Shown here piece after piece: positions 1-52,475 of a stretch of 52,475 nucleotides of DNA (its first letter is position 1; the number at the start of each line of letters is the position of its first letter). The stretch spans positions 1 to 52,475 of the forward strand of contig JALSJU010000083.1 in assembly GCA_026989145.1 (NCBI GenBank), given 5' to 3'. This DNA is from Thiotrichaceae bacterium. Its GTDB lineage: Bacteria > Pseudomonadota > Gammaproteobacteria > Thiotrichales > Thiotrichaceae. A program made the translations under genes and the position numbers. The notes beneath the pieces are model-generated. The model was not told the DNA's origin. It did not search any database and saw only the letters and a list, made by a program, of their open reading frames with translations.

Positions 1-90
1 CTGGTACACCATGCGGATATTTATAAAATAGAAGGAGAAAGCTATCGAAGAAAACAAGCAGAAAAGTTAAATCAAAATCGGACAAGTTAA
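1..90 (+). pseudogene. istB: IstB-like IS21 helper ATPase, C-terminal tail only
   Basis: The window opens inside a reading frame that runs from base 1 to a TAA at 88-90. It reads LVHHADIYKIEGESYRRKQ and ends NQNRTS. The pattern [LV]VHHA...I.GESYR.K is the typical C-terminal end of IstB, the AAA+ helper that works with the IstA transposase of IS21-family elements. Only about 29 residues are visible, so whether the rest of the element is intact to the left cannot be judged. IS21-type terminal repeats overlap and follow the stop. The family call rests on a short match and on context. Confidence 0.72.
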
Positions 91-119
91 TTGACGCGAA
101 CCGGACAAGTTAGTTGACG
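79..119 (+). repeat. Tandem terminal repeats at the end of the IS21-type element
   Basis: CGGACAAGTTAATTGACG (79-96) and CGGACAAGTTAGTTGACG (102-119) are the same 18-mer with one mismatch, 23 bases apart. Multiple transposase-binding repeats near the end, just downstream of istB, are characteristic of IS21-family elements. The exact end of the element is probably within about 10 bases of 119. IS21-type ends usually finish in CA, and TACA at 122-125 is a candidate. Confidence 0.7.
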
Positions 120-440
120 TTTGATACACAGGAGATAGGTAGCGAGAACCTGTCAAAACCTATGATTCAAAATGCAATACAAGAGGCTCAAAGAGAAAGC
201 GCGCAACGTAGCAGTGTAACAGTGGATGAAATAACAACTATGCACAGAGAAGCCTACAGCGTGGCGAAGGAAGTTAAACAAGCCAGTGCAATGACTACTA
301 CAGCTCATAATCTTGCAAAGCTTCACGGATTGATAATTGACAGATCAAAAATAGAACATGGAGAACCAGAACCAATGACTTTTATTTTTGGGACAATGCC
401 ACCGAAAGGTGACATTACAATAACAAAGGGGAAAGGTTAA
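114..440 (+). pseudogene. Truncated phage terminase small subunit, interrupted by the IS21-type element
   Basis: From about codon 8 the frame reads IGSENLSKPMIQNAIQEAQ. This matches residues about 38-57 of the intact terminase-like protein encoded immediately downstream (IGNENLSKPEIQEAIQKAQ), and similarity continues to AMTTTAHNLAKLHGL versus AMNQATSGLCKLYGL. The N-terminal helix-turn-helix half (LTDKQ..F...YL.DLNATQA.IRAGYS) is missing, and its place is taken by the end of the IS21-type element. The apparent TTG start at 114 lies in the element's terminal repeat, so it is probably not a natural start. Terminase small subunits bind viral DNA for packaging. This copy would lack the DNA-binding part. 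Confidence 0.72.
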
Positions 441-442
441 AC

Positions 443-832
443 ATGAGTAAACTAACGGATAAACAAAAGCGATTCATCGAAGAATATCTTATTGATTTAA
501 ATGCCACACAAGCAAGTATTAGAGCGGGTTACAGTGAAAAAACAGCCTATTCAATAGGTAATGAGAACCTGAGCAAACCTGAAATACAAGAGGCAATACA
601 GAAAGCACAAAAGGTATTATCAGATAAAGCAGGGTTTAATCAGGAGCGTGTGCGAGAAATGTATCTTGAAGCCTTTGAGAAAGCTAAGGAGCAAGGACAA
701 CCTAGCGCAATGAATCAAGCCACCAGTGGTTTATGTAAATTGTACGGATTGAACGAGCCTGATAAGAAGGATATTAATATGAAAGGTGCTATGCCGATAA
801 CCCACATAGAATCCGTGTATGTTGAGCCTTAA
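443..832 (+). CDS. Phage terminase small subunit (Terminase_2-like)
   Basis: The 129-residue protein opens with TDKQKRFIEEYLIDLNAT, then QASIRAGYSEKTAYSIG and ENLSKPEIQEAI. This is the standard N-terminal helix-turn-helix region of small terminase subunits, which recognise phage DNA and recruit the large packaging subunit. The ATG at 443 is preceded by a purine-rich ribosome site (AAAGGGGAAAGG). It lies 2 bases after the truncated paralogue, so the pair looks like a tandem duplication. No large terminase, portal or integrase gene is visible, so this is a prophage remnant or satellite fragment. A terminator follows at 859-884. The family call is firm, but whether it functions is unknown. Confidence 0.82.
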   Translation: MSKLTDKQKRFIEEYLIDLNATQASIRAGYSEKTAYSIGNENLSKPEIQEAIQKAQKVLSDKAGFNQERVREMYLEAFEKAKEQGQPSAMNQATSGLCKLYGLNEPDKKDINMKGAMPITHIESVYVEP

Positions 833-858
833 ATAAAATCAGGAATAATAAAATTAAG

Positions 859-884
859 AGCCTCGTTAATATCGGGGCTTTTTT
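859..884 (+). terminator. Rho-independent terminator after the terminase genes
   Basis: AGCCTCG (859-865) and CGGGGCT (873-879) form a 7-bp stem with one G-T pair and a 7-base loop, followed by a T run to 884. It is oriented to end plus-strand transcription from the terminase remnants. Confidence 0.75.
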
Positions 885-950
885 GTGCCTAAACAAATAA
901 TATAAAAATAGCGCGAAATTGAACCTAGGGTAGCAAATAGGTAGCAAAAC

Positions 951-982
951 AAAAAAAGGCTACAAGCTGAAAACCTGTAACC
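951..982 (-). terminator. Rho-independent terminator after the CAT tRNA
   Basis: Read on the minus strand, GGTTACAGG pairs with CTTGTAGCC (9 bp with two G-T pairs) around a 7-base loop. A run of seven T follows (A at 951-957 on the plus strand). It sits 12 bases beyond the tRNA 3' end. Confidence 0.8.
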
Positions 983-994
983 CTTTGATTTATA

Positions 995-1071
995 TGGTGG
1001 GCCTGGAAGGACTCGAACCTTCGACCAATAGATTATGAGTCTACTGCTCTAACCAACTGAGCTACAGGCCC
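995..1071 (-). tRNA. tRNA with CAT anticodon, probably tRNA-Ile2 (lysidine type)
   Basis: On the minus strand this 77-base gene folds as a full cloverleaf. It has acceptor GGGCCTG/CAGGCCC, D-arm GCTC...GAGC, anticodon arm GTAGA-CTCATAA-TCTAT, T-arm GAAGG-TTCGAGT-CCTTC and an encoded CCA. The anticodon is CAT. The body around the anticodon stem and variable loop (ATAATC..TTGGTCG) resembles bacterial tRNA-Ile2, whose C34 is changed to lysidine by TilS to read AUA, more than elongator tRNA-Met. I favour Ile2 but cannot exclude Met. It lies just downstream of rpoD on the same strand. Its 3' end faces the prophage remnant, which fits a phage integration site. Confidence 0.9.
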
Positions 1072-1090
1072 TAGGTGTTGTGAGTTAAAC

Positions 1091-3043
1091 CTAGGAATGA
1101 CTACCTGGGTCTTTGTTCACTTCTAGAAAGCTGCGTAGCATATCTGATCTGCTTGGATGACGCAATTTTCTTAAGGCTTTTGCTTCAATTTGTCTGATTC
1201 TTTCACGCGTTACATCAAACTGTTTACCGACCTCTTCTAAGGTATGATCAGTATTCATATCAATACCGAAGCGCATGCGTAATACTTTAGCTTCTCGTGG
1301 AGTTAGGCTTCCTAATACATCACGAGTGCTCTCGCCTAAACCGGTCGATGTTGCAGAGTCAATCGGTGATTGTACGTTACCGTCTTCAATGAAATCGCCT
1401 AATGATGAGTCTTCATCATCACCTATCGGGGTTTCCATTGAAATTGGCTCTTTAGCAATTTTCATCACTTTACGGACTTTTTCTTCGGGCATTTCCATTT
1501 CAATGGCAAGTTCTTCTGGAGTTCCTTCTCGACCTTTTTCCTGGAGTAATTTCCGTGAGATGCGGTTTAGTTTATTGATTGTCTCAATCATGTGGACGGG
1601 TATACGAATGGTTCTTGCTTGGTCAGCAATAGAGCGTGTTATAGCTTGACGTATCCACCATGTAGCATAGGTTGAAAACTTGTAACCACGACGATACTCA
1701 AATTTATCCACGGCTTTCATCAAGCCAATATTTCCTTCTTGGATAAGATCAAGAAATTGTAAACCGCGATTGGTATATTTTTTAGCTATTGAGATAACTA
1801 AGCGCAGGTTAGCTTCAACCATTTCTTTTTTAGCACGTCGTGCTTTTGCTTCTCCGACAGAAACAGTACGATTTATTTCTTTAATTTGGGTTACGCTTAA
1901 ACGAGTTTGCTCTTCAAGTTTTTTAAGTTGCACTTGATTGAATAAAACATCATCTTTAAAAGGTGTTAGCGCTTCTTCTAACTGTGGGTTTTTAGCGATG
2001 TACTCATTTAACCATTCAAGATTAGTTTCGTTTCTAGGAAAACTTGTAATAAAATCTTTACGAGGCATTGCAGCTTTTTGCACACAAAATTTCATTATTT
2101 GGCGTTCATGCCCACGAATACGATCAATAATTTCGTGTAACTGACTACCTAGTTCATTGATGACTGGTTGCGTAAGTTTAAACTCCAGCATTTTCATGCC
2201 TTGTTTTTCACGTAACTCTAAATAAAGCTTATCATCACAATTGCATTGTGCTTGGCAAGCTTGAACATATAAGTCATTAAGTTCAGCAAACTTTTCTTTC
2301 GCTATTTCAGGATCAGGGCCTAGATCTTCAATTTCCTCTTCTTCACCCTCTTCCTCTTTTGCGGCCGCTGCTTCCTCTTTAGATTGTGCAGATACTATCG
2401 GTGCAGGTTCTGGAATCACATGTCGCTCAGCGGTTGGGTCGATAAAGTCCGATATCAAATCGGTCAGGCGCTTTTCTTCAGCTTCAACTTTTGCGTAAAA
2501 GTCAAGTAAAAACTCGGCAGAAGCGGGGTATGTAGATAATGCTGTTAAAACTTCATATAGGCCTTCTTCAATGCGAATCGCAATTTGAATCTCACCTTCG
2601 CGTGTTAATAACTCAACCGTTCCCATTTCACGCATATACATGCGCACAGGGTCAGTGGTGCGACCAAAATCATTGTCAGCACTGGTAAGTGCAGCGGCAG
2701 CAGCCTCGGCGGCCTCATCATCCGTGTCAGTAGCTTCTTCATTTAGTAATAGGGTATCTTCATCAGGCGCTTTTTCAAATACTTTGATTCCCATATCACC
2801 AATCATGGTAACTATTTCATCAATTTGCTCTGGGTCTACAATAGAATCTGGCAAGTGATCATTAACTTCAGCATAGGTCAGATAGCCCTGCTCTTTACCT
2901 TTAGTAATAAGTGTTTTTAAACTTGATTGTTGGTCACTCTGTGTCGCTTCATTAGGGGTACCACCGTTTAAAGCTTCTTTATTTATTGCGTCCGCTGTAT
3001 CACTTTCAACAACTTTTTTGGCCGTGTTTTTCTTACTGGTCAT
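1091..3043 (-). CDS. rpoD: RNA polymerase primary sigma factor sigma-70 (RpoD)
   Basis: The 650-residue protein has all primary sigma regions. Region 1.1 is at about 38-110 ([20 protein letters not shown]). Region 1.2 is at about 129-162 ([20 protein letters not shown]). An acidic non-conserved stretch follows. Region 2 is at about 415-485 ([20 protein letters not shown], then [12 protein letters not shown]), which contacts the -10 box. Region 3 contains [13 protein letters not shown]. Region 4 near the C-terminus ([20 protein letters not shown]) contacts the -35 box. The protein directs core polymerase to housekeeping promoters. The length is slightly above E. coli RpoD (613) because of the acidic and alanine-rich insert around 100-125 and 225-250. 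The 253-base gap upstream should hold its promoter. It lies downstream of dnaG on the same strand, but rpsU, the usual third partner, is absent. Confidence 0.98.
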
Positions 3044-3296
3044 AGTTTATTATACCTATTAGGTAGCCTAAATACGCATGCAGGTGTATTTAGAGATATC
3101 ATTATTTGTTATAGATCGCTTTCAGTAAATGAATGCTAATCAAGCATTATAGCACAGTTTCTCATCCAGTAACCTATCTCTAATGAAAGAGATTTGCTTA
3201 TTTGCAACTAATTTTAGGCTGCTATTTGAGCATAAATTGAATCACTAAATAAATGGTGACAAAACTTTAAAATTAAATACCCAGGTTAAAATTAAA

Positions 3297-5063
3297 TTAG
3301 CTTTGCTGTAATAAAAAAACTAATTCTTGTTGTTCTTGCTCGCTTAAACCCTCGGTTCTTTCCTTATGTATTAATGACTCAACTTTTTGTTCACTTGTTC
3401 GTTTATGAATATAGTTTATGCAGTCCTTAAACTCATTAGCTAATATTTCAATATCATCTGTTTCTGGCTGCCACTGCATAAGCTGAATCAAAGGTGTCTC
3501 GTACTGCGTTCCTTGCCAACGCTGCATTAATACCGCGGCATTTGTATTTGGGTTTTCCTGAATAGCTTCTATAAGTGTAGTCAATAAATCAGAACCCGGT
3601 AGGTGAGAAAGCGCAATAGGCTCAATATTCTCAACAAACTTTACCAGCTCTGGATTAGATAAAAGTAAGCTAATCGCATAACGAATTGGCGTATGCCTAA
3701 CCTCACGATTTCCTATTCGAGGAAGATTTGTTTCAGTGTGATGCGTTGATTTCTTTTGATCCGCACCTTTTAAAAAAGCAGGGGTGCTAACGCCAATTAA
3801 ACTGGATAATCTCGTAACTAACTGATCTTTAATAAAGGTATCAGGGATATTCTTAAGATACTGAATAGCGTCATCATGAAAGCGTGCCTTCCCCTCACTT
3901 GAACTAATATTATTTTGTTGGTGTAAGGAGTCTACAAAATAGTCTGTTAATGAGAGCGCATCATCAACAAACGACTTCTCAAATGCCTCTTTACCCACTT
4001 TTCTGATTTGCGTATCGGGGTCTTCACCATCGGGTAAAAATAAGAATCGTATTTCTTTACCATCTTGAATTTCTGGCAAAGCATTATTCAATGCGCGCCA
4101 AGCAGCCTCACGCCCTGCTCTATCACCATCAAAACAAAAAATCACTTCAGGTACGGCTCTAAAGAGTTGCTTTATGTGGGATGAAGTTGTCGCCGTACCC
4201 AAGGTTGCGACCGCATAAGACACCCCAAACTGTGCCAGAGCAATCACATCCAAATAACCTTCAACAACCACAATACGCTCTAACTTTTTGGTGAATTTTC
4301 GAGCCTCATACAAGCCATAAAGCTCTGAGCCTTTGTGAAACAACGTGGTTTCAGGGGAGTTGATATATTTAGGGACATCATCACCCAGTACACGCCCACC
4401 AAAGCCAATAACCTGCCCTTTCCGATTACGAATCGGAAACATAATCCGGTTACGGTAACGATCATAGGTTTTTATATTTTTGGGGTCTTCATCATTGTGG
4501 ATTAATAAACCCGAATCAATCAACTGTTGTTGCGAATAGTTTTTCGCCATCGCCTGCGACAAATTAGTCCAACCCTCAGGTGCAAAGCCAATATTAAATT
4601 GCTTACTAATCTCACCACTCAGCTCACGCCCTTGTAAATAATCAATTGCAGGTTTTGAGGCTTTTAATTGGACTTGATAAAAATCGTTCGCCTCCTCCAT
4701 TAGGGTGAATAAATCCTTAACACGCTTTTGTTGCTCTTTGCTCGGGGTATTTCCACCTTTCTCACGCGGTACAGAAATCCCTAAAGAATCGGCTAAGGTT
4801 TCTATAGATTCGACAAATTCAAGATGCTCGTATTCCATTAAGAAAGAGATGGCGGAGCCGTGAACGCCACAGCCAAAACAGTGATAAAACTGCTTATTTG
4901 GGCTTACGGTAAACGAAGGTGTTTTTTCATTATGAAAAGGACAACAAGCTGTGTATTCACGCCCTTTCTTTTTTAACGGCACGCGTGCGTTTATTACATC
5001 AATAATATCTACTCGAGTGAGTAGATCATCAATAAAATCACGCGGTATCATTCCGGATGCCAT
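3297..5063 (-). CDS. dnaG: DNA primase (DnaG)
   Basis: The 588-residue protein lays down RNA primers at the replication fork. The N-terminal CHC2 zinc ribbon is complete (C41-P-F-H44 and C62-F-G-C65). The RNA-polymerase core follows (EVIFCFDGDRAG with VVVEGYLDVIAL). The TOPRIM metal ligands are visible as E268 of EGYLD and D312/D314 of FDGD. The C-terminal part, about 430-588, is the helicase-binding domain and is poorly conserved, as usual. The ATG at 5063 gives MASGMIPRDFIDDLLTRVDI, the expected start. It is followed by rpoD and preceded by gltD, all on the minus strand. rpsU, which usually precedes dnaG in gammaproteobacteria, is not here. Confidence 0.97.
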   Translation of the reverse strand: MASGMIPRDFIDDLLTRVDIIDVINARVPLKKKGREYTACCPFHNEKTPSFTVSPNKQFYHCFGCGVHGSAISFLMEYEHLEFVESIETLADSLGISVPREKGGNTPSKEQQKRVKDLFTLMEEANDFYQVQLKASKPAIDYLQGRELSGEISKQFNIGFAPEGWTNLSQAMAKNYSQQQLIDSGLLIHNDEDPKNIKTYDRYRNRIMFPIRNRKGQVIGFGGRVLGDDVPKYINSPETTLFHKGSELYGLYEARKFTKKLERIVVVEGYLDVIALAQFGVSYAVATLGTATTSSHIKQLFRAVPEVIFCFDGDRAGREAAWRALNNALPEIQDGKEIRFLFLPDGEDPDTQIRKVGKEAFEKSFVDDALSLTDYFVDSLHQQNNISSSEGKARFHDDAIQYLKNIPDTFIKDQLVTRLSSLIGVSTPAFLKGADQKKSTHHTETNLPRIGNREVRHTPIRYAISLLLSNPELVKFVENIEPIALSHLPGSDLLTTLIEAIQENPNTNAAVLMQRWQGTQYETPLIQLMQWQPETDDIEILANEFKDCINYIHKRTSEQKVESLIHKERTEGLSEQEQQELVFLLQQS

Positions 5064-5165
5064 CTATTAAATCTCTTATTGAATAGACTTATTACAGGCC
5101 TAACTTGGAGCTTCTAAGCTAAATACCTAGAATTACAACATTTTAAATATACCAGTTGTGGTTGT

Positions 5166-6629
5166 TTAGCGTGGTAAACTCGTCGATCCCATCAAATAAT
5201 GATCAATCGCATGCGCGCATTGGCGACCTTCGCGTATTGCCCAGACCACTAATGACTGCCCACGGCGCATATCGCCTGCTGAGAAGACTTTATCCAATGA
5301 GGTGTAATAAGCTTGGCCGCCTTCGGTCTCACCTTTTACATTACCGCGTGGGTCTAGCTCTACTTCAAGTTCTTTAAGCATACCTTCGTGTACAGGGTGA
5401 ACAAAGCCCATGGCTAAGGTGGCTATGTCGGCTTTAAGTTCAAACTCAGAACCTTCAACTTCGTTCATTTTCCAATTGCCGGCAGCGTCTTGTGTCCACT
5501 CAACTTTGATGCATTGAATTGCTTTAAGATTACCTGTCTCATCGCCGATGAATTCTTTAGTGGCAACTGAAAATAGTCGTTCTGCGCCCTCTTCTTGTGA
5601 AGTTGAGGTGCGCATTTTATTCGGCCAATCGGGCCAAACTAAACCCTTGTCTTCTTTTTCGGGTGGGCGTGGCATGATTTCTAGCTGGGTAACACTTGCA
5701 GCGCCGTGGCGGGTTGATGTTCCGATGCAGTCAGAGCCGGTATCACCGCCACCGATGACAACCACATGTTTTCCTTTGGCAGATATGACTTGGTCTTCAG
5801 CATGGATGCCTTGCACCCATTTTGTATTGGCTTTTAAAAAGTCCATCGCATAGTAAACACCGTTAAGTTCGCGGCCTTTTATGCTTAAATCACGGGGTAG
5901 TTCCGATCCGCCAGTTAGCGCAACGGCATCGTATTCATCGAGTAATTGTTTCGCAGGAATATCGACACCAATAAAAGTGTTGGGTCTAAAATCAACGCCC
6001 TCTAGTGACATTTGCAACATGCGACGATCAAGCATTTTTTTATCCAGCTTAAAATCAGGGATGCCAAAACGCATTAAGCCACCGATACGCTCTTCTTTTT
6101 CAAATAGCACAACTTCATGCCCAACACGTGCGAGTTGTTGGGCAGCTGCCATACCTGCTGGGCCTGAGCCTACGATAGCAATTTTTTTGCCGGTTTTTTG
6201 TTCCGCAACTTCTGGCTTTACCCAGCCTTCGTCAAAACCTTTGTCGATTATGGCATTTTCAAGAGTTTTAATGGTGACTGAATTATCATTGATATTTAAA
6301 GTACACGATTCTTGGCACGGCGCAGGGCATATTTTACCGGTAACTTCAGGAAAATTATTGGTTGAATGCAAGGTTTCGAGAGCTTCTCGCCATTCACCAC
6401 GATAAACTTGATCATTCCAATCAGGAATCAGATTATTCACAGGGCAACCACCGTTAGGTCCGTCATGACAGAATGGAATACCACAATCCATGCAGCGCGC
6501 ACCCTGAATTTTCAGCTCGTCTTCGCTTAAGGGTTGGACAAATTCCTTAAAGTGTACGATGCGCTCATTAACGGGTGCATAACCTCGGTCATGACGTTTG
6601 TATTCTTTAAATCCTGTTGCTTTTCCCAT
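5166..6629 (-). CDS. gltD: Glutamate synthase [NADPH] small subunit
   Basis: The 487-residue protein supplies electrons from NADPH to the large subunit for converting glutamine plus 2-oxoglutarate into two glutamates. The N-terminal iron-sulfur part has two cysteine groups (C46, C49, C54, C62 and C101, C105, C109). The FAD-binding fold starts at about 148 (KKIAIVGSGPAGMAAAQQLA), and the NADPH-binding GGGDTGSDCIG lies in the second Rossmann fold. The C-terminal VFSAGDMRRGQSLVVWAI is the usual FAD-closing motif. It follows gltB by 67 bases in the same direction and is surely co-transcribed. Confidence 0.97.
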   Translation of the reverse strand: MGKATGFKEYKRHDRGYAPVNERIVHFKEFVQPLSEDELKIQGARCMDCGIPFCHDGPNGGCPVNNLIPDWNDQVYRGEWREALETLHSTNNFPEVTGKICPAPCQESCTLNINDNSVTIKTLENAIIDKGFDEGWVKPEVAEQKTGKKIAIVGSGPAGMAAAQQLARVGHEVVLFEKEERIGGLMRFGIPDFKLDKKMLDRRMLQMSLEGVDFRPNTFIGVDIPAKQLLDEYDAVALTGGSELPRDLSIKGRELNGVYYAMDFLKANTKWVQGIHAEDQVISAKGKHVVVIGGGDTGSDCIGTSTRHGAASVTQLEIMPRPPEKEDKGLVWPDWPNKMRTSTSQEEGAERLFSVATKEFIGDETGNLKAIQCIKVEWTQDAAGNWKMNEVEGSEFELKADIATLAMGFVHPVHEGMLKELEVELDPRGNVKGETEGGQAYYTSLDKVFSAGDMRRGQSLVVWAIREGRQCAHAIDHYLMGSTSLPR

Positions 6630-6696
6630 TTTAAATCTCTTCTTTAATTCTGTTTGCCGTTAACTCACAGCATATTCATAACGACTTTTAACTAAA

Positions 6697-9600
6697 CTAC
6701 GCAGCTGGCTGATTGGCATTTTTTTGCTCTAAAGCCTTGCGATAATCGACTGGCATAACTTTCACAAATTTTCTCAAATAATCACTCCAGTTATCTAAAA
6801 TCATCTGCGCACGTTTTGATCCGGTGTACTTTACATGACTTTCAATAATGCTCTTCAAGCGTGTTTCATCCGCTTCTAGCATATTATCAATATCGGCAGT
6901 TGAACTATCTGCACTTAAATGCGTTAGCTCGACCATTTCGGTATTACATAGAGTGATAAAATTGGCTTTTTCATCTAAAACATAGGCAAAGCCACCCGAC
7001 ATACCTGCCGCAAAGTTTCTACCCGTTTCACCTAAACAGACCACAATACCACCGGTCATATATTCGCAGCCGTGATCACCTAAGCCTTCGACAACCGCGG
7101 TTGCACCTGAGTTACGCACACAGAAGCGTTCACCTGCCACACCGTTAAAGTATGCCTCACCGGCTATTGCACCGTATAACACTGTATTGCCGACGATAAT
7201 ATTTTCATCAGCATTTTCGATTTTACAGTGCTCGGGTGGATAGATAATTAAACGACCACCCGATAGACCTTTACCCACATAATCATTGCCTTCACCCGAT
7301 AACTCAAGGGTCACACCTTTGGCAACCCATGCGCCAAATGACTGCCCTGCTGTACCTGTTGCATTGATATGAATCGTGTCATCCGGTAAACCTTTGTGAC
7401 CATAATTCTCGGCCACTCGACCCGATAGCATGGTGCCAAAGGTGCGGTTATGATTTTGAATTGTGATATCAATGATGACTTTTTCGCCATTTTCTAACGC
7501 AGGTTTTGCTTGTGCGATTAAGTCATTATCTAGCGCCTCATCAATACCATGATCTTGCCCCATTGTATGGTGCTCATCATCATGTGAATCAGCGTTTGGT
7601 TTAGTTAATAACTTGCTGTAATCAAGCCCCTTTGCCTTCCAGTGATCAATAACAGAGCGCATATTAAGCTTATCTGATTGACCCACCATATCTGCAACTG
7701 TGCGGAAGCCGAGTTTTGCCATAAGCTGGCGCATTTCTTCTGCAACGAAAAAGAAGTAGTTAACCACGTGCTCAGGTTTACCGGTAAATTTTTTGCGTAG
7801 CTCAGGGTCTTGCGTTGCCACACCGACAGGACAGGTATTGAGATGACACTTTCGCATCATCAAACAACCTTCGGCAATCAGTGGCGCAGTGGCAAAACCG
7901 AATTCATCTGCACCTAATAAAGCAGCAATGACTACATCACGACCGGTTCGCAAGCCACCGTCAGCTTGCACGCAGACGCGTGAACGTAGTTTATTGAGCA
8001 CTAAGGTTTGGTGTGTTTCAGCCAAGCCTAACTCCCAAGGGGAACCTGCATGACGCAATGAAGTAAGTGGTGATGCACCAGTTCCACCGTCATAACCAGA
8101 AATCGTTAAATGATCTGCGTGTGCTTTAGTGACACCGGCAGCTACCGTACCCACACCGACCTCTGAAACCAACTTAACCGATATGCGAGAACTTGGGTTG
8201 ACGTTTTTCAGGTCATGTATCAACTGTGCTAAATCTTCAATGGAGTAAATATCGTGATGTGGTGGTGGCGAAATTAAGCCGACTCCGGGAGTTGAATGCC
8301 GTACACGCCCAATTTGTTCATTAACTTTATGACCAGGTAGTTGCCCACCTTCACCGGGTTTTGCGCCTTGCGCCATTTTAATTTGGATGTCATCAGCGTT
8401 AACTAAGTATTCAGTTGTCACTCCAAAACGACCCGATGCAACTTGCTTAATCGCAGAGCGTTCAGGGTTTTTTGTGCCATCGGCTAGTGGGTTAAAACGA
8501 ACCGCCTCTTCTCCGCCTTCACCAGTATTTGATTTTGCCCCAATTGCATTCATCGCAACAGCTAAAGTTGAATGTGCTTCGTATGAGATACTACCAAATG
8601 ACATCGCACCTGTGGCGAAGCGTTTAACAATTTCAGAAACTGGCTCAACCTCCTCCAATGGAATCGGCGTATTCGCAAAGTTAAAATCCATCAAGCCACG
8701 TAAGGTTAATAAGCCTGCTGATTGCTCATCTATCTCGCGAGAGAATTCTGCAAAGGTTTCAGGGTTATTAGAACGTACCGCATGTTGTAAACGAGAGATT
8801 GTCGTCGGTGTCCAAATATGCTTTTCACCGCGAACGCGATACGCGTAATCACCACCAGCATCTAGGTGTTTTTTGTAAACTTGTTTGTCACCAAAACCAC
8901 GGGTGTGACAACGCCGTGCCTCGCGTGAGACTTCCGCCAATCCAACCCCTTCGATGGTGGTTGAAGTGCCTTTAAAGTATTTATCAATAAATTCACTGCT
9001 CAAGCCAACCGCATCAAATATCTGTGCGCCACAGTAGGAGTGGTAGGTACAAATCCCCATTTTTGACATGACTTTTTTGAGCCCTTTACCGATGGCTTTA
9101 ATGTAGTTTTCATGTGCTGTCGCGGTATCTAAATTAGGGTCAAAATAGGAAAGATTATCATCCACTGTTTCGAGTGCTAGCCACGGGTTAATCGCTTCGG
9201 CCCCATAGCCTGCCAAGGTGGCAAAATGATGAATTTCTAGCGCAGACCCTGTTTCAACAACTAAGCCTGAGTCGGTCCGCAAGCCTTTTTTAATCAAATG
9301 ATGATGTACTGCCGAAGTTGCCAATAATGCAGGAATCGCCAAACGCTCCGCTGATACATTACGATCCGATAAAATCAAAATATTGTATTTACCTTCTACG
9401 GCTTCTTGGGCTGATTTACATAAGTCACTTAATGCTGCTTCAATACCTTCTTCGCCTAGCTCGGCATCATAAGTAATATCGAGGGTTTTTGTTCTAAAGG
9501 CATCTCCGGCGTGATCGTTAATATGTCTAATTGAGTAAAGCTGTTCATTTGTTAAGATAGGCTGCTTTATTTCAAGGCGCATACTATCGGCTTTTGCATG

Positions 9601-11361
9601 ACCGAGTAAATTCGGGCGTGGGCCAATAAATGTCACTAAGGACATTACTAACTCTTCCCGTATTGGATCAATGGGCGGGTTGGTTACCTGTGCAAAATTT
9701 TGCTTAAAATAATTTGATAAATGCCGGGTACGGTGTGAAAGTACGGCAACAGGGCTATCGACCCCCATTGAGCCAGTACCTTCCATGCCTGTTTTGACCA
9801 TTGGAGCCAGCACAAACTTGATATATTCTTGCGTGTAACCAAACGTTTGTTGATTTCTCAACAATGTTTCTTCATCTAATGCATCAGGAACTTTTGCATC
9901 GCCAAAAATTTCGCAGACTTTGATCTGGCTTTCATTGAGCCAATCACGATAAGGATGTGCAGTCGCCAAGTCATTTTTCAACTCTTCATCGCTGATGATA
10001 CGGCCTTGCTCCATATCAATTAAGAACATTTTACCCGGTTGTAAACGCCATTTTTTAATGATTTTTTCTTGCGAAATATCCAACACACCCATCTCAGATG
10101 CCATAACGACTAAATCATCATCGGTGATTAAGTAGCGCGCTGGGCGTAAGCCATTTCTATCTAACATCGCACCAATCTGCCTGCCATCACTAAAGGCTAC
10201 GGCTGCGGGGCCGTCCCAAGGCTCCATCACTGCTGCATTGTATTCATAATACGCTTTACGATCTTCACCCATTAGCTCATTGCCGTACCATGCTTCTGGG
10301 ATGAGTATGGTCATCGCTTCTGCTAATGAGTAACCGCCTGCTACCATTAGTTCAAGCGCGTTATCAAGACTGGCTGTATCTGATTGCCCTTCAGGAATCA
10401 CTGGCCAGATTTTCTCAAGATCATCACCAAGGATTTCAGATTCCATGGAAGCTTGACGTGCCGCCATCCAGTTTTCATTACCTTGGTTGGTATTAATTTC
10501 GCCATTATGAGCTATCATTCTAAACGGGTGTGCTAAATCCCACGTGGGGAAGGTATTAGTTGAGAAACGCTGATGCACCAAGGCAATTGCAGATACCACA
10601 CGCGTATCCATTAAGTCGAGGTAGTACTCGCCTACCTGCTCTGCCAATAGCATGCCTTTGTAAACGATAGTACGTGACGACATTGAGCACACATAAAAAT
10701 CACCAGCACCTGTTACACCCAGTTGATTAACACGTGCAGTTACCATTTTATGAATAACAAATAATTTACGCTCAAATGCATCCTGATCAAGTGTTTTGTC
10801 ACCACGTGCTATAAATACTTGGTAAATATTAGGCTCAGTGGGTTTAACACTTTCGCCTAAACCACTGGCATCAACAGGGACTTTTCGCCAACCGATAACA
10901 CGTTGCCCACAATCTTCAACCGCAACATCTATCGCTTTTTGTAAAACCTCACATTGTGATTTATCCTTAGGGAAAAACACCATGCCAACGCCGTACTCAC
11001 CTTCAGCAGGCAAGCTTTGTGAAAGCTCATCTTTAACGACAGCACGCATAAATGCATCAGGGATTTGCATTAATAAACCTGCGCCATCCCCCGCTTTTGG
11101 GTCAGCCCCTACTGCTCCACGGTGTGTTACACGACGAAGAATGGTTAGGCCCTGCTGTACAATATTGTGGCTTTTCTCACCTTTTATATGCGCAACAAAG
11201 CCTACCCCGCAGGCATCATGCTCATTTGCAGGGTCATATAAACCTTGCTTTTCAGGTAAGGTATTTATTTTTGAAGCCGTTCCTATTGCTGTTGCTACGG
11301 AAGCACTTTTATTATTAGAGACACTATCGGATAGCACATTTTTCGATGCGTTGTTATGCAT
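6697..11361 (-). CDS. gltB: Glutamate synthase [NADPH] large subunit
   Basis: A protein of about 1554 residues with the full GltB architecture. It has an N-terminal class II glutaminase domain after a short propeptide ([16 protein letters not shown], with nucleophile Cys at residue 51), then a central domain, then the FMN-binding synthase domain ([13 protein letters not shown]). A 3Fe-4S loop ([20 protein letters not shown]) and a C-terminal beta-helix domain rich in glycine ([20 protein letters not shown]) follow. I chose ATG 11361 rather than the in-frame ATG at 11373, because GAGGAA lies at ideal spacing before 11361 and would be inside the coding region of the longer form. The product is the ammonia-channelling glutamate synthase with GltD. 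Confidence 0.96.
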
Positions 11362-11801
11362 GGGGTTCCTCATAAATCTTGTGTAAGCAAAGTGCTTTTT
11401 CTACGCACTTAATTGGCCCGTTTTGTGTTTGATTAGGTTCTGTATGAATTACAGAGATTAATCAAAGGGCTGAACAGTATATCAGTTTTAAATTTGCAAG
11501 CTAGTGTTGTAATGATTAGTTTTTTAGTGTCGAAGAAACCTTTCATGTAGAGGCTACAAGTTTAGCAAAGGTCTTGATATAAAATGCAGGCAAAAAAAAG
11601 CCAGTTGATTATCAACTGGCTTTTAGGAGAACCTGATTAAGTCGATTAGAATTTAGCGCAGAAAAATCTGTCGCTATTTTTTCATGAAGTGTGATGTAAT
11701 AGTTACTCTATTGCGCCGATCTTCGTGAAAAATATCGGCGGATTTGGCAAGCTAAAAAAATTGGACTTGAGCAGGGTTTCCTTTTAGAGCATTAATAAAT
11801 T
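11362..11801. other. Gap between gltB and the fadL-like gene
   Basis: There is no credible gene in these 440 bases. The right part holds the terminator at 11592-11624 that serves the fadL-like gene. A second, weaker hairpin lies near 11648-11675 (TAGCG-CAGA...TCTG-CGCTA followed by T residues, plus-strand sense). A short GCCGAT...ATCGGC repeat lies near 11716-11740. The gltB promoter should lie in the left 150 bases. I see no clear match to a known riboswitch. Confidence 0.5.
11592..11624 (-). terminator. Rho-independent terminator after the fadL-like gene
   Basis: AAAAGCCAGTTGA and TCAACTGGCTTTT form a perfect 13-bp stem around TTA. On the minus strand it is followed by eight T residues (A at 11592-11599). 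It could act weakly in the other direction too. Confidence 0.8.
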
Positions 11802-13226
11802 TTAGAACTTCTTACTAAAGCCTATACCGATTGCATCTTGCTCCATGCTTATATCAAACTGTTGACCTTTAGTCACATCACCTTTAACTTCGTTTTTAAA
11901 CGTATGCGTATAAGATCCTGTAATTGCGGAATTTTTACGAACTTTAAATTCAAAGCCTAATGATAAATGATCTTCCACAACAGCCGGCGTTAAAGCATTA
12001 AAAAAGGTATCTTCTGGTCCAACAGGTGAAGCACCATGATTATAGCCAGCAAGTAACGCTAATTTTTGCCCCATTTGTTGCTTAACACCAAGTTTGATAA
12101 CTGTTTGATCATCCCAGCCAAAACCTGGCCCATCTTTACCCCCAAAACCACTGGGCTTAAATGCGTTGCCCGTTGCTGCAACATCTGAATAATAAATCTG
12201 TTGAATATCTGCCGCTATCGTAGTACTTGGCGTAACCTTCGCAGAAGCACCCACTGTTAACGCAGCTGGCACATGCATTTCACCACCATCAGGGAATAAG
12301 CCAGCATATTCTTTAAACTTACCCATTTTGGTTTTTAAACGATAAGAAGCACCCATAGTAAATCGATCACTGAACTGCCCCATCCAACCGATTGTTGCAC
12401 CAATACCCGTTGCCGATGACTTACCGTTATCAGTAAACTTTGTCGGGTTTGTTGAACCTGCGGCTAAAGCCGAAAGCCCCTTAGCTTCAAAACGCTGCCA
12501 AACTAAATTTAACGATAAACCAACGCTATGTTTTGCATTAATTTTTTTAGAAATAGTGGGCGCAATAAAGAGTTGTTCTAAATTAACCCCTGTTGTTCCT
12601 TTTGGCCCTGTAGAAGTACTGTTAAAATTAAATACCGAATCAGGAACATGGTCGGGCGTTTGTCCTGTAGGTTTACCATCATTACCAATAATAGGGATCC
12701 CATCGTCAGATAACGCATCTGCAGCAAAGGCAGGTGATTTATCGTATTGTGTATTCATGCCACCATTACCATAAGCAGAAATACCCACTGCAAAGCCACC
12801 ATAGTTACGGTTATAGGCAAACTCAGGTATTAAAAAATTCTTTTTCCCATCACCCGAATATTCAGTACCTTTAATCAAAGTACCCTGAGGGTTTAACGTA
12901 TCGTAAGGAGGAAGGTTAGTAGGATTTCCTTGAGCATCATAAGGGGATTTCGTTCCAGACGGCGCAAAATCACTATTATTTTTAGCCGTACGCTTAGGTC
13001 GAAATAATTCTATACCGACATCAAAGCCACTATCAATGAAAGATCCTGCAGCAGGGTTCGTCATCATTGTCGTCGTATTTTGCGGATTACCAACAGCAGC
13101 GCCGCCCATTGCCTTATGTACTTGACCAAGCCCCGTAGGGGCCAATCCGTTAGTAGCATAGGCTACAGGTGCCAAACAAAGTGAAATTGAAAGGGCTAAA
13201 AATGTCTTTTTAAATTGATAATGCAT
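11802..13226 (-). CDS. FadL/OmpP1/TodX-family outer-membrane channel
   Basis: The 474-residue protein has a clear signal peptide (FKKTFLALSISLCLAPVAYA, cleavage before TNG). The family's N-terminal hatch region follows, with GLGQVHKAMGGAAVG and the TMMTNPAAGSFI segment that matches the NPAG motif of FadL. The rest is alternating beta-strand sequence ending in phenylalanine (IGIGFSKKF), as needed for assembly into the outer membrane. FadL-type barrels pass long-chain fatty acids or other hydrophobic compounds sideways into the membrane. The substrate here cannot be told from sequence. A good ribosome site (GGAGAAG) precedes the ATG. It stands alone between a terminator and a 210-base AT-rich upstream gap. 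Confidence 0.9.
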   Translation of the reverse strand: MHYQFKKTFLALSISLCLAPVAYATNGLAPTGLGQVHKAMGGAAVGNPQNTTTMMTNPAAGSFIDSGFDVGIELFRPKRTAKNNSDFAPSGTKSPYDAQGNPTNLPPYDTLNPQGTLIKGTEYSGDGKKNFLIPEFAYNRNYGGFAVGISAYGNGGMNTQYDKSPAFAADALSDDGIPIIGNDGKPTGQTPDHVPDSVFNFNSTSTGPKGTTGVNLEQLFIAPTISKKINAKHSVGLSLNLVWQRFEAKGLSALAAGSTNPTKFTDNGKSSATGIGATIGWMGQFSDRFTMGASYRLKTKMGKFKEYAGLFPDGGEMHVPAALTVGASAKVTPSTTIAADIQQIYYSDVAATGNAFKPSGFGGKDGPGFGWDDQTVIKLGVKQQMGQKLALLAGYNHGASPVGPEDTFFNALTPAVVEDHLSLGFEFKVRKNSAITGSYTHTFKNEVKGDVTKGQQFDISMEQDAIGIGFSKKF

Positions 13227-13435
13227 AGGTCTTCTCCATCCTTTGAATGTTAATTATTATATTTACAGAGCAATCATGCACGACCAAACAGTAAACTGTC
13301 AACAATGAATCATGGTAAGCTGTTGATTTATATGTATTATATAGTTCTAATATTATAATTAACTAATGTGAGTATTATTTATATATTCGACTTAAATACT
13401 TGCTAAAATCATTCTAACTATAATCAGGTGACTAT

Positions 13436-14956
13436 ATCAGAAACTTAAAAAACATTATCCTTACCACCCTAAACGCACGCTATATCCATAGCGCCTTTGG
13501 CTTGCGTTATTTGTATGCAAATTTAGGCGAGTTACAAGCACAAACAACACTGCTCGAATTCACTATTCATGAACGCCCAACCGATATTCTTGAAAAGCTT
13601 TTATTGCTACAACCTAAGGTGATTGGGCTGAGCGTTTATATTTGGAATATCACTGAAATCACTGAATTAGTAGAATTAATCAAACAAATTTCACCTACAA
13701 TATTTGTGGTATTAGGTGGCCCAGAAGTGAGTCATTTACCTGATAAACCTGCGGTGGTTGATTATGCGGACTATATTATTCAAGGTGCTGGGGAGAAGAG
13801 TTTTTATGACCTCTGTACACAACTACTAGCGAATAGGAAACCGCTGAATAAAGTGATTAATGGTGAAGATCTACCTTTAGACCAACTTGAATTACCCTAT
13901 ACTTTTTATAATAATGAGGATATTCGTAATCGTTTGATCTATGTAGAGGCATCACGGGGTTGCCCGTTTAAGTGTGAGTTCTGTTTATCCTCATTAGATA
14001 AGACCTCTAAACCTTTTGAGCTGGGTTCTTTTCTCAATGAGGTGGATAAGCTAATTAAGCGCAGTGCACGTAATTTTAAATTTATTGATCGCACTTTTAA
14101 TCTTAAGGTTGCAAGCAGTGTTACTATTTTAGAGTTTTTTCTTGAGCGCATGACGGATGATTTATACCTACACTTTGAAGTCATCCCCGATAATTTACCC
14201 GATAAACTTAAAGCGGTATTAGCACGTTTTCCTAAAGACTCACTACAATTTGAAATTGGTGTACAAACCTTTGACCCTAAAATTCAAACACTCATTAGCC
14301 GCAAACAAGACAATCAAAAAACTAAAGATAATATCCGCTGGTTGCGTGAGCATACCGGCGCGCACTTACATACGGATTTGATTTTTGGTTTACCCAGCGA
14401 TACTTTAAAGAATTTTGCAGAAAGTTTTGATCAGCTAACAGCACTCAACCCGCAAGAAATACAAATGGGCATTTTAAAACGATTACGTGGCGCACCAATA
14501 AATCGGCATAGTGAAAAATACCAAATGAATTACAGTCAAACACCGCCCTATACTGTGCTGAGCACTCGTGACATTAGCTTTATGGAGCTACAACAAGTCC
14601 AGCGTTTCGCGCGTTACTGGGATATGATTGCTAATTCTGGGCGTTTTAAACACACCCTAGCTTTGGTGCTAGGAAGCTACAAAAATAATGATTCAGCCTT
14701 CCAACGTTTTATGCAACTGAGTGACTCACTTTATAAAGAAGCGGGAAGTACTTGGAAAATAGCCTTGCCGAGACTATACAAATTGCTTTATCAAAGCCTT
14801 TTAAGTGACTTTCGAATGACAGACGAAATTGTAAAAGCAGCATTACTTAAAGACTTTGATCTGTCTGGACAGCGCGGTACACTAGACCTGCTGTTAAACA
14901 AGCAAAAGAAAAAACGCACCGGTATGGCAAATAAACGCCAACAACAACATCACTAA
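13436..14956 (+). CDS. B12-binding-domain radical SAM protein, start codon uncertain
   Basis: The protein has an N-terminal cobalamin-binding-like Rossmann domain (VIGLSVYIWNITE, VVLGGPEVSHLP). The radical SAM motif CPFKCEFC is at residues 154-161, counted from TTG 13502, and binds the 4Fe-4S cluster that cleaves S-adenosylmethionine. A C-terminal DUF4080-like part follows. The first normal start in frame is TTG 13502. However, the frame is open back to the stop at 13421 and encodes NIILTTLNARYIHSAFG just before it, which is the family's conserved N-terminus. The AGGTGA at 13426-13431 is a fair ribosome site for an ATC at 13436, so I extend the gene there. A rare start codon (ATC, or ATT at 13454) or a base error are the alternatives. 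Its substrate is unknown. It lies about 80 bases before the yebC-like gene. Confidence 0.8.
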   Translation: MRNLKNIILTTLNARYIHSAFGLRYLYANLGELQAQTTLLEFTIHERPTDILEKLLLLQPKVIGLSVYIWNITEITELVELIKQISPTIFVVLGGPEVSHLPDKPAVVDYADYIIQGAGEKSFYDLCTQLLANRKPLNKVINGEDLPLDQLELPYTFYNNEDIRNRLIYVEASRGCPFKCEFCLSSLDKTSKPFELGSFLNEVDKLIKRSARNFKFIDRTFNLKVASSVTILEFFLERMTDDLYLHFEVIPDNLPDKLKAVLARFPKDSLQFEIGVQTFDPKIQTLISRKQDNQKTKDNIRWLREHTGAHLHTDLIFGLPSDTLKNFAESFDQLTALNPQEIQMGILKRLRGAPINRHSEKYQMNYSQTPPYTVLSTRDISFMELQQVQRFARYWDMIANSGRFKHTLALVLGSYKNNDSAFQRFMQLSDSLYKEAGSTWKIALPRLYKLLYQSLLSDFRMTDEIVKAALLKDFDLSGQRGTLDLLLNKQKKKRTGMANKRQQQHH

Positions 14957-15037
14957 AACTCTTAAAATTAGCACTTTCTAAGGCTATCAACTTCGTTATA
15001 CTTCATCTGTTATAAACCATATATTTGAGTGAGAACA

Positions 15038-15766
15038 ATGGGAAGAGCATACCAAAACCGTAAAGAATCAATGGCTAAAACGTCTGATATGAAGGCGAAA
15101 GTTTACAGCAAGTATGGGCGTGAAATTTACGTGTGTGCCAAAGCAGGTGGTTTTGATCCTGAAGGTAATTTGGCGCTACGGAGCTTAATTGACCGTGCTA
15201 AGAAAGAACAAGTTCCAGCGCACGTCATTGACAAAGCTATTGATAAAGCTAAAGGCGGGGGCGGTGAGGACTTCTCCCCTGCTTTGTACGAAGGTTTTGG
15301 CCCAGCCGGCTGCATGGTATTGGTTGAATGTTTAACCGATAACCCAAATCGAACCTTTGGTGATGTTCGACTTTGTTTTACTAAGGCTAAATCAAAGCTT
15401 GGTACGCCCGGTACGGTTCAACATTTATTTGACCACCTCGCTATTTTTGTTTTTAAAAATAACGGCGAAGATAAGGAAGAAGCTACCCTTGATGCCTTAA
15501 TGGAAGCCGATGTTGATGTTACCGATATTGAAAATGAAGAGGGTTTAATAAGTGTTTTTACACCCACAACAGAATACGCTAAAGCGAGGCAAGCACTACT
15601 TGATGCCTTTGAGGGTATTGAGTTTGAGGTTGACGAAATTCAATATTTAGCTCAGAACCCCGCACCGTTAACAGATGCTGATGATATTGAAAAGTTCGAG
15701 CTTTTGTTAGCACTACTTAATGATAATGATGATGTGCAGAATGTTTACCACAGTGTTGAGGTTTGA
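15038..15766 (+). CDS. YebC/PmpR-family protein (YeeN-like)
   Basis: The 242-residue protein has the family hallmarks: an N-terminal basic helix bundle ([20 protein letters not shown]), then [20 protein letters not shown] and the conserved [19 protein letters not shown]. Members bind DNA or ribosomes; PmpR is a transcriptional regulator and YebC/TACO1 proteins relieve ribosome stalling at proline runs. The MGRAYQ start and the KYGREIYV segment resemble the YeeN branch rather than canonical YebC. I chose ATG 15038 over GTG 15029 because the family begins MGRAYQ and GTGAGA supplies a ribosome site just before it. RuvC, the common neighbour of yebC, is absent, which fits the YeeN-type branch. 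Confidence 0.92.
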
Positions 15767-15950
15767 TTATCCTATAAACCCTAATCACTAGATAGTAAAC
15801 ATGATGATAGTACAAGCCTTTAATTCCACCATAGCATAGCCAAAAAATATCCGTTTAACCTACTGGTGAAATGAATATTTTTAGAGCATATTGTGAAATC
15901 AAATACTGCACTCTCATTTGCGTTCTATCTGGGGATTAGGGTAATATTTA

Positions 15951-16119
15951 ACTAGGAGCCTGTCCGAAAACTAGAAACCTACTGCAAATTCCACAATCAT
16001 CATAATTTGAGCTTATCAAAATCGTTAAATAGCCGTGCTATTCGCCTCTTTCGATAATCACAACTTATGATAATTCTGTAATTTTCGCTACGGTCTTAGT
16101 TCTCGGACAGGCTCCTAGT
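15951..16119. mobile_element. Palindromic miniature inverted-repeat element (MITE)
   Basis: The ends are inverted copies: ACTAGGAGCCTGTCCGAAAA at the left and, read on the other strand, the same with GAGAA at the right, about 22 bp in all. The interior is also roughly self-complementary. For example, TCATAATTTGAGCTTATC in the left half matches TCATAAGTTGTGATTATC from the complement of the right half, and both meet at AATAGC. CTAG at each edge may be a 4-bp target duplication. No coding capacity exists, so it would need a transposase in trans. The parent family is not identified; a YTAR-type target would suggest an IS5-like source. Confidence 0.75.
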
Positions 16120-16152
16120 ATTAAGCGGATAACGTGAGAAAGTCTAAAACAT

Positions 16153-16192
16153 AAAAAACCCCGTTTCTTTCTAAAAAGAAACGGGGTTTTTT
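16153..16192 (-). terminator. Strong bidirectional terminator after the DUF937 gene
   Basis: CCCCGTTTCTTT (16159-16170) pairs with the complementary bases at 16175-16186 around a 4-base loop. It is flanked by six A on the left and six T on the right. It lies 15 bases past the stop of the gene at 16207 and could work both ways. Confidence 0.85.
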
Positions 16193-16206
16193 ATTGCTTA
16201 CATTTA

Positions 16207-17307
16207 TTATTTAAACATTAACAACGCAGTACTTAACTTTTCAACAGCCGGCTTAATCAACTCGCCCACTCCTGGAATTGAAGCTACTTTAGTTACCAAG
16301 TCTTGAATACCTTGCATATTTTCAGAAACCAACTTTGTGATTGGTCCACGAGCGGCTTCTGGTAATTTAGCAAATAAACCACCTAAGCTGCTTAGCTGCC
16401 CTGTCGCTTCTGTCAAACTAGGAATAGCCGCTTTTGCAGAGTCAACATCAGTAATGCCCCCTAATGAAGTCGTCACCGCACTCATAGCACTGCCCAAATT
16501 CTTTTCTAAATCCAACAATTCACCCGACATGGCTGGGGCTTGAGTTTCTACAGCCGTAGTTGTTGCTTGCTCAACATTTGTGCTGTTCGCCGCAGGTACT
16601 TCCGTTGACTTATTATTCATAAAATAGTTATAGGCTAACAAGCCCACACCCGCTAATAATGCTAAAGGTAGTAACTTACCAATAAAGGATGAGCCTTCTT
16701 TTTTCGTTGTTTCAACAGTCTCTACGGTATGATCCGCCACACTCTCAACTGCGTCAGAACCTATAGTAGAACTCGTATCAGACATTAAACTAAAACCACT
16801 CGGCATCGCTGCGGCAATATTACTTTTTTGTCCCGTAAACATGTTCATCAAGCTTCCAACATCAAAGCCTCCGCCACCCATCAACTTGCGCTTAATTACA
16901 CCAAATACAATCGGTGCTAGTAAACCTAACAGCTTACTTGTGCCACTTTTACCAGCACCACTAAAGCCAGATATTGATCCTACCAGACTTGCTAAACCGC
17001 CACCGCCCAGTAGTGAGCTTAAAACATTCCCACCATTTTCAATTAGGCTGTTTTGTTTGCCTCCACCTAATAAGTCTCCTAGGCTATCAAGGATACTATC
17101 ATCTTGCTTCTCAATACCTTTAAACATTAAATCAGCGTTAGCAGGTGATGCCTCACCAAAGTTAGTTAAACTGCTGAGTAGGCCAGGAAGGGCGCTATTA
17201 ACTGCCAAAGTATTTTGCGAGTCATTGCCGCCAATAACACCGCCAATTGATTTCATTACTTGGTCTGATAGTTGATCTTTGACTAGGTCTATTAGATTAA
17301 AGCTCAT
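16207..17307 (-). CDS. DUF937-type membrane-anchored protein
   Basis: The 366-residue protein begins with a DUF937-like region, about 1-160: repeated leucine/glycine-rich helices such as LVKDQLSDQVMKSIGGVIGG and LLAPIVFGVIKRKLMGGGGF, typical of this domain of unknown function. One transmembrane segment lies at about 207-231 (FIGKLLPLALLAGVGLLAYN). The C-terminal part, about 255-366, is an alanine/leucine-rich helical region with no motif I recognise. There is no N-terminal signal peptide, so the DUF937 part is probably cytoplasmic and the tail periplasmic. It lies 86 bases beyond the cysZ-like gene on the same strand and ends at a strong terminator. The function is unknown. Confidence 0.82.
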   Translation of the reverse strand: MSFNLIDLVKDQLSDQVMKSIGGVIGGNDSQNTLAVNSALPGLLSSLTNFGEASPANADLMFKGIEKQDDSILDSLGDLLGGGKQNSLIENGGNVLSSLLGGGGLASLVGSISGFSGAGKSGTSKLLGLLAPIVFGVIKRKLMGGGGFDVGSLMNMFTGQKSNIAAAMPSGFSLMSDTSSTIGSDAVESVADHTVETVETTKKEGSSFIGKLLPLALLAGVGLLAYNYFMNNKSTEVPAANSTNVEQATTTAVETQAPAMSGELLDLEKNLGSAMSAVTTSLGGITDVDSAKAAIPSLTEATGQLSSLGGLFAKLPEAARGPITKLVSENMQGIQDLVTKVASIPGVGELIKPAVEKLSTALLMFK

Positions 17308-17393
17308 GGTAATTTCCTTATAGTAGAGTAAAGATTATTAATATTCGTTCGAGTATAGCTTAAAACCCGCAAACTTGCTAAATCTGTTATAAA

Positions 17394-18125
17394 TCAGTTT
17401 GATAGCTCATTTACCCAAAACTTAGTACCACCCGCAACCCCCACTGGCATAACAAAAAAGTTCACGACAGGAATCATCATCAGAAGGGTTAACATGCCAC
17501 CAAAACCCAGTGCTACCGACCTGTTTTTCCTTAGTAAGCTAATTTCATCCTTAAAGAACAGTTCGTGATTTGCCATTGCATAGTCACTATATTGAAGTGA
17601 TAGCATCCATGCACCGTATATTCCCCACGCAAACGGTGCAATGAAATTAACCACGGGAATAATACTTATAATCAATAAAATCGGCATCCATTTGAGCATA
17701 TAAAGGATTTTTTTAGTCTCACTACCCAGTGATTTTATGACCGTCCCTGCTAGGGCTTTATAGCCCTTAAATTCTGGTACAGTTTCACCATTAAGCTTAT
17801 TTTCGATACGCTCTGCTAACAGTGAGTTAAACGGCGCAGCCAACAGGTTAGCAATAAGGGTAAAACTGTAATAAACCGCAACGAGTATAACCACAGCAAA
17901 CAACGGCCATATAATAAATTCTAGCCATGCAAGCCAGCTCGGTAGCCATGCCAACATTTGCGCCATTAGCGAATCAAACTGTGATTTTGCCAACCAAATT
18001 CCTAATGAAAACACCGCGATATTTATCAGCAAAGGAATAACTACAAACGGACGAATCCCTTTTTGAGAAATTAACGAGAAGCCGCTAAAAGCGTAACCAA
18101 CACCCTGTACAAAACCTTTAATCAT
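17394..18125 (-). CDS. cysZ: CysZ-like membrane protein (EI24 domain)
   Basis: The 243-residue membrane protein belongs to the CysZ/EI24 family. It begins MIKGFVQGVGYAFSGFSLIS, has the LLAAPFNSLLAERIE segment, and has the conserved LQYSDYAMANHELFFKDE. Hydrophobic segments lie near 27-45, 66-95, 142-172 and 203-232. CysZ of E. coli is a high-affinity sulfate permease of the inner membrane that feeds cysteine synthesis. Members outside cys operons are not all tested. Here the start overlaps the stop of the FGGY kinase gene by 4 bases (ATGA), with no sulfur genes nearby, so sulfate transport is inferred from family only. Confidence 0.87.
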   Translation of the reverse strand: MIKGFVQGVGYAFSGFSLISQKGIRPFVVIPLLINIAVFSLGIWLAKSQFDSLMAQMLAWLPSWLAWLEFIIWPLFAVVILVAVYYSFTLIANLLAAPFNSLLAERIENKLNGETVPEFKGYKALAGTVIKSLGSETKKILYMLKWMPILLIISIIPVVNFIAPFAWGIYGAWMLSLQYSDYAMANHELFFKDEISLLRKNRSVALGFGGMLTLLMMIPVVNFFVMPVGVAGGTKFWVNELSN

Positions 18126-19486
18126 TCTTTAATATATCCTTTTTCATTATACCCTTTAAGTGCTAATAGCGCAGAGCCGTAAGATGCCTCTGTCTGTTTA
18201 GATTTTAACATGCTAACAGCAAGTTGATTTTTTCTAATTTGTGTCCATGATTTATTTTTGGAACCACCTCCGACACTGCGGACTGAGCTGACTTGTGGCG
18301 CACCTAGTTCACGCAATTTCATATAACCTTGTTTCTCAATATTAGCAATACCTTCTAAAATCCCTTGAAAAAACCTTAAATCAGATTTTGGCCGAGGTGA
18401 TAGCTTGGGTTGTTTATTCGCATCAGCAACAGGAAAGCGCTCGCCACCTTTTACTAAGGGGTAATAATCCAAACCAGTTGTCTTATCTGGTAAAAGCTGT
18501 GGTGTTAACTCATCAAGTTGCTGTTGTGAAAAATAATTCTGCAATACTTTAGCACCGGCGTTAGATGCACCACCCACTAGCCATTGATTATTTAAACGGT
18601 GCGAATATATGCCATGTTCAGGAGAGAAAATAGGCGTATCAGAAACCAGTTTCAATACCAAGGTACTGCCTAAAGAGGTTACCGCATCACCAACTTTATC
18701 AGCACCTGTGGCGATAAAGGCTGCAATGCTATCTGTTGTCCCTGTGACGCATTGCAAGCTACTGGGTAAGCCCAACTTTATTGCTTCTGATGGATCGATC
18801 TGTGCAACCGTTGTACCAGCTGATACAACGATTGGTAATAAAGAAAGTGGAACCCCCAGTTTTTTTATTTTATCCTTAGGCCAAGATTGATTAACCACAT
18901 CGTAACCAAGCTTTAGACAATTATTTTCATCGCTTAATTGATAGTTATTGCTTAATTTCCCCAGAATGTAATCTGCTTGGTGTACTGCATGGGCATGCTT
19001 CTTACTTGGCTCATGCTTAAGTAACCACAGTAACCGTGCTAAGGAGCCAGAAGCCCCCTGCCCGCCATTATTTTTTGGCATAAGTTGGTTGATTTTTTCT
19101 GCTTCCTCGGTTGCTCGTAGATCGTTATACATCAATACCGATGAGGTGACTTGCCCCTGAGAATTTACCAGTAAAATTGTACCTGATGTGCCATCAACGG
19201 CAATCGATTGAAGGTTTTGTTTAATTTTTAGTGGTAACGCTTTTAAAAGATTCGACACACAATCCCACCATAATTGAGGGATTTGTTTGTCAGGGTTTTG
19301 ATAAGTAATAGTTGCTTGATGATGTGTTTTCTTGTTTTTATCAATCACGGTTAAACGACAACCGGACGTGCCTAGGTCGATACCTGCAAAGTATGCATGT
19401 TTATTTTTAATGGTAGATTTTTCTAATTTTTCTGAGCTATTAGTTTGCTCAGGGCTTTTTATTTGCTCAAGGCTATTTTCTGACAT
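18122..19486 (-). CDS. FGGY-family carbohydrate kinase (xylulokinase/ribulokinase-like)
   Basis: The 454-residue protein shows the FGGY fold. FAGIDLGTSGCRLTVIDKN at about 33 is the first phosphate-binding strand pair. AVDGTSGTILLVN and MYNDLRATEEAE form the first-domain core. GSTLVLKL and VGGASNAGAKVL follow, and the C-terminal SVGGGSKNKSWTQIRKN is the adenosine-site motif, ending TEASYGSALLAL. Such enzymes phosphorylate sugars with ATP. The short length and motif set resemble the cyanobacterial/plant D-ribulose kinase (XK1-like) branch, but D-xylulose is also possible. It is translationally coupled to the cysZ-like gene downstream and lies 18 bases after the methyltransferase gene. Confidence 0.87.
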   Translation of the reverse strand: MSENSLEQIKSPEQTNSSEKLEKSTIKNKHAYFAGIDLGTSGCRLTVIDKNKKTHHQATITYQNPDKQIPQLWWDCVSNLLKALPLKIKQNLQSIAVDGTSGTILLVNSQGQVTSSVLMYNDLRATEEAEKINQLMPKNNGGQGASGSLARLLWLLKHEPSKKHAHAVHQADYILGKLSNNYQLSDENNCLKLGYDVVNQSWPKDKIKKLGVPLSLLPIVVSAGTTVAQIDPSEAIKLGLPSSLQCVTGTTDSIAAFIATGADKVGDAVTSLGSTLVLKLVSDTPIFSPEHGIYSHRLNNQWLVGGASNAGAKVLQNYFSQQQLDELTPQLLPDKTTGLDYYPLVKGGERFPVADANKQPKLSPRPKSDLRFFQGILEGIANIEKQGYMKLRELGAPQVSSVRSVGGGSKNKSWTQIRKNQLAVSMLKSKQTEASYGSALLALKGYNEKGYIKE

Positions 19487-19504
19487 AAGGCTAGTTTACA
19501 AGCT

Positions 19505-20140
19505 TTATCGTTTTACATAAACACTGAAATCATTGTCCAAATAATCATCTATTATGGTTACTTGAGTGGAGAGTTGGTGAACAAAGTTTTTAATATCATC
19601 TGGATAAAAGCTCTGTAAATCCCAACGACTTGCCGTCCATTGATGGCGCGCATCCAATAAATTAAAGGCTATCCCAATTTTACATGATTCAAACATTCGT
19701 TTAATAATATGATAGGTGTACTGCTCTGCATTATCGAACTTACGATTTAAAGTACCTGACAAAGTTACATAATCATAACTACGCGGAGCCGGATTATAGT
19801 CCAGTAAATCACCTTTTATCAGCTTAAAATCAGGAAAGTGTTTACGCCCTTCTATTAACAAGTCTTCTGAAATATCTATTCCCGTATACTCAACGGCTGC
19901 CCCTTTCCGCGATAAATAATCAGCAAAATCACCAAACCCACAGCCCACATCCAAAACACTATCACCTTGCTGAATACCACTCGCAGCAAGTACTTTAAAG
20001 CGAAGCTCTTGTACTTCGGTATTACTCCAGAATAACGAATGCGGGTGATACCCATGTTGGATAAGCGCATAACGCTGGCTTTCTATAACACGTTTACGTT
20101 GCTTGTCATCAAGTTTGACAGTATGGTTTAAGGAGGTCAT
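19505..20140 (-). CDS. Class I SAM-dependent methyltransferase
   Basis: The 211-residue protein has the class I methyltransferase core. The SAM-binding glycine motif VLDVGCGFGDFADYL is at about 63-77. An acidic strand end (YTGIDISEDLLIEG) follows, and then KGDLLDY at the third motif and YDYVTLSGTLN in place of the usual catalytic loop. There is no signal or membrane segment, so it is cytoplasmic. The substrate is unknown. It overlaps the cupin gene by 4 bases upstream, so the two are probably made together. The ATG at 20140 is the only sensible start. Confidence 0.87.
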   Translation of the reverse strand: MTSLNHTVKLDDKQRKRVIESQRYALIQHGYHPHSLFWSNTEVQELRFKVLAASGIQQGDSVLDVGCGFGDFADYLSRKGAAVEYTGIDISEDLLIEGRKHFPDFKLIKGDLLDYNPAPRSYDYVTLSGTLNRKFDNAEQYTYHIIKRMFESCKIGIAFNLLDARHQWTASRWDLQSFYPDDIKNFVHQLSTQVTIIDDYLDNDFSVYVKR

Positions 20141-20451
20141 ACACTACCTTCTGACTCAATAACTAAAATACGTACCTCGCCAATAGGATGAGCAACATGT
20201 TCGGTGCCGATTGAAGCATAAAAGATATCGCCAACCTGTAACGTAGAGATAAACGTTTTTGAATCAAGCTTATAATGCATATCAACAACGCCATCCAATA
20301 CCACAAATACTTCCTCACCCTCATTAATATGCCATTTATAAGGCTGGTTCGTCCAATGCAAGCGAGTCGTTATGCCATTCATATTGGCGATATCTAATGC
20401 ATCCCACGCTTTACTTGCGGTAAATTCTTTGCTTTTAATAATTTTAGGCAT
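20137..20451 (-). CDS. Cupin-domain protein
   Basis: A single-domain cupin of 104 residues. The first motif is HINEGEEVFVVLDGVVDMHY, which contains the H...E(3)..G pattern without the second conventional His. The second part reads GDIFYASIGTEHVAHPIG with a conserved His. Small cupins bind metal ions and act as epimerases, isomerases, dioxygenases or sensors, and the sequence alone does not choose between these. It lies 2 bases after the DUF2164 gene and overlaps the methyltransferase gene by 4 bases. It may act on a small metabolite shared with the sugar kinase downstream, but this is only a guess from the operon. Confidence 0.85.
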   Translation of the reverse strand: MPKIIKSKEFTASKAWDALDIANMNGITTRLHWTNQPYKWHINEGEEVFVVLDGVVDMHYKLDSKTFISTLQVGDIFYASIGTEHVAHPIGEVRILVIESEGSV

Positions 20452-20453
20452 AA

Positions 20454-20702
20454 CTATAACTTCACAGCTTTTTCTAACACATATATTGACTCTTTTACAT
20501 CTTCCATCCGCGCATCCAACATTGCTAAAGAATCTTGAATACCTTGATTATAAAAATAAGATCCGATTTCTTCACTAAAGAAATCCAATAAAAATTCCGC
20601 ATCAAAGTTACCTACCTCTAAATCCAATTCATCATTTAGATACATTTTTATTTTCGGAATGAGTCTTTCTTTTTCTTCTTTAGTAAATTTAATTTCGGGC
20701 AT
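20454..20702 (-). CDS. DUF2164 family protein
   Basis: The 82-residue cytoplasmic protein matches the DUF2164 pattern: I.FTKEEKERLIPKIKMYLN, then DLEVGNFDAEFLLDFFSEEI, then GSYFYNQGIQDSLAMLDARM. The family is small, acidic, helical and of unknown function. It is the first gene of the five-gene minus-strand set DUF2164-cupin-methyltransferase-FGGY kinase-CysZ, and the next gene starts 2 bases after its stop. The 209-base gap upstream, shared with the divergent peroxidase gene, should hold its promoter. Confidence 0.88.
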   Translation of the reverse strand: MPEIKFTKEEKERLIPKIKMYLNDELDLEVGNFDAEFLLDFFSEEIGSYFYNQGIQDSLAMLDARMEDVKESIYVLEKAVKL

Positions 20703-20911
20703 ATTTCTTGTTATTTCCTTAACTACTATTGAAGGTAATTATAGCAGGAGATTTAAACACCCTACTGACTCATATTTGCTTGCATTAAGAGGAATAAATT
20801 CTCAAGTGACTTTGACTAACTTTTATACAAATCAATATTTATCAATGCAAAAAAAAATGGTGAGTCATAATAATACTTAATAATATTTCATATAAAAGGG
20901 AACATAAGTCG

Positions 20912-22126
20912 ATGGGACAACATCACGCTCAACTAGTAAGATTATCTACTTACCTGCTTATCGCAGTTTCAATAAGTGCCTGTAATTCAAACAGTAATTC
21001 AAGCACTCGCTTTAATGAAAAAGCTAGTGACACCACAAGCACAAGCGTACATCAACAGATTACTAAACTTGGTGAAGAGTTATTTTTTGATGAAAGCCTT
21101 TCAAGGGATGGCACTCAGGCTTGTGCGACCTGTCATAACCCAGATCATGCATTTATTGATGGCCGTATTAATGAAACAAGCTTAAGTCAGTCAACACCTA
21201 GCTCAGTATCATCAGGTCAAGATTTTGCAGCACTCGGAGATCGAAATACCCCTACTGCCAGCTATGCTGCTTTTATTCCTGACTTTCACTTTGACAGTAG
21301 CGATGGGTTATTTAAAGGCGGGCAATTTTTGGATGGCCGAGAAAAAAACTTACACGATCAGGCAGGACAACCATTCTTAAACCCTGTTGAAATGCAAACC
21401 TTAAAAACAGCTGTGGTTACAAAAGCTAAGGAAAAATACGGAAACACTCTACGAGAATTATATGGTGAGGCTGTTTTTGAAACTGTCGATCGTGCTTATA
21501 ATGCAGTAACCTTTAGTATTGCTGAGTTTGAAAAAACTGAAGAGTTTTCTCCTTTTGATTCAAAATTTGACCGTGTTCTAAAAGGTGAAGATAGCTTTAC
21601 CAAGCAAGAAGCTCTCGGCTTATCGCTATTTAAAGCAGAAAATAAGGGTAATTGTGCAGCTTGTCATACCGTTCCAACCCTTGCCAGTACTAAACAAAAT
21701 AGCACTTTTACAGATTTTAGCTATGATAATTTAGGTGTGCCACGCAATGATCTCGTGCGTGATCTAAACGGTAAGGATTATGAGTTTGTAGACAATGGCT
21801 TATTTCAAAACCCTCTCGTCAACGATACAAAGTTAAAAGGCGCTTTTAGAGTATCTACTTTGCGTAATATTGCTGTTACAGCGCCATATATGCACAATGG
21901 TGTTTTTAAAGATTTAAAAACAGTGGTACATTTTTATAATACCCGCGATGTTGATGGGGCGCTTAATCCGGAAACATGGGATCCTTGGAGAACGGCTGAA
22001 GTTGATGCGACTAAAAACACGGAAGAGTTGGGTGACCTTAAGCTTAGTGATGCCGAAGAAGATGCTTTAGTTGCCTTTATGAAAACACTAACTGATAGTC
22101 GCTATGAGGACTTAATTCCAGATTAA
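20912..22126 (+). CDS. Lipoprotein di-heme cytochrome c peroxidase (MauG/CcpA-like)
   Basis: The 404-residue protein has an N-terminal lipobox (AVSISAC, Cys24), so it is lipid-anchored in the envelope. Two c-type heme sites, CATCH (71-75) and CAACH (248-252), are separated as in bacterial di-heme peroxidases. LFFDESLSRDGTQACATCHN and the GAFRVSTLRNIAVTAPYMHN tail are typical family segments. Such proteins reduce hydrogen peroxide with electrons from cytochromes, or in the MauG branch oxidise other substrates. I cannot separate these from sequence. The ATG at 20912 is preceded by AAAAGGGAA. It converges on aroA, with the 22144-22296 element between them. Confidence 0.92.
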   Translation: MGQHHAQLVRLSTYLLIAVSISACNSNSNSSTRFNEKASDTTSTSVHQQITKLGEELFFDESLSRDGTQACATCHNPDHAFIDGRINETSLSQSTPSSVSSGQDFAALGDRNTPTASYAAFIPDFHFDSSDGLFKGGQFLDGREKNLHDQAGQPFLNPVEMQTLKTAVVTKAKEKYGNTLRELYGEAVFETVDRAYNAVTFSIAEFEKTEEFSPFDSKFDRVLKGEDSFTKQEALGLSLFKAENKGNCAACHTVPTLASTKQNSTFTDFSYDNLGVPRNDLVRDLNGKDYEFVDNGLFQNPLVNDTKLKGAFRVSTLRNIAVTAPYMHNGVFKDLKTVVHFYNTRDVDGALNPETWDPWRTAEVDATKNTEELGDLKLSDAEEDALVAFMKTLTDSRYEDLIPD

Positions 22127-22143
22127 GGCTCTTTGGTTTTTTT

Positions 22144-22296
22144 GTAACTACTCAGCGAGTAATAAATGTGAACAGTAACTGCTCAGATTGTGCCTAAAAT
22201 TCGTTAGTTCAAGGTGAAAAATGTGAGTTTACACGTGTAAACTCACATTTTTTTAACGCAGAAATAGCGGTTTTCAGGTGCAAGCTGAGTAGTTAC
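22144..22296. repeat. 13-bp inverted-repeat-bounded element containing a perfect hairpin
   Basis: GTAACTACTCAGC (22144-22156) and its exact complement GCTGAGTAGTTAC (22284-22296) bound a 153-base block between the convergent peroxidase and aroA genes. A second near-copy GTAACTGCTCAG lies at 22175-22186. Inverted ends plus a repeated end motif suggest a miniature mobile element. There is no obvious target duplication and no coding capacity. Confidence 0.55.
22217..22254. terminator. Perfect-palindrome bidirectional terminator
   Basis: ATGTGAGTTTACAC is followed directly by its complement GTGTAAACTCACAT (22221-22248). A run of A stands before and seven T after. It lies between the convergent peroxidase and aroA genes, inside the inverted-repeat-bounded element, and can end transcription from either side. 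Confidence 0.75.
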
Positions 22297-22307
22297 GTTC
22301 TTTACAA

Positions 22308-23633
22308 TTAAACTTCGCTAATCCCCAAGCCAACCCCGCTCGCTAGTTTCACAAAATCAGGGAATGAGGTATTCACATTAGCGCAATCTTTAATAGTTAT
22401 TTCTCCAGCTGCACGTAACCCAGCTACCGCAAATGCCATCGCGATGCGGTGATCACCATGACTATCAACCGTACCCTGTGTTAGACCTTCTGCCTGTGAG
22501 CCTTGAATAACGATACCATCTGGCTTTACTTGCGTCTGAATTCCACAATTAGCTAAGCCATCTGCCATCACTTGGATGCGGTCACTCTCTTTTACGCGAA
22601 GCTCTTCAGCCCCACTAAGTACTGTCTCACCTGTTGCACATACTGCTGCGATAAAAATCACAGGGAATTCATCTATCGCTAAAGGCACCAATGCTTCTGG
22701 AATGTTAATACCATTAAGCTTAGCGGATCGAATCCGAATATCAGCAACTGGCTCACCACCGACTTCGTGTTGATTTGATAAGGTGATATCCGCACCCATT
22801 AGTTTTAATATATCAATCACACCAGTACGCGTCGGGTTTACGCCCACATGCTCCAACGTTAAATCAGAGCCTTCGGCAATACTGGCAGCGACCATAAAAA
22901 AAGCAGCCGATGATATGTCTGCAGGTACATCAATATCGCAGGCTTGTAAGCTTTTTCCACCCTGTAGTCTAATATGTTCGCCATTGTCACCCGAGGTTAT
23001 TACCTCGTACGAAAAACCACGTAACATTCGCTCACTATGGTCACGGGTAATACCAGGCTCGGTAACACGGGTTTCATCGTTTGCATATAAGCCTGCCAAC
23101 AACACTGCCGACTTAACCTGTGCACTTGCTATTGGCAAGGTATAGTCAATTGCTTGTAATTTTCTATCACCTTTAATGCGTAAGGGTGGCCGACCATTTT
23201 CTTCTGTCTTAATCTCTGCCCCCATCTTTGTTAACGGTTTTGTAATACGGTTCATGGGACGAGTAGATAAAGATTTATCCCCAATTAATGTACTATCAAA
23301 AGTTTGACCTACTAATAAACCAGTCATCAAACGCATTGCTGTTCCACTGTTTCCCATATCCAAGTCTGTTTTAGGTGCTTTTAAGCCATTCATACCAACA
23401 CCTATAATACTTAGCAGAGTTGGGCTTTTCTGTTGAATCTCCACCCCCATGGCACGAAACGCATTCATGGTAGCGATACAGTCCTCACCGTTTAAAAATC
23501 CACTAACCTGTGTTGTTCCCTTAGCAATTGAGCCAAGAATGATTGATCGGTGCGACATGGATTTATCACCAGGAACGCGTAGTGTTCCTGTAAGGATGCC
23601 ATTAGGAATGGTGCTAAAGGTGATTTTTGACAT
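22308..23633 (-). CDS. aroA: 3-phosphoshikimate 1-carboxyvinyltransferase (EPSP synthase), class II-like
   Basis: The 441-residue enzyme joins shikimate-3-phosphate and phosphoenolpyruvate, the sixth step of the shikimate pathway. The N-terminal RVPGDKSMSHRSI binds both substrates (Lys24). DMGNSGTAMRLMTGLLVGQ and STRPMNRITKPLTKMGA are the central motifs. SAQVKSAVLLAGLYA and the C-terminal DSHGDHRIAMAFAVAG complete the fold. The RPMxR form and GNSGTAMRLM are those usually listed for class II, often glyphosate-insensitive, EPSP synthases rather than the E. coli class I form. The ATG at 23633 is clear. It stands after tyrA in the aromatic block but is separated from it by a small lipoprotein gene. 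cmk and rpsA, the usual downstream genes, are absent. Confidence 0.97.
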   Translation of the reverse strand: MSKITFSTIPNGILTGTLRVPGDKSMSHRSIILGSIAKGTTQVSGFLNGEDCIATMNAFRAMGVEIQQKSPTLLSIIGVGMNGLKAPKTDLDMGNSGTAMRLMTGLLVGQTFDSTLIGDKSLSTRPMNRITKPLTKMGAEIKTEENGRPPLRIKGDRKLQAIDYTLPIASAQVKSAVLLAGLYANDETRVTEPGITRDHSERMLRGFSYEVITSGDNGEHIRLQGGKSLQACDIDVPADISSAAFFMVAASIAEGSDLTLEHVGVNPTRTGVIDILKLMGADITLSNQHEVGGEPVADIRIRSAKLNGINIPEALVPLAIDEFPVIFIAAVCATGETVLSGAEELRVKESDRIQVMADGLANCGIQTQVKPDGIVIQGSQAEGLTQGTVDSHGDHRIAMAFAVAGLRAAGEITIKDCANVNTSFPDFVKLASGVGLGISEV

Positions 23634-23767
23634 GATTTAAGCTTTGAAGTTAAAAAAGAGGAAATTTAGCATAAGCCTTGATTTAATTCTTCTCTTGTTT
23701 ATTTTAATTTTAGCGAAAGAAGTCACTTGGCGATTAAAACTAGCTGTATAAAATAGTCTTTGAAGGC

Positions 23768-24295
23768 TTATTGAAATTTTACTTTTTGACTTTTAACCTT
23801 GCAATTTGTATATGAAATATTACAGGCTTCCATAATAATAAAAGCAGTTTGTGGTAAGCTACTCAATAACGAAGAAATATCCGTCTGATCTGCTCCAGTA
23901 TCAGAAAAAGCACACGTTATTTTATTATCTGTTTTAAATTGGCACTTAAAGTCAGCTTTTTCATCACACCGATACGATCCAGTACTTCCACAGCGTTGAC
24001 CAAAAATACGAATATCTGTTTTTTCTGTCAAAAAAAAGTCTTTGCTCACATATATATCAACCTCATAGGGGTCTGAAGATTGTACTTGCCAAGAAAAGCT
24101 AAAAGAGCCTGACTTTATATTTGCATTAATATTTGATTCTTTTAAAGTAAATGACTTAATAGTGGTAGCAGCCTTAGGGTTAGGCGAGCGAGGGGTTGAT
24201 GTGGGTTTAATGGGTTTGCTACTATTATTGCTCCCCCCACAGGCAAACAAAAAAATTGAAACAAAAATACTTATAATAATTTGTAACTTAAACAT
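23768..24295 (-). CDS. Small lipoprotein of unknown function
   Basis: The 175-residue protein begins FKLQIIISIFVSIFLFACGG, a lipoprotein signal with Cys19 in an LFAC lipobox. A serine/proline-rich linker (SKPIKPTSTPRSPNPK) and a small beta-rich domain of about 130 residues follow. Three close cysteines (GQRCGSTGSYRCDEKADFKC) and later CNISYTNCKVK may form disulfides in the periplasm. I do not recognise the domain. It sits between tyrA and aroA on the same strand with gaps of about 130 bases each side, and interrupts the usual tyrA-aroA junction. It is probably lineage-specific. Confidence 0.8.
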   Translation of the reverse strand: MFKLQIIISIFVSIFLFACGGSNNSSKPIKPTSTPRSPNPKAATTIKSFTLKESNINANIKSGSFSFSWQVQSSDPYEVDIYVSKDFFLTEKTDIRIFGQRCGSTGSYRCDEKADFKCQFKTDNKITCAFSDTGADQTDISSLLSSLPQTAFIIMEACNISYTNCKVKSQKVKFQ

Positions 24296-24425
24296 ACAAA
24301 ACCTAATACGGATAACTTGTTGAACTGCTTATACTGCTGAGTGTAATAGTTTTTAGCGAACAACAAAAGAGCATAAATGTTTAATTATTAGTCATTTATA
24401 CTGCTTATTTAAGATTAGGCAAAAC

Positions 24426-25298
24426 TTAAATGTGTTTATCTCGGATATCCTTCGCATTTTTAAATAACAAAACGAGCTTCTCATCATTCTCAGCTTCAAT
24501 TAATGTGGTCAAATCTGCGAGGTCTTTTTGATAATCATATAATGCTGATAAAATCGCATCCTTATTTTCCAGACAAATATCACGCCACATCACAGGGTCA
24601 CTGGATGCAATTCGTGAGAAGCTTTTAAAGCCCCCTGCAGCAAAAGCAAAGACATCATCACCGTACTTTGATTTTGATAAAGTATTGACCAAGGAGTACG
24701 CTAAAATATGCGGTAAGTGACTGGTAGCAGCAAGCACTTCATCATGCTGTTTTTCATCCAGTAATTCGACGATCGCACCTGTCGCTTCCCACATCTCTTT
24801 TACACGGCCTACACTTTGCGGCGCAGTATCTTCGGTGGGGGTTAACACCACTTTTTGATCAATGTACAAATCATCAATAGCAGCTTCAACTCCACTCTTT
24901 TCACGCCCGGCAACAGGGTGACCTGCCACAAAGTTATGTGGAGCAGTACCCCCATAAACATCTTCAACAGCTTTTATCACAGCTCTTTTAGCACTACCTG
25001 CATCTGTTATGACCATCTCATCGCTGATATGATCAACAACACTTTCTAACACGGGCTTTATGGCGCGCATAGGCACGGCTAATAAAACCATATCTGCGCC
25101 CTTTACTGCCTCCACGGGGTCTAAGGTGTAGCTATCAATTACACCTAAATCTACCGCTTTTTGTAGATGTTCTGCGTGACGGCTACAGCCTACAATCTCT
25201 TCAACATAGCCAACTTTGCGCAGGGCTAATGCTAGTGAACCGCCAATAAGTCCAACACCAAAAATAGTTAATTTTTTTATACCCACAGAATTATTCAT
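24426..25298 (-). CDS. tyrA: Prephenate dehydrogenase
   Basis: The 290-residue enzyme converts prephenate to 4-hydroxyphenylpyruvate with NAD+, the tyrosine branch. The N-terminal Rossmann fold reads TIFGVGLIGGSLALALRKVG, and residues VAGHPVAGREKSGVEAA carry the catalytic His region. SHLPHILAYSLVNT and RIASSDPVMWRDIC are conserved in the C-terminal dimer domain. There is no chorismate-mutase or ACT domain, so it is the monofunctional type. I choose ATG 25298 over the in-frame TTG 25301. That ATG overlaps the hisC stop as TGATG, a coupling arrangement. Confidence 0.95.
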   Translation of the reverse strand: MNNSVGIKKLTIFGVGLIGGSLALALRKVGYVEEIVGCSRHAEHLQKAVDLGVIDSYTLDPVEAVKGADMVLLAVPMRAIKPVLESVVDHISDEMVITDAGSAKRAVIKAVEDVYGGTAPHNFVAGHPVAGREKSGVEAAIDDLYIDQKVVLTPTEDTAPQSVGRVKEMWEATGAIVELLDEKQHDEVLAATSHLPHILAYSLVNTLSKSKYGDDVFAFAAGGFKSFSRIASSDPVMWRDICLENKDAILSALYDYQKDLADLTTLIEAENDEKLVLLFKNAKDIRDKHI

Positions 25299-26431
25299 CA
25301 AGCCAATACCTTATCCAGTGCATCCAAACATTGTTGGTTTTGTTCTTCAGTTGAAATAGTGATGCGCAAATGATTGGGTAAACCGTAGTTAGCGATAGGC
25401 CGAACAATCACCGCTTGACGTAACAAAGCCTCATAAATAGGTTTGGCTTCTTGTGCGAAATCTACTGTGATAAAGTTTCCAACGCTGGGGATGTAAGCCC
25501 ATCCGCGTTGCTCACAAGCCTCTTGCCAGAATACCAATCCTCGTTGATTAATAGCGACACAGTTTTGAAGGTGCGCCTTATCATCCAATGCCACAGTGGC
25601 GGCTAAAAGCGCAGGTGTATTCACATTAAAAGGTTGGCGGACACGGTTCAGTAAATCTGCAATCTGATCGCTACAAACGGCAAAACCAACTCTTAAGCCA
25701 GCTAGTGCATAAATCTTCGAAAAGGTACGCGTAACAATTAGGTTTGGGTACTTACTCACCCATTGAACTGTATCGGGGTAATCAGCTTCTACCACGTATT
25801 CAAAATAAGCTTCATCGACAACAATCACAATATCGTTGGGCGCTTTTTTTATGAAATTTTCTAACTCATTTGCAGTCAACCATGTACCCGTAGGATTGTT
25901 AGGGTTAGCGATAAAAATCACGCTTGTTTTATCGGTGATATTGTCAAATATTGACGACAAGTCATGTCCATAGGGGTTACTGGAATGAGTCACTGGAAGT
26001 GCTTTGCTTACCTTTGCCGTTGCACCAACCGCTTGAACACTAATCGGGTATACGGCAAACGCATACTCAGAATAAATCGCTTCTCGCCCTTCGCATAAAA
26101 AGGCACGTGCAACCATATCTAAAATATCATTAGAGCCGTTTCCTAATGTAATTTGTGAACTTGTAATGGTAATAGAATCATTACTTAATTCATCAGCAAG
26201 CTTTTCTTTCAGCGCAAAGCCACCACCATCAGGGTATAAACCAAGTAGTGATGACACTTTTTCTAGCGCTTTTTTAACGTTGTTGCTAGGCCCCATTGGG
26301 TTTTCATTCGAGGCTAGTTTTAAGGTATTACTAACACCTAGCTCGCGCTCCAGCTCTTCAATCGGTTTCCCTGGCTGGTAGGGCTGTAATCCTTGCACAC
26401 CTTTTACAGCTTCTTTCATAAAATCATTCAT
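25298..26431 (-). CDS. hisC: Histidinol-phosphate/aromatic aminotransferase (HisC)
   Basis: The 377-residue class I/II PLP aminotransferase has LKLASNENPMGPS at the N-terminus, IANPNNPTGTWL at about 174, VVDEAYFEYV at about 204 and the PLP lysine in TRTFSKIYALAGLRVGF (Lys239). HisC makes histidinol phosphate. In this position, between pheA and tyrA, the paralogue in pseudomonads also serves phenylalanine/tyrosine transamination (HisC2-type), and this is likely here too. Its ATG follows the pheA stop directly with no gap, and its stop overlaps the tyrA start by one base. No other his genes are present in the window. Confidence 0.94.
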   Translation of the reverse strand: MNDFMKEAVKGVQGLQPYQPGKPIEELERELGVSNTLKLASNENPMGPSNNVKKALEKVSSLLGLYPDGGGFALKEKLADELSNDSITITSSQITLGNGSNDILDMVARAFLCEGREAIYSEYAFAVYPISVQAVGATAKVSKALPVTHSSNPYGHDLSSIFDNITDKTSVIFIANPNNPTGTWLTANELENFIKKAPNDIVIVVDEAYFEYVVEADYPDTVQWVSKYPNLIVTRTFSKIYALAGLRVGFAVCSDQIADLLNRVRQPFNVNTPALLAATVALDDKAHLQNCVAINQRGLVFWQEACEQRGWAYIPSVGNFITVDFAQEAKPIYEALLRQAVIVRPIANYGLPNHLRITISTEEQNQQCLDALDKVLA

Positions 26432-27559
26432 TTACAAGACTGCCTTAGGGTATGACCCTAATACGCGAACTAGCTCAGCTTCTTTATTTAGCTCAATTAA
26501 AGCCTTTGATAATTTCTCATCATCTTGATGGCCATTAACATCCATAAAGAAGAAATATTCCCAGTTCGCATTTTGTGAAGGCCTGGATTCAATACGTGTC
26601 ATATCCAGGCCATTTTCAACCAACGGGGTAAGTAGGTGATACAAAGCACCTGAACGATTTTTAGTTGATATCATTAAGGTGGTTTGATCTTCGCCACTCG
26701 GCGGTACATCTTGTTTGCCGATTACCAAAAAACGCGTAGTATTTTTATCACTGTCTTCAATATTTTTTTCTACCACCGTTAAGCCATAGACTTCTGCAGC
26801 TTTTACGCCCGCTATGGCAGCGCTAAAACCTGTCTCCGCACTGCCCTCTGCATCCATTAATGCACGCTTAGCCGCTTCGGTATTACTGGAAACAGGGACA
26901 CGCTCAGCGTTCGGCAAATGCAAGTCAAGCCATTGCCGACACTGTGCTAAGGATTGTTGATGTGAATAAACACGAGTAACCTGCTCCCAACTTTGCTCAG
27001 AAAGATTTGGGGGGAGCATTAAATTTTGATGAATACGCAGTGCAGTCTCGCCACTTATTTTTAGCGGTGAATTCATGAATCTATCCAATGTATATGAGAT
27101 CACACCCTCGGTGGAATTTTCAATAGGAACAACACCATAATCCACTTTTCCATTTTCTACTTCACGAAATACTTGGCCAATAGAATTTACCGGAACAGGC
27201 TGCACCGCTTGACCAAAATGCTTATGTGCCGCCTCTTGGGTAAACGATCCTTCTGGACCGAGAAAAGCAACTTTAATACTTTGCTCTAAAGCCAAACACG
27301 ATGAAATAATTTCACGAAAAATAGCAGTAATACGCTCATTCGCTAATGGCCCTGGGTTATCTTTTGATACACGCCGTAGGATTTGTGCCTCACGCTCGGG
27401 GCGATAAAACCAAGGATTCTCTTCCCCTGCTTGGCGTTTAGTTTCACCGACTTCCTCAGCGCATTCTGCACGCTTAGAAAGTAGTACTAAAATTTCATCA
27501 TCAATTGCATCGATACGATCACGAATAGCGAGTAGTTTTCGATGTGTGTTATCGGTCAT
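26432..27559 (-). CDS. pheA: Bifunctional chorismate mutase/prephenate dehydratase (P-protein)
   Basis: The 375-residue protein has three domains. The N-terminal chorismate mutase, about 5-92, includes LLAIRDRIDAIDDEILVLLS and FYRPEREAQILRR. The prephenate dehydratase domain, about 96-282, runs from VAFLGPEGSFTQEAA through VPIENSTEGV to the catalytic NTTRFLVIG. The C-terminal ACT domain, about 292-370, contains NRSGALYHLLTPL and TRIESRPS, which bind phenylalanine for feedback control. It commits chorismate to phenylalanine. It follows serC by 18 bases and runs straight into hisC. The feedback-site residues GAL and ESRP are both intact. Confidence 0.96.
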   Translation of the reverse strand: MTDNTHRKLLAIRDRIDAIDDEILVLLSKRAECAEEVGETKRQAGEENPWFYRPEREAQILRRVSKDNPGPLANERITAIFREIISSCLALEQSIKVAFLGPEGSFTQEAAHKHFGQAVQPVPVNSIGQVFREVENGKVDYGVVPIENSTEGVISYTLDRFMNSPLKISGETALRIHQNLMLPPNLSEQSWEQVTRVYSHQQSLAQCRQWLDLHLPNAERVPVSSNTEAAKRALMDAEGSAETGFSAAIAGVKAAEVYGLTVVEKNIEDSDKNTTRFLVIGKQDVPPSGEDQTTLMISTKNRSGALYHLLTPLVENGLDMTRIESRPSQNANWEYFFFMDVNGHQDDEKLSKALIELNKEAELVRVLGSYPKAVL

Positions 27560-27577
27560 ATTTTTAATTTACCGTTA

Positions 27578-28660
27578 CTAGCCGTAAGATTTTTCAAAGT
27601 CGGTCATCATTTCAATCAGTGCATCAACGCCTTCTTCTGGCATAGCGTTATAAATACTCGCACGCATACCGCCTGAAATTCGATGCCCTTTGATAGAAAC
27701 GATATTACGCTCAACTGCTTGTTCTAAAAACACCTCATCTAATTCAGAGTTCGCCAACGTGAATGGAATATTCATCCATGAACGTGCCTCTTTTTGTACC
27801 GTATTTTTATAAAAGTCAGATTGATCAATCGCTGCATAAAGCTTGTCTGACTTTCGTTTATTCAACTCAGCCATCGTAGTTAAACCACCCTGCTTTTTGA
27901 TCCATTTAAAAACAAGCCCGGCAATATACCAAGAATAAGTGGCTGGTGTGTTATACATTGAATGTGCGTTTGCGTGTGTTTCATAATTCAACATCGCAGG
28001 GCATGATTCGCGGGCTTTACCTAATAGGTCGTCCCGCACAATCACTATCCCTAAACCTGCTGGGCCAATATTTTTTTGCGCACCTGCATAAATTAAACCA
28101 AATTGGCTAACATCTATTGGGCGAGATAAAATCGTCGATGACATATCACACACTACGGGTACCCCCTCTACTTGAGGAACCCATGGAAACTCAAGCCCGC
28201 CGATGGTTTCATTCGCCACATAATGCAAATAAGCAGCATCTGGGTTTAAACTCCAACTTTCAAAAGATGGAATGGTCGTAAAGTTTGTGTCTTGTGAATT
28301 CGCCACTACATTTACCGAACAGTAACGATTTGCCTCTTTGATCGCTTTATCAGACCACACCCCTGTATTTACATAGTCAGCACTGTCATTATCACCCAGC
28401 AAATTAAGAGGCACTGCTGCAAATTGGGTACTACCACCGCCCTGCATAAAGATGACTTTGTAATTTTCAGGAACAGCTAACAATTCTCGTAAATCAGCTT
28501 CAGCTTGATTGGCAATCGACGTGTAATCTTTCCCTCGATGCGACATTTCCATGACAGACAAACCACTACCGTGCCAATCAAGCATTTCTGCTTGTGCTTG
28601 CTCTAATACTTCTTGAGGCAACGTTGCAGGTCCAGCACTGAAATTATACTTTCGTGTCAT
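27578..28660 (-). CDS. serC: Phosphoserine aminotransferase
   Basis: The 360-residue PLP enzyme converts 3-phosphohydroxypyruvate to phosphoserine and also serves pyridoxine synthesis (with PdxA, also in the window). The N-terminal KYNFSAGPATLPQEVLEQA is diagnostic. FMQGGGSTQFAAVPLNLL binds phosphate, and the PLP lysine lies in YAGAQKNIGPAGLG (Lys196). I take ATG 28660 rather than ATG 28666, since AAAGGA abuts the earlier ATG but stands 6 bases before the later one. It is 18 bases upstream of pheA in the classic serC-pheA-hisC-tyrA order. A mechanosensitive-channel gene precedes it where gyrA would usually stand. Confidence 0.96.
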   Translation of the reverse strand: MTRKYNFSAGPATLPQEVLEQAQAEMLDWHGSGLSVMEMSHRGKDYTSIANQAEADLRELLAVPENYKVIFMQGGGSTQFAAVPLNLLGDNDSADYVNTGVWSDKAIKEANRYCSVNVVANSQDTNFTTIPSFESWSLNPDAAYLHYVANETIGGLEFPWVPQVEGVPVVCDMSSTILSRPIDVSQFGLIYAGAQKNIGPAGLGIVIVRDDLLGKARESCPAMLNYETHANAHSMYNTPATYSWYIAGLVFKWIKKQGGLTTMAELNKRKSDKLYAAIDQSDFYKNTVQKEARSWMNIPFTLANSELDEVFLEQAVERNIVSIKGHRISGGMRASIYNAMPEEGVDALIEMMTDFEKSYG

Positions 28661-28699
28661 TTTCATTCCTTTTTTTCATTAGATTTCTCATTCTTTCTT

Positions 28700-29764
28700 T
28701 TAGAGCGGAGTGTGCGTAAAAGGGGTTGATAGTGAGATGCCCTGCTCTATGGCAGTTTTCAGCATTAGCTGCAATAAACGCTGGCGGGTTAATAATAGCT
28801 TTTCAACATCTTTTGTATAGTAAAAAAACAGCCATTCAACCGCGTGATCACCGGTGTCTTTGATCCCATATTCAAGATCGTATTGCTCCTCTATAGAAAT
28901 ACCGTTATCTTCTTTAGCTATTTCATAAACGGTTTCAAACAATTGTTTAACTTGACTTTCAGAAACATCATAGCCAATTTTAAAACTTAAACTTTCACGA
29001 AGTCCGCGCGCGGAGGCAAACTTAGAGAGATTATGCACTGTAAAACCGCGTAACTTCGAATTTCTTATCATTACACGATGATTATTGGCTATATTCAGAA
29101 TGACCGTGTGGAAAACCTTGGTTTTGTATACTAAACCATAAATATCCTCACCATCATTAAACTGAATAACATCCCCTTCAGAGAACATATCACTGTTTAA
29201 GATAATTAAACCATGAAAAATGTCGGGCGCCCAAATACTCGCAGTTAGCGCAAGAAAAACACCGAATAAACCAATCACGCCGCCTGCTTCCAGTATTGAA
29301 TCAAAACCTAATAATCGAATAATACTGATTAATGCCACAATACCGATAACAATACTGCTAAAAATACTAAGTAAGCGCGTTTGATAGGTTGAGGTAAAAC
29401 GTGTTTTGCCATTTACATCACGTTCTTTACCATATTGTCGAACCAGAAAAGCATGGGCTAAATGCATAGCTAAGTAGGCAAAGTAGACAATGGCAATAAC
29501 CGCCAGCAGCTTGAATACTAAACCGTCAGACTGAGAGTTATTATGAGTATTTTTAAAAAATCGCAGATAACCATAAACGATAATCATGAGCAAATTTAAT
29601 GCTCTAAATATCATCACTTTGCGGGAAAAGTTTGGGACTTTATCGGGATCGTGATAAATCTGTTTTAAAATTTGACTGGAAAAAACCAATAACAGTAGAT
29701 TAATACCAAAAACGAAATAACCTAAAGTGTCGAAATGATTGATGATTTCAATCAGTTGGTTCAT
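28700..29764 (-). CDS. MscS-family mechanosensitive ion channel
   Basis: The 354-residue inner-membrane protein has about five hydrophobic segments (about 12-32, 47-66, 85-107, 130-150 and 155-190). The last one, LEAGGVIGLFGVFLALTAS followed by IWAPDIFHGLIIL, corresponds to the pore helix of MscS. A beta domain (FSEGDVIQFNDGEDIYGLV) and a cytoplasmic alpha/beta domain follow. The usual AxxN/glycine pattern is somewhat divergent. Such channels release solutes on osmotic downshock. It is inserted between gyrA and serC, about 35 bases before serC, so it may be read into the aromatic genes. Confidence 0.87.
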   Translation of the reverse strand: MNQLIEIINHFDTLGYFVFGINLLLLVFSSQILKQIYHDPDKVPNFSRKVMIFRALNLLMIIVYGYLRFFKNTHNNSQSDGLVFKLLAVIAIVYFAYLAMHLAHAFLVRQYGKERDVNGKTRFTSTYQTRLLSIFSSIVIGIVALISIIRLLGFDSILEAGGVIGLFGVFLALTASIWAPDIFHGLIILNSDMFSEGDVIQFNDGEDIYGLVYKTKVFHTVILNIANNHRVMIRNSKLRGFTVHNLSKFASARGLRESLSFKIGYDVSESQVKQLFETVYEIAKEDNGISIEEQYDLEYGIKDTGDHAVEWLFFYYTKDVEKLLLTRQRLLQLMLKTAIEQGISLSTPFTHTPL

Positions 29765-29935
29765 TCTGGTTACCCATACTAGATATTTTAAAAGAAAGTG
29801 ATTTTATCATTAAGGGCATGAATGAAAGAAACAATTAAACTTTCCTAAAAAAACAAAGATCATAGGTTTTGTTTTACCCCTTTATGTTCCTCATACCCTT
29901 CATTGCGTGAAAAAGCTTTTCAAATCAGCCTAAAC

Positions 29936-32542
29936 TCACTCATCGCCAGATTCAGAAGCCTTGTTCTCATCCGTATTGCTAGACTCAATACCTTCTCCTT
30001 CTTCAACTTCGTCATCACCTTCCATGCTGGCAACTTGTACTAGTTGAGTCAGGTTTTCACCTTTTCCAAGCTTAATCAAACGAACACCCTGCGTATTTCG
30101 ACCCACCACAGAAACATCCTGAACTTTAGTTCTGACCAAAACACCACCGTTAGTGATTAGCATGATTTCATCGTCATCAATAACCTGCACAGCGCCAATG
30201 GAAGCACCATTACGATCAGAGGTTTGAATCGCAATAACACCACCACCGCCACGGTTTTGAGATTTAAACTCAGCCGATTCAGTACGTTTACCATAACCAT
30301 TTTCGGTCGCCATTAGTAGACGACCTTCGTTAAGCACAATCAATGCATTCACTTTTTGATCTTTTGCCATTTTAATGCCACGCACACCAGCGGCCGTTCT
30401 GCCCATGCAGCGCACATCAGACTCTTTAAAGCGAATCGCTTTACCTTGTGTGGTAAAGAGCATAACTTCATCATCTTTTTCTGTCAGTGCAACATCGACT
30501 AGTTGGTTGCCTTCATTCAATTTAAGTGCAATTAAACCGGATGATCGCTGATTAGAAAATGCTTTCAACTCAGTTTTCTTAACAGTTCCATCTTCTGTCG
30601 CCATGAAGATATACTTATCATCCTCATATTCACGAATTGGCAAAATCGCTTGGATGCGCTCATCCTCTTCCAAAGGTAATAAGTTAACAATAGGCCGTCC
30701 TCGAGAAGTGCGCGATGCCATCGGAAGTTGGTAAACCATCAACCAGTATACTTTTCCTTTTGATGAGAAGCACAGCACCGTATCATGCGTACTGGCGACA
30801 AAGAGCTTTTCAATAAAGTCTTCATCTTTCATTTTAGTTGCCGATTTGCCACGCCCGCCACGACGCTGTGCACGGTAAGTATCAATTGGCTGTGCTTTGG
30901 CGTAACCTTCGTGTGAAAGAGTAACCACCACATCTTCTTCTGGGATTAGGTCTATATCACCTAAATCTTCACCGACGGCGTTAATTTTTGTTAAACGCTC
31001 ATCCCCGTACATTTCTAGCATTTCGAGTAACTCTTCACGAATTACGCGCATTAAACGCTCTGGAGAGCCAAGGATATCCAAAAAGTCGATGATCTTAGTC
31101 ATTAACTCGCGGTATTCACCGATGATTTTATCTTTTTCTAAGCCCGTTAAACGATGCAATTGTAAATCTAAAATCGCTTTAACCTGAATTTCGGTCAACC
31201 AGTAACCATCGTCTTTAACTCCAAAACGCGGGTCTAAATCTTCTGGGCGCGCGACCGATGAATCAGCCTTTTCAAGCATTTCTAAAACAATGTCTGCTTT
31301 CCATGCTTGTGCTAATAAACGCTCTTTTGCTTCCGCAGGATTTGCAGATGAGCGAATAAGTGCAATGATCTCGTCGATACTGCCGAGAGCAACCGCTAGC
31401 CCTTCTAAAATATGCGCGCGTTCACGTGCTTTGCGTAATAAGTAAATCGTCCGACGCGTAACCACTTCACGGCGATGACGAATAAAGGCTTCGATTATTT
31501 CTTTCAGGTTAAACAGCTTAGGCGCACCATCAATTAATGCCACCATATTGATGCCAAAGCTACTCTGCATTTGAGTTTGTTTGTAAAGGTTATTAAGAAT
31601 AACCTCTGCGACTTCACCGCGCTTTAGCTCTATTACCATGCGCATGCCGTCTTTATCTGACTCATCGCGTAGCTCTGAAATACCTTCGATTTTTTTGTCT
31701 TTTACCAGTTCGGCGATTTTTTCAATCAAACGCGCTTTGTTGACCTGATACGGCAGTTCAGTAACAACTATTTTTTCGCGACCACTTTTATCCGTTTCAA
31801 AATCTGCAACAGCACGAATTTTCACCGAACCCTTACCCGTATGGTAAGCCTGTTTGATGCCGTGCGCACCGTTGATAACACCAGCTGTAGGAAAGTCAGG
31901 CCCCGGCAGATAAACCATCAAATCATCAATACTTAAGCTACTGTCATCAATTAATGCAACACAGGCGTTAATAACTTCCGTAATATTATGTGGCGGAATA
32001 TTAGTTGCCATACCCACGGCAATACCTGATGAGCCATTGAGTAAAAGGTTTGGTAAGCGTGTTGGAAAAACCACTGGCTCAAATTCAGAATCATCGTAGT
32101 TACCCTGAAAATCAACCGTCTCTTTATCAAGATCAGCCATTAAATCATGGGCAATTTTTGCCATGCGAACTTCGGTATAACGCATCGCGGCAGGTGAATC
32201 ACCATCAACCGAACCAAAGTTACCCTGACCATCAATCAACATGTACCGCATAGAAAACGGTTGCGCCATACGTACCATTGTATCGTAAACTGCAGTATCA
32301 CCATGCGGGTGATATTTACCAATTACATCACCAACAATACGTGCTGATTTTTTATACGGTTTATTAAAGTCATTGCGCATCTCGCCCATGGCAAATAAAA
32401 CACGACGATGAACGGGCTTTAAACCATCTCGAACATCGGGCAAAGCACGCCCGACAATCACGCTCATGGCGTATTCTAGATACGATTTACGCATCTCATC
32501 TTCAAGATTAATAGGGATTATTTCTTTCGCGAATTCAGACAT
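29936..32542 (-). CDS. gyrA: DNA gyrase subunit A
   Basis: The 868-residue subunit cuts and rejoins DNA. The active tyrosine is Tyr122 in [13 protein letters not shown]. The quinolone region reads [20 protein letters not shown], with Thr83 and Asp87 (E. coli numbering). The C-terminal beta-pinwheel has the GyrA box as QRRGGRGKS, and the acidic tail ([14 protein letters not shown]) is typical. The strong QRRGG box marks gyrase rather than topoisomerase IV ParC. It is first in the minus-strand block that continues, after a gap of 171 bases, into the mscS-like gene and serC. Thr83 is natural in some gammaproteobacteria and by itself does not show selected resistance. Confidence 0.97.
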
Positions 32543-32654
32543 AAATTGATGAGTCTTTTGACCAGTAAAAAATGTGCTCGAAGTATATCAGAATCACCGA
32601 TGAAAGGTAGTGAAAGGTAGCAAAGGAGTTTTAAGGCTTGCCAAGCCCCAAAAT

Positions 32655-32685
32655 AAAAAAGGCAGAGCTCAGCTCTGCCTTTTTT
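32655..32685 (-). terminator. Bidirectional terminator after the symporter gene
   Basis: GGCAGAGCT (32661-32669) and AGCTCTGCC (32671-32679) form a perfect 9-bp stem with a single-base spacer, bordered by six A and six T. It lies about 45 bases past the stop of the symporter gene. Confidence 0.85.
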
Positions 32686-32730
32686 ATTTTTAGAAGTGCC
32701 TTCAGTTATGCACTTTTTTAACTCGGTCTA

Positions 32731-34086
32731 TCATTTTTGATGAGTTGCCTCTACAGCTGCTTTCATTTCAGCTTCAACAGCATCATCAATCTCCAGCGCT
32801 TCATCAGTATCTAACATTCCAGCATCAGGATCATTATAGATCGACAGATCCATCTTGCCTTCGCTTTTGGCAACAATTGATGAAACAGTCGCATCACCCG
32901 ATACATTAACCGCTGTACGAATCATATCCATCAAACGATCAACTCCCAAAATAAGACCAATACCTTCAACCGGTAAACCAACTTGGGTAAAGACCATAGA
33001 TAGCATAATTAATCCAACACCCGGAACACCTGCTGTACCAATTGAGGCGAGTACGGACATTAAGATAACGGTTAGGTAACCTGAAATCCCTAGCTCCACA
33101 TTATAGACATTAGCGATAAATACCGTCGCTACACCCTGCATAATTGCAGTTCCATCCATATTGATAGTCGCCCCAAAAGGAACAGTAAAAGAGGCTACCG
33201 AGTTATTCACGCCAAAACGCTCTGTCACAGTTCTCATGGTGACAGGAATAGTCGCATTTGAACTGGCTGTACTAAATGCAAACACCTGTACGTTTCTGAT
33301 TTTTTTCAAGAACATCGCAGGACTAAGGCCTGAGAAGACTTTAAGCACTATCATTAACGTAATAAACAGATGGAACATTAATGCTCCCACTAACACGCCA
33401 ACATAACCCGCGAGTGAGGCTAGCAAATCCAAACCTAACGTTGATATTGCTTTTGCTATCAACGCAAATACCGCATAAGGCGCAACCGACATAATAATAT
33501 TAACCATTTTCATCATTATTTCATTGGCAATCTCAGCACCTTCGATAAAACTTTTGGCTTTTTTACCCAGCATTAACATGCTTACGCCCAGTAAAATTGA
33601 AAAGAATATGATCGGCAACATGTCACCATTCGCCATTGAAGCAATAGGGTTCTTAGGAATAATGTCAATTAAAACTTGCGATAATGGAGGCTGCTCTTTA
33701 CCAGCAAACTCAGCTTTAGTCGCAATATTCATGCCTTTGCCGATACCGAAAGTAACAGCAATTAAGATTGCAGTCGCAATCGCAATAGCGGTAGTCATCA
33801 TATAAAGCGCAAATGATTTACCACCCACACGTCCTAACATGCGTATATCACCAATTCCGCATACACCACATATTAGAGAGAAGAAAACCAGTGGAACCAC
33901 CAACATTTTCAAAGCATTAACAAACATTTTGCCAATAACATGGAATAAGCCGTTAACAATATACTCATTTATAAATGTACCGGGTGCATTCATCCCCGTG
34001 AGATTTATAATTAACCCCACGATAATACCCAGCGCCATGCCTAACAGCACTTTGACCGTTAAGCTCATTTTTTTTACTTCACTCAT
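32731..34086 (-). CDS. Dicarboxylate/glutamate:cation symporter (DAACS family)
   Basis: The 451-residue carrier has the family's TM pattern: VKVLLGMALGIIVGLIINLT at the start, the serine-rich loop FAFSTASSNATIPVTM, then NMDGTAIMQGVATVF and LASIGTAGVPGVGLIMLSM. These are the helical-hairpin and TM7-8 motifs (NMDGT, SSNATIP) of GltP/DctA proteins, which import glutamate, aspartate or C4-dicarboxylates with protons or Na+. The C-terminus is acidic. A longer in-frame extension to 34227 exists. I start at ATG 34086 because AAAGGAGAAGG lies just before it and MSEVKK is a normal start. It is divergent from the glutamate-receptor-like channel, a suggestive pairing. Confidence 0.93.
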   Translation of the reverse strand: MSEVKKMSLTVKVLLGMALGIIVGLIINLTGMNAPGTFINEYIVNGLFHVIGKMFVNALKMLVVPLVFFSLICGVCGIGDIRMLGRVGGKSFALYMMTTAIAIATAILIAVTFGIGKGMNIATKAEFAGKEQPPLSQVLIDIIPKNPIASMANGDMLPIIFFSILLGVSMLMLGKKAKSFIEGAEIANEIMMKMVNIIMSVAPYAVFALIAKAISTLGLDLLASLAGYVGVLVGALMFHLFITLMIVLKVFSGLSPAMFLKKIRNVQVFAFSTASSNATIPVTMRTVTERFGVNNSVASFTVPFGATINMDGTAIMQGVATVFIANVYNVELGISGYLTVILMSVLASIGTAGVPGVGLIMLSMVFTQVGLPVEGIGLILGVDRLMDMIRTAVNVSGDATVSSIVAKSEGKMDLSIYNDPDAGMLDTDEALEIDDAVEAEMKAAVEATHQK

Positions 34087-34212
34087 ATACCTTCTCCTTT
34101 GGTTATAAAAATCTATTTGCCAAAGATGTGCTACATTTATCATATGTGTTTCAAAAATCAAACATAAATACAAATTATGTAGCAGATCTTTAACCGAGTG
34201 TAGTCTAATGAT

Positions 34213-34238
34213 ATTGAGTTTTCTCAATTATTTATAAT
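34213..34238. promoter_or_regulatory. Inverted repeat and TATAAT in the symporter/channel divergent gap
   Basis: ATTGAG-TTTT-CTCAAT (34213-34228) is a perfect 6-bp inverted repeat, possibly a regulator site. A TATAAT box follows at 34233-34238, 31 bases before the channel gene ATG. There is no convincing -35 at 16-18 bases, so activator control is possible. Confidence 0.35.
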
Positions 34239-34269
34239 TTTTTAAATCTTACCTAAATTAAATTTACTC

Positions 34270-35355
34270 ATGAAAAAACTAAGAACTTCTCTTTGTCTTA
34301 AAACTATTATTCTTTATTTTTCGTTACTGTCTTTATCGGTTGGCTTTTCACAGCCTATCAAAAAGCCATTGAATATCGGCACGAAGGTTGCTGAACCCTT
34401 TGCAATGAAAGATCAAGATGGCAAATGGTATGGCATTAGTATTGAACTATGGGAAAAAATAGCCAAAGAGCTTAAGTTCACGTTTCAGTACAGAGAGTTA
34501 GGTTTAAAACCATTGCTTGATGATGTAGCTAGCGGATCACTCGATGCAGGCATTGCAGCTATTACGATCACATCAAACCGAGAATCACAATTTGATTTTA
34601 GCCACTCTTATTACTCAACAGGCCTAAGTATTGCCACGCCTAAAAACCTTAACGACGGCTGGCGAAGCGTAATAAGCGCACTATTTTCAAACCAAATGCT
34701 ATTTATTTTGTTAGCCTTAGCAAGCAGCCTTTTTATTATTGGGACATTAACATGGCTAGTAGAACGAAAAAGAAACCCCGAAAATTTCAATCCAAACCCT
34801 TTTAAAGGGATTCCTGCGGGAATGTGGTGGGCAGCAGTTACTATGACAACTGTCGGTTATGGCGATATGACACCGCAGACAATCAGTGGCAGAGTGATTG
34901 CATTATTTTGGATGTTTGCCTCACTGCTTATGGTTTCTGCTGTCATCGCAGGGTTTGCTTCTACTTTAACCTTGGCTAAAAGCCAGCCACTTATTTCTGG
35001 GCCTGAGGACTTACCAAAAGCACGAATTGCCAGTATCAGAAACTCAAGTAGTGACCAGTATTTAGAACAACACAAATTAAAACAGTATTATTACCCAACA
35101 GTTTTAGAGGGTTTAAAGGCTATCGACCGTGGAGAGGTTGATGCAATGGTCTATGATGACTCATTATTAAAATACCTTACTGAAAACCATTTTAAAAATA
35201 AGCTGATTGTGGTTGATAAGCTGTTTGAGTTGCAACAGTACGGTATCGCCTTTCCTGAAGGAAGCCCACTACGAGAACCGGTTAACCGGGTGATGCTTGA
35301 TATAATCAATCGCGAAGAATGGCAGCGCGTGCTTGGAAATTATTTGGGAAAGTAA
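34270..35355 (+). CDS. Prokaryotic glutamate-receptor-like ligand-gated potassium channel (GluR0 type)
   Basis: The 361-residue protein has a signal peptide (about 1-27). The S1 half of a periplasmic-binding-type domain, about 34-130, reads IGTKVAEPFAMKD and ITITSNRESQFDFSHSYYST, with Arg104 at the place that holds the ligand carboxylate. A pore domain is inserted after it: TM1 at 143-165 and a pore loop WWAAVTMTTVGYGDMTPQT, with the potassium filter TVGYGD at 194-199. TM2 is at about 208-230. The S2 half, about 240-361, closes the binding domain (DAMVYDDSLLKYL). This split-domain order is that of GluR0, the bacterial ancestor of ionotropic glutamate receptors. It is predicted to admit potassium on binding an amino acid. 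It is divergent from a glutamate-type symporter. Confidence 0.92.
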   Translation: MKKLRTSLCLKTIILYFSLLSLSVGFSQPIKKPLNIGTKVAEPFAMKDQDGKWYGISIELWEKIAKELKFTFQYRELGLKPLLDDVASGSLDAGIAAITITSNRESQFDFSHSYYSTGLSIATPKNLNDGWRSVISALFSNQMLFILLALASSLFIIGTLTWLVERKRNPENFNPNPFKGIPAGMWWAAVTMTTVGYGDMTPQTISGRVIALFWMFASLLMVSAVIAGFASTLTLAKSQPLISGPEDLPKARIASIRNSSSDQYLEQHKLKQYYYPTVLEGLKAIDRGEVDAMVYDDSLLKYLTENHFKNKLIVVDKLFELQQYGIAFPEGSPLREPVNRVMLDIINREEWQRVLGNYLGK

Positions 35356-35385
35356 CTGTATACGTTAGATGATTTTTTAGTCTTC

Positions 35386-36300
35386 CTAAGTCGTCTTACT
35401 CGTATATTTCTCCCTATAAACTGATGCGGAGCAGCCATAATAAAGCTTAAAACGATGACAAAAATGGCTAAGGTTTTTATAACCAAGATCATAACTTATC
35501 GTTGTTATTGGTTCACCGTTTAAAATTCTCTTAGCAGCATTTTTTAAGCGTAGTTGCTGGTGCAGTTCAACTGGAGAACACCCTAGTTTTGCCTTAAAAT
35601 CTTTATAAAAACGACTACGACTCATACCCACATACTGACACAACGAATCGATATCTAGTGGTACTGACAAGTTGTTCTCAATCCAAGAAAGTGCTGCACT
35701 TAAGCTATCATCTTCAGGATTCTCCCTTGAAAACGCCAATAAAAAATCTCGTGTTTTATGACGTAATAAACGTATCACCAGCTCAGTAATACCTAAATCA
35801 ATCATAAGCCCACGCTCAGGATGATTTTCACGAAATAATTCAACCAGACGATTTAATAATCTTTGTGTCTCTGTAGAATGACGCGTGTGTAATACAGGAC
35901 AGCCTGTTGACCACTTATTCGCATCCTCTAAAACAGGGATAGACTCACTTAAACGTTCACTTATTGAATTTAACTTTTCTTTAGTGATCTCAACCGTTAA
36001 ACAGGTTGTAGGAGAATCTAATCTCGCTTCAGGAAAATCGATTTCAACAACCTCCCCAGGGGCAATAATAAAGCTTTCATGAGGGAGAAATATTTGCTTC
36101 TCATTGATATTGGGTGAGTGCATAATTTTACGCCCTGTAACCATAGCGCAAAACACTAACTCCCCTGAATTAAGTTCAACATTTGAGGCGGTTTCATAAG
36201 TGTCATAAATACTAAATTCTGAATTATCGGCAAAGAAAGTAAGCTTATTTTCTATTAATTTCTTTGGCATAGGGCTTTGTGCCATTTTCTCCTTATTCAT
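35386..36300 (-). CDS. AraC-family transcriptional regulator
   Basis: The 304-residue protein has an AraC_N-type sensing domain, about 20-175 (QIFLPHESFIIAPGEVVEID, TCLTVEITKEKLNSISERL). The C-terminal AraC DNA-binding domain, about 200-300, has the two helix-turn-helix motifs: LDIDSLCQYVGMSRSRFYKDF, and later ITTISYDLGYKNLSHFCHRF. These regulators usually activate neighbouring genes. The divergent pair of secreted DWIGIY proteins starting at 36580 is the obvious candidate target, with the 279-base gap as the likely operator region. It converges with the channel gene at 35355. Its ligand is unknown. Confidence 0.9.
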   Translation of the reverse strand: MNKEKMAQSPMPKKLIENKLTFFADNSEFSIYDTYETASNVELNSGELVFCAMVTGRKIMHSPNINEKQIFLPHESFIIAPGEVVEIDFPEARLDSPTTCLTVEITKEKLNSISERLSESIPVLEDANKWSTGCPVLHTRHSTETQRLLNRLVELFRENHPERGLMIDLGITELVIRLLRHKTRDFLLAFSRENPEDDSLSAALSWIENNLSVPLDIDSLCQYVGMSRSRFYKDFKAKLGCSPVELHQQLRLKNAAKRILNGEPITTISYDLGYKNLSHFCHRFKLYYGCSASVYREKYTSKTT

Positions 36301-36579
36301 CCCTGCTCCACCAATGTTAATTTATTAACTGTTCTTATAATAATACATATAGCTCATACAATATAATTTTTGAAAAAAAATACAGGTGATTTGTGATTAC
36401 TAATTAAATAGACTGATGAACAACGAATCAGGACTTTCAAACAAGTAAGTAGGTATTGGATAGACTAAGATTAGTGTTGTTAATAATTAAAGCTCGTTTA
36501 TAGAAACCTTTTAAACGTGAGCTCGTATGCTTTAAATGCGACACATCTACAATGAATTAGTACTATAAAAGGGAATATT

Positions 36580-38472
36580 ATGAGAAAATTATTTAATCTA
36601 TTCATTATCACGTTTGCTTTAACAACTTTTGCCAACGCAACCGAATTAACAGCCTGGGATAGAGACGGCACCACTTGGGTAACCATCAAAGATAAACCAA
36701 ACAATTATGAAGACTGGATAGGAATCTATCCAAAGAATTCAAGTAATTCTTGGAGTAATGTTATCGCATGGAAGTGGGCACGTAATGGTTCAGCGAGCCC
36801 AGATGAACCCAATACTGACGAGTACCGCTTTAACGGTATTGACTACGGTGAATACGAAGCAAGGTTCTTTTTAAATAATACATTTAAAACTGAGTACAAA
36901 TCTGCCTTTAAGGTTTTTGATCCATACAAACCATCGATTAACCTGACCACTACCACACTAAAACCTAATAAAGCTATCGAGTTTAACCTTGGTGGGTATC
37001 CAGCTTTATCTGGCAATCAAGATTGGGTCGGCATTTACCCTAAAGGTGCTTCAAATGACTGGAATAACGTTCTAAGCTGGAGCTGGGCAAAAAAGCGTAA
37101 CGTTACGCTAACAGGTGTTCCTGTTGGGTCTTATGAGGCACGGTTATTTTTTAATAATTCTTATACCATTGAAGCCTCTATCTCTTTTGATATTGAGGCA
37201 GATAAAACTGCCACTATTAGCCTTGATAACGGCGTTGTTAAACCACAAGAAAATATTTCTTTCACTCTTTCAAACTTATCAGGAGATCGAGACTGGATTG
37301 GTATTTACCCTAAAGGAGCTTCGAATGACTGGAATAATGTCATCACTTGGGGCTGGGCAAAAAATACTAAAGTCACATTAGGGGGTGTTTCGGTAGGAGA
37401 ATATGAAACACGACTATTTTTTAATAACTCCTATATCCTTGAGGCCTCAGTGCCATTTTCTATAGAAAATAAGAACGTAGAATTTTGGAAGAAAGGAGCA
37501 CTTACCATTGCACCCGTTATAGAAGTTGGCAACAACGGCTTGGTCTATTACCCTAAAAACCTTCATGGTAAAAAAGCCCCTGTTGTGTTCGTTGTTAAAA
37601 ATCATTCAAGCCCTAGAAAAAAACTGGCTACGCTTATTAACTTTATTGCCAGCCATGGCTTTTATGTAGTTTTAATTGATCCTTCTGTAGCTGGCTCAAA
37701 TTACTACACAGAACCCAAAACGAAAATAGCCCCTAGGTATATCGAGATTGTTAATTACCTAAATGAAAGAGGTCATAATTTAGATACTAGCACAATTGGG
37801 GTTGTTGGCAGCTCATACAGCGGAGGTAATACCTTCCCTGTCCTCCATAGACTGAAAGAGGAAGGCTATGGCAGTAATGCTAGTTTTCTCTTGGCGATTG
37901 AATCGGCCAACGCATTTCAGATGAGTAAAGCGGATATGCGATCATTGTCTACAAACAATACATACATAACACTACTGGAATATGACACGAAAGGTAATTT
38001 AAGGCCCCAAGAAAATGGCAAACCAAATCCGTATTCTACTGATGCTCTTTTCCCTCTGATTAACTACTTACACCTCAAGTCTGCAAATAACTTAGAGAAT
38101 ATTGATTTCCAAGTTTTTGAAGACGTAGGAACACGCGGACATCTATACCATCAAGATACCAGCATCATAAATGGTAACCCAGGAGAAAACTATCAGCATA
38201 TGAAAGGTGTGTTAAACCCTCTAGGAGCTTTAATGCAACTTGTTATAAACAAAAATAACCAAGTCGCTCGAGAAGTTGCACTAAATAAAGGTAGTGACAG
38301 TCCTGTAAAGGATGGAATTATGAAAATTAATCCCATTAGTAGTTACAGTTATGACTGTAAAAGCCATGATGATAAATATATTCGTGGATACACGAATATT
38401 AAATATTTTAATGCTGATGCTCTGAAAGGTAATAGAGACTATATTAATTCTATAGAAGACTTAAACTTTTGA
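36580..38472 (+). CDS. Secreted protein: three DWIGIY-repeat beta domains plus alpha/beta hydrolase
   Basis: The 630-residue protein has a signal peptide (FNLFIITFALTTFANA, cleavage before TEL). Three related units of about 85 residues follow, at about 22-112, 119-205 and 213-296. Each carries DW[IV]GIYPK followed by NW.NV...WA and EAR.FFNN. The motif and size resemble SKICH-like beta domains, but that link is my inference. From about 302 the chain changes to an alpha/beta hydrolase: APVVFVVKNHSSP strand, a nucleophile elbow GSSYSGG (Ser412 likely), candidate acid Asp469 and His521 or His524 in GTRGHLYHQD. The elbow is G-x-S-x-S rather than the standard G-x-S-x-G. The substrate is unknown. 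It heads a two-gene group with a paralogue. Confidence 0.75.
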   Translation: MRKLFNLFIITFALTTFANATELTAWDRDGTTWVTIKDKPNNYEDWIGIYPKNSSNSWSNVIAWKWARNGSASPDEPNTDEYRFNGIDYGEYEARFFLNNTFKTEYKSAFKVFDPYKPSINLTTTTLKPNKAIEFNLGGYPALSGNQDWVGIYPKGASNDWNNVLSWSWAKKRNVTLTGVPVGSYEARLFFNNSYTIEASISFDIEADKTATISLDNGVVKPQENISFTLSNLSGDRDWIGIYPKGASNDWNNVITWGWAKNTKVTLGGVSVGEYETRLFFNNSYILEASVPFSIENKNVEFWKKGALTIAPVIEVGNNGLVYYPKNLHGKKAPVVFVVKNHSSPRKKLATLINFIASHGFYVVLIDPSVAGSNYYTEPKTKIAPRYIEIVNYLNERGHNLDTSTIGVVGSSYSGGNTFPVLHRLKEEGYGSNASFLLAIESANAFQMSKADMRSLSTNNTYITLLEYDTKGNLRPQENGKPNPYSTDALFPLINYLHLKSANNLENIDFQVFEDVGTRGHLYHQDTSIINGNPGENYQHMKGVLNPLGALMQLVINKNNQVAREVALNKGSDSPVKDGIMKINPISSYSYDCKSHDDKYIRGYTNIKYFNADALKGNRDYINSIEDLNF

Positions 38473-38479
38473 TAACTAC

Positions 38480-38516
38480 AGTCTAAGCCGGTATGTCGCT
38501 GGTTTAGACTATTTTT
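38480..38516 (+). terminator. Hairpin with T-run between the two secreted-protein genes
   Basis: AGTCTAAGCCGG (38480-38491) pairs with CTGGTTTAGACT (38499-38510), 12 bp with two G-T pairs, around a 7-base loop. ATTTTT follows. It can end or attenuate transcription after the hydrolase gene before the second gene at 38548. Confidence 0.75.
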
Positions 38517-38547
38517 AACACAATCTAAATAATTAAGGGGAATACAA

Positions 38548-40911
38548 ATGAAAAAAATACTTTATGGACTACTTATCTCAATTGTTTTAACCAGTTTTGC
38601 GAGTGCAACTGAAATATTGAGTTGGAAAGACAACTACCCGACAGGGAACTCAACCTGGATAGAGCTCAAAGATAAACCAAACAACTATCATGATTGGATT
38701 GGTATTTATCCAAGAAACTCAAATAACAGCTGGAATAACGTTGTGGCGTTAGTATGGGCTCGTAATACAAGCCCCACAGCCGTTGACCCTGGTGCTTGGT
38801 ATGAATTTGAACTGCCTGATGGGGAATATGATGCACGATTTTTTCTAAATAAAACTAACACCGTTGTTGAAGCAAGTGTTGCATTTAGTGTCGGACAAAA
38901 ACCGTCCACTCTAGCGATTCGGTCTTCGGCTGTAGAAACTCTCAGTAATTCCAGTGTCTATGTGCATCTAAATTTAAATGAAAAAGCGCAAGCACGTGTT
39001 GAATATGGAAGAACTCGCCAATATGGGAAGTTTACAAACAAAGAAAATAGCTTTAAATATGATACACATCAACAAAAAATTAGTAATATCCAAGCAAACA
39101 CATTATATCACTACCGTGTTCATGCCTATGATCGAAATGGCGTAGAGGTTGTCTCTAAAGATAAGACCTTCATGATTAAAAGTTCAGCGGGTTATGCTTA
39201 TCCTCCTGAAACTGATTTTCATACCATTCCATCTGATTACAGTGTTGCCAAACCTGATCATCGGGGCGCAACAGTTATTGACCCACAGTTTGGAACAACG
39301 ATTACCCGAGTGACAGATCATCGTGTGCTAGATAACACTGGTAGCTCATGTACAGGTTATACCTACCCTAAGATGCAGTCTTGGAATGCAGATATGTCTC
39401 TGCTTAAGGTTAAATATAGACTTTACGATGCAAATACTTTAGAAGAATCTCCCATCACTAAAGGGCTGACTTGTTCTGGTGGTTACAATAAATTAGGTAG
39501 CCCTGGACAAGCCTTTCGCTGGTCTTATGTTGATCCAAAGATTTTTTATACACTAGGAACAGATAAGGTTTTCTATAAAAACACCATTAACGGAACTAAC
39601 ACAAGCAAAAAAGTTGTAAAAAGTTTCTCTAACTATGGCTTTGAAAAAATGCTTCTCGGTAGTAATGAAGGCAATATGAGTCATGATGATCGCTATGTAA
39701 TTTTTACTGCTAAAAAACCTGGCAATGATCATATTTTTGCTGTTTTACTTGATATGAGTGCAAACCCTGCTACAGCAAAGGTCAAAGAGCTTCCTAATAC
39801 AACTTGGGGCATTGTTAAGATAAAAAAGTGGAATACTAATTTATATTATGATAGGTCACTTTATGATTGGATTACCATTACACCTAAAGGAAACCATATA
39901 CTTGAAAATAAAACCATTAATGGTCCACAATATGTGGGTCAACGTCTAGATAGTGTGCCAACGGGTGTTTTCATGTATGACATGAACTTTGAGAATCCTC
40001 AAAGGATTACATTAATAGGAGCACATGGAGACTTAGGCATTAATAGTCAAGGTCAACAAGTTTGGGTTCAAAATGAGTTTGGTAATAAAACAGGCACTTG
40101 GAGTTATAATCTTGATACCTTAGAAGATATAAGAGTAGGTACAAAATTAACTTCTATTACCAGTGGTCATGTAAGTTGTCAAAATTACAAACGACCAGGA
40201 TGGTGTTATTTAAGCCCGACTCGACCAGGTCAGCGTGAAGTCGTTGCGGTAAAGCTTGACGGTAGTGGTAAAGTTAATCGTTTTGCACAATCACGTTTTA
40301 ATGGTCATCCTTATGGTGGTGTAAGCCCTGATGGTAAAAGAGTTGTGTTCCAAAGCAATTGGAATGATAGAGGCAAGCTTGATACTTTCCATGCAGCACT
40401 TAAAACAGCAACTGCAGGTCTGAATACAAAGGTTTTGTATGACGATGCAGAAGATGGTAATACCAACGGCTGGAGAGTTTATGATAGAAGTCCAGCAGGT
40501 GCGACCATTAGTAATGTATTTGATGGTGATATAGGTAGCAAAGTCATAAAGCTCCAAGGCTCTGGAACTCAAAATGGGTACATACTAGGTGGTAACTGGA
40601 ATAATATTGAGCGTAAAACGATTCAGTGGAAAATGAAATATGATGAAAACTATGTTGTCTATATTTCAGTCAACACCACAAAGGGACACCGTTATATTTA
40701 TTACAATGCAAGTAATAATGATTATGGACTACGCGGTAAATATATCCATCATGGCCTTGGATCAGCATCTAAAAATGGTGCGTGGCGAATGGTTACCCGC
40801 AACCTAGACTCTGACTTAAAAGACTATGAAGCTGATAATAACTTATTATCAATTAACGGGTTTTTAATCAGAGGTAGCGGTCTTGTTGATGATATTCAAT
40901 TGCTACAATAA
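38548..40911 (+). CDS. Secreted multidomain protein: DWIGIY domain, Fn3-like, propeller-like, C-terminal carbohydrate-type domain
   Basis: The 787-residue protein starts like its neighbour (signal ending SFASA, then TEILSW) and has one DWIGIY unit, about 22-116 (KDKPNNYHDWIGIYPRNS). A fibronectin/purple-acid-phosphatase-type strand region follows at about 121-211. Next comes a long repetitive middle, about 230-625, with spaced motifs such as HGDLGINSQGQQVWV and GGVSPDGKRVVFQSNWNDRG, as in beta-propellers. The C-terminal domain, about 628-787, starts YDDAEDGNTNGWRVYDR and ends SGLVDDIQLLQ, resembling carbohydrate-binding-type jelly rolls. No catalytic residues stand out. Secretion and domain mix suggest binding of an extracellular polymer. 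It begins 75 bases after the hydrolase gene, past a terminator-like hairpin. Confidence 0.75.
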   Translation: MKKILYGLLISIVLTSFASATEILSWKDNYPTGNSTWIELKDKPNNYHDWIGIYPRNSNNSWNNVVALVWARNTSPTAVDPGAWYEFELPDGEYDARFFLNKTNTVVEASVAFSVGQKPSTLAIRSSAVETLSNSSVYVHLNLNEKAQARVEYGRTRQYGKFTNKENSFKYDTHQQKISNIQANTLYHYRVHAYDRNGVEVVSKDKTFMIKSSAGYAYPPETDFHTIPSDYSVAKPDHRGATVIDPQFGTTITRVTDHRVLDNTGSSCTGYTYPKMQSWNADMSLLKVKYRLYDANTLEESPITKGLTCSGGYNKLGSPGQAFRWSYVDPKIFYTLGTDKVFYKNTINGTNTSKKVVKSFSNYGFEKMLLGSNEGNMSHDDRYVIFTAKKPGNDHIFAVLLDMSANPATAKVKELPNTTWGIVKIKKWNTNLYYDRSLYDWITITPKGNHILENKTINGPQYVGQRLDSVPTGVFMYDMNFENPQRITLIGAHGDLGINSQGQQVWVQNEFGNKTGTWSYNLDTLEDIRVGTKLTSITSGHVSCQNYKRPGWCYLSPTRPGQREVVAVKLDGSGKVNRFAQSRFNGHPYGGVSPDGKRVVFQSNWNDRGKLDTFHAALKTATAGLNTKVLYDDAEDGNTNGWRVYDRSPAGATISNVFDGDIGSKVIKLQGSGTQNGYILGGNWNNIERKTIQWKMKYDENYVVYISVNTTKGHRYIYYNASNNDYGLRGKYIHHGLGSASKNGAWRMVTRNLDSDLKDYEADNNLLSINGFLIRGSGLVDDIQLLQ

Positions 40912-41008
40912 AATTAATTAGTGTAGCTAATAATTGAAAGCACCCACCTGCTTAAATTTATTTAAGTTGGTGGGTTCTTGCAGGCTATGACCACCCCTCT
41001 ATAGCGAT
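40912..41008. other. Gap after the secreted-protein pair, with weak hairpin
   Basis: CCCACC...CTTAAAT and ATTTAAG..GGTGGG form an interrupted stem at 40943-40974, followed by only a short T stretch. It may end transcription from the upstream gene. The 90-bp repeat array begins right after. Confidence 0.4.
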
Positions 41009-41340
41009 ATTACGTTGTTGCTACCACACCCGTTTTAGCTTTCAGATTTTCTGGGAAGATATGTCAGCCTTAACATCATGGGTTGTCGTCCTAGCTAGAT
41101 ATTACGTAGCTTTTACCTTCTCGTTCAACCTTCGGAATACGAGATAAATTTGTCGCCTTTCCGCATCATGGAGTGTCGTACTAAGTAGATATTACGTTGC
41201 TATTAGCCTCCCGTTCAGCCTTCGGAATTACGAGATAATTTGTCGCCCTTCCACATCGTGGGGTGTCGTCCTTAGAAGAGATTACGTTGCTATTACCCCT
41301 CCCGTTCAGCCTTCGGCTTTCCGGGATAATTTGTCGCCCT
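41009..41340. repeat. Four-unit tandem array of ~90-bp repeats with hairpins
   Basis: ATTACGT recurs at 41009, 41101, 41191 and 41281, spaced 92, 90 and 90 bases. Each unit carries a TTCRRCCTTCGG-like core, GATAATTTGTCGCC and a CATC.TGG.GTGTCGT segment, and the last unit is cut at about 41340. The stem around the core is TCTCGT/ACGAGA in unit 2, TCCCGT/ACGAGA (one mismatch) in unit 3, TCCCG/CGGGA in unit 4 and CCCG/TGGG in unit 1. It runs up to the stop of the molybdopterin gene (41341). The function is unknown. The array is not a CRISPR because units are contiguous and have no spacers. Confidence 0.8.
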
Positions 41341-43353
41341 TTAGGGGGCTGACAAATCAACAAATGCATCATAGAAAGCAGCGCCTTCTCCAATATCAGT
41401 TTTTGTATTTCCCAATAGCGCGCTAACGGTTTGCCCCGTACTACTGCTGACACACCATGCACCTTTATGGCTGTATATGACCCCCTTGGCTACATCATCT
41501 GTCACAACTGCTGTTAAGGTAACTTCACCCAGATCATTGGAGAGTTTTACGGCTTGACCATTTTTAATCGCTAACGCTTTAGCATCTTGCGTATTGATTT
41601 CGACTTCTTCGGGGGCACTTCTCGCATCACCAAAGGTTGAGTTTGAACGGTGAAAATGTGCCGAGGTAATTAAGGTAAACGGGTGTGTTTTTTCTAAGGC
41701 TTCATAACGTGGCAAGCCGTAACCATATTTACCTTCTAAAATATCATTGAAGAGCATAATTTTATCTGTTTTATCAGATAGCCAGATATAATCTAGATCG
41801 AGCATACTTAAGGATGAATCGGTGCTGATTTCACTGACTTTACTTTCCTTGTGGGATGTTGTTGATAAGTCAAATGCTTGTTCTTGCAATTGCTCGTCAG
41901 TATCTTTAAAGGCTTGCTCATTAAAACCAAAGCGCTGTGCTAAACGCCTAAATATTTCCATATTCGGAAGTGATTCACCGACTCGATCTATAGCAGGCTC
42001 AGTGCGTTGTAAATAGGTATGACCGTAAGCAGCGTACACATCGCTGTGTTCAAAATGACTGCATGCGGGTAATATCACATCAGCGTACTTCATGCTATCT
42101 GTCATATTAATATCACAGCCAATAACAAAAACATCTTCATGTGAAAGGGCTTTTTTCATCTTATTTTGATTTTGGTGCACTATTACAGGGTTATGGTTGT
42201 AGATAAACACCGTTTTAATAGGCGTTGAGTTCTCTCTATCAAGGATATGCTCAGCAGCATCAATCAAATTAAAAGTACGCGTCGGACGGGGCAATAAATC
42301 GGGGCGCATAAGTCTTTTTGGGGTTTTATTAAAAGTTGGACCATAGTTACCCATCTGCCCTTGACCAAGCTCGCCAAATTGCCCAGTTAATATCGACAAA
42401 GCCATTGCCGAACGAATCGATGACCCACCATTGCGTGATCGTTCAATGCCAACACCCACCATCATTGAAACACGTTTTGCGCCTTGGAATAGTTGAATAA
42501 ATTGCTCTACCTGCTGTTTACCTAAACCACAAATGTCCTCTAGTTTCTCTTTCTGATAAGTTTTAGCGTGGTCTAAATAGTCCTTCAAACCAGATACTTT
42601 ATCCTTAATTTTGTCATGAGCAATCATCCCAAGACGTTCAAATTCGGCGGCCATTGCCAGTGCAAAATAGACATCTGAGGCAGGTTTTATTTGCAGATAG
42701 CAATCAGCGATACCAGCCACTTTGATTCTTTTTGGGTCAATTACAATCACTTTAGCACCTTTTTTACGCGCTTTATTAACAAATTTCATTAAGTGCAAAT
42801 AAGAGGTTGTGGTATTCACACCCCAAAGAATGATTAAATCTGAGTGCTCTGCTTGCTCTGTAGGCATAGCTACAGCATCACCAAATAAGGACTTATACGA
42901 TAAGCTACGCACGCCTGCACACATTGGTGGGCGGTTTAACTGTGTCGCACCTAGTTTATAAAAGAAACGCATATCCATCGAATTTTCAGCTAATTGACCA
43001 TGTGGCCCAGCATAATTAAGTGGCATCACGCTTTCGGTGCCGTATTCATCAATGCCCTTTTGAATACTTTGGTAGCACAGCTCTATCGCCTCACCCCAGC
43101 TTATCTGCTCAAACTCGCCCGAACCTTTTTCACCTGTTCTGCGTAGCGGTATGGTTAAGCGGTTTTTACCGTGCACAAAATCAGGATAATATTTAGCGAC
43201 CTTGCCGCAAATCACACCATTGGTCATAGGGTTGGCTTTTGAGCCTTTAACTTTAAGCAGCTTACCGTTTTCTACAACAGCAGTTAGGCTACAGGCATCG
43301 GGGCAGTCTAATGGGCAAACACTGGGCTTTTCGATAAGGTGCGTATGTGACAT
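41341..43353 (-). CDS. Molybdopterin-dependent oxidoreductase, 4Fe-4S type
   Basis: The 670-residue protein belongs to the DMSO-reductase superfamily. The N-terminal cluster loop is C13-PLD-C17-PDA-C21, with the fourth Cys in NGVICGKVAKYYP (C49). It then has the ELCYQSIQKGIDEYGTESVM and molybdopterin-binding DLIILWGVNTTTSYLHL regions. The C-terminal aspartate-decarboxylase-like fold starts near HPFTLITSAHFHRSNSTF. There is no twin-arginine signal at the N-terminus, so it is probably cytoplasmic. No partner subunit genes are adjacent. The substrate cannot be called, but formate-, thiosulfate- or nitrate-type enzymes share this fold. The stop codon is at the edge of the 90-bp tandem array. Confidence 0.9.
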   Translation of the reverse strand: MSHTHLIEKPSVCPLDCPDACSLTAVVENGKLLKVKGSKANPMTNGVICGKVAKYYPDFVHGKNRLTIPLRRTGEKGSGEFEQISWGEAIELCYQSIQKGIDEYGTESVMPLNYAGPHGQLAENSMDMRFFYKLGATQLNRPPMCAGVRSLSYKSLFGDAVAMPTEQAEHSDLIILWGVNTTTSYLHLMKFVNKARKKGAKVIVIDPKRIKVAGIADCYLQIKPASDVYFALAMAAEFERLGMIAHDKIKDKVSGLKDYLDHAKTYQKEKLEDICGLGKQQVEQFIQLFQGAKRVSMMVGVGIERSRNGGSSIRSAMALSILTGQFGELGQGQMGNYGPTFNKTPKRLMRPDLLPRPTRTFNLIDAAEHILDRENSTPIKTVFIYNHNPVIVHQNQNKMKKALSHEDVFVIGCDINMTDSMKYADVILPACSHFEHSDVYAAYGHTYLQRTEPAIDRVGESLPNMEIFRRLAQRFGFNEQAFKDTDEQLQEQAFDLSTTSHKESKVSEISTDSSLSMLDLDYIWLSDKTDKIMLFNDILEGKYGYGLPRYEALEKTHPFTLITSAHFHRSNSTFGDARSAPEEVEINTQDAKALAIKNGQAVKLSNDLGEVTLTAVVTDDVAKGVIYSHKGAWCVSSSTGQTVSALLGNTKTDIGEGAAFYDAFVDLSAP

Positions 43354-43432
43354 TTTTGACTAAATCCTTCGTTTATTACTACTTATTCTAGTAGAGTATA
43401 CCGTTAATAAGTAGCAAAAAATAATAGGTCTC

Positions 43433-43648
43433 ATGAAACAAAAAATAACCGGCTTTCACCTTGATGAATTCGATGATTGGGTGGCTGAATTAGCCTGCAA
43501 GCACGGCCAACATGTGCGGCATAATCCGCCTTTCATTAATCGACCTTGGGTAGTGACTGAGCAAGGGCGGGAGCAAAAAATAGGTGAGCAGCTAAATTGC
43601 ATCAAGTGCGATACGCAACAACCGATTGATGATTGGGCGATGGACTGA
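43433..43648 (+). CDS. DUF3565 family small protein
   Basis: The 71-residue protein reads ITGFHLDEFDDWVAELACKH, GQHVRHNPPFINRPWVV and LNCIKCDTQQPIDDW. This is the whole DUF3565 pattern, with the conserved HGQHVRHNPP and a C-x-x-C pair (C64-x-x-C67 region). The family function is unknown; the Cys/His set suggests metal binding. It begins a four-gene plus-strand group, and its stop overlaps the next ATG by one base (TGATG). Confidence 0.9.
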   Translation: MKQKITGFHLDEFDDWVAELACKHGQHVRHNPPFINRPWVVTEQGREQKIGEQLNCIKCDTQQPIDDWAMD

Positions 43649-44622
43649 TGCCTATTGTAGAAAGCAAATTTAAGCCTGCATGGTGGCTGTCTAACCCTCA
43701 TTTACAAACGCTATGGCCTACTTTATTTAGGCGTCTGCCTAAACTCAGCTTAAACAAGCATCGTTTAGAACTTGATGATGGCGATTTTTTGGATTTGGCG
43801 TTAACAGTGATTGATAATAAGCCAATTGTTATTATTTTGCATGGACTAGAAGGCTCGTTAAATTCACCCTATGCTAAGCCGTTAATTAAAGCGCTGGATG
43901 ATTCAGGCTATGGCGTTTGCTTTGTACATTTTCGGGGCTGTAGCGATGAAGTTAACCGTTTGGATCGAAGTTATCACAGCGGTGATACCGACGATTTAAG
44001 TGCTGTGATTAATTATTTACAACGCACATATTCGCAAGGTGTTTTTGCCGTGATTGGTTTTTCCTTAGGTGGTAATGTGATGCTCAAGTGGTTGGGTGAG
44101 CAAGCGAAAAATGCTTCTATTAAAACAGCCATAGCGGTATCTGTACCCTTTGTTTTAGCTGATGCGGGAGACCGCTTAGAAAAAAGTTTTTCTCGAGTTT
44201 ATCAAAAACATTTAGTCTCATTATGCCAACAAAAATACCAGCAAAAGTTTGCCCAAAAAATATCACCCTTAAACATCAACATAAAACAACTGAATACATT
44301 TTATGATTTTGATGATCAGGTCACTGCGCCGCTGAATGGCTTTGCAGGTGCCGATGATTATTACCAAAGAAGTAGCAGCCGTCAGTTTTTGAAATCGATT
44401 CAAAAACCGACTTTAATCATTCATGCGAAAAACGACCCTTTTATGTGGCAACATACCGTGCCCAGCGAACAAGAATTATCACCCAGTGTTCAATTAGAGC
44501 TTTCAGAAACAGGTGGGCATGTGGGATTTATTCACGGTAAGCACCCTTTTAATATTGAGTATTTTATTGATAAGCGCATTATAGACTGGTTGAATTCACA
44601 AAAAGCTTTTAATAATGGCTGA
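43648..44622 (+). CDS. yheT: YheT-family alpha/beta hydrolase
   Basis: The 324-residue cytoplasmic hydrolase begins FKPAWWLSNPHLQTLWPTLF, which is diagnostic of YheT/UPF0017 proteins. The fold shows LHGLEGSLNSPYAKPLI, HFRGCSDEVNRLDRSYHSGD and the nucleophile elbow GFSLGG with Ser139. The acid and base are probably the Asp in HAKNDPFM and His in TGGHVGFIHG. Family members are esterases or lipase-like enzymes of uncertain natural substrate. ATG 43648 overlaps the DUF3565 stop. An in-frame TTG at 43633 is inside the DUF3565 gene and unlikely. Its end overlaps the next gene by 8 bases. Confidence 0.92.
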   Translation: MPIVESKFKPAWWLSNPHLQTLWPTLFRRLPKLSLNKHRLELDDGDFLDLALTVIDNKPIVIILHGLEGSLNSPYAKPLIKALDDSGYGVCFVHFRGCSDEVNRLDRSYHSGDTDDLSAVINYLQRTYSQGVFAVIGFSLGGNVMLKWLGEQAKNASIKTAIAVSVPFVLADAGDRLEKSFSRVYQKHLVSLCQQKYQQKFAQKISPLNINIKQLNTFYDFDDQVTAPLNGFAGADDYYQRSSSRQFLKSIQKPTLIIHAKNDPFMWQHTVPSEQELSPSVQLELSETGGHVGFIHGKHPFNIEYFIDKRIIDWLNSQKAFNNG

Positions 44623-44980
44623 TCTTTTTAGCGTTACAGCACCTCTAACCCTGCTTGCACCTGATGGCAAGGAAGTGTTACTGGCTGAAATTTATAAACA
44701 CCCCAAAGGTCTGCTTTATTTTGAAACCTTCTGGCATCAACAAGAACCCCATGGTATTGGCATTCACCTCATTAAAGGCTGGCTTGAGGGTGAAGGTCCG
44801 TGGAAAATATCAAACCATATTATTAAAGTACTTGCCTGTCACGGTACGGAAGCTTGTTTAGCCAATGACTTTACCCAGTGGCAACAATATAGACTGAGTA
44901 ATCCAACAGAATACCCGCCCCAACCACTGATCGATTCAATTGCAAAAAAATTGGGTGCAGAAACGAGTGAAAAGGGCTGA
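44615..44980 (+). CDS. Conserved-looking small protein of unknown function
   Basis: The 121-residue acidic cytoplasmic protein (MADLFSVTAPLTLLAPDGKE) has no signal, membrane segment or motif I can name. HQQEPHGIGIHLIKGWLEGE and EYPPQPLIDSIAKKLG look conserved in composition. The gene is translationally coupled to the YheT-like gene (8-base overlap) and ends 3 bases before the pseudouridine-synthase gene, so it is most likely real and co-expressed with both. Confidence 0.75.
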   Translation: MADLFSVTAPLTLLAPDGKEVLLAEIYKHPKGLLYFETFWHQQEPHGIGIHLIKGWLEGEGPWKISNHIIKVLACHGTEACLANDFTQWQQYRLSNPTEYPPQPLIDSIAKKLGAETSEKG

Positions 44981-44983
44981 TTC

Positions 44984-45928
44984 ATGGCTACACGAATAAA
45001 AAAAGGTAGGCTTAAGTCCCCACTACCGATGCGTGAAGGTGTATCAGCAAGTCGGGTGTGGTTACCCAAAGATGAAGACAATGCATGGCTGACCTTGCTA
45101 GACTTTTTAGAGGCGCGCTTTCCTTTTATTAGCCAAGCGATTATACAAGATCGAATGACACGTGGTGAAATTGTAGACGATAAAGGTAACCCCTTTCATC
45201 CTGACACACCGTATCAAGGTGATGCTTTTTTATTTTACTACCGTGAAACACCCGATGAACCAAAAATTCCCTTTGCAGAAAATATTTTGTTTGAAGATGA
45301 GCATATTATAGTCGTCGATAAACCGCATTTTTTACCCGTAACACCAGGCGGGCGTTTTGTTAAAGAAACTCTATTAACTCGCTTAAAGGCACGTTATAAC
45401 AATGAAGACATTAGCCCGATCCACCGCCTTGATCGTGAAACAGCCGGTGTTATGCTATTTACCTGTAATAAACAAATGCGAGGCGCATACCAAAGTTTAT
45501 TTCAACAACGTGAGGTACAAAAAGTCTATCATGCGATAGCTGGCATCAACCCTGACCTTAGCTTTCCGCTAACGCATAAAAGCCATATGACCAAAAGTAG
45601 CGCTAGTTTTTTTCTTATGCAAGAAGTTGTGGGCGACTGTAACTGTGAGCCAAACAGTGAAACCGAGATTAAAATAATTAAACAAAAACAATCGCTTGCA
45701 CTTTATGAACTTAAACCTGTCACAGGCAAGCAACACCAATTACGCGTGCATATGATGTCACTAGGCATCCCACTATTAAACGATCCTTTTTATCCCGATT
45801 TACTTGCTGATAAAGGTGAGGATTACAGCAAACCATTACAGCTATTAGCAAAACAGATTACTTTTAAAGATCCTCTAACGAAGGAAATGCGCTCTTTTAT
45901 CAGTGAACTTAGTTTACGTTTGCTATAA
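44984..45928 (+). CDS. RluA-family RNA pseudouridine synthase
   Basis: The 314-residue enzyme isomerises uridine in rRNA or tRNA. The catalytic motif IHRLDRETAGVMLF contains Asp150, and its family neighbours ILFEDEHIIVVDKPHFLPV and VTGKQHQLRVHM are intact. The N-terminal 90 residues carry a reduced S4-like region. It resembles the TruC/RluA branch, but the exact target is not readable. The ATG at 44984 follows the upstream stop by 3 bases. An 87-bp miniature element stands shortly after the stop. Confidence 0.92.
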   Translation: MATRIKKGRLKSPLPMREGVSASRVWLPKDEDNAWLTLLDFLEARFPFISQAIIQDRMTRGEIVDDKGNPFHPDTPYQGDAFLFYYRETPDEPKIPFAENILFEDEHIIVVDKPHFLPVTPGGRFVKETLLTRLKARYNNEDISPIHRLDRETAGVMLFTCNKQMRGAYQSLFQQREVQKVYHAIAGINPDLSFPLTHKSHMTKSSASFFLMQEVVGDCNCEPNSETEIKIIKQKQSLALYELKPVTGKQHQLRVHMMSLGIPLLNDPFYPDLLADKGEDYSKPLQLLAKQITFKDPLTKEMRSFISELSLRLL

Positions 45929-45935
45929 ATTTATT

Positions 45936-46022
45936 AGAGACCTTTGCACGAGTCGGTGGCGAAAAGAGAAACCGGGTGGATTTAACCATTTTACTCGTCA
46001 TCCGACTCGTGCAAAAGTCTCT
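45936..46022. mobile_element. Miniature inverted-repeat element, copy 1 (87 bp)
   Basis: The ends AGAGACCTTTGCACGAGTCGG (first 20 shown as AGAGACCTTTGCACGAGTCG) and their complement at 46002-46022 differ at one base. TA stands on both sides of GAGACC...GTCTC, possibly a TA target duplication. The interior is 45 bases without coding capacity. A larger relative lies at 51939-52155. It sits 76 bases before the lptD start. Confidence 0.8.
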
Positions 46023-46085
46023 ATTAATAACATGAAAGAAAGCTAAGAAAATAGAAGTGAGTATACTTTTAGTGCTGAGGTCTAA

Positions 46086-46091
46086 TATAAT
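46086..46091 (+). promoter_or_regulatory. TATAAT box just before the lptD GTG start
   Basis: TATAAT at 46086-46091 would place transcription start near 46098, the GTG codon itself. No good -35 lies 16-18 bases before it and no ribosome site is seen, so a leaderless message is possible but weakly supported. Confidence 0.3.
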
Positions 46092-46097
46092 CCACGC

Positions 46098-48458
46098 GTG
46101 AATTTCTATGTCTATAAAAAAATAGTTGCTTGCTCAAAGTCAGTCGGCAAGCCTAATCTATGGATACTTGTTGCGACTTTAATGGCGCTAACGACAAGCC
46201 TCTCTGCGAAGCCATACAATCAAACCAAAGAATGGGGTGGTCAGTGCTCTACAACAGAGCTGTCACAGCCCAATATACAAACAACACTTTCAAAAATCAC
46301 AAACGCACCCTACCCTGATGCCATTTATCTAGAAGCCGATGACGGCACGATAAGTATTCAAGGTACCTCAGAGCTACAGGGTAATATTATTATTCAAAGA
46401 AACGGCACGATTTTTAATGCTGAAAAGGCTACTTTTAACCGCAAAAATAACAGCATTATTGCTGAGGGTAATGTGATCTTATCCACTAAAGGCCTGCAAC
46501 TTAAAAGCCAGGCGATTGAATACAAACTAAAAGAAAATACAGGTATTATCAAAGGCGCTAATTATACCGTCGGCAATGACGGCGCACACGGTAGTAGTGT
46601 TCAAATCAAGCAACTCAGTGAAAAACGTTTACGCTTAAAAGATGCTACTTTTACCACTTGCCCAGCCAATGCTTCCCCACTAAGACACCTAACGGGTGCT
46701 GATAAAATTTCTAGCTGGAATTTAGCATCATCCAATATATTACTTAATCAAAACACACAGATCGGGTATGCAAAGAATGTGACGTTTAATGTCTTAAATG
46801 TACCCGTGTTTTATTTTCCGTGGCTTAAATTTCCTATTAATAATCAACGCCTCTCTGGTTTTTTATCCCCTACTTTACGCTTGGAAACAAATGCCGGTAT
46901 CTCCATACCGTATTACTTTAATTTTGCACCAAACTACGATGCCACAGTTACAGTCAGTACTTTATCAGGGCATGGCGTTCAGTTTGATAATGAATTTCGC
47001 TACTTGACGCCACATCATAATGGCAAGCTTAATTACATTTTTATTCCAGAAGATAAGGCCTTCGATAGCCCAACAAACGATAAACGCCGTGATTATTTTG
47101 AAGTACTACATAATACCCGTGTTAATCAATCCACTTCTATTAAGCTGCATGCGGAAGGGGTTTCTGATAATAAATATTTTGATGATTTTTCCACTTCCCT
47201 TGAAAGTAGTTCACGATCAGCCCTGCAGCGTCGCTTAGAAGTTACCCATAATAAAAAAGCATGGCAATTAACTGCAGCAGTTGAAGATTATCAAATTCTT
47301 GATGCAAAAGATGCGCCGTATGCAAAATTACCTGAAATAAAACTACAGTATTCACCGCTAACTGCACCTAATGCATTAAAACTTGGCATGCAATCTGAGT
47401 TAGTTTATTTTGATAAAACTAATGCCATTACAGGTAGTCGTGCCGATTTAAAACTAACTGCTAGTAAAAAATGGGGTAACCAAGCTTGGTTTATAAAGCC
47501 TGCCGTTAGCTTTGAACACACCTTATATTCATTGAATAATACTGATAAATCCAGTCTAAGTCGCAGCTTGCCCACCTTGACAGTGGATACGGGTTTATTT
47601 TTTGATCGAGACCTTTTAGGTAGTCATACATTTGGAAGTGATAAAAATAATAGCAAACTACTGTTTAACAAAGCATTAACCCAAACTTTGGAACCACGCC
47701 TTTTTTATACTTACACGCCCTATAAAGATCAAAGTGAATTGCCAATTTTTGACACGTCAGAAACCAGTTTCTCAGAAACAACCCAGCTATTTTCTGCTAA
47801 TCGTTTTACAGGAAGAGACCGCATTGCAGACGCCAATCAAATTACTTTTGCCGTGACTTCGCGTATTCAAGACAGACAAAATGGTAAAGAACTTTTAAAA
47901 GGAAGCATTGGTCAAATTTTTTATTTTAGCGATAAAACAGTCAACTTGTTACCACAAGCAGAGCAAATAAAAAATACACAAACCAACAAACAATCTAATT
48001 TAGTACTTGAATTAAGTGGTAGGGTTAACAATAACCTACAGCTGTCATCTATAGGCTTATGGGATCAGAAAAAAAAATCTATTCCCGGTTATGAGTTACG
48101 TTTAAACTATCAAGACAAAAAGAAGCGAATTTTAAATGTAGCATATCGAAACTTAAAAACGGAATTACAACAATTCAACCTATCAACAGCCTTCCCAATC
48201 AACGATAAATGGTCAGTGACCGCAAGTACTGAGCACGATGTGCAAAACGATCGCAACCTTGAAACATTAGTTGGGGTAGAATACAAAACCTGTTGCGTTA
48301 AAACCCGCTTCGTTGCAAAACGCTACTTAAGTGCAGATAATAAAAGCTACGAGACACCAATTTTTATTGAGTTTGAACTAAAAGGCTTGGGCAATATCGG
48401 AACAGGTAACGCAAGCAATCAGTTAAAGGATAAAATTTACGGCTATGATGACTATTAA
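46098..48458 (+). CDS. lptD: LPS-assembly outer-membrane protein LptD
   Basis: The 786-residue protein places lipopolysaccharide in the outer leaflet with LptE. The signal segment is LWILVATLMALTTSLSA. The jellyroll domain, about 70-220, has repeated AEKATFNRKNNSIIAEGNV and IIAEGNVILSTKG strands. The barrel begins near FPWLKFPINNQRLSGFLSPT, the family's most conserved stretch, and CCVKTRFVAKRYL lies near the end. Cysteines near 50, 180 and the CC pair near 739 fit the disulfides that activate LptD. The GTG start at 46098 is the first possible codon after a stop and has no clear ribosome site. It overlaps surA by 14 bases. Confidence 0.94.
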   Translation: MNFYVYKKIVACSKSVGKPNLWILVATLMALTTSLSAKPYNQTKEWGGQCSTTELSQPNIQTTLSKITNAPYPDAIYLEADDGTISIQGTSELQGNIIIQRNGTIFNAEKATFNRKNNSIIAEGNVILSTKGLQLKSQAIEYKLKENTGIIKGANYTVGNDGAHGSSVQIKQLSEKRLRLKDATFTTCPANASPLRHLTGADKISSWNLASSNILLNQNTQIGYAKNVTFNVLNVPVFYFPWLKFPINNQRLSGFLSPTLRLETNAGISIPYYFNFAPNYDATVTVSTLSGHGVQFDNEFRYLTPHHNGKLNYIFIPEDKAFDSPTNDKRRDYFEVLHNTRVNQSTSIKLHAEGVSDNKYFDDFSTSLESSSRSALQRRLEVTHNKKAWQLTAAVEDYQILDAKDAPYAKLPEIKLQYSPLTAPNALKLGMQSELVYFDKTNAITGSRADLKLTASKKWGNQAWFIKPAVSFEHTLYSLNNTDKSSLSRSLPTLTVDTGLFFDRDLLGSHTFGSDKNNSKLLFNKALTQTLEPRLFYTYTPYKDQSELPIFDTSETSFSETTQLFSANRFTGRDRIADANQITFAVTSRIQDRQNGKELLKGSIGQIFYFSDKTVNLLPQAEQIKNTQTNKQSNLVLELSGRVNNNLQLSSIGLWDQKKKSIPGYELRLNYQDKKKRILNVAYRNLKTELQQFNLSTAFPINDKWSVTASTEHDVQNDRNLETLVGVEYKTCCVKTRFVAKRYLSADNKSYETPIFIEFELKGLGNIGTGNASNQLKDKIYGYDDY

Positions 48459-49725
48459 CAAAAACAATCAACACTTTCTACGAGCTCTATTTAGCACGCT
48501 CCTACTGTTTAGCCTTTTTAATAATGCTGTTAGCGCTACTGAGCGTGGCTTGGATAAAATTGTAGCTATTGTCAATGATGATGTGGTGATGTTTAGCGAA
48601 ATTAAACCTATCATATTGAGAATGAAACAGTCTGGACAAGCTAAAGGCAATGATCAGTCACTCGTTAAAGAAGTTTTAGATAAAATTATTTTAGATAAAA
48701 TTCAACTACAACATGCTAAACGTGTGGGTATCACGATAAAAGAAACAACACTCGACAGAGCAATGAATACCATCGCTGCGCAAAACAAACTTAGCCTAGC
48801 GCAGTTAAAAATTGCATTGAGAAATGAAGGCCTTAATTACAATCAGTTTCGTAACAACCTACGGCATAAACTTACCATTGATGCCTTACAAAAAAGTCAG
48901 CGCGGTAGCAGTCAACAAAAAATAACCGAAAGTCAAATCGATGACCTAATTCGTGCTGAAAGCTTAAACCTCAGTAAAAACACTGAATATCTGCTAGTCG
49001 ATATTTTTCTGCCCGCAGCCAATGGCATTTCAGTGGAACAATTTAATAAAACACTCATAAAAGCACAACAATTAAGAATAAAACTTGTGGGCCAATCTAC
49101 CGATAGAAAGATTCGATTCATCAAACAATTTGGTGCATCAAAACAAAACTTAGGCTGGAAAAAGTCCCAAGAACTCAGCCCCGCTTTTATTAGAGCGCTA
49201 AGTTTATTAGGCGTTGGGGAGTTAACAGATGTGGTACGTGATGCTAGGGGGTTTCATATTCTAAAACTACTCGAGCAACGCGGTGGCAGCAGGAAAATGA
49301 GCCAACTCGCTAAAGTGAGGCATATACTTATTCCCAACTCTGAGCCTCAAGCAAGAGAAAAAGCGATTCAACTCCGAAAACAAATTCTTGCTGGTGGAAA
49401 CTTTGCCGCATTAGCACGCACACATTCAGCTGATACAGGAAGCGCACAAAAAGGCGGAGATCTAGGGATTATGGATCCTGGGTCGTTTGTTCCACCTTTT
49501 GCTAAAGCAGTAACCAGCTTAGCCTTAAATACTGTGAGCCAACCGATTAAAACACGCTTTGGCTGGCACTTAATCGAAGTTTTGGAAAGAAAGACTAGCG
49601 ATAACACCCGCGAAGCACTTAAACAGCAAGCTCAGGAAATTCTCACCAAAAAAGAACTCAGTAATAACACTAAAAGCTGGCTACAAGGCTTACGTGACCA
49701 AGCTTATATTGAGTACCGCCTTTAA
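48445..49725 (+). CDS. surA: Periplasmic chaperone/peptidyl-prolyl isomerase SurA
   Basis: The 426-residue chaperone guides barrel proteins, including LptD, to the outer membrane. The signal peptide is about 1-31 (FLRALFSTLLLFSLFNNAVS). The N-terminal chaperone module starts LDKIVAIVNDDVVMFSEI. Two parvulin PPIase domains follow, at about 180-280 (degenerate) and 288-390 (LAKVRHILIPN, GGDLGIMDPGSFVPPFAKAV). The C-terminal helix completes the fold. It overlaps lptD by 14 bases, which fits coupled synthesis. ATG 48448 is an alternative start. Confidence 0.95.
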   Translation: MMTINKNNQHFLRALFSTLLLFSLFNNAVSATERGLDKIVAIVNDDVVMFSEIKPIILRMKQSGQAKGNDQSLVKEVLDKIILDKIQLQHAKRVGITIKETTLDRAMNTIAAQNKLSLAQLKIALRNEGLNYNQFRNNLRHKLTIDALQKSQRGSSQQKITESQIDDLIRAESLNLSKNTEYLLVDIFLPAANGISVEQFNKTLIKAQQLRIKLVGQSTDRKIRFIKQFGASKQNLGWKKSQELSPAFIRALSLLGVGELTDVVRDARGFHILKLLEQRGGSRKMSQLAKVRHILIPNSEPQAREKAIQLRKQILAGGNFAALARTHSADTGSAQKGGDLGIMDPGSFVPPFAKAVTSLALNTVSQPIKTRFGWHLIEVLERKTSDNTREALKQQAQEILTKKELSNNTKSWLQGLRDQAYIEYRL

Positions 49726-49754
49726 TCGCTACTTTCACTTTGAGTTAAATAACT

Positions 49755-50756
49755 ATGACTATTCCACGTTTGGCCGTCACACCTGGAGAGCCTTCTGGCA
49801 TTGGCCCTGATTTAATTATTCAGCTCACACAACTCTCTCAACAACAGGCGGAATTAATTGTCATTGCGGATAAAACGATGATGATTGAACGCGCTAAGCA
49901 ATTAAATATTGAGGTGGATATCGTTGATTATGAGGTTAATAAGCCCACAACACTGACTTCAACAAACGAAATTAAAGTCCTTAACCTCCCCTGTGCAGAA
50001 CAAGTTACTGCCGGGAAACTTGATAAGCAAAACTCCCTTTATGTTTTAGCAACACTAAGACGTGCCACCGAAGGCTGTTTATCCAAAGAATTTGATGCGA
50101 TGGTCACTGCGCCATTGCACAAGGGAATTATCAATGATGCAGGAATTGAATTCACCGGTCATACTGAATTTTTAGCCGACCTGACCAATGCAGAACTACC
50201 TGTCATGATGTTAGCGGCAGAAAGTTTACGGGTTGCGCTCGCAACAACTCATATGCCATTAAGCGAAGTCAGTGCAGCAATTACTCAAAAATCACTAACC
50301 CAAGTGATCACTATACTGCATCACGATATGCGAACAAAATTTGGTATCAATGACCCTCACATTTTAATCTGCGGCTTAAACCCGCATGCTGGTGAAGGTG
50401 GGCACTTAGGTATGGAAGAAATTAATACCATTGAGCCTGTGATTGAATCGCTTAAAGCACAAGGAATGAATTTAACTGGGCCTTTGCCAGCAGATACCTT
50501 ATTCACACCTAAATATTTAGCAACAGCCGATGCAGTACTGGCAATGTATCATGATCAAGGCCTCCCTGTTTTAAAGCATGTCGGCTTTGGACATGCAATT
50601 AATGTGACTCTAGGATTACCTATCATTCGCACATCAGTTGATCATGGTACTGCTCTTGATTTAGCAGGCACGGGTAAGGCATTAACAGGAAGTTTAGTTG
50701 AAGCCATTAAAAATGCGATTACTATGGTCGCTGCTCAAAATAACAAAATGTTGTAA
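49755..50756 (+). CDS. pdxA: 4-hydroxythreonine-4-phosphate dehydrogenase
   Basis: The 333-residue NAD-dependent enzyme acts late in pyridoxal phosphate synthesis. TPGEPSGIGPDLIIQL is the family start, and VTAPLHKGIINDAGIEFTGH holds substrate and metal ligands. HPHAGEGGHLGMEE is here NPHAGEGGHLGMEE, and MYHDQGLPVLKHVGFGHAIN follows, which contributes a second His. It follows surA by 29 bases as in the lptD-surA-pdxA order. rsmA (ksgA), which usually comes next, is absent. SerC, another pathway member, lies elsewhere in the window. Confidence 0.96.
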   Translation: MTIPRLAVTPGEPSGIGPDLIIQLTQLSQQQAELIVIADKTMMIERAKQLNIEVDIVDYEVNKPTTLTSTNEIKVLNLPCAEQVTAGKLDKQNSLYVLATLRRATEGCLSKEFDAMVTAPLHKGIINDAGIEFTGHTEFLADLTNAELPVMMLAAESLRVALATTHMPLSEVSAAITQKSLTQVITILHHDMRTKFGINDPHILICGLNPHAGEGGHLGMEEINTIEPVIESLKAQGMNLTGPLPADTLFTPKYLATADAVLAMYHDQGLPVLKHVGFGHAINVTLGLPIIRTSVDHGTALDLAGTGKALTGSLVEAIKNAITMVAAQNNKML

Positions 50757-50800
50757 AAGCACTTGTGACGATTTTATAAACTAATCTCGGGGTATACCAC

Positions 50801-51298
50801 ATGCATAACCAATCTATACGCCCTTCAATGCTTATAGGTTTATTGGCTAGTCTCGCTATGTTGGTCATAGCGTTACTTTTTCAATACGTTTTACTAATAG
50901 AATCCTGTCCTTTGTGCAGTGTACAGCGTGTGGTTGTTATACTCTTGGCAGTATTATTTTTTATTGGTTTTACGCACAATCCCAATACCTCTTTCGGCAA
51001 ACGAATCTATAGCTTATTGCTAATAATGACCAGTTCGGCTGGGCTTATTATTGCAAGTAGGCACACATGGCTACAACAACTTCCTAAAGATAAAGTACCG
51101 GAGTGTGGGCCGGGCTTAGAATTTTGGATGAGCAATTTACCTGTAATTGATGTTATACAAAAAGTTTTTCAAGGCTCTGAAGAGTGCTCCAATGTCACAT
51201 GGACTTTTATATCATTAACCATTCCGGAGTGGAGTATTATCGCCTTTTTAGCCTTCTTATTTTTTAGCTTCAAAATGCTTTTCACAAGCTATCAGTAA
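50801..51298 (+). CDS. dsbB: Disulfide-bond formation membrane protein DsbB
   Basis: The 165-residue inner-membrane protein reoxidises DsbA and passes electrons to quinone. Four hydrophobic segments are present. The first redox pair is C36-PL-C39 (LLIESCPLCSVQR), the second periplasmic pair Cys102 (VPECGPGLEFWM) and Cys129 (GSEECSNVTW), matching the DsbB arrangement. The RHTW region after TM3 is typical. It follows pdxA by 44 bases in the same direction. No dsbA is seen in the window. Confidence 0.93.
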   Translation: MHNQSIRPSMLIGLLASLAMLVIALLFQYVLLIESCPLCSVQRVVVILLAVLFFIGFTHNPNTSFGKRIYSLLLIMTSSAGLIIASRHTWLQQLPKDKVPECGPGLEFWMSNLPVIDVIQKVFQGSEECSNVTWTFISLTIPEWSIIAFLAFLFFSFKMLFTSYQ

Positions 51299-51481
51299 TT
51301 TGAGACCATTGAACAAGTTGGATAACAATAAAAGTTATTGAAATTTCACTGTTTCATCATTGTCTCGTACATAGATTTCAATCTAAACGATTTAAATCCT
51401 TCTAAAAAACATTATTACTTTAAAACTTTTATAATAGCCCCCATACTCATTCTACTTAACACAAACAAAGCGAGAATAATC

Positions 51482-51817
51482 ATGGACGTGATGGACAGAA
51501 TTAAAGATGCAGTAGAAAGTAATCCGGTAGTCGTTTTTATGAAAGGCACACCACAACTCCCTCAGTGTGGCTTTTCTAGTCGTACTGCACAAGCATTACA
51601 AGGATGTGGTGAAGAGTTTTCTTATGTCAATGTTCTAACTGACCCAGAGATTTTTCAAAATTTACCTCGTTATGCCGATTGGCCAACATTCCCACAGGTT
51701 TATATCAATGGTGAGTTAATCGGTGGTTGTGATATCACTTTAGAAATGTTTGAAAAAGGTGAGTTACAAACCATGGTTAAAGAAGCAACAGCAAAAGCTA
51801 AAAGTGACGATGCGTAA
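51482..51817 (+). CDS. grxD: Monothiol glutaredoxin Grx4
   Basis: The 111-residue CGFS glutaredoxin carries iron-sulfur clusters with BolA-type partners. The motif MKGTPQLPQCGFSSRTAQAL holds Cys29 in CGFS, and DWPTFPQVYINGELIGGCDI is the glutathione-binding part. A longer in-frame extension to 51338 exists but adds hydrophobic unrelated residues. The ATG at 51482 with GAGAA before it gives the standard start. It ends before a strong terminator. Confidence 0.95.
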   Translation: MDVMDRIKDAVESNPVVVFMKGTPQLPQCGFSSRTAQALQGCGEEFSYVNVLTDPEIFQNLPRYADWPTFPQVYINGELIGGCDITLEMFEKGELQTMVKEATAKAKSDDA

Positions 51818-51833
51818 TAATTAAGAAAAATTT

Positions 51834-51870
51834 AAAAAAAGGCTGAGAGGAAACTCTCAGCCTTTTTTTT
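51834..51870 (+). terminator. Strong terminator after grxD
   Basis: GGCTGAGAG-GAAA-CTCTCAGCC (51841-51862) is a perfect 9-bp stem with a GAAA tetraloop, followed by eight T and preceded by seven A. It lies 23 bases after the grxD stop. Confidence 0.92.
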
Positions 51871-51938
51871 GATCTTAATTAATAGCTGTAACTTTCCGCT
51901 AACACATGAATTCACTCATTGCACGAACATCAATGTCT

Positions 51939-52155
51939 AGAGACCTTTGCACGAGTCGGTGGCGAAAGAAACGGCTAAAGCTCTAATAATCGAGTTATCC
52001 GCTTAAACAGCAAGCGGTAAGCTCTCTAAAATCGAGTGAATTTTACTGATTGAGATGGAAAACGAAGCTAATAACGGGTTATCAGCGAGTTTTTCAACGA
52101 AAAGCAGTTAAATTTCAAACCTTTTTATTCGTCATCCGGCTCGTGCAAAGGCCTC
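51939..52155. mobile_element. Miniature inverted-repeat element, copy 2 (217 bp)
   Basis: The left end AGAGACCTTTGCACGAGTCG and following GTGGCGAAA match the left end of the 87-bp copy at 45936. The right end, read on the other strand, is GAGGCCTTTGCACGAGCCGG, also matching. Between them lie about 170 bases with short direct and inverted sequences and no gene. It fills most of the gap between grxD and the transglycosylase. Confidence 0.8.
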
Positions 52156-52166
52156 GTATGTAAAGA

Positions 52167-52475
52167 TCAATGTTTATATAAATGAGGGGCTAGCCTACGG
52201 TTAAACTGCCAACCATGTCTGCCGGCTTTATTTCCTAACTTCGGAGGGTGATAAACTGATTTTTTTGCTCTCTTAACAATAGGCTTACTATTCCTTGCCT
52301 CAGTTTTTATCTTTGGCTTCAAACGCGCGTAAACCTTAAGAACATTTTTAACATACTGCTTAGTTTCTTTATAAGGCGGGATACCGTTGTAGCGATCAAC
52401 CTTCCCCTCACCTGCGTTATACGCAGCGATGGTTTTTTCTAAATTACCTTGATAACGGTTCAATAAAAATTTTAA
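52167..52475 (-). CDS. Lytic transglycosylase (SLT domain), C-terminal part
   Basis: The gene enters the window from its right edge on the minus strand, and only about 102 codons are inside. The visible start of the fragment is [20 protein letters not shown], then [18 protein letters not shown]. This is the end of the SLT lysozyme-like domain (L..YN.G...V..Y.G.PPY). Such enzymes cleave peptidoglycan with formation of anhydro-muramic acid. The C-terminal tail is basic. The frame is open to the window end, so the rest of the gene is outside and no true start is visible; the TTG at 52463 is not a start. Confidence 0.9.

Follow-up and report, generated by a model that had tools for sequence, protein, structure and literature searches.

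The window analysed here is a stretch of 52,475 nucleotides that constitutes contig 83 of a draft genome of a Thiotrichaceae bacterium; the draft spans 2.63 Mb and is 98% complete. Within the named genome collection, Thiotrichaceae metagenome-assembled genomes are the closest relatives and Lysobacterales come next, so the host is regarded as a Thiotrichaceae-type gammaproteobacterium. Three ORFs make up the locus: araC, p1 and p2, and their coordinates agree with those of the preliminary description. As described there, araC (35386-36300, reverse strand (-)) is divergent from p1 (36580-38472). All other features lie on the forward strand (+). A candidate AraC operator (36410-36446) is found between araC and p1; its two half-sites (aGACTgatgAACAA / gGACTttcaAACAA) recur with a spacing of 21 bp.

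The p1 protein (630 aa) begins with the signal peptide MRKLFNLFIITFALTTFANA (36580-36639), followed by three SKICH-type units (36640-36924, 36931-37200 and 37207-37470) and an alpha/beta hydrolase domain (37483-38412). The p2 protein (38548-40911, 787 aa) consists of the signal peptide MKKILYGLLISIVLTSFASA (38548-38607), a single SKICH-type unit (38608-38895), an Fn3-like/purple-acid-phosphatase-N-like domain (38899-39183), a beta-propeller (39190-40404) and a C-terminal beta-sandwich (40405-40908). Both signal peptides were read directly from the sequence; that of p1 ends in FANA before TEL and that of p2 in FASA before TEI, so the signal peptides and TEL/TEI starts reported earlier are indeed seen in both translations. 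The hairpin terminator reported between the two genes was also recovered (38480-38510): it is a strong structure resembling an intrinsic terminator (-18.3 kcal/mol, z -5.4), with 13 pairs and ATTTTT directly after them. A second terminator-like hairpin 3' of p2 (40939-40975; -19.1 kcal/mol, z -4.8) closes the cluster.

The SKICH-type unit and its spread

The first ~120 residues of p1 and p2 share 51-55% identity at the protein level and ~70% at the DNA level. Alignment of the mature shared part (about 100 residues) gave a score of 231, while the maximum among 500 shuffles was 52, so chance is rejected and the shared part is of common descent. The DWIGIYP unit of the preliminary description is therefore real in both proteins, with three copies in p1 and a single copy in p2 rather than one in each. 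The Pfam SKICH profile (PF17751) detected p1 with 40.4 bits for the whole protein, three units together (cut-off 23.4). On its own p2 reached 16.2 bits, under that cut-off; its unit is 55% identical to unit 1 of p1. A profile of the SKICH units met the sequences of solved structures by chance only, and for this reason a fold comparison was required. In a comparison (VIA-align) of the modelled three units of p1 (mean pLDDT 77) with solved structures, the top matches were the SKICH domains of NDP52 and TAX1BP1 (Z 9.8-10.4; rmsd 1.9-2.9 A over 84-93 of about 105-110 residues), with unit 3 giving the best match among the units. The sole non-SKICH entries in the same Z band belong to the N-terminal immunoglobulin-fold domain of a Flavobacterium GH66 dextranase, which has been described previously (PMC10316084).

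The D-W-[IV]-G-[IL]-[YF] core of SKICH domains (NDP52/CALCOCO2, TAX1BP1, INPP5K/SKIP, INPP5J/PIPP) is present in the p1/p2 unit as well, and the modelled p1 units share the Ig-like fold of NDP52 and TAX1BP1 SKICH with a Z of about 10. Judging by the Pfam match, the core motif and the modelled fold, the DWIGIYP unit is a bacterial SKICH domain with an Ig-like fold. A wholly new domain is ruled out by the same Pfam and fold matches. SKICH domains are best known from human autophagy and lipid-phosphatase proteins. There, as in the window, they are appended to enzymes. Eukaryotic SKICH domains are cytosolic, whereas the unit found here is bacterial, secreted and in tandem. In human INPP5K the SKICH domain directs localisation (PMC5339217), and by analogy the bacterial unit may act in the same way. 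A literature search found no description of a bacterial SKICH domain, which is weak evidence given that subscription papers were mostly beyond its reach.

The SKICH unit is rare: it was found in 5 of 398 Pseudomonadota genomes and in 3 of 321 genomes of the class (the genome of the window is counted in both). Its carriers are mostly secreted and varied in kind. They include hydrolases (L043, L044), a PPC-domain secreted protein (L045), a beta-helix protein (L084), a distant propeller with five units (L085) and an M60-like peptidase (L105). The bacterial EEP-fold (phosphatase/nuclease) proteins L107 and L108 carry a C-terminal SKICH-like unit. Occurrence on such varied, mostly secreted proteins is what is expected of a mobile module for binding or targeting, and the shared unit is thus a real, mobile module of SKICH type. 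A search of the p1 SKICH region against plasmids gave no match, and for the N-terminal part of L045 no relative was found among solved sequences. Speculatively, SKICH may have been a bacterial extracellular targeting module that co-targets separately secreted enzymes and accessory proteins, as in the window, and was later recruited by eukaryotes, with L107 and L108 as architectural forerunners of the 5-phosphatase-SKICH proteins INPP5K and INPP5J; this scenario is considered improbable. The finding connects a domain known from research on human autophagy and phosphoinositide signalling with secreted bacterial enzymes, and as the units are small soluble modules, their ligand is measurable.

The hydrolase, the propeller and their fused relatives

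A hydrolase had been proposed in one of the two proteins, and p1 matches the Pfam PETase family (PF12740) with E=2.7e-5, although its 24.2 bits are under the cut-off of 28. The same profile gives 43.7 bits, over the cut-off, for the fused relative L070. A profile built from ten relatives of the p1 hydrolase reaches PETase and cutinase structures at 1e-10 from the core to the nucleophile elbow; the part beyond the elbow is without a sequence match to solved structures. By alignment p1 possesses a putative Ser-Asp-His triad: Ser412 (37813-37815, in G-S-S-Y-S), Asp488 (38041-38043) and His521 (38140-38142). Ser412 and Asp488 are invariant across the hydrolase alignment and His521 lies in a conserved HxY (the automatic alignment was one column off and was corrected by eye). 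The core, elbow region and triad thus align with cutinase/PET hydrolase-like alpha/beta hydrolases. The differences from that family, besides the score under the cut-off and the unmatched part beyond the elbow, are a fused or paired propeller and the elbow itself: the second glycine is replaced by serine in p1 (GSSYS), while the nine other aligned relatives have GxSxG. This replacement calls for caution about catalytic competence. The p1 protein is probably a cutinase/PETase-like hydrolase of esterase type, which would act on an ester substrate. The subfamily was detected in 1 of 398 sampled Pseudomonadota genomes, namely that of the window, where it is present in three copies.

In p2, the Fn3-like, propeller-like and C-terminal jelly-roll-like parts recognised earlier were all found. 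The Fn3-like domain matches PF16656 weakly in p2 and strongly in its relative L050. The central part is predicted to be a propeller, with fold matches to those of TolB, PREP and other S9 proteins; no sequence relatives of the propeller profile were found among solved chains, and the match is by fold only. The C-terminal sandwich matches PF21174 (Glce_b_sandwich) with E=4.6e-11. Its structure model is poor (pLDDT under 45), so the sandwich fold is taken solely from Pfam. No catalytic signature was recognised in p2, which is probably a non-catalytic partner. The pairing of an alpha/beta hydrolase with a propeller recalls the S9 prolyl oligopeptidases, but in these the propeller and an S9-type hydrolase form one chain, whereas here the chains are separate. 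The fused relatives have the hydrolase ahead of the propeller, which is the reverse of the S9 order, and their hydrolase belongs to the cutinase-like branch.

When the genomes of 84,980 species were scanned, the propeller profile picked up 14 loci. In 10 of the 14 the same hydrolase is N-terminal to the propeller in one ORF; these are complete or nearly so (L059, L060, L061, L062, L066, L067, L068, L070, L071), except for L065, which a contig start cuts short. L072 and L046 denote a single locus, where the hydrolase and propeller occupy consecutive broken ORFs. The sole scan loci without the hydrolase are L063, L064 and L069, two of them near a contig start. Hydrolase and propeller share one ORF in L041, L047, L048, L049, L050, L066, L067, L068, L070 and L071. 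Several of the fused relatives are lipoproteins, including an additional copy on contig 16 of the window's own genome (L041). Identity between the propeller of p2 and those of fused relatives is 37-71%. A rare family of hydrolase-propeller enzymes can be named, related to polyester hydrolases and known mostly from metagenome-assembled genomes of environmental origin.

In the trees of hydrolases and of propellers, the two members of the pair fall into different lineages. The p2 propeller belongs to one group with the L049 and L050 propellers (100/100); the hydrolases fused to the latter are only 22-23% identical to p1. The p1 hydrolase groups with the SKICH-hydrolases L043 (96/96) and L044 (83/82). 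This disagreement argues against simple fission of a fused ancestor as the whole story. The SKICH unit of p2 is 71-72% identical to units of the hydrolase in the genome G009, and is thus closer to these than to unit 1 of p1. Together with the conflicting trees, this shows that SKICH units were exchanged between hydrolase and propeller genes. The p2 protein resembles one of the L050 type in which a SKICH tag has taken the place of the original hydrolase.

The AraC regulator and its candidate operator

The araC product matches both AraC_N (PF06719; 59.6 bits, cut-off 24.2) and HTH_18 (PF12833; 74.6 bits, cut-off 33.6). Orthologues are present in 9 of 57 close genomes, including the window's own. 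Those located beside dehydrogenase genes are 51-67% identical to the window AraC. The neighbour is an aldehyde dehydrogenase gene in G002, G007, G018 and G025 (58-67% identity, with the same tandem operator) and a PQQ-type dehydrogenase gene in G022, G028 and one copy in G020, the dehydrogenases having been named by eye from sequence. While these relatives flank aldehyde or PQQ-alcohol dehydrogenase genes, the window AraC flanks a secreted SKICH gene. The second G020 copy (contig C70) is divergent from two secreted SKICH genes. It forms one group with the window AraC (support 91/93), a group of two sequences from two genera with one long branch.

A tandem site with a 21 bp period is common to the intergenic regions of five AraC loci (G002, G007, G018, G025, G027). 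The shared site was first noticed in part because it resembles the window sequence. The window operator scores 21.3 with a matrix derived from two other genomes (shuffled maximum 15.0). A pattern written to fit the window site and allowing <=3 mismatches has a single match in the window's own genome, upstream of p1; this genome-wide scan found no second operator upstream of p2. In the intergenic region of the G020 C70 araC, the best score was 8.1, which is not above shuffles. The site at 36410-36446 may serve araC autoregulation as well as p1. The earlier proposal that AraC regulates both genes is therefore supported for p1, by the conserved operator and the sister AraC in G020, and is not supported for p2, which lies behind the terminator and lacks an operator of its own.

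Probable joint action of p1 and p2 and alternative readings

The families of all parts are known, and each part has known relatives, so the possible new system that had been suggested is not supported as wholly new. What is new is the combination and the secreted bacterial SKICH module; its unusual feature is that this module is common to an enzyme and to a partner whose relatives are fused to such enzymes. Fusion elsewhere is established evidence of joint function (the Rosetta-stone argument). Because the hydrolase and propeller subfamilies form one polypeptide in most relatives, joint action of p1 and p2 is supported, and with it this aspect of the binding and degrading pair envisaged in the preliminary description. 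An obligate travelling unit of araC, p1 and p2 is not supported, as G009 and G020 have SKICH-hydrolases without an adjacent propeller and most AraC orthologues lie beside dehydrogenases. G009 likewise encodes the hydrolase and the propeller as separate proteins, of which just the hydrolase carries SKICH, and contig ends limit what can be said about their linkage. G020 has a SKICH-hydrolase and no close propeller; no end overlap was found between its contigs C70 and C46, and a single operon there is conjectural.

The best explanation, which is considered somewhat probable, is that p1 and p2 are a regulated, co-targeted secreted esterase/propeller pair acting together on one extracellular target. 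Both proteins would be secreted and would act jointly on an extracellular polymer or surface ligand. The p1 protein would be the esterase-type hydrolase with the Ser412-Asp488-His521 triad, and the propeller and C-terminal sandwich of p2 would hold or present the substrate. The Ig-fold SKICH module would bring both to the same place, so that in these two freely secreted chains a common tag would replace the fusion or lipid anchor of the relatives. AraC would bind the tandem operator and control p1 on an effector cue, the direction of this control being presumed, while p2 would be transcribed by leakage past the hairpin or from its own promoter. As the enzyme comes with a partner protein and with a predicted pair of regulator and operator, both substrate and control are directly testable.

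Several points weigh against a pair: G020 lacks a close propeller, the p1 elbow is GSSYS, a terminator separates the genes and the AraC-SKICH clade has n=2. The G020 case and the terminator, as well as the SKICH units on many unrelated secreted proteins, would also fit a reading in which p1 and p2 are functionally independent, local recombination has copied SKICH as a generic tag for surfaces or polymers and adjacency is incidental. This is considered unlikely: most relatives have these particular subfamilies of hydrolase and propeller fused, and the hydrolase subfamily is so rare among the sampled Pseudomonadota that a chance meeting of p1 and p2 is not expected.

A narrower form of the esterase/propeller pair would have it serve polysaccharide or biofilm-matrix use, with p1 as a carbohydrate esterase (deacetylase) and the SKICH units and sandwich as carbohydrate-binding modules. 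It can be held only tentatively. The p2 sandwich matches a glucuronyl C5-epimerase domain, SKICH units accompany a beta-helix, the GH66 dextranase Ig-fold domain is a close structural match and one fused relative has a dockerin; yet the closest solved hydrolases are mostly PETases and cutinases, glycan-utilisation genes are absent next to the locus and Ig-fold matches do not show binding. As for the regulator, its orthologues beside aldehyde dehydrogenase or PQQ-dehydrogenase genes raise the prospect that AraC is a relic from a regulon for alcohol/aldehyde oxidation and controls neither p1 nor p2. That it is such a relic seems doubtful, since the operator was kept between araC and p1 (though possibly for araC autoregulation alone), no match to the aldehyde dehydrogenase flanked by orthologous AraCs was found in the window's own genome, and the nearest sister AraC likewise lies beside SKICH genes.

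Related hydrolases and the p2 sandwich module

The genome that holds the window encodes two more hydrolases of the rare p1 subfamily: a lipoprotein on contig 16, in which the hydrolase is fused with a propeller (L041:10105-12624), and a stand-alone hydrolase with N-terminal repeats on contig 77 (L042:5333-7162). The C-terminal sandwich of p2 is a module of its own, because two other large secreted proteins from related genomes (L053:5476-10209 and L052:6920-9268) contain three copies of it each.

SKICH-like units in other proteins

A distant propeller in genome G203 carries five SKICH-like units at its C-terminal end (L085:6568-9936). This is an independent combination of propeller and SKICH, in another family. 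A C-terminal SKICH-like unit is also found in apparently secreted EEP-fold proteins (Exo_endo_phos, PF03372) of genomes G683 (L107:172-1791) and G383 (L108:1495-2994); relatives spanning this unit were detected in 3 of 100 genomes of the family concerned, with the source counted in. The domain order is identical to that of the human 5-phosphatase-SKICH proteins INPP5K and INPP5J, and the eukaryotic architecture may have had its bacterial forerunner in EEP-SKICH proteins of this type.

Surroundings of the cluster

At 34270-35355 (+) the window encodes a GluR0-like channel resembling ionotropic glutamate receptors, with the Ion_trans_2 pore interrupting SBP_bac_3, and a dicarboxylate/glutamate-type symporter gene (32731-34227) adjoins it. 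Past the p2 terminator and shortly ahead of where the molybdopterin oxidoreductase gene ends, an imperfect 90-bp repeat is present in three tandem copies (41073-41341, 83% matches), with a partial fourth copy at 41006-41034.
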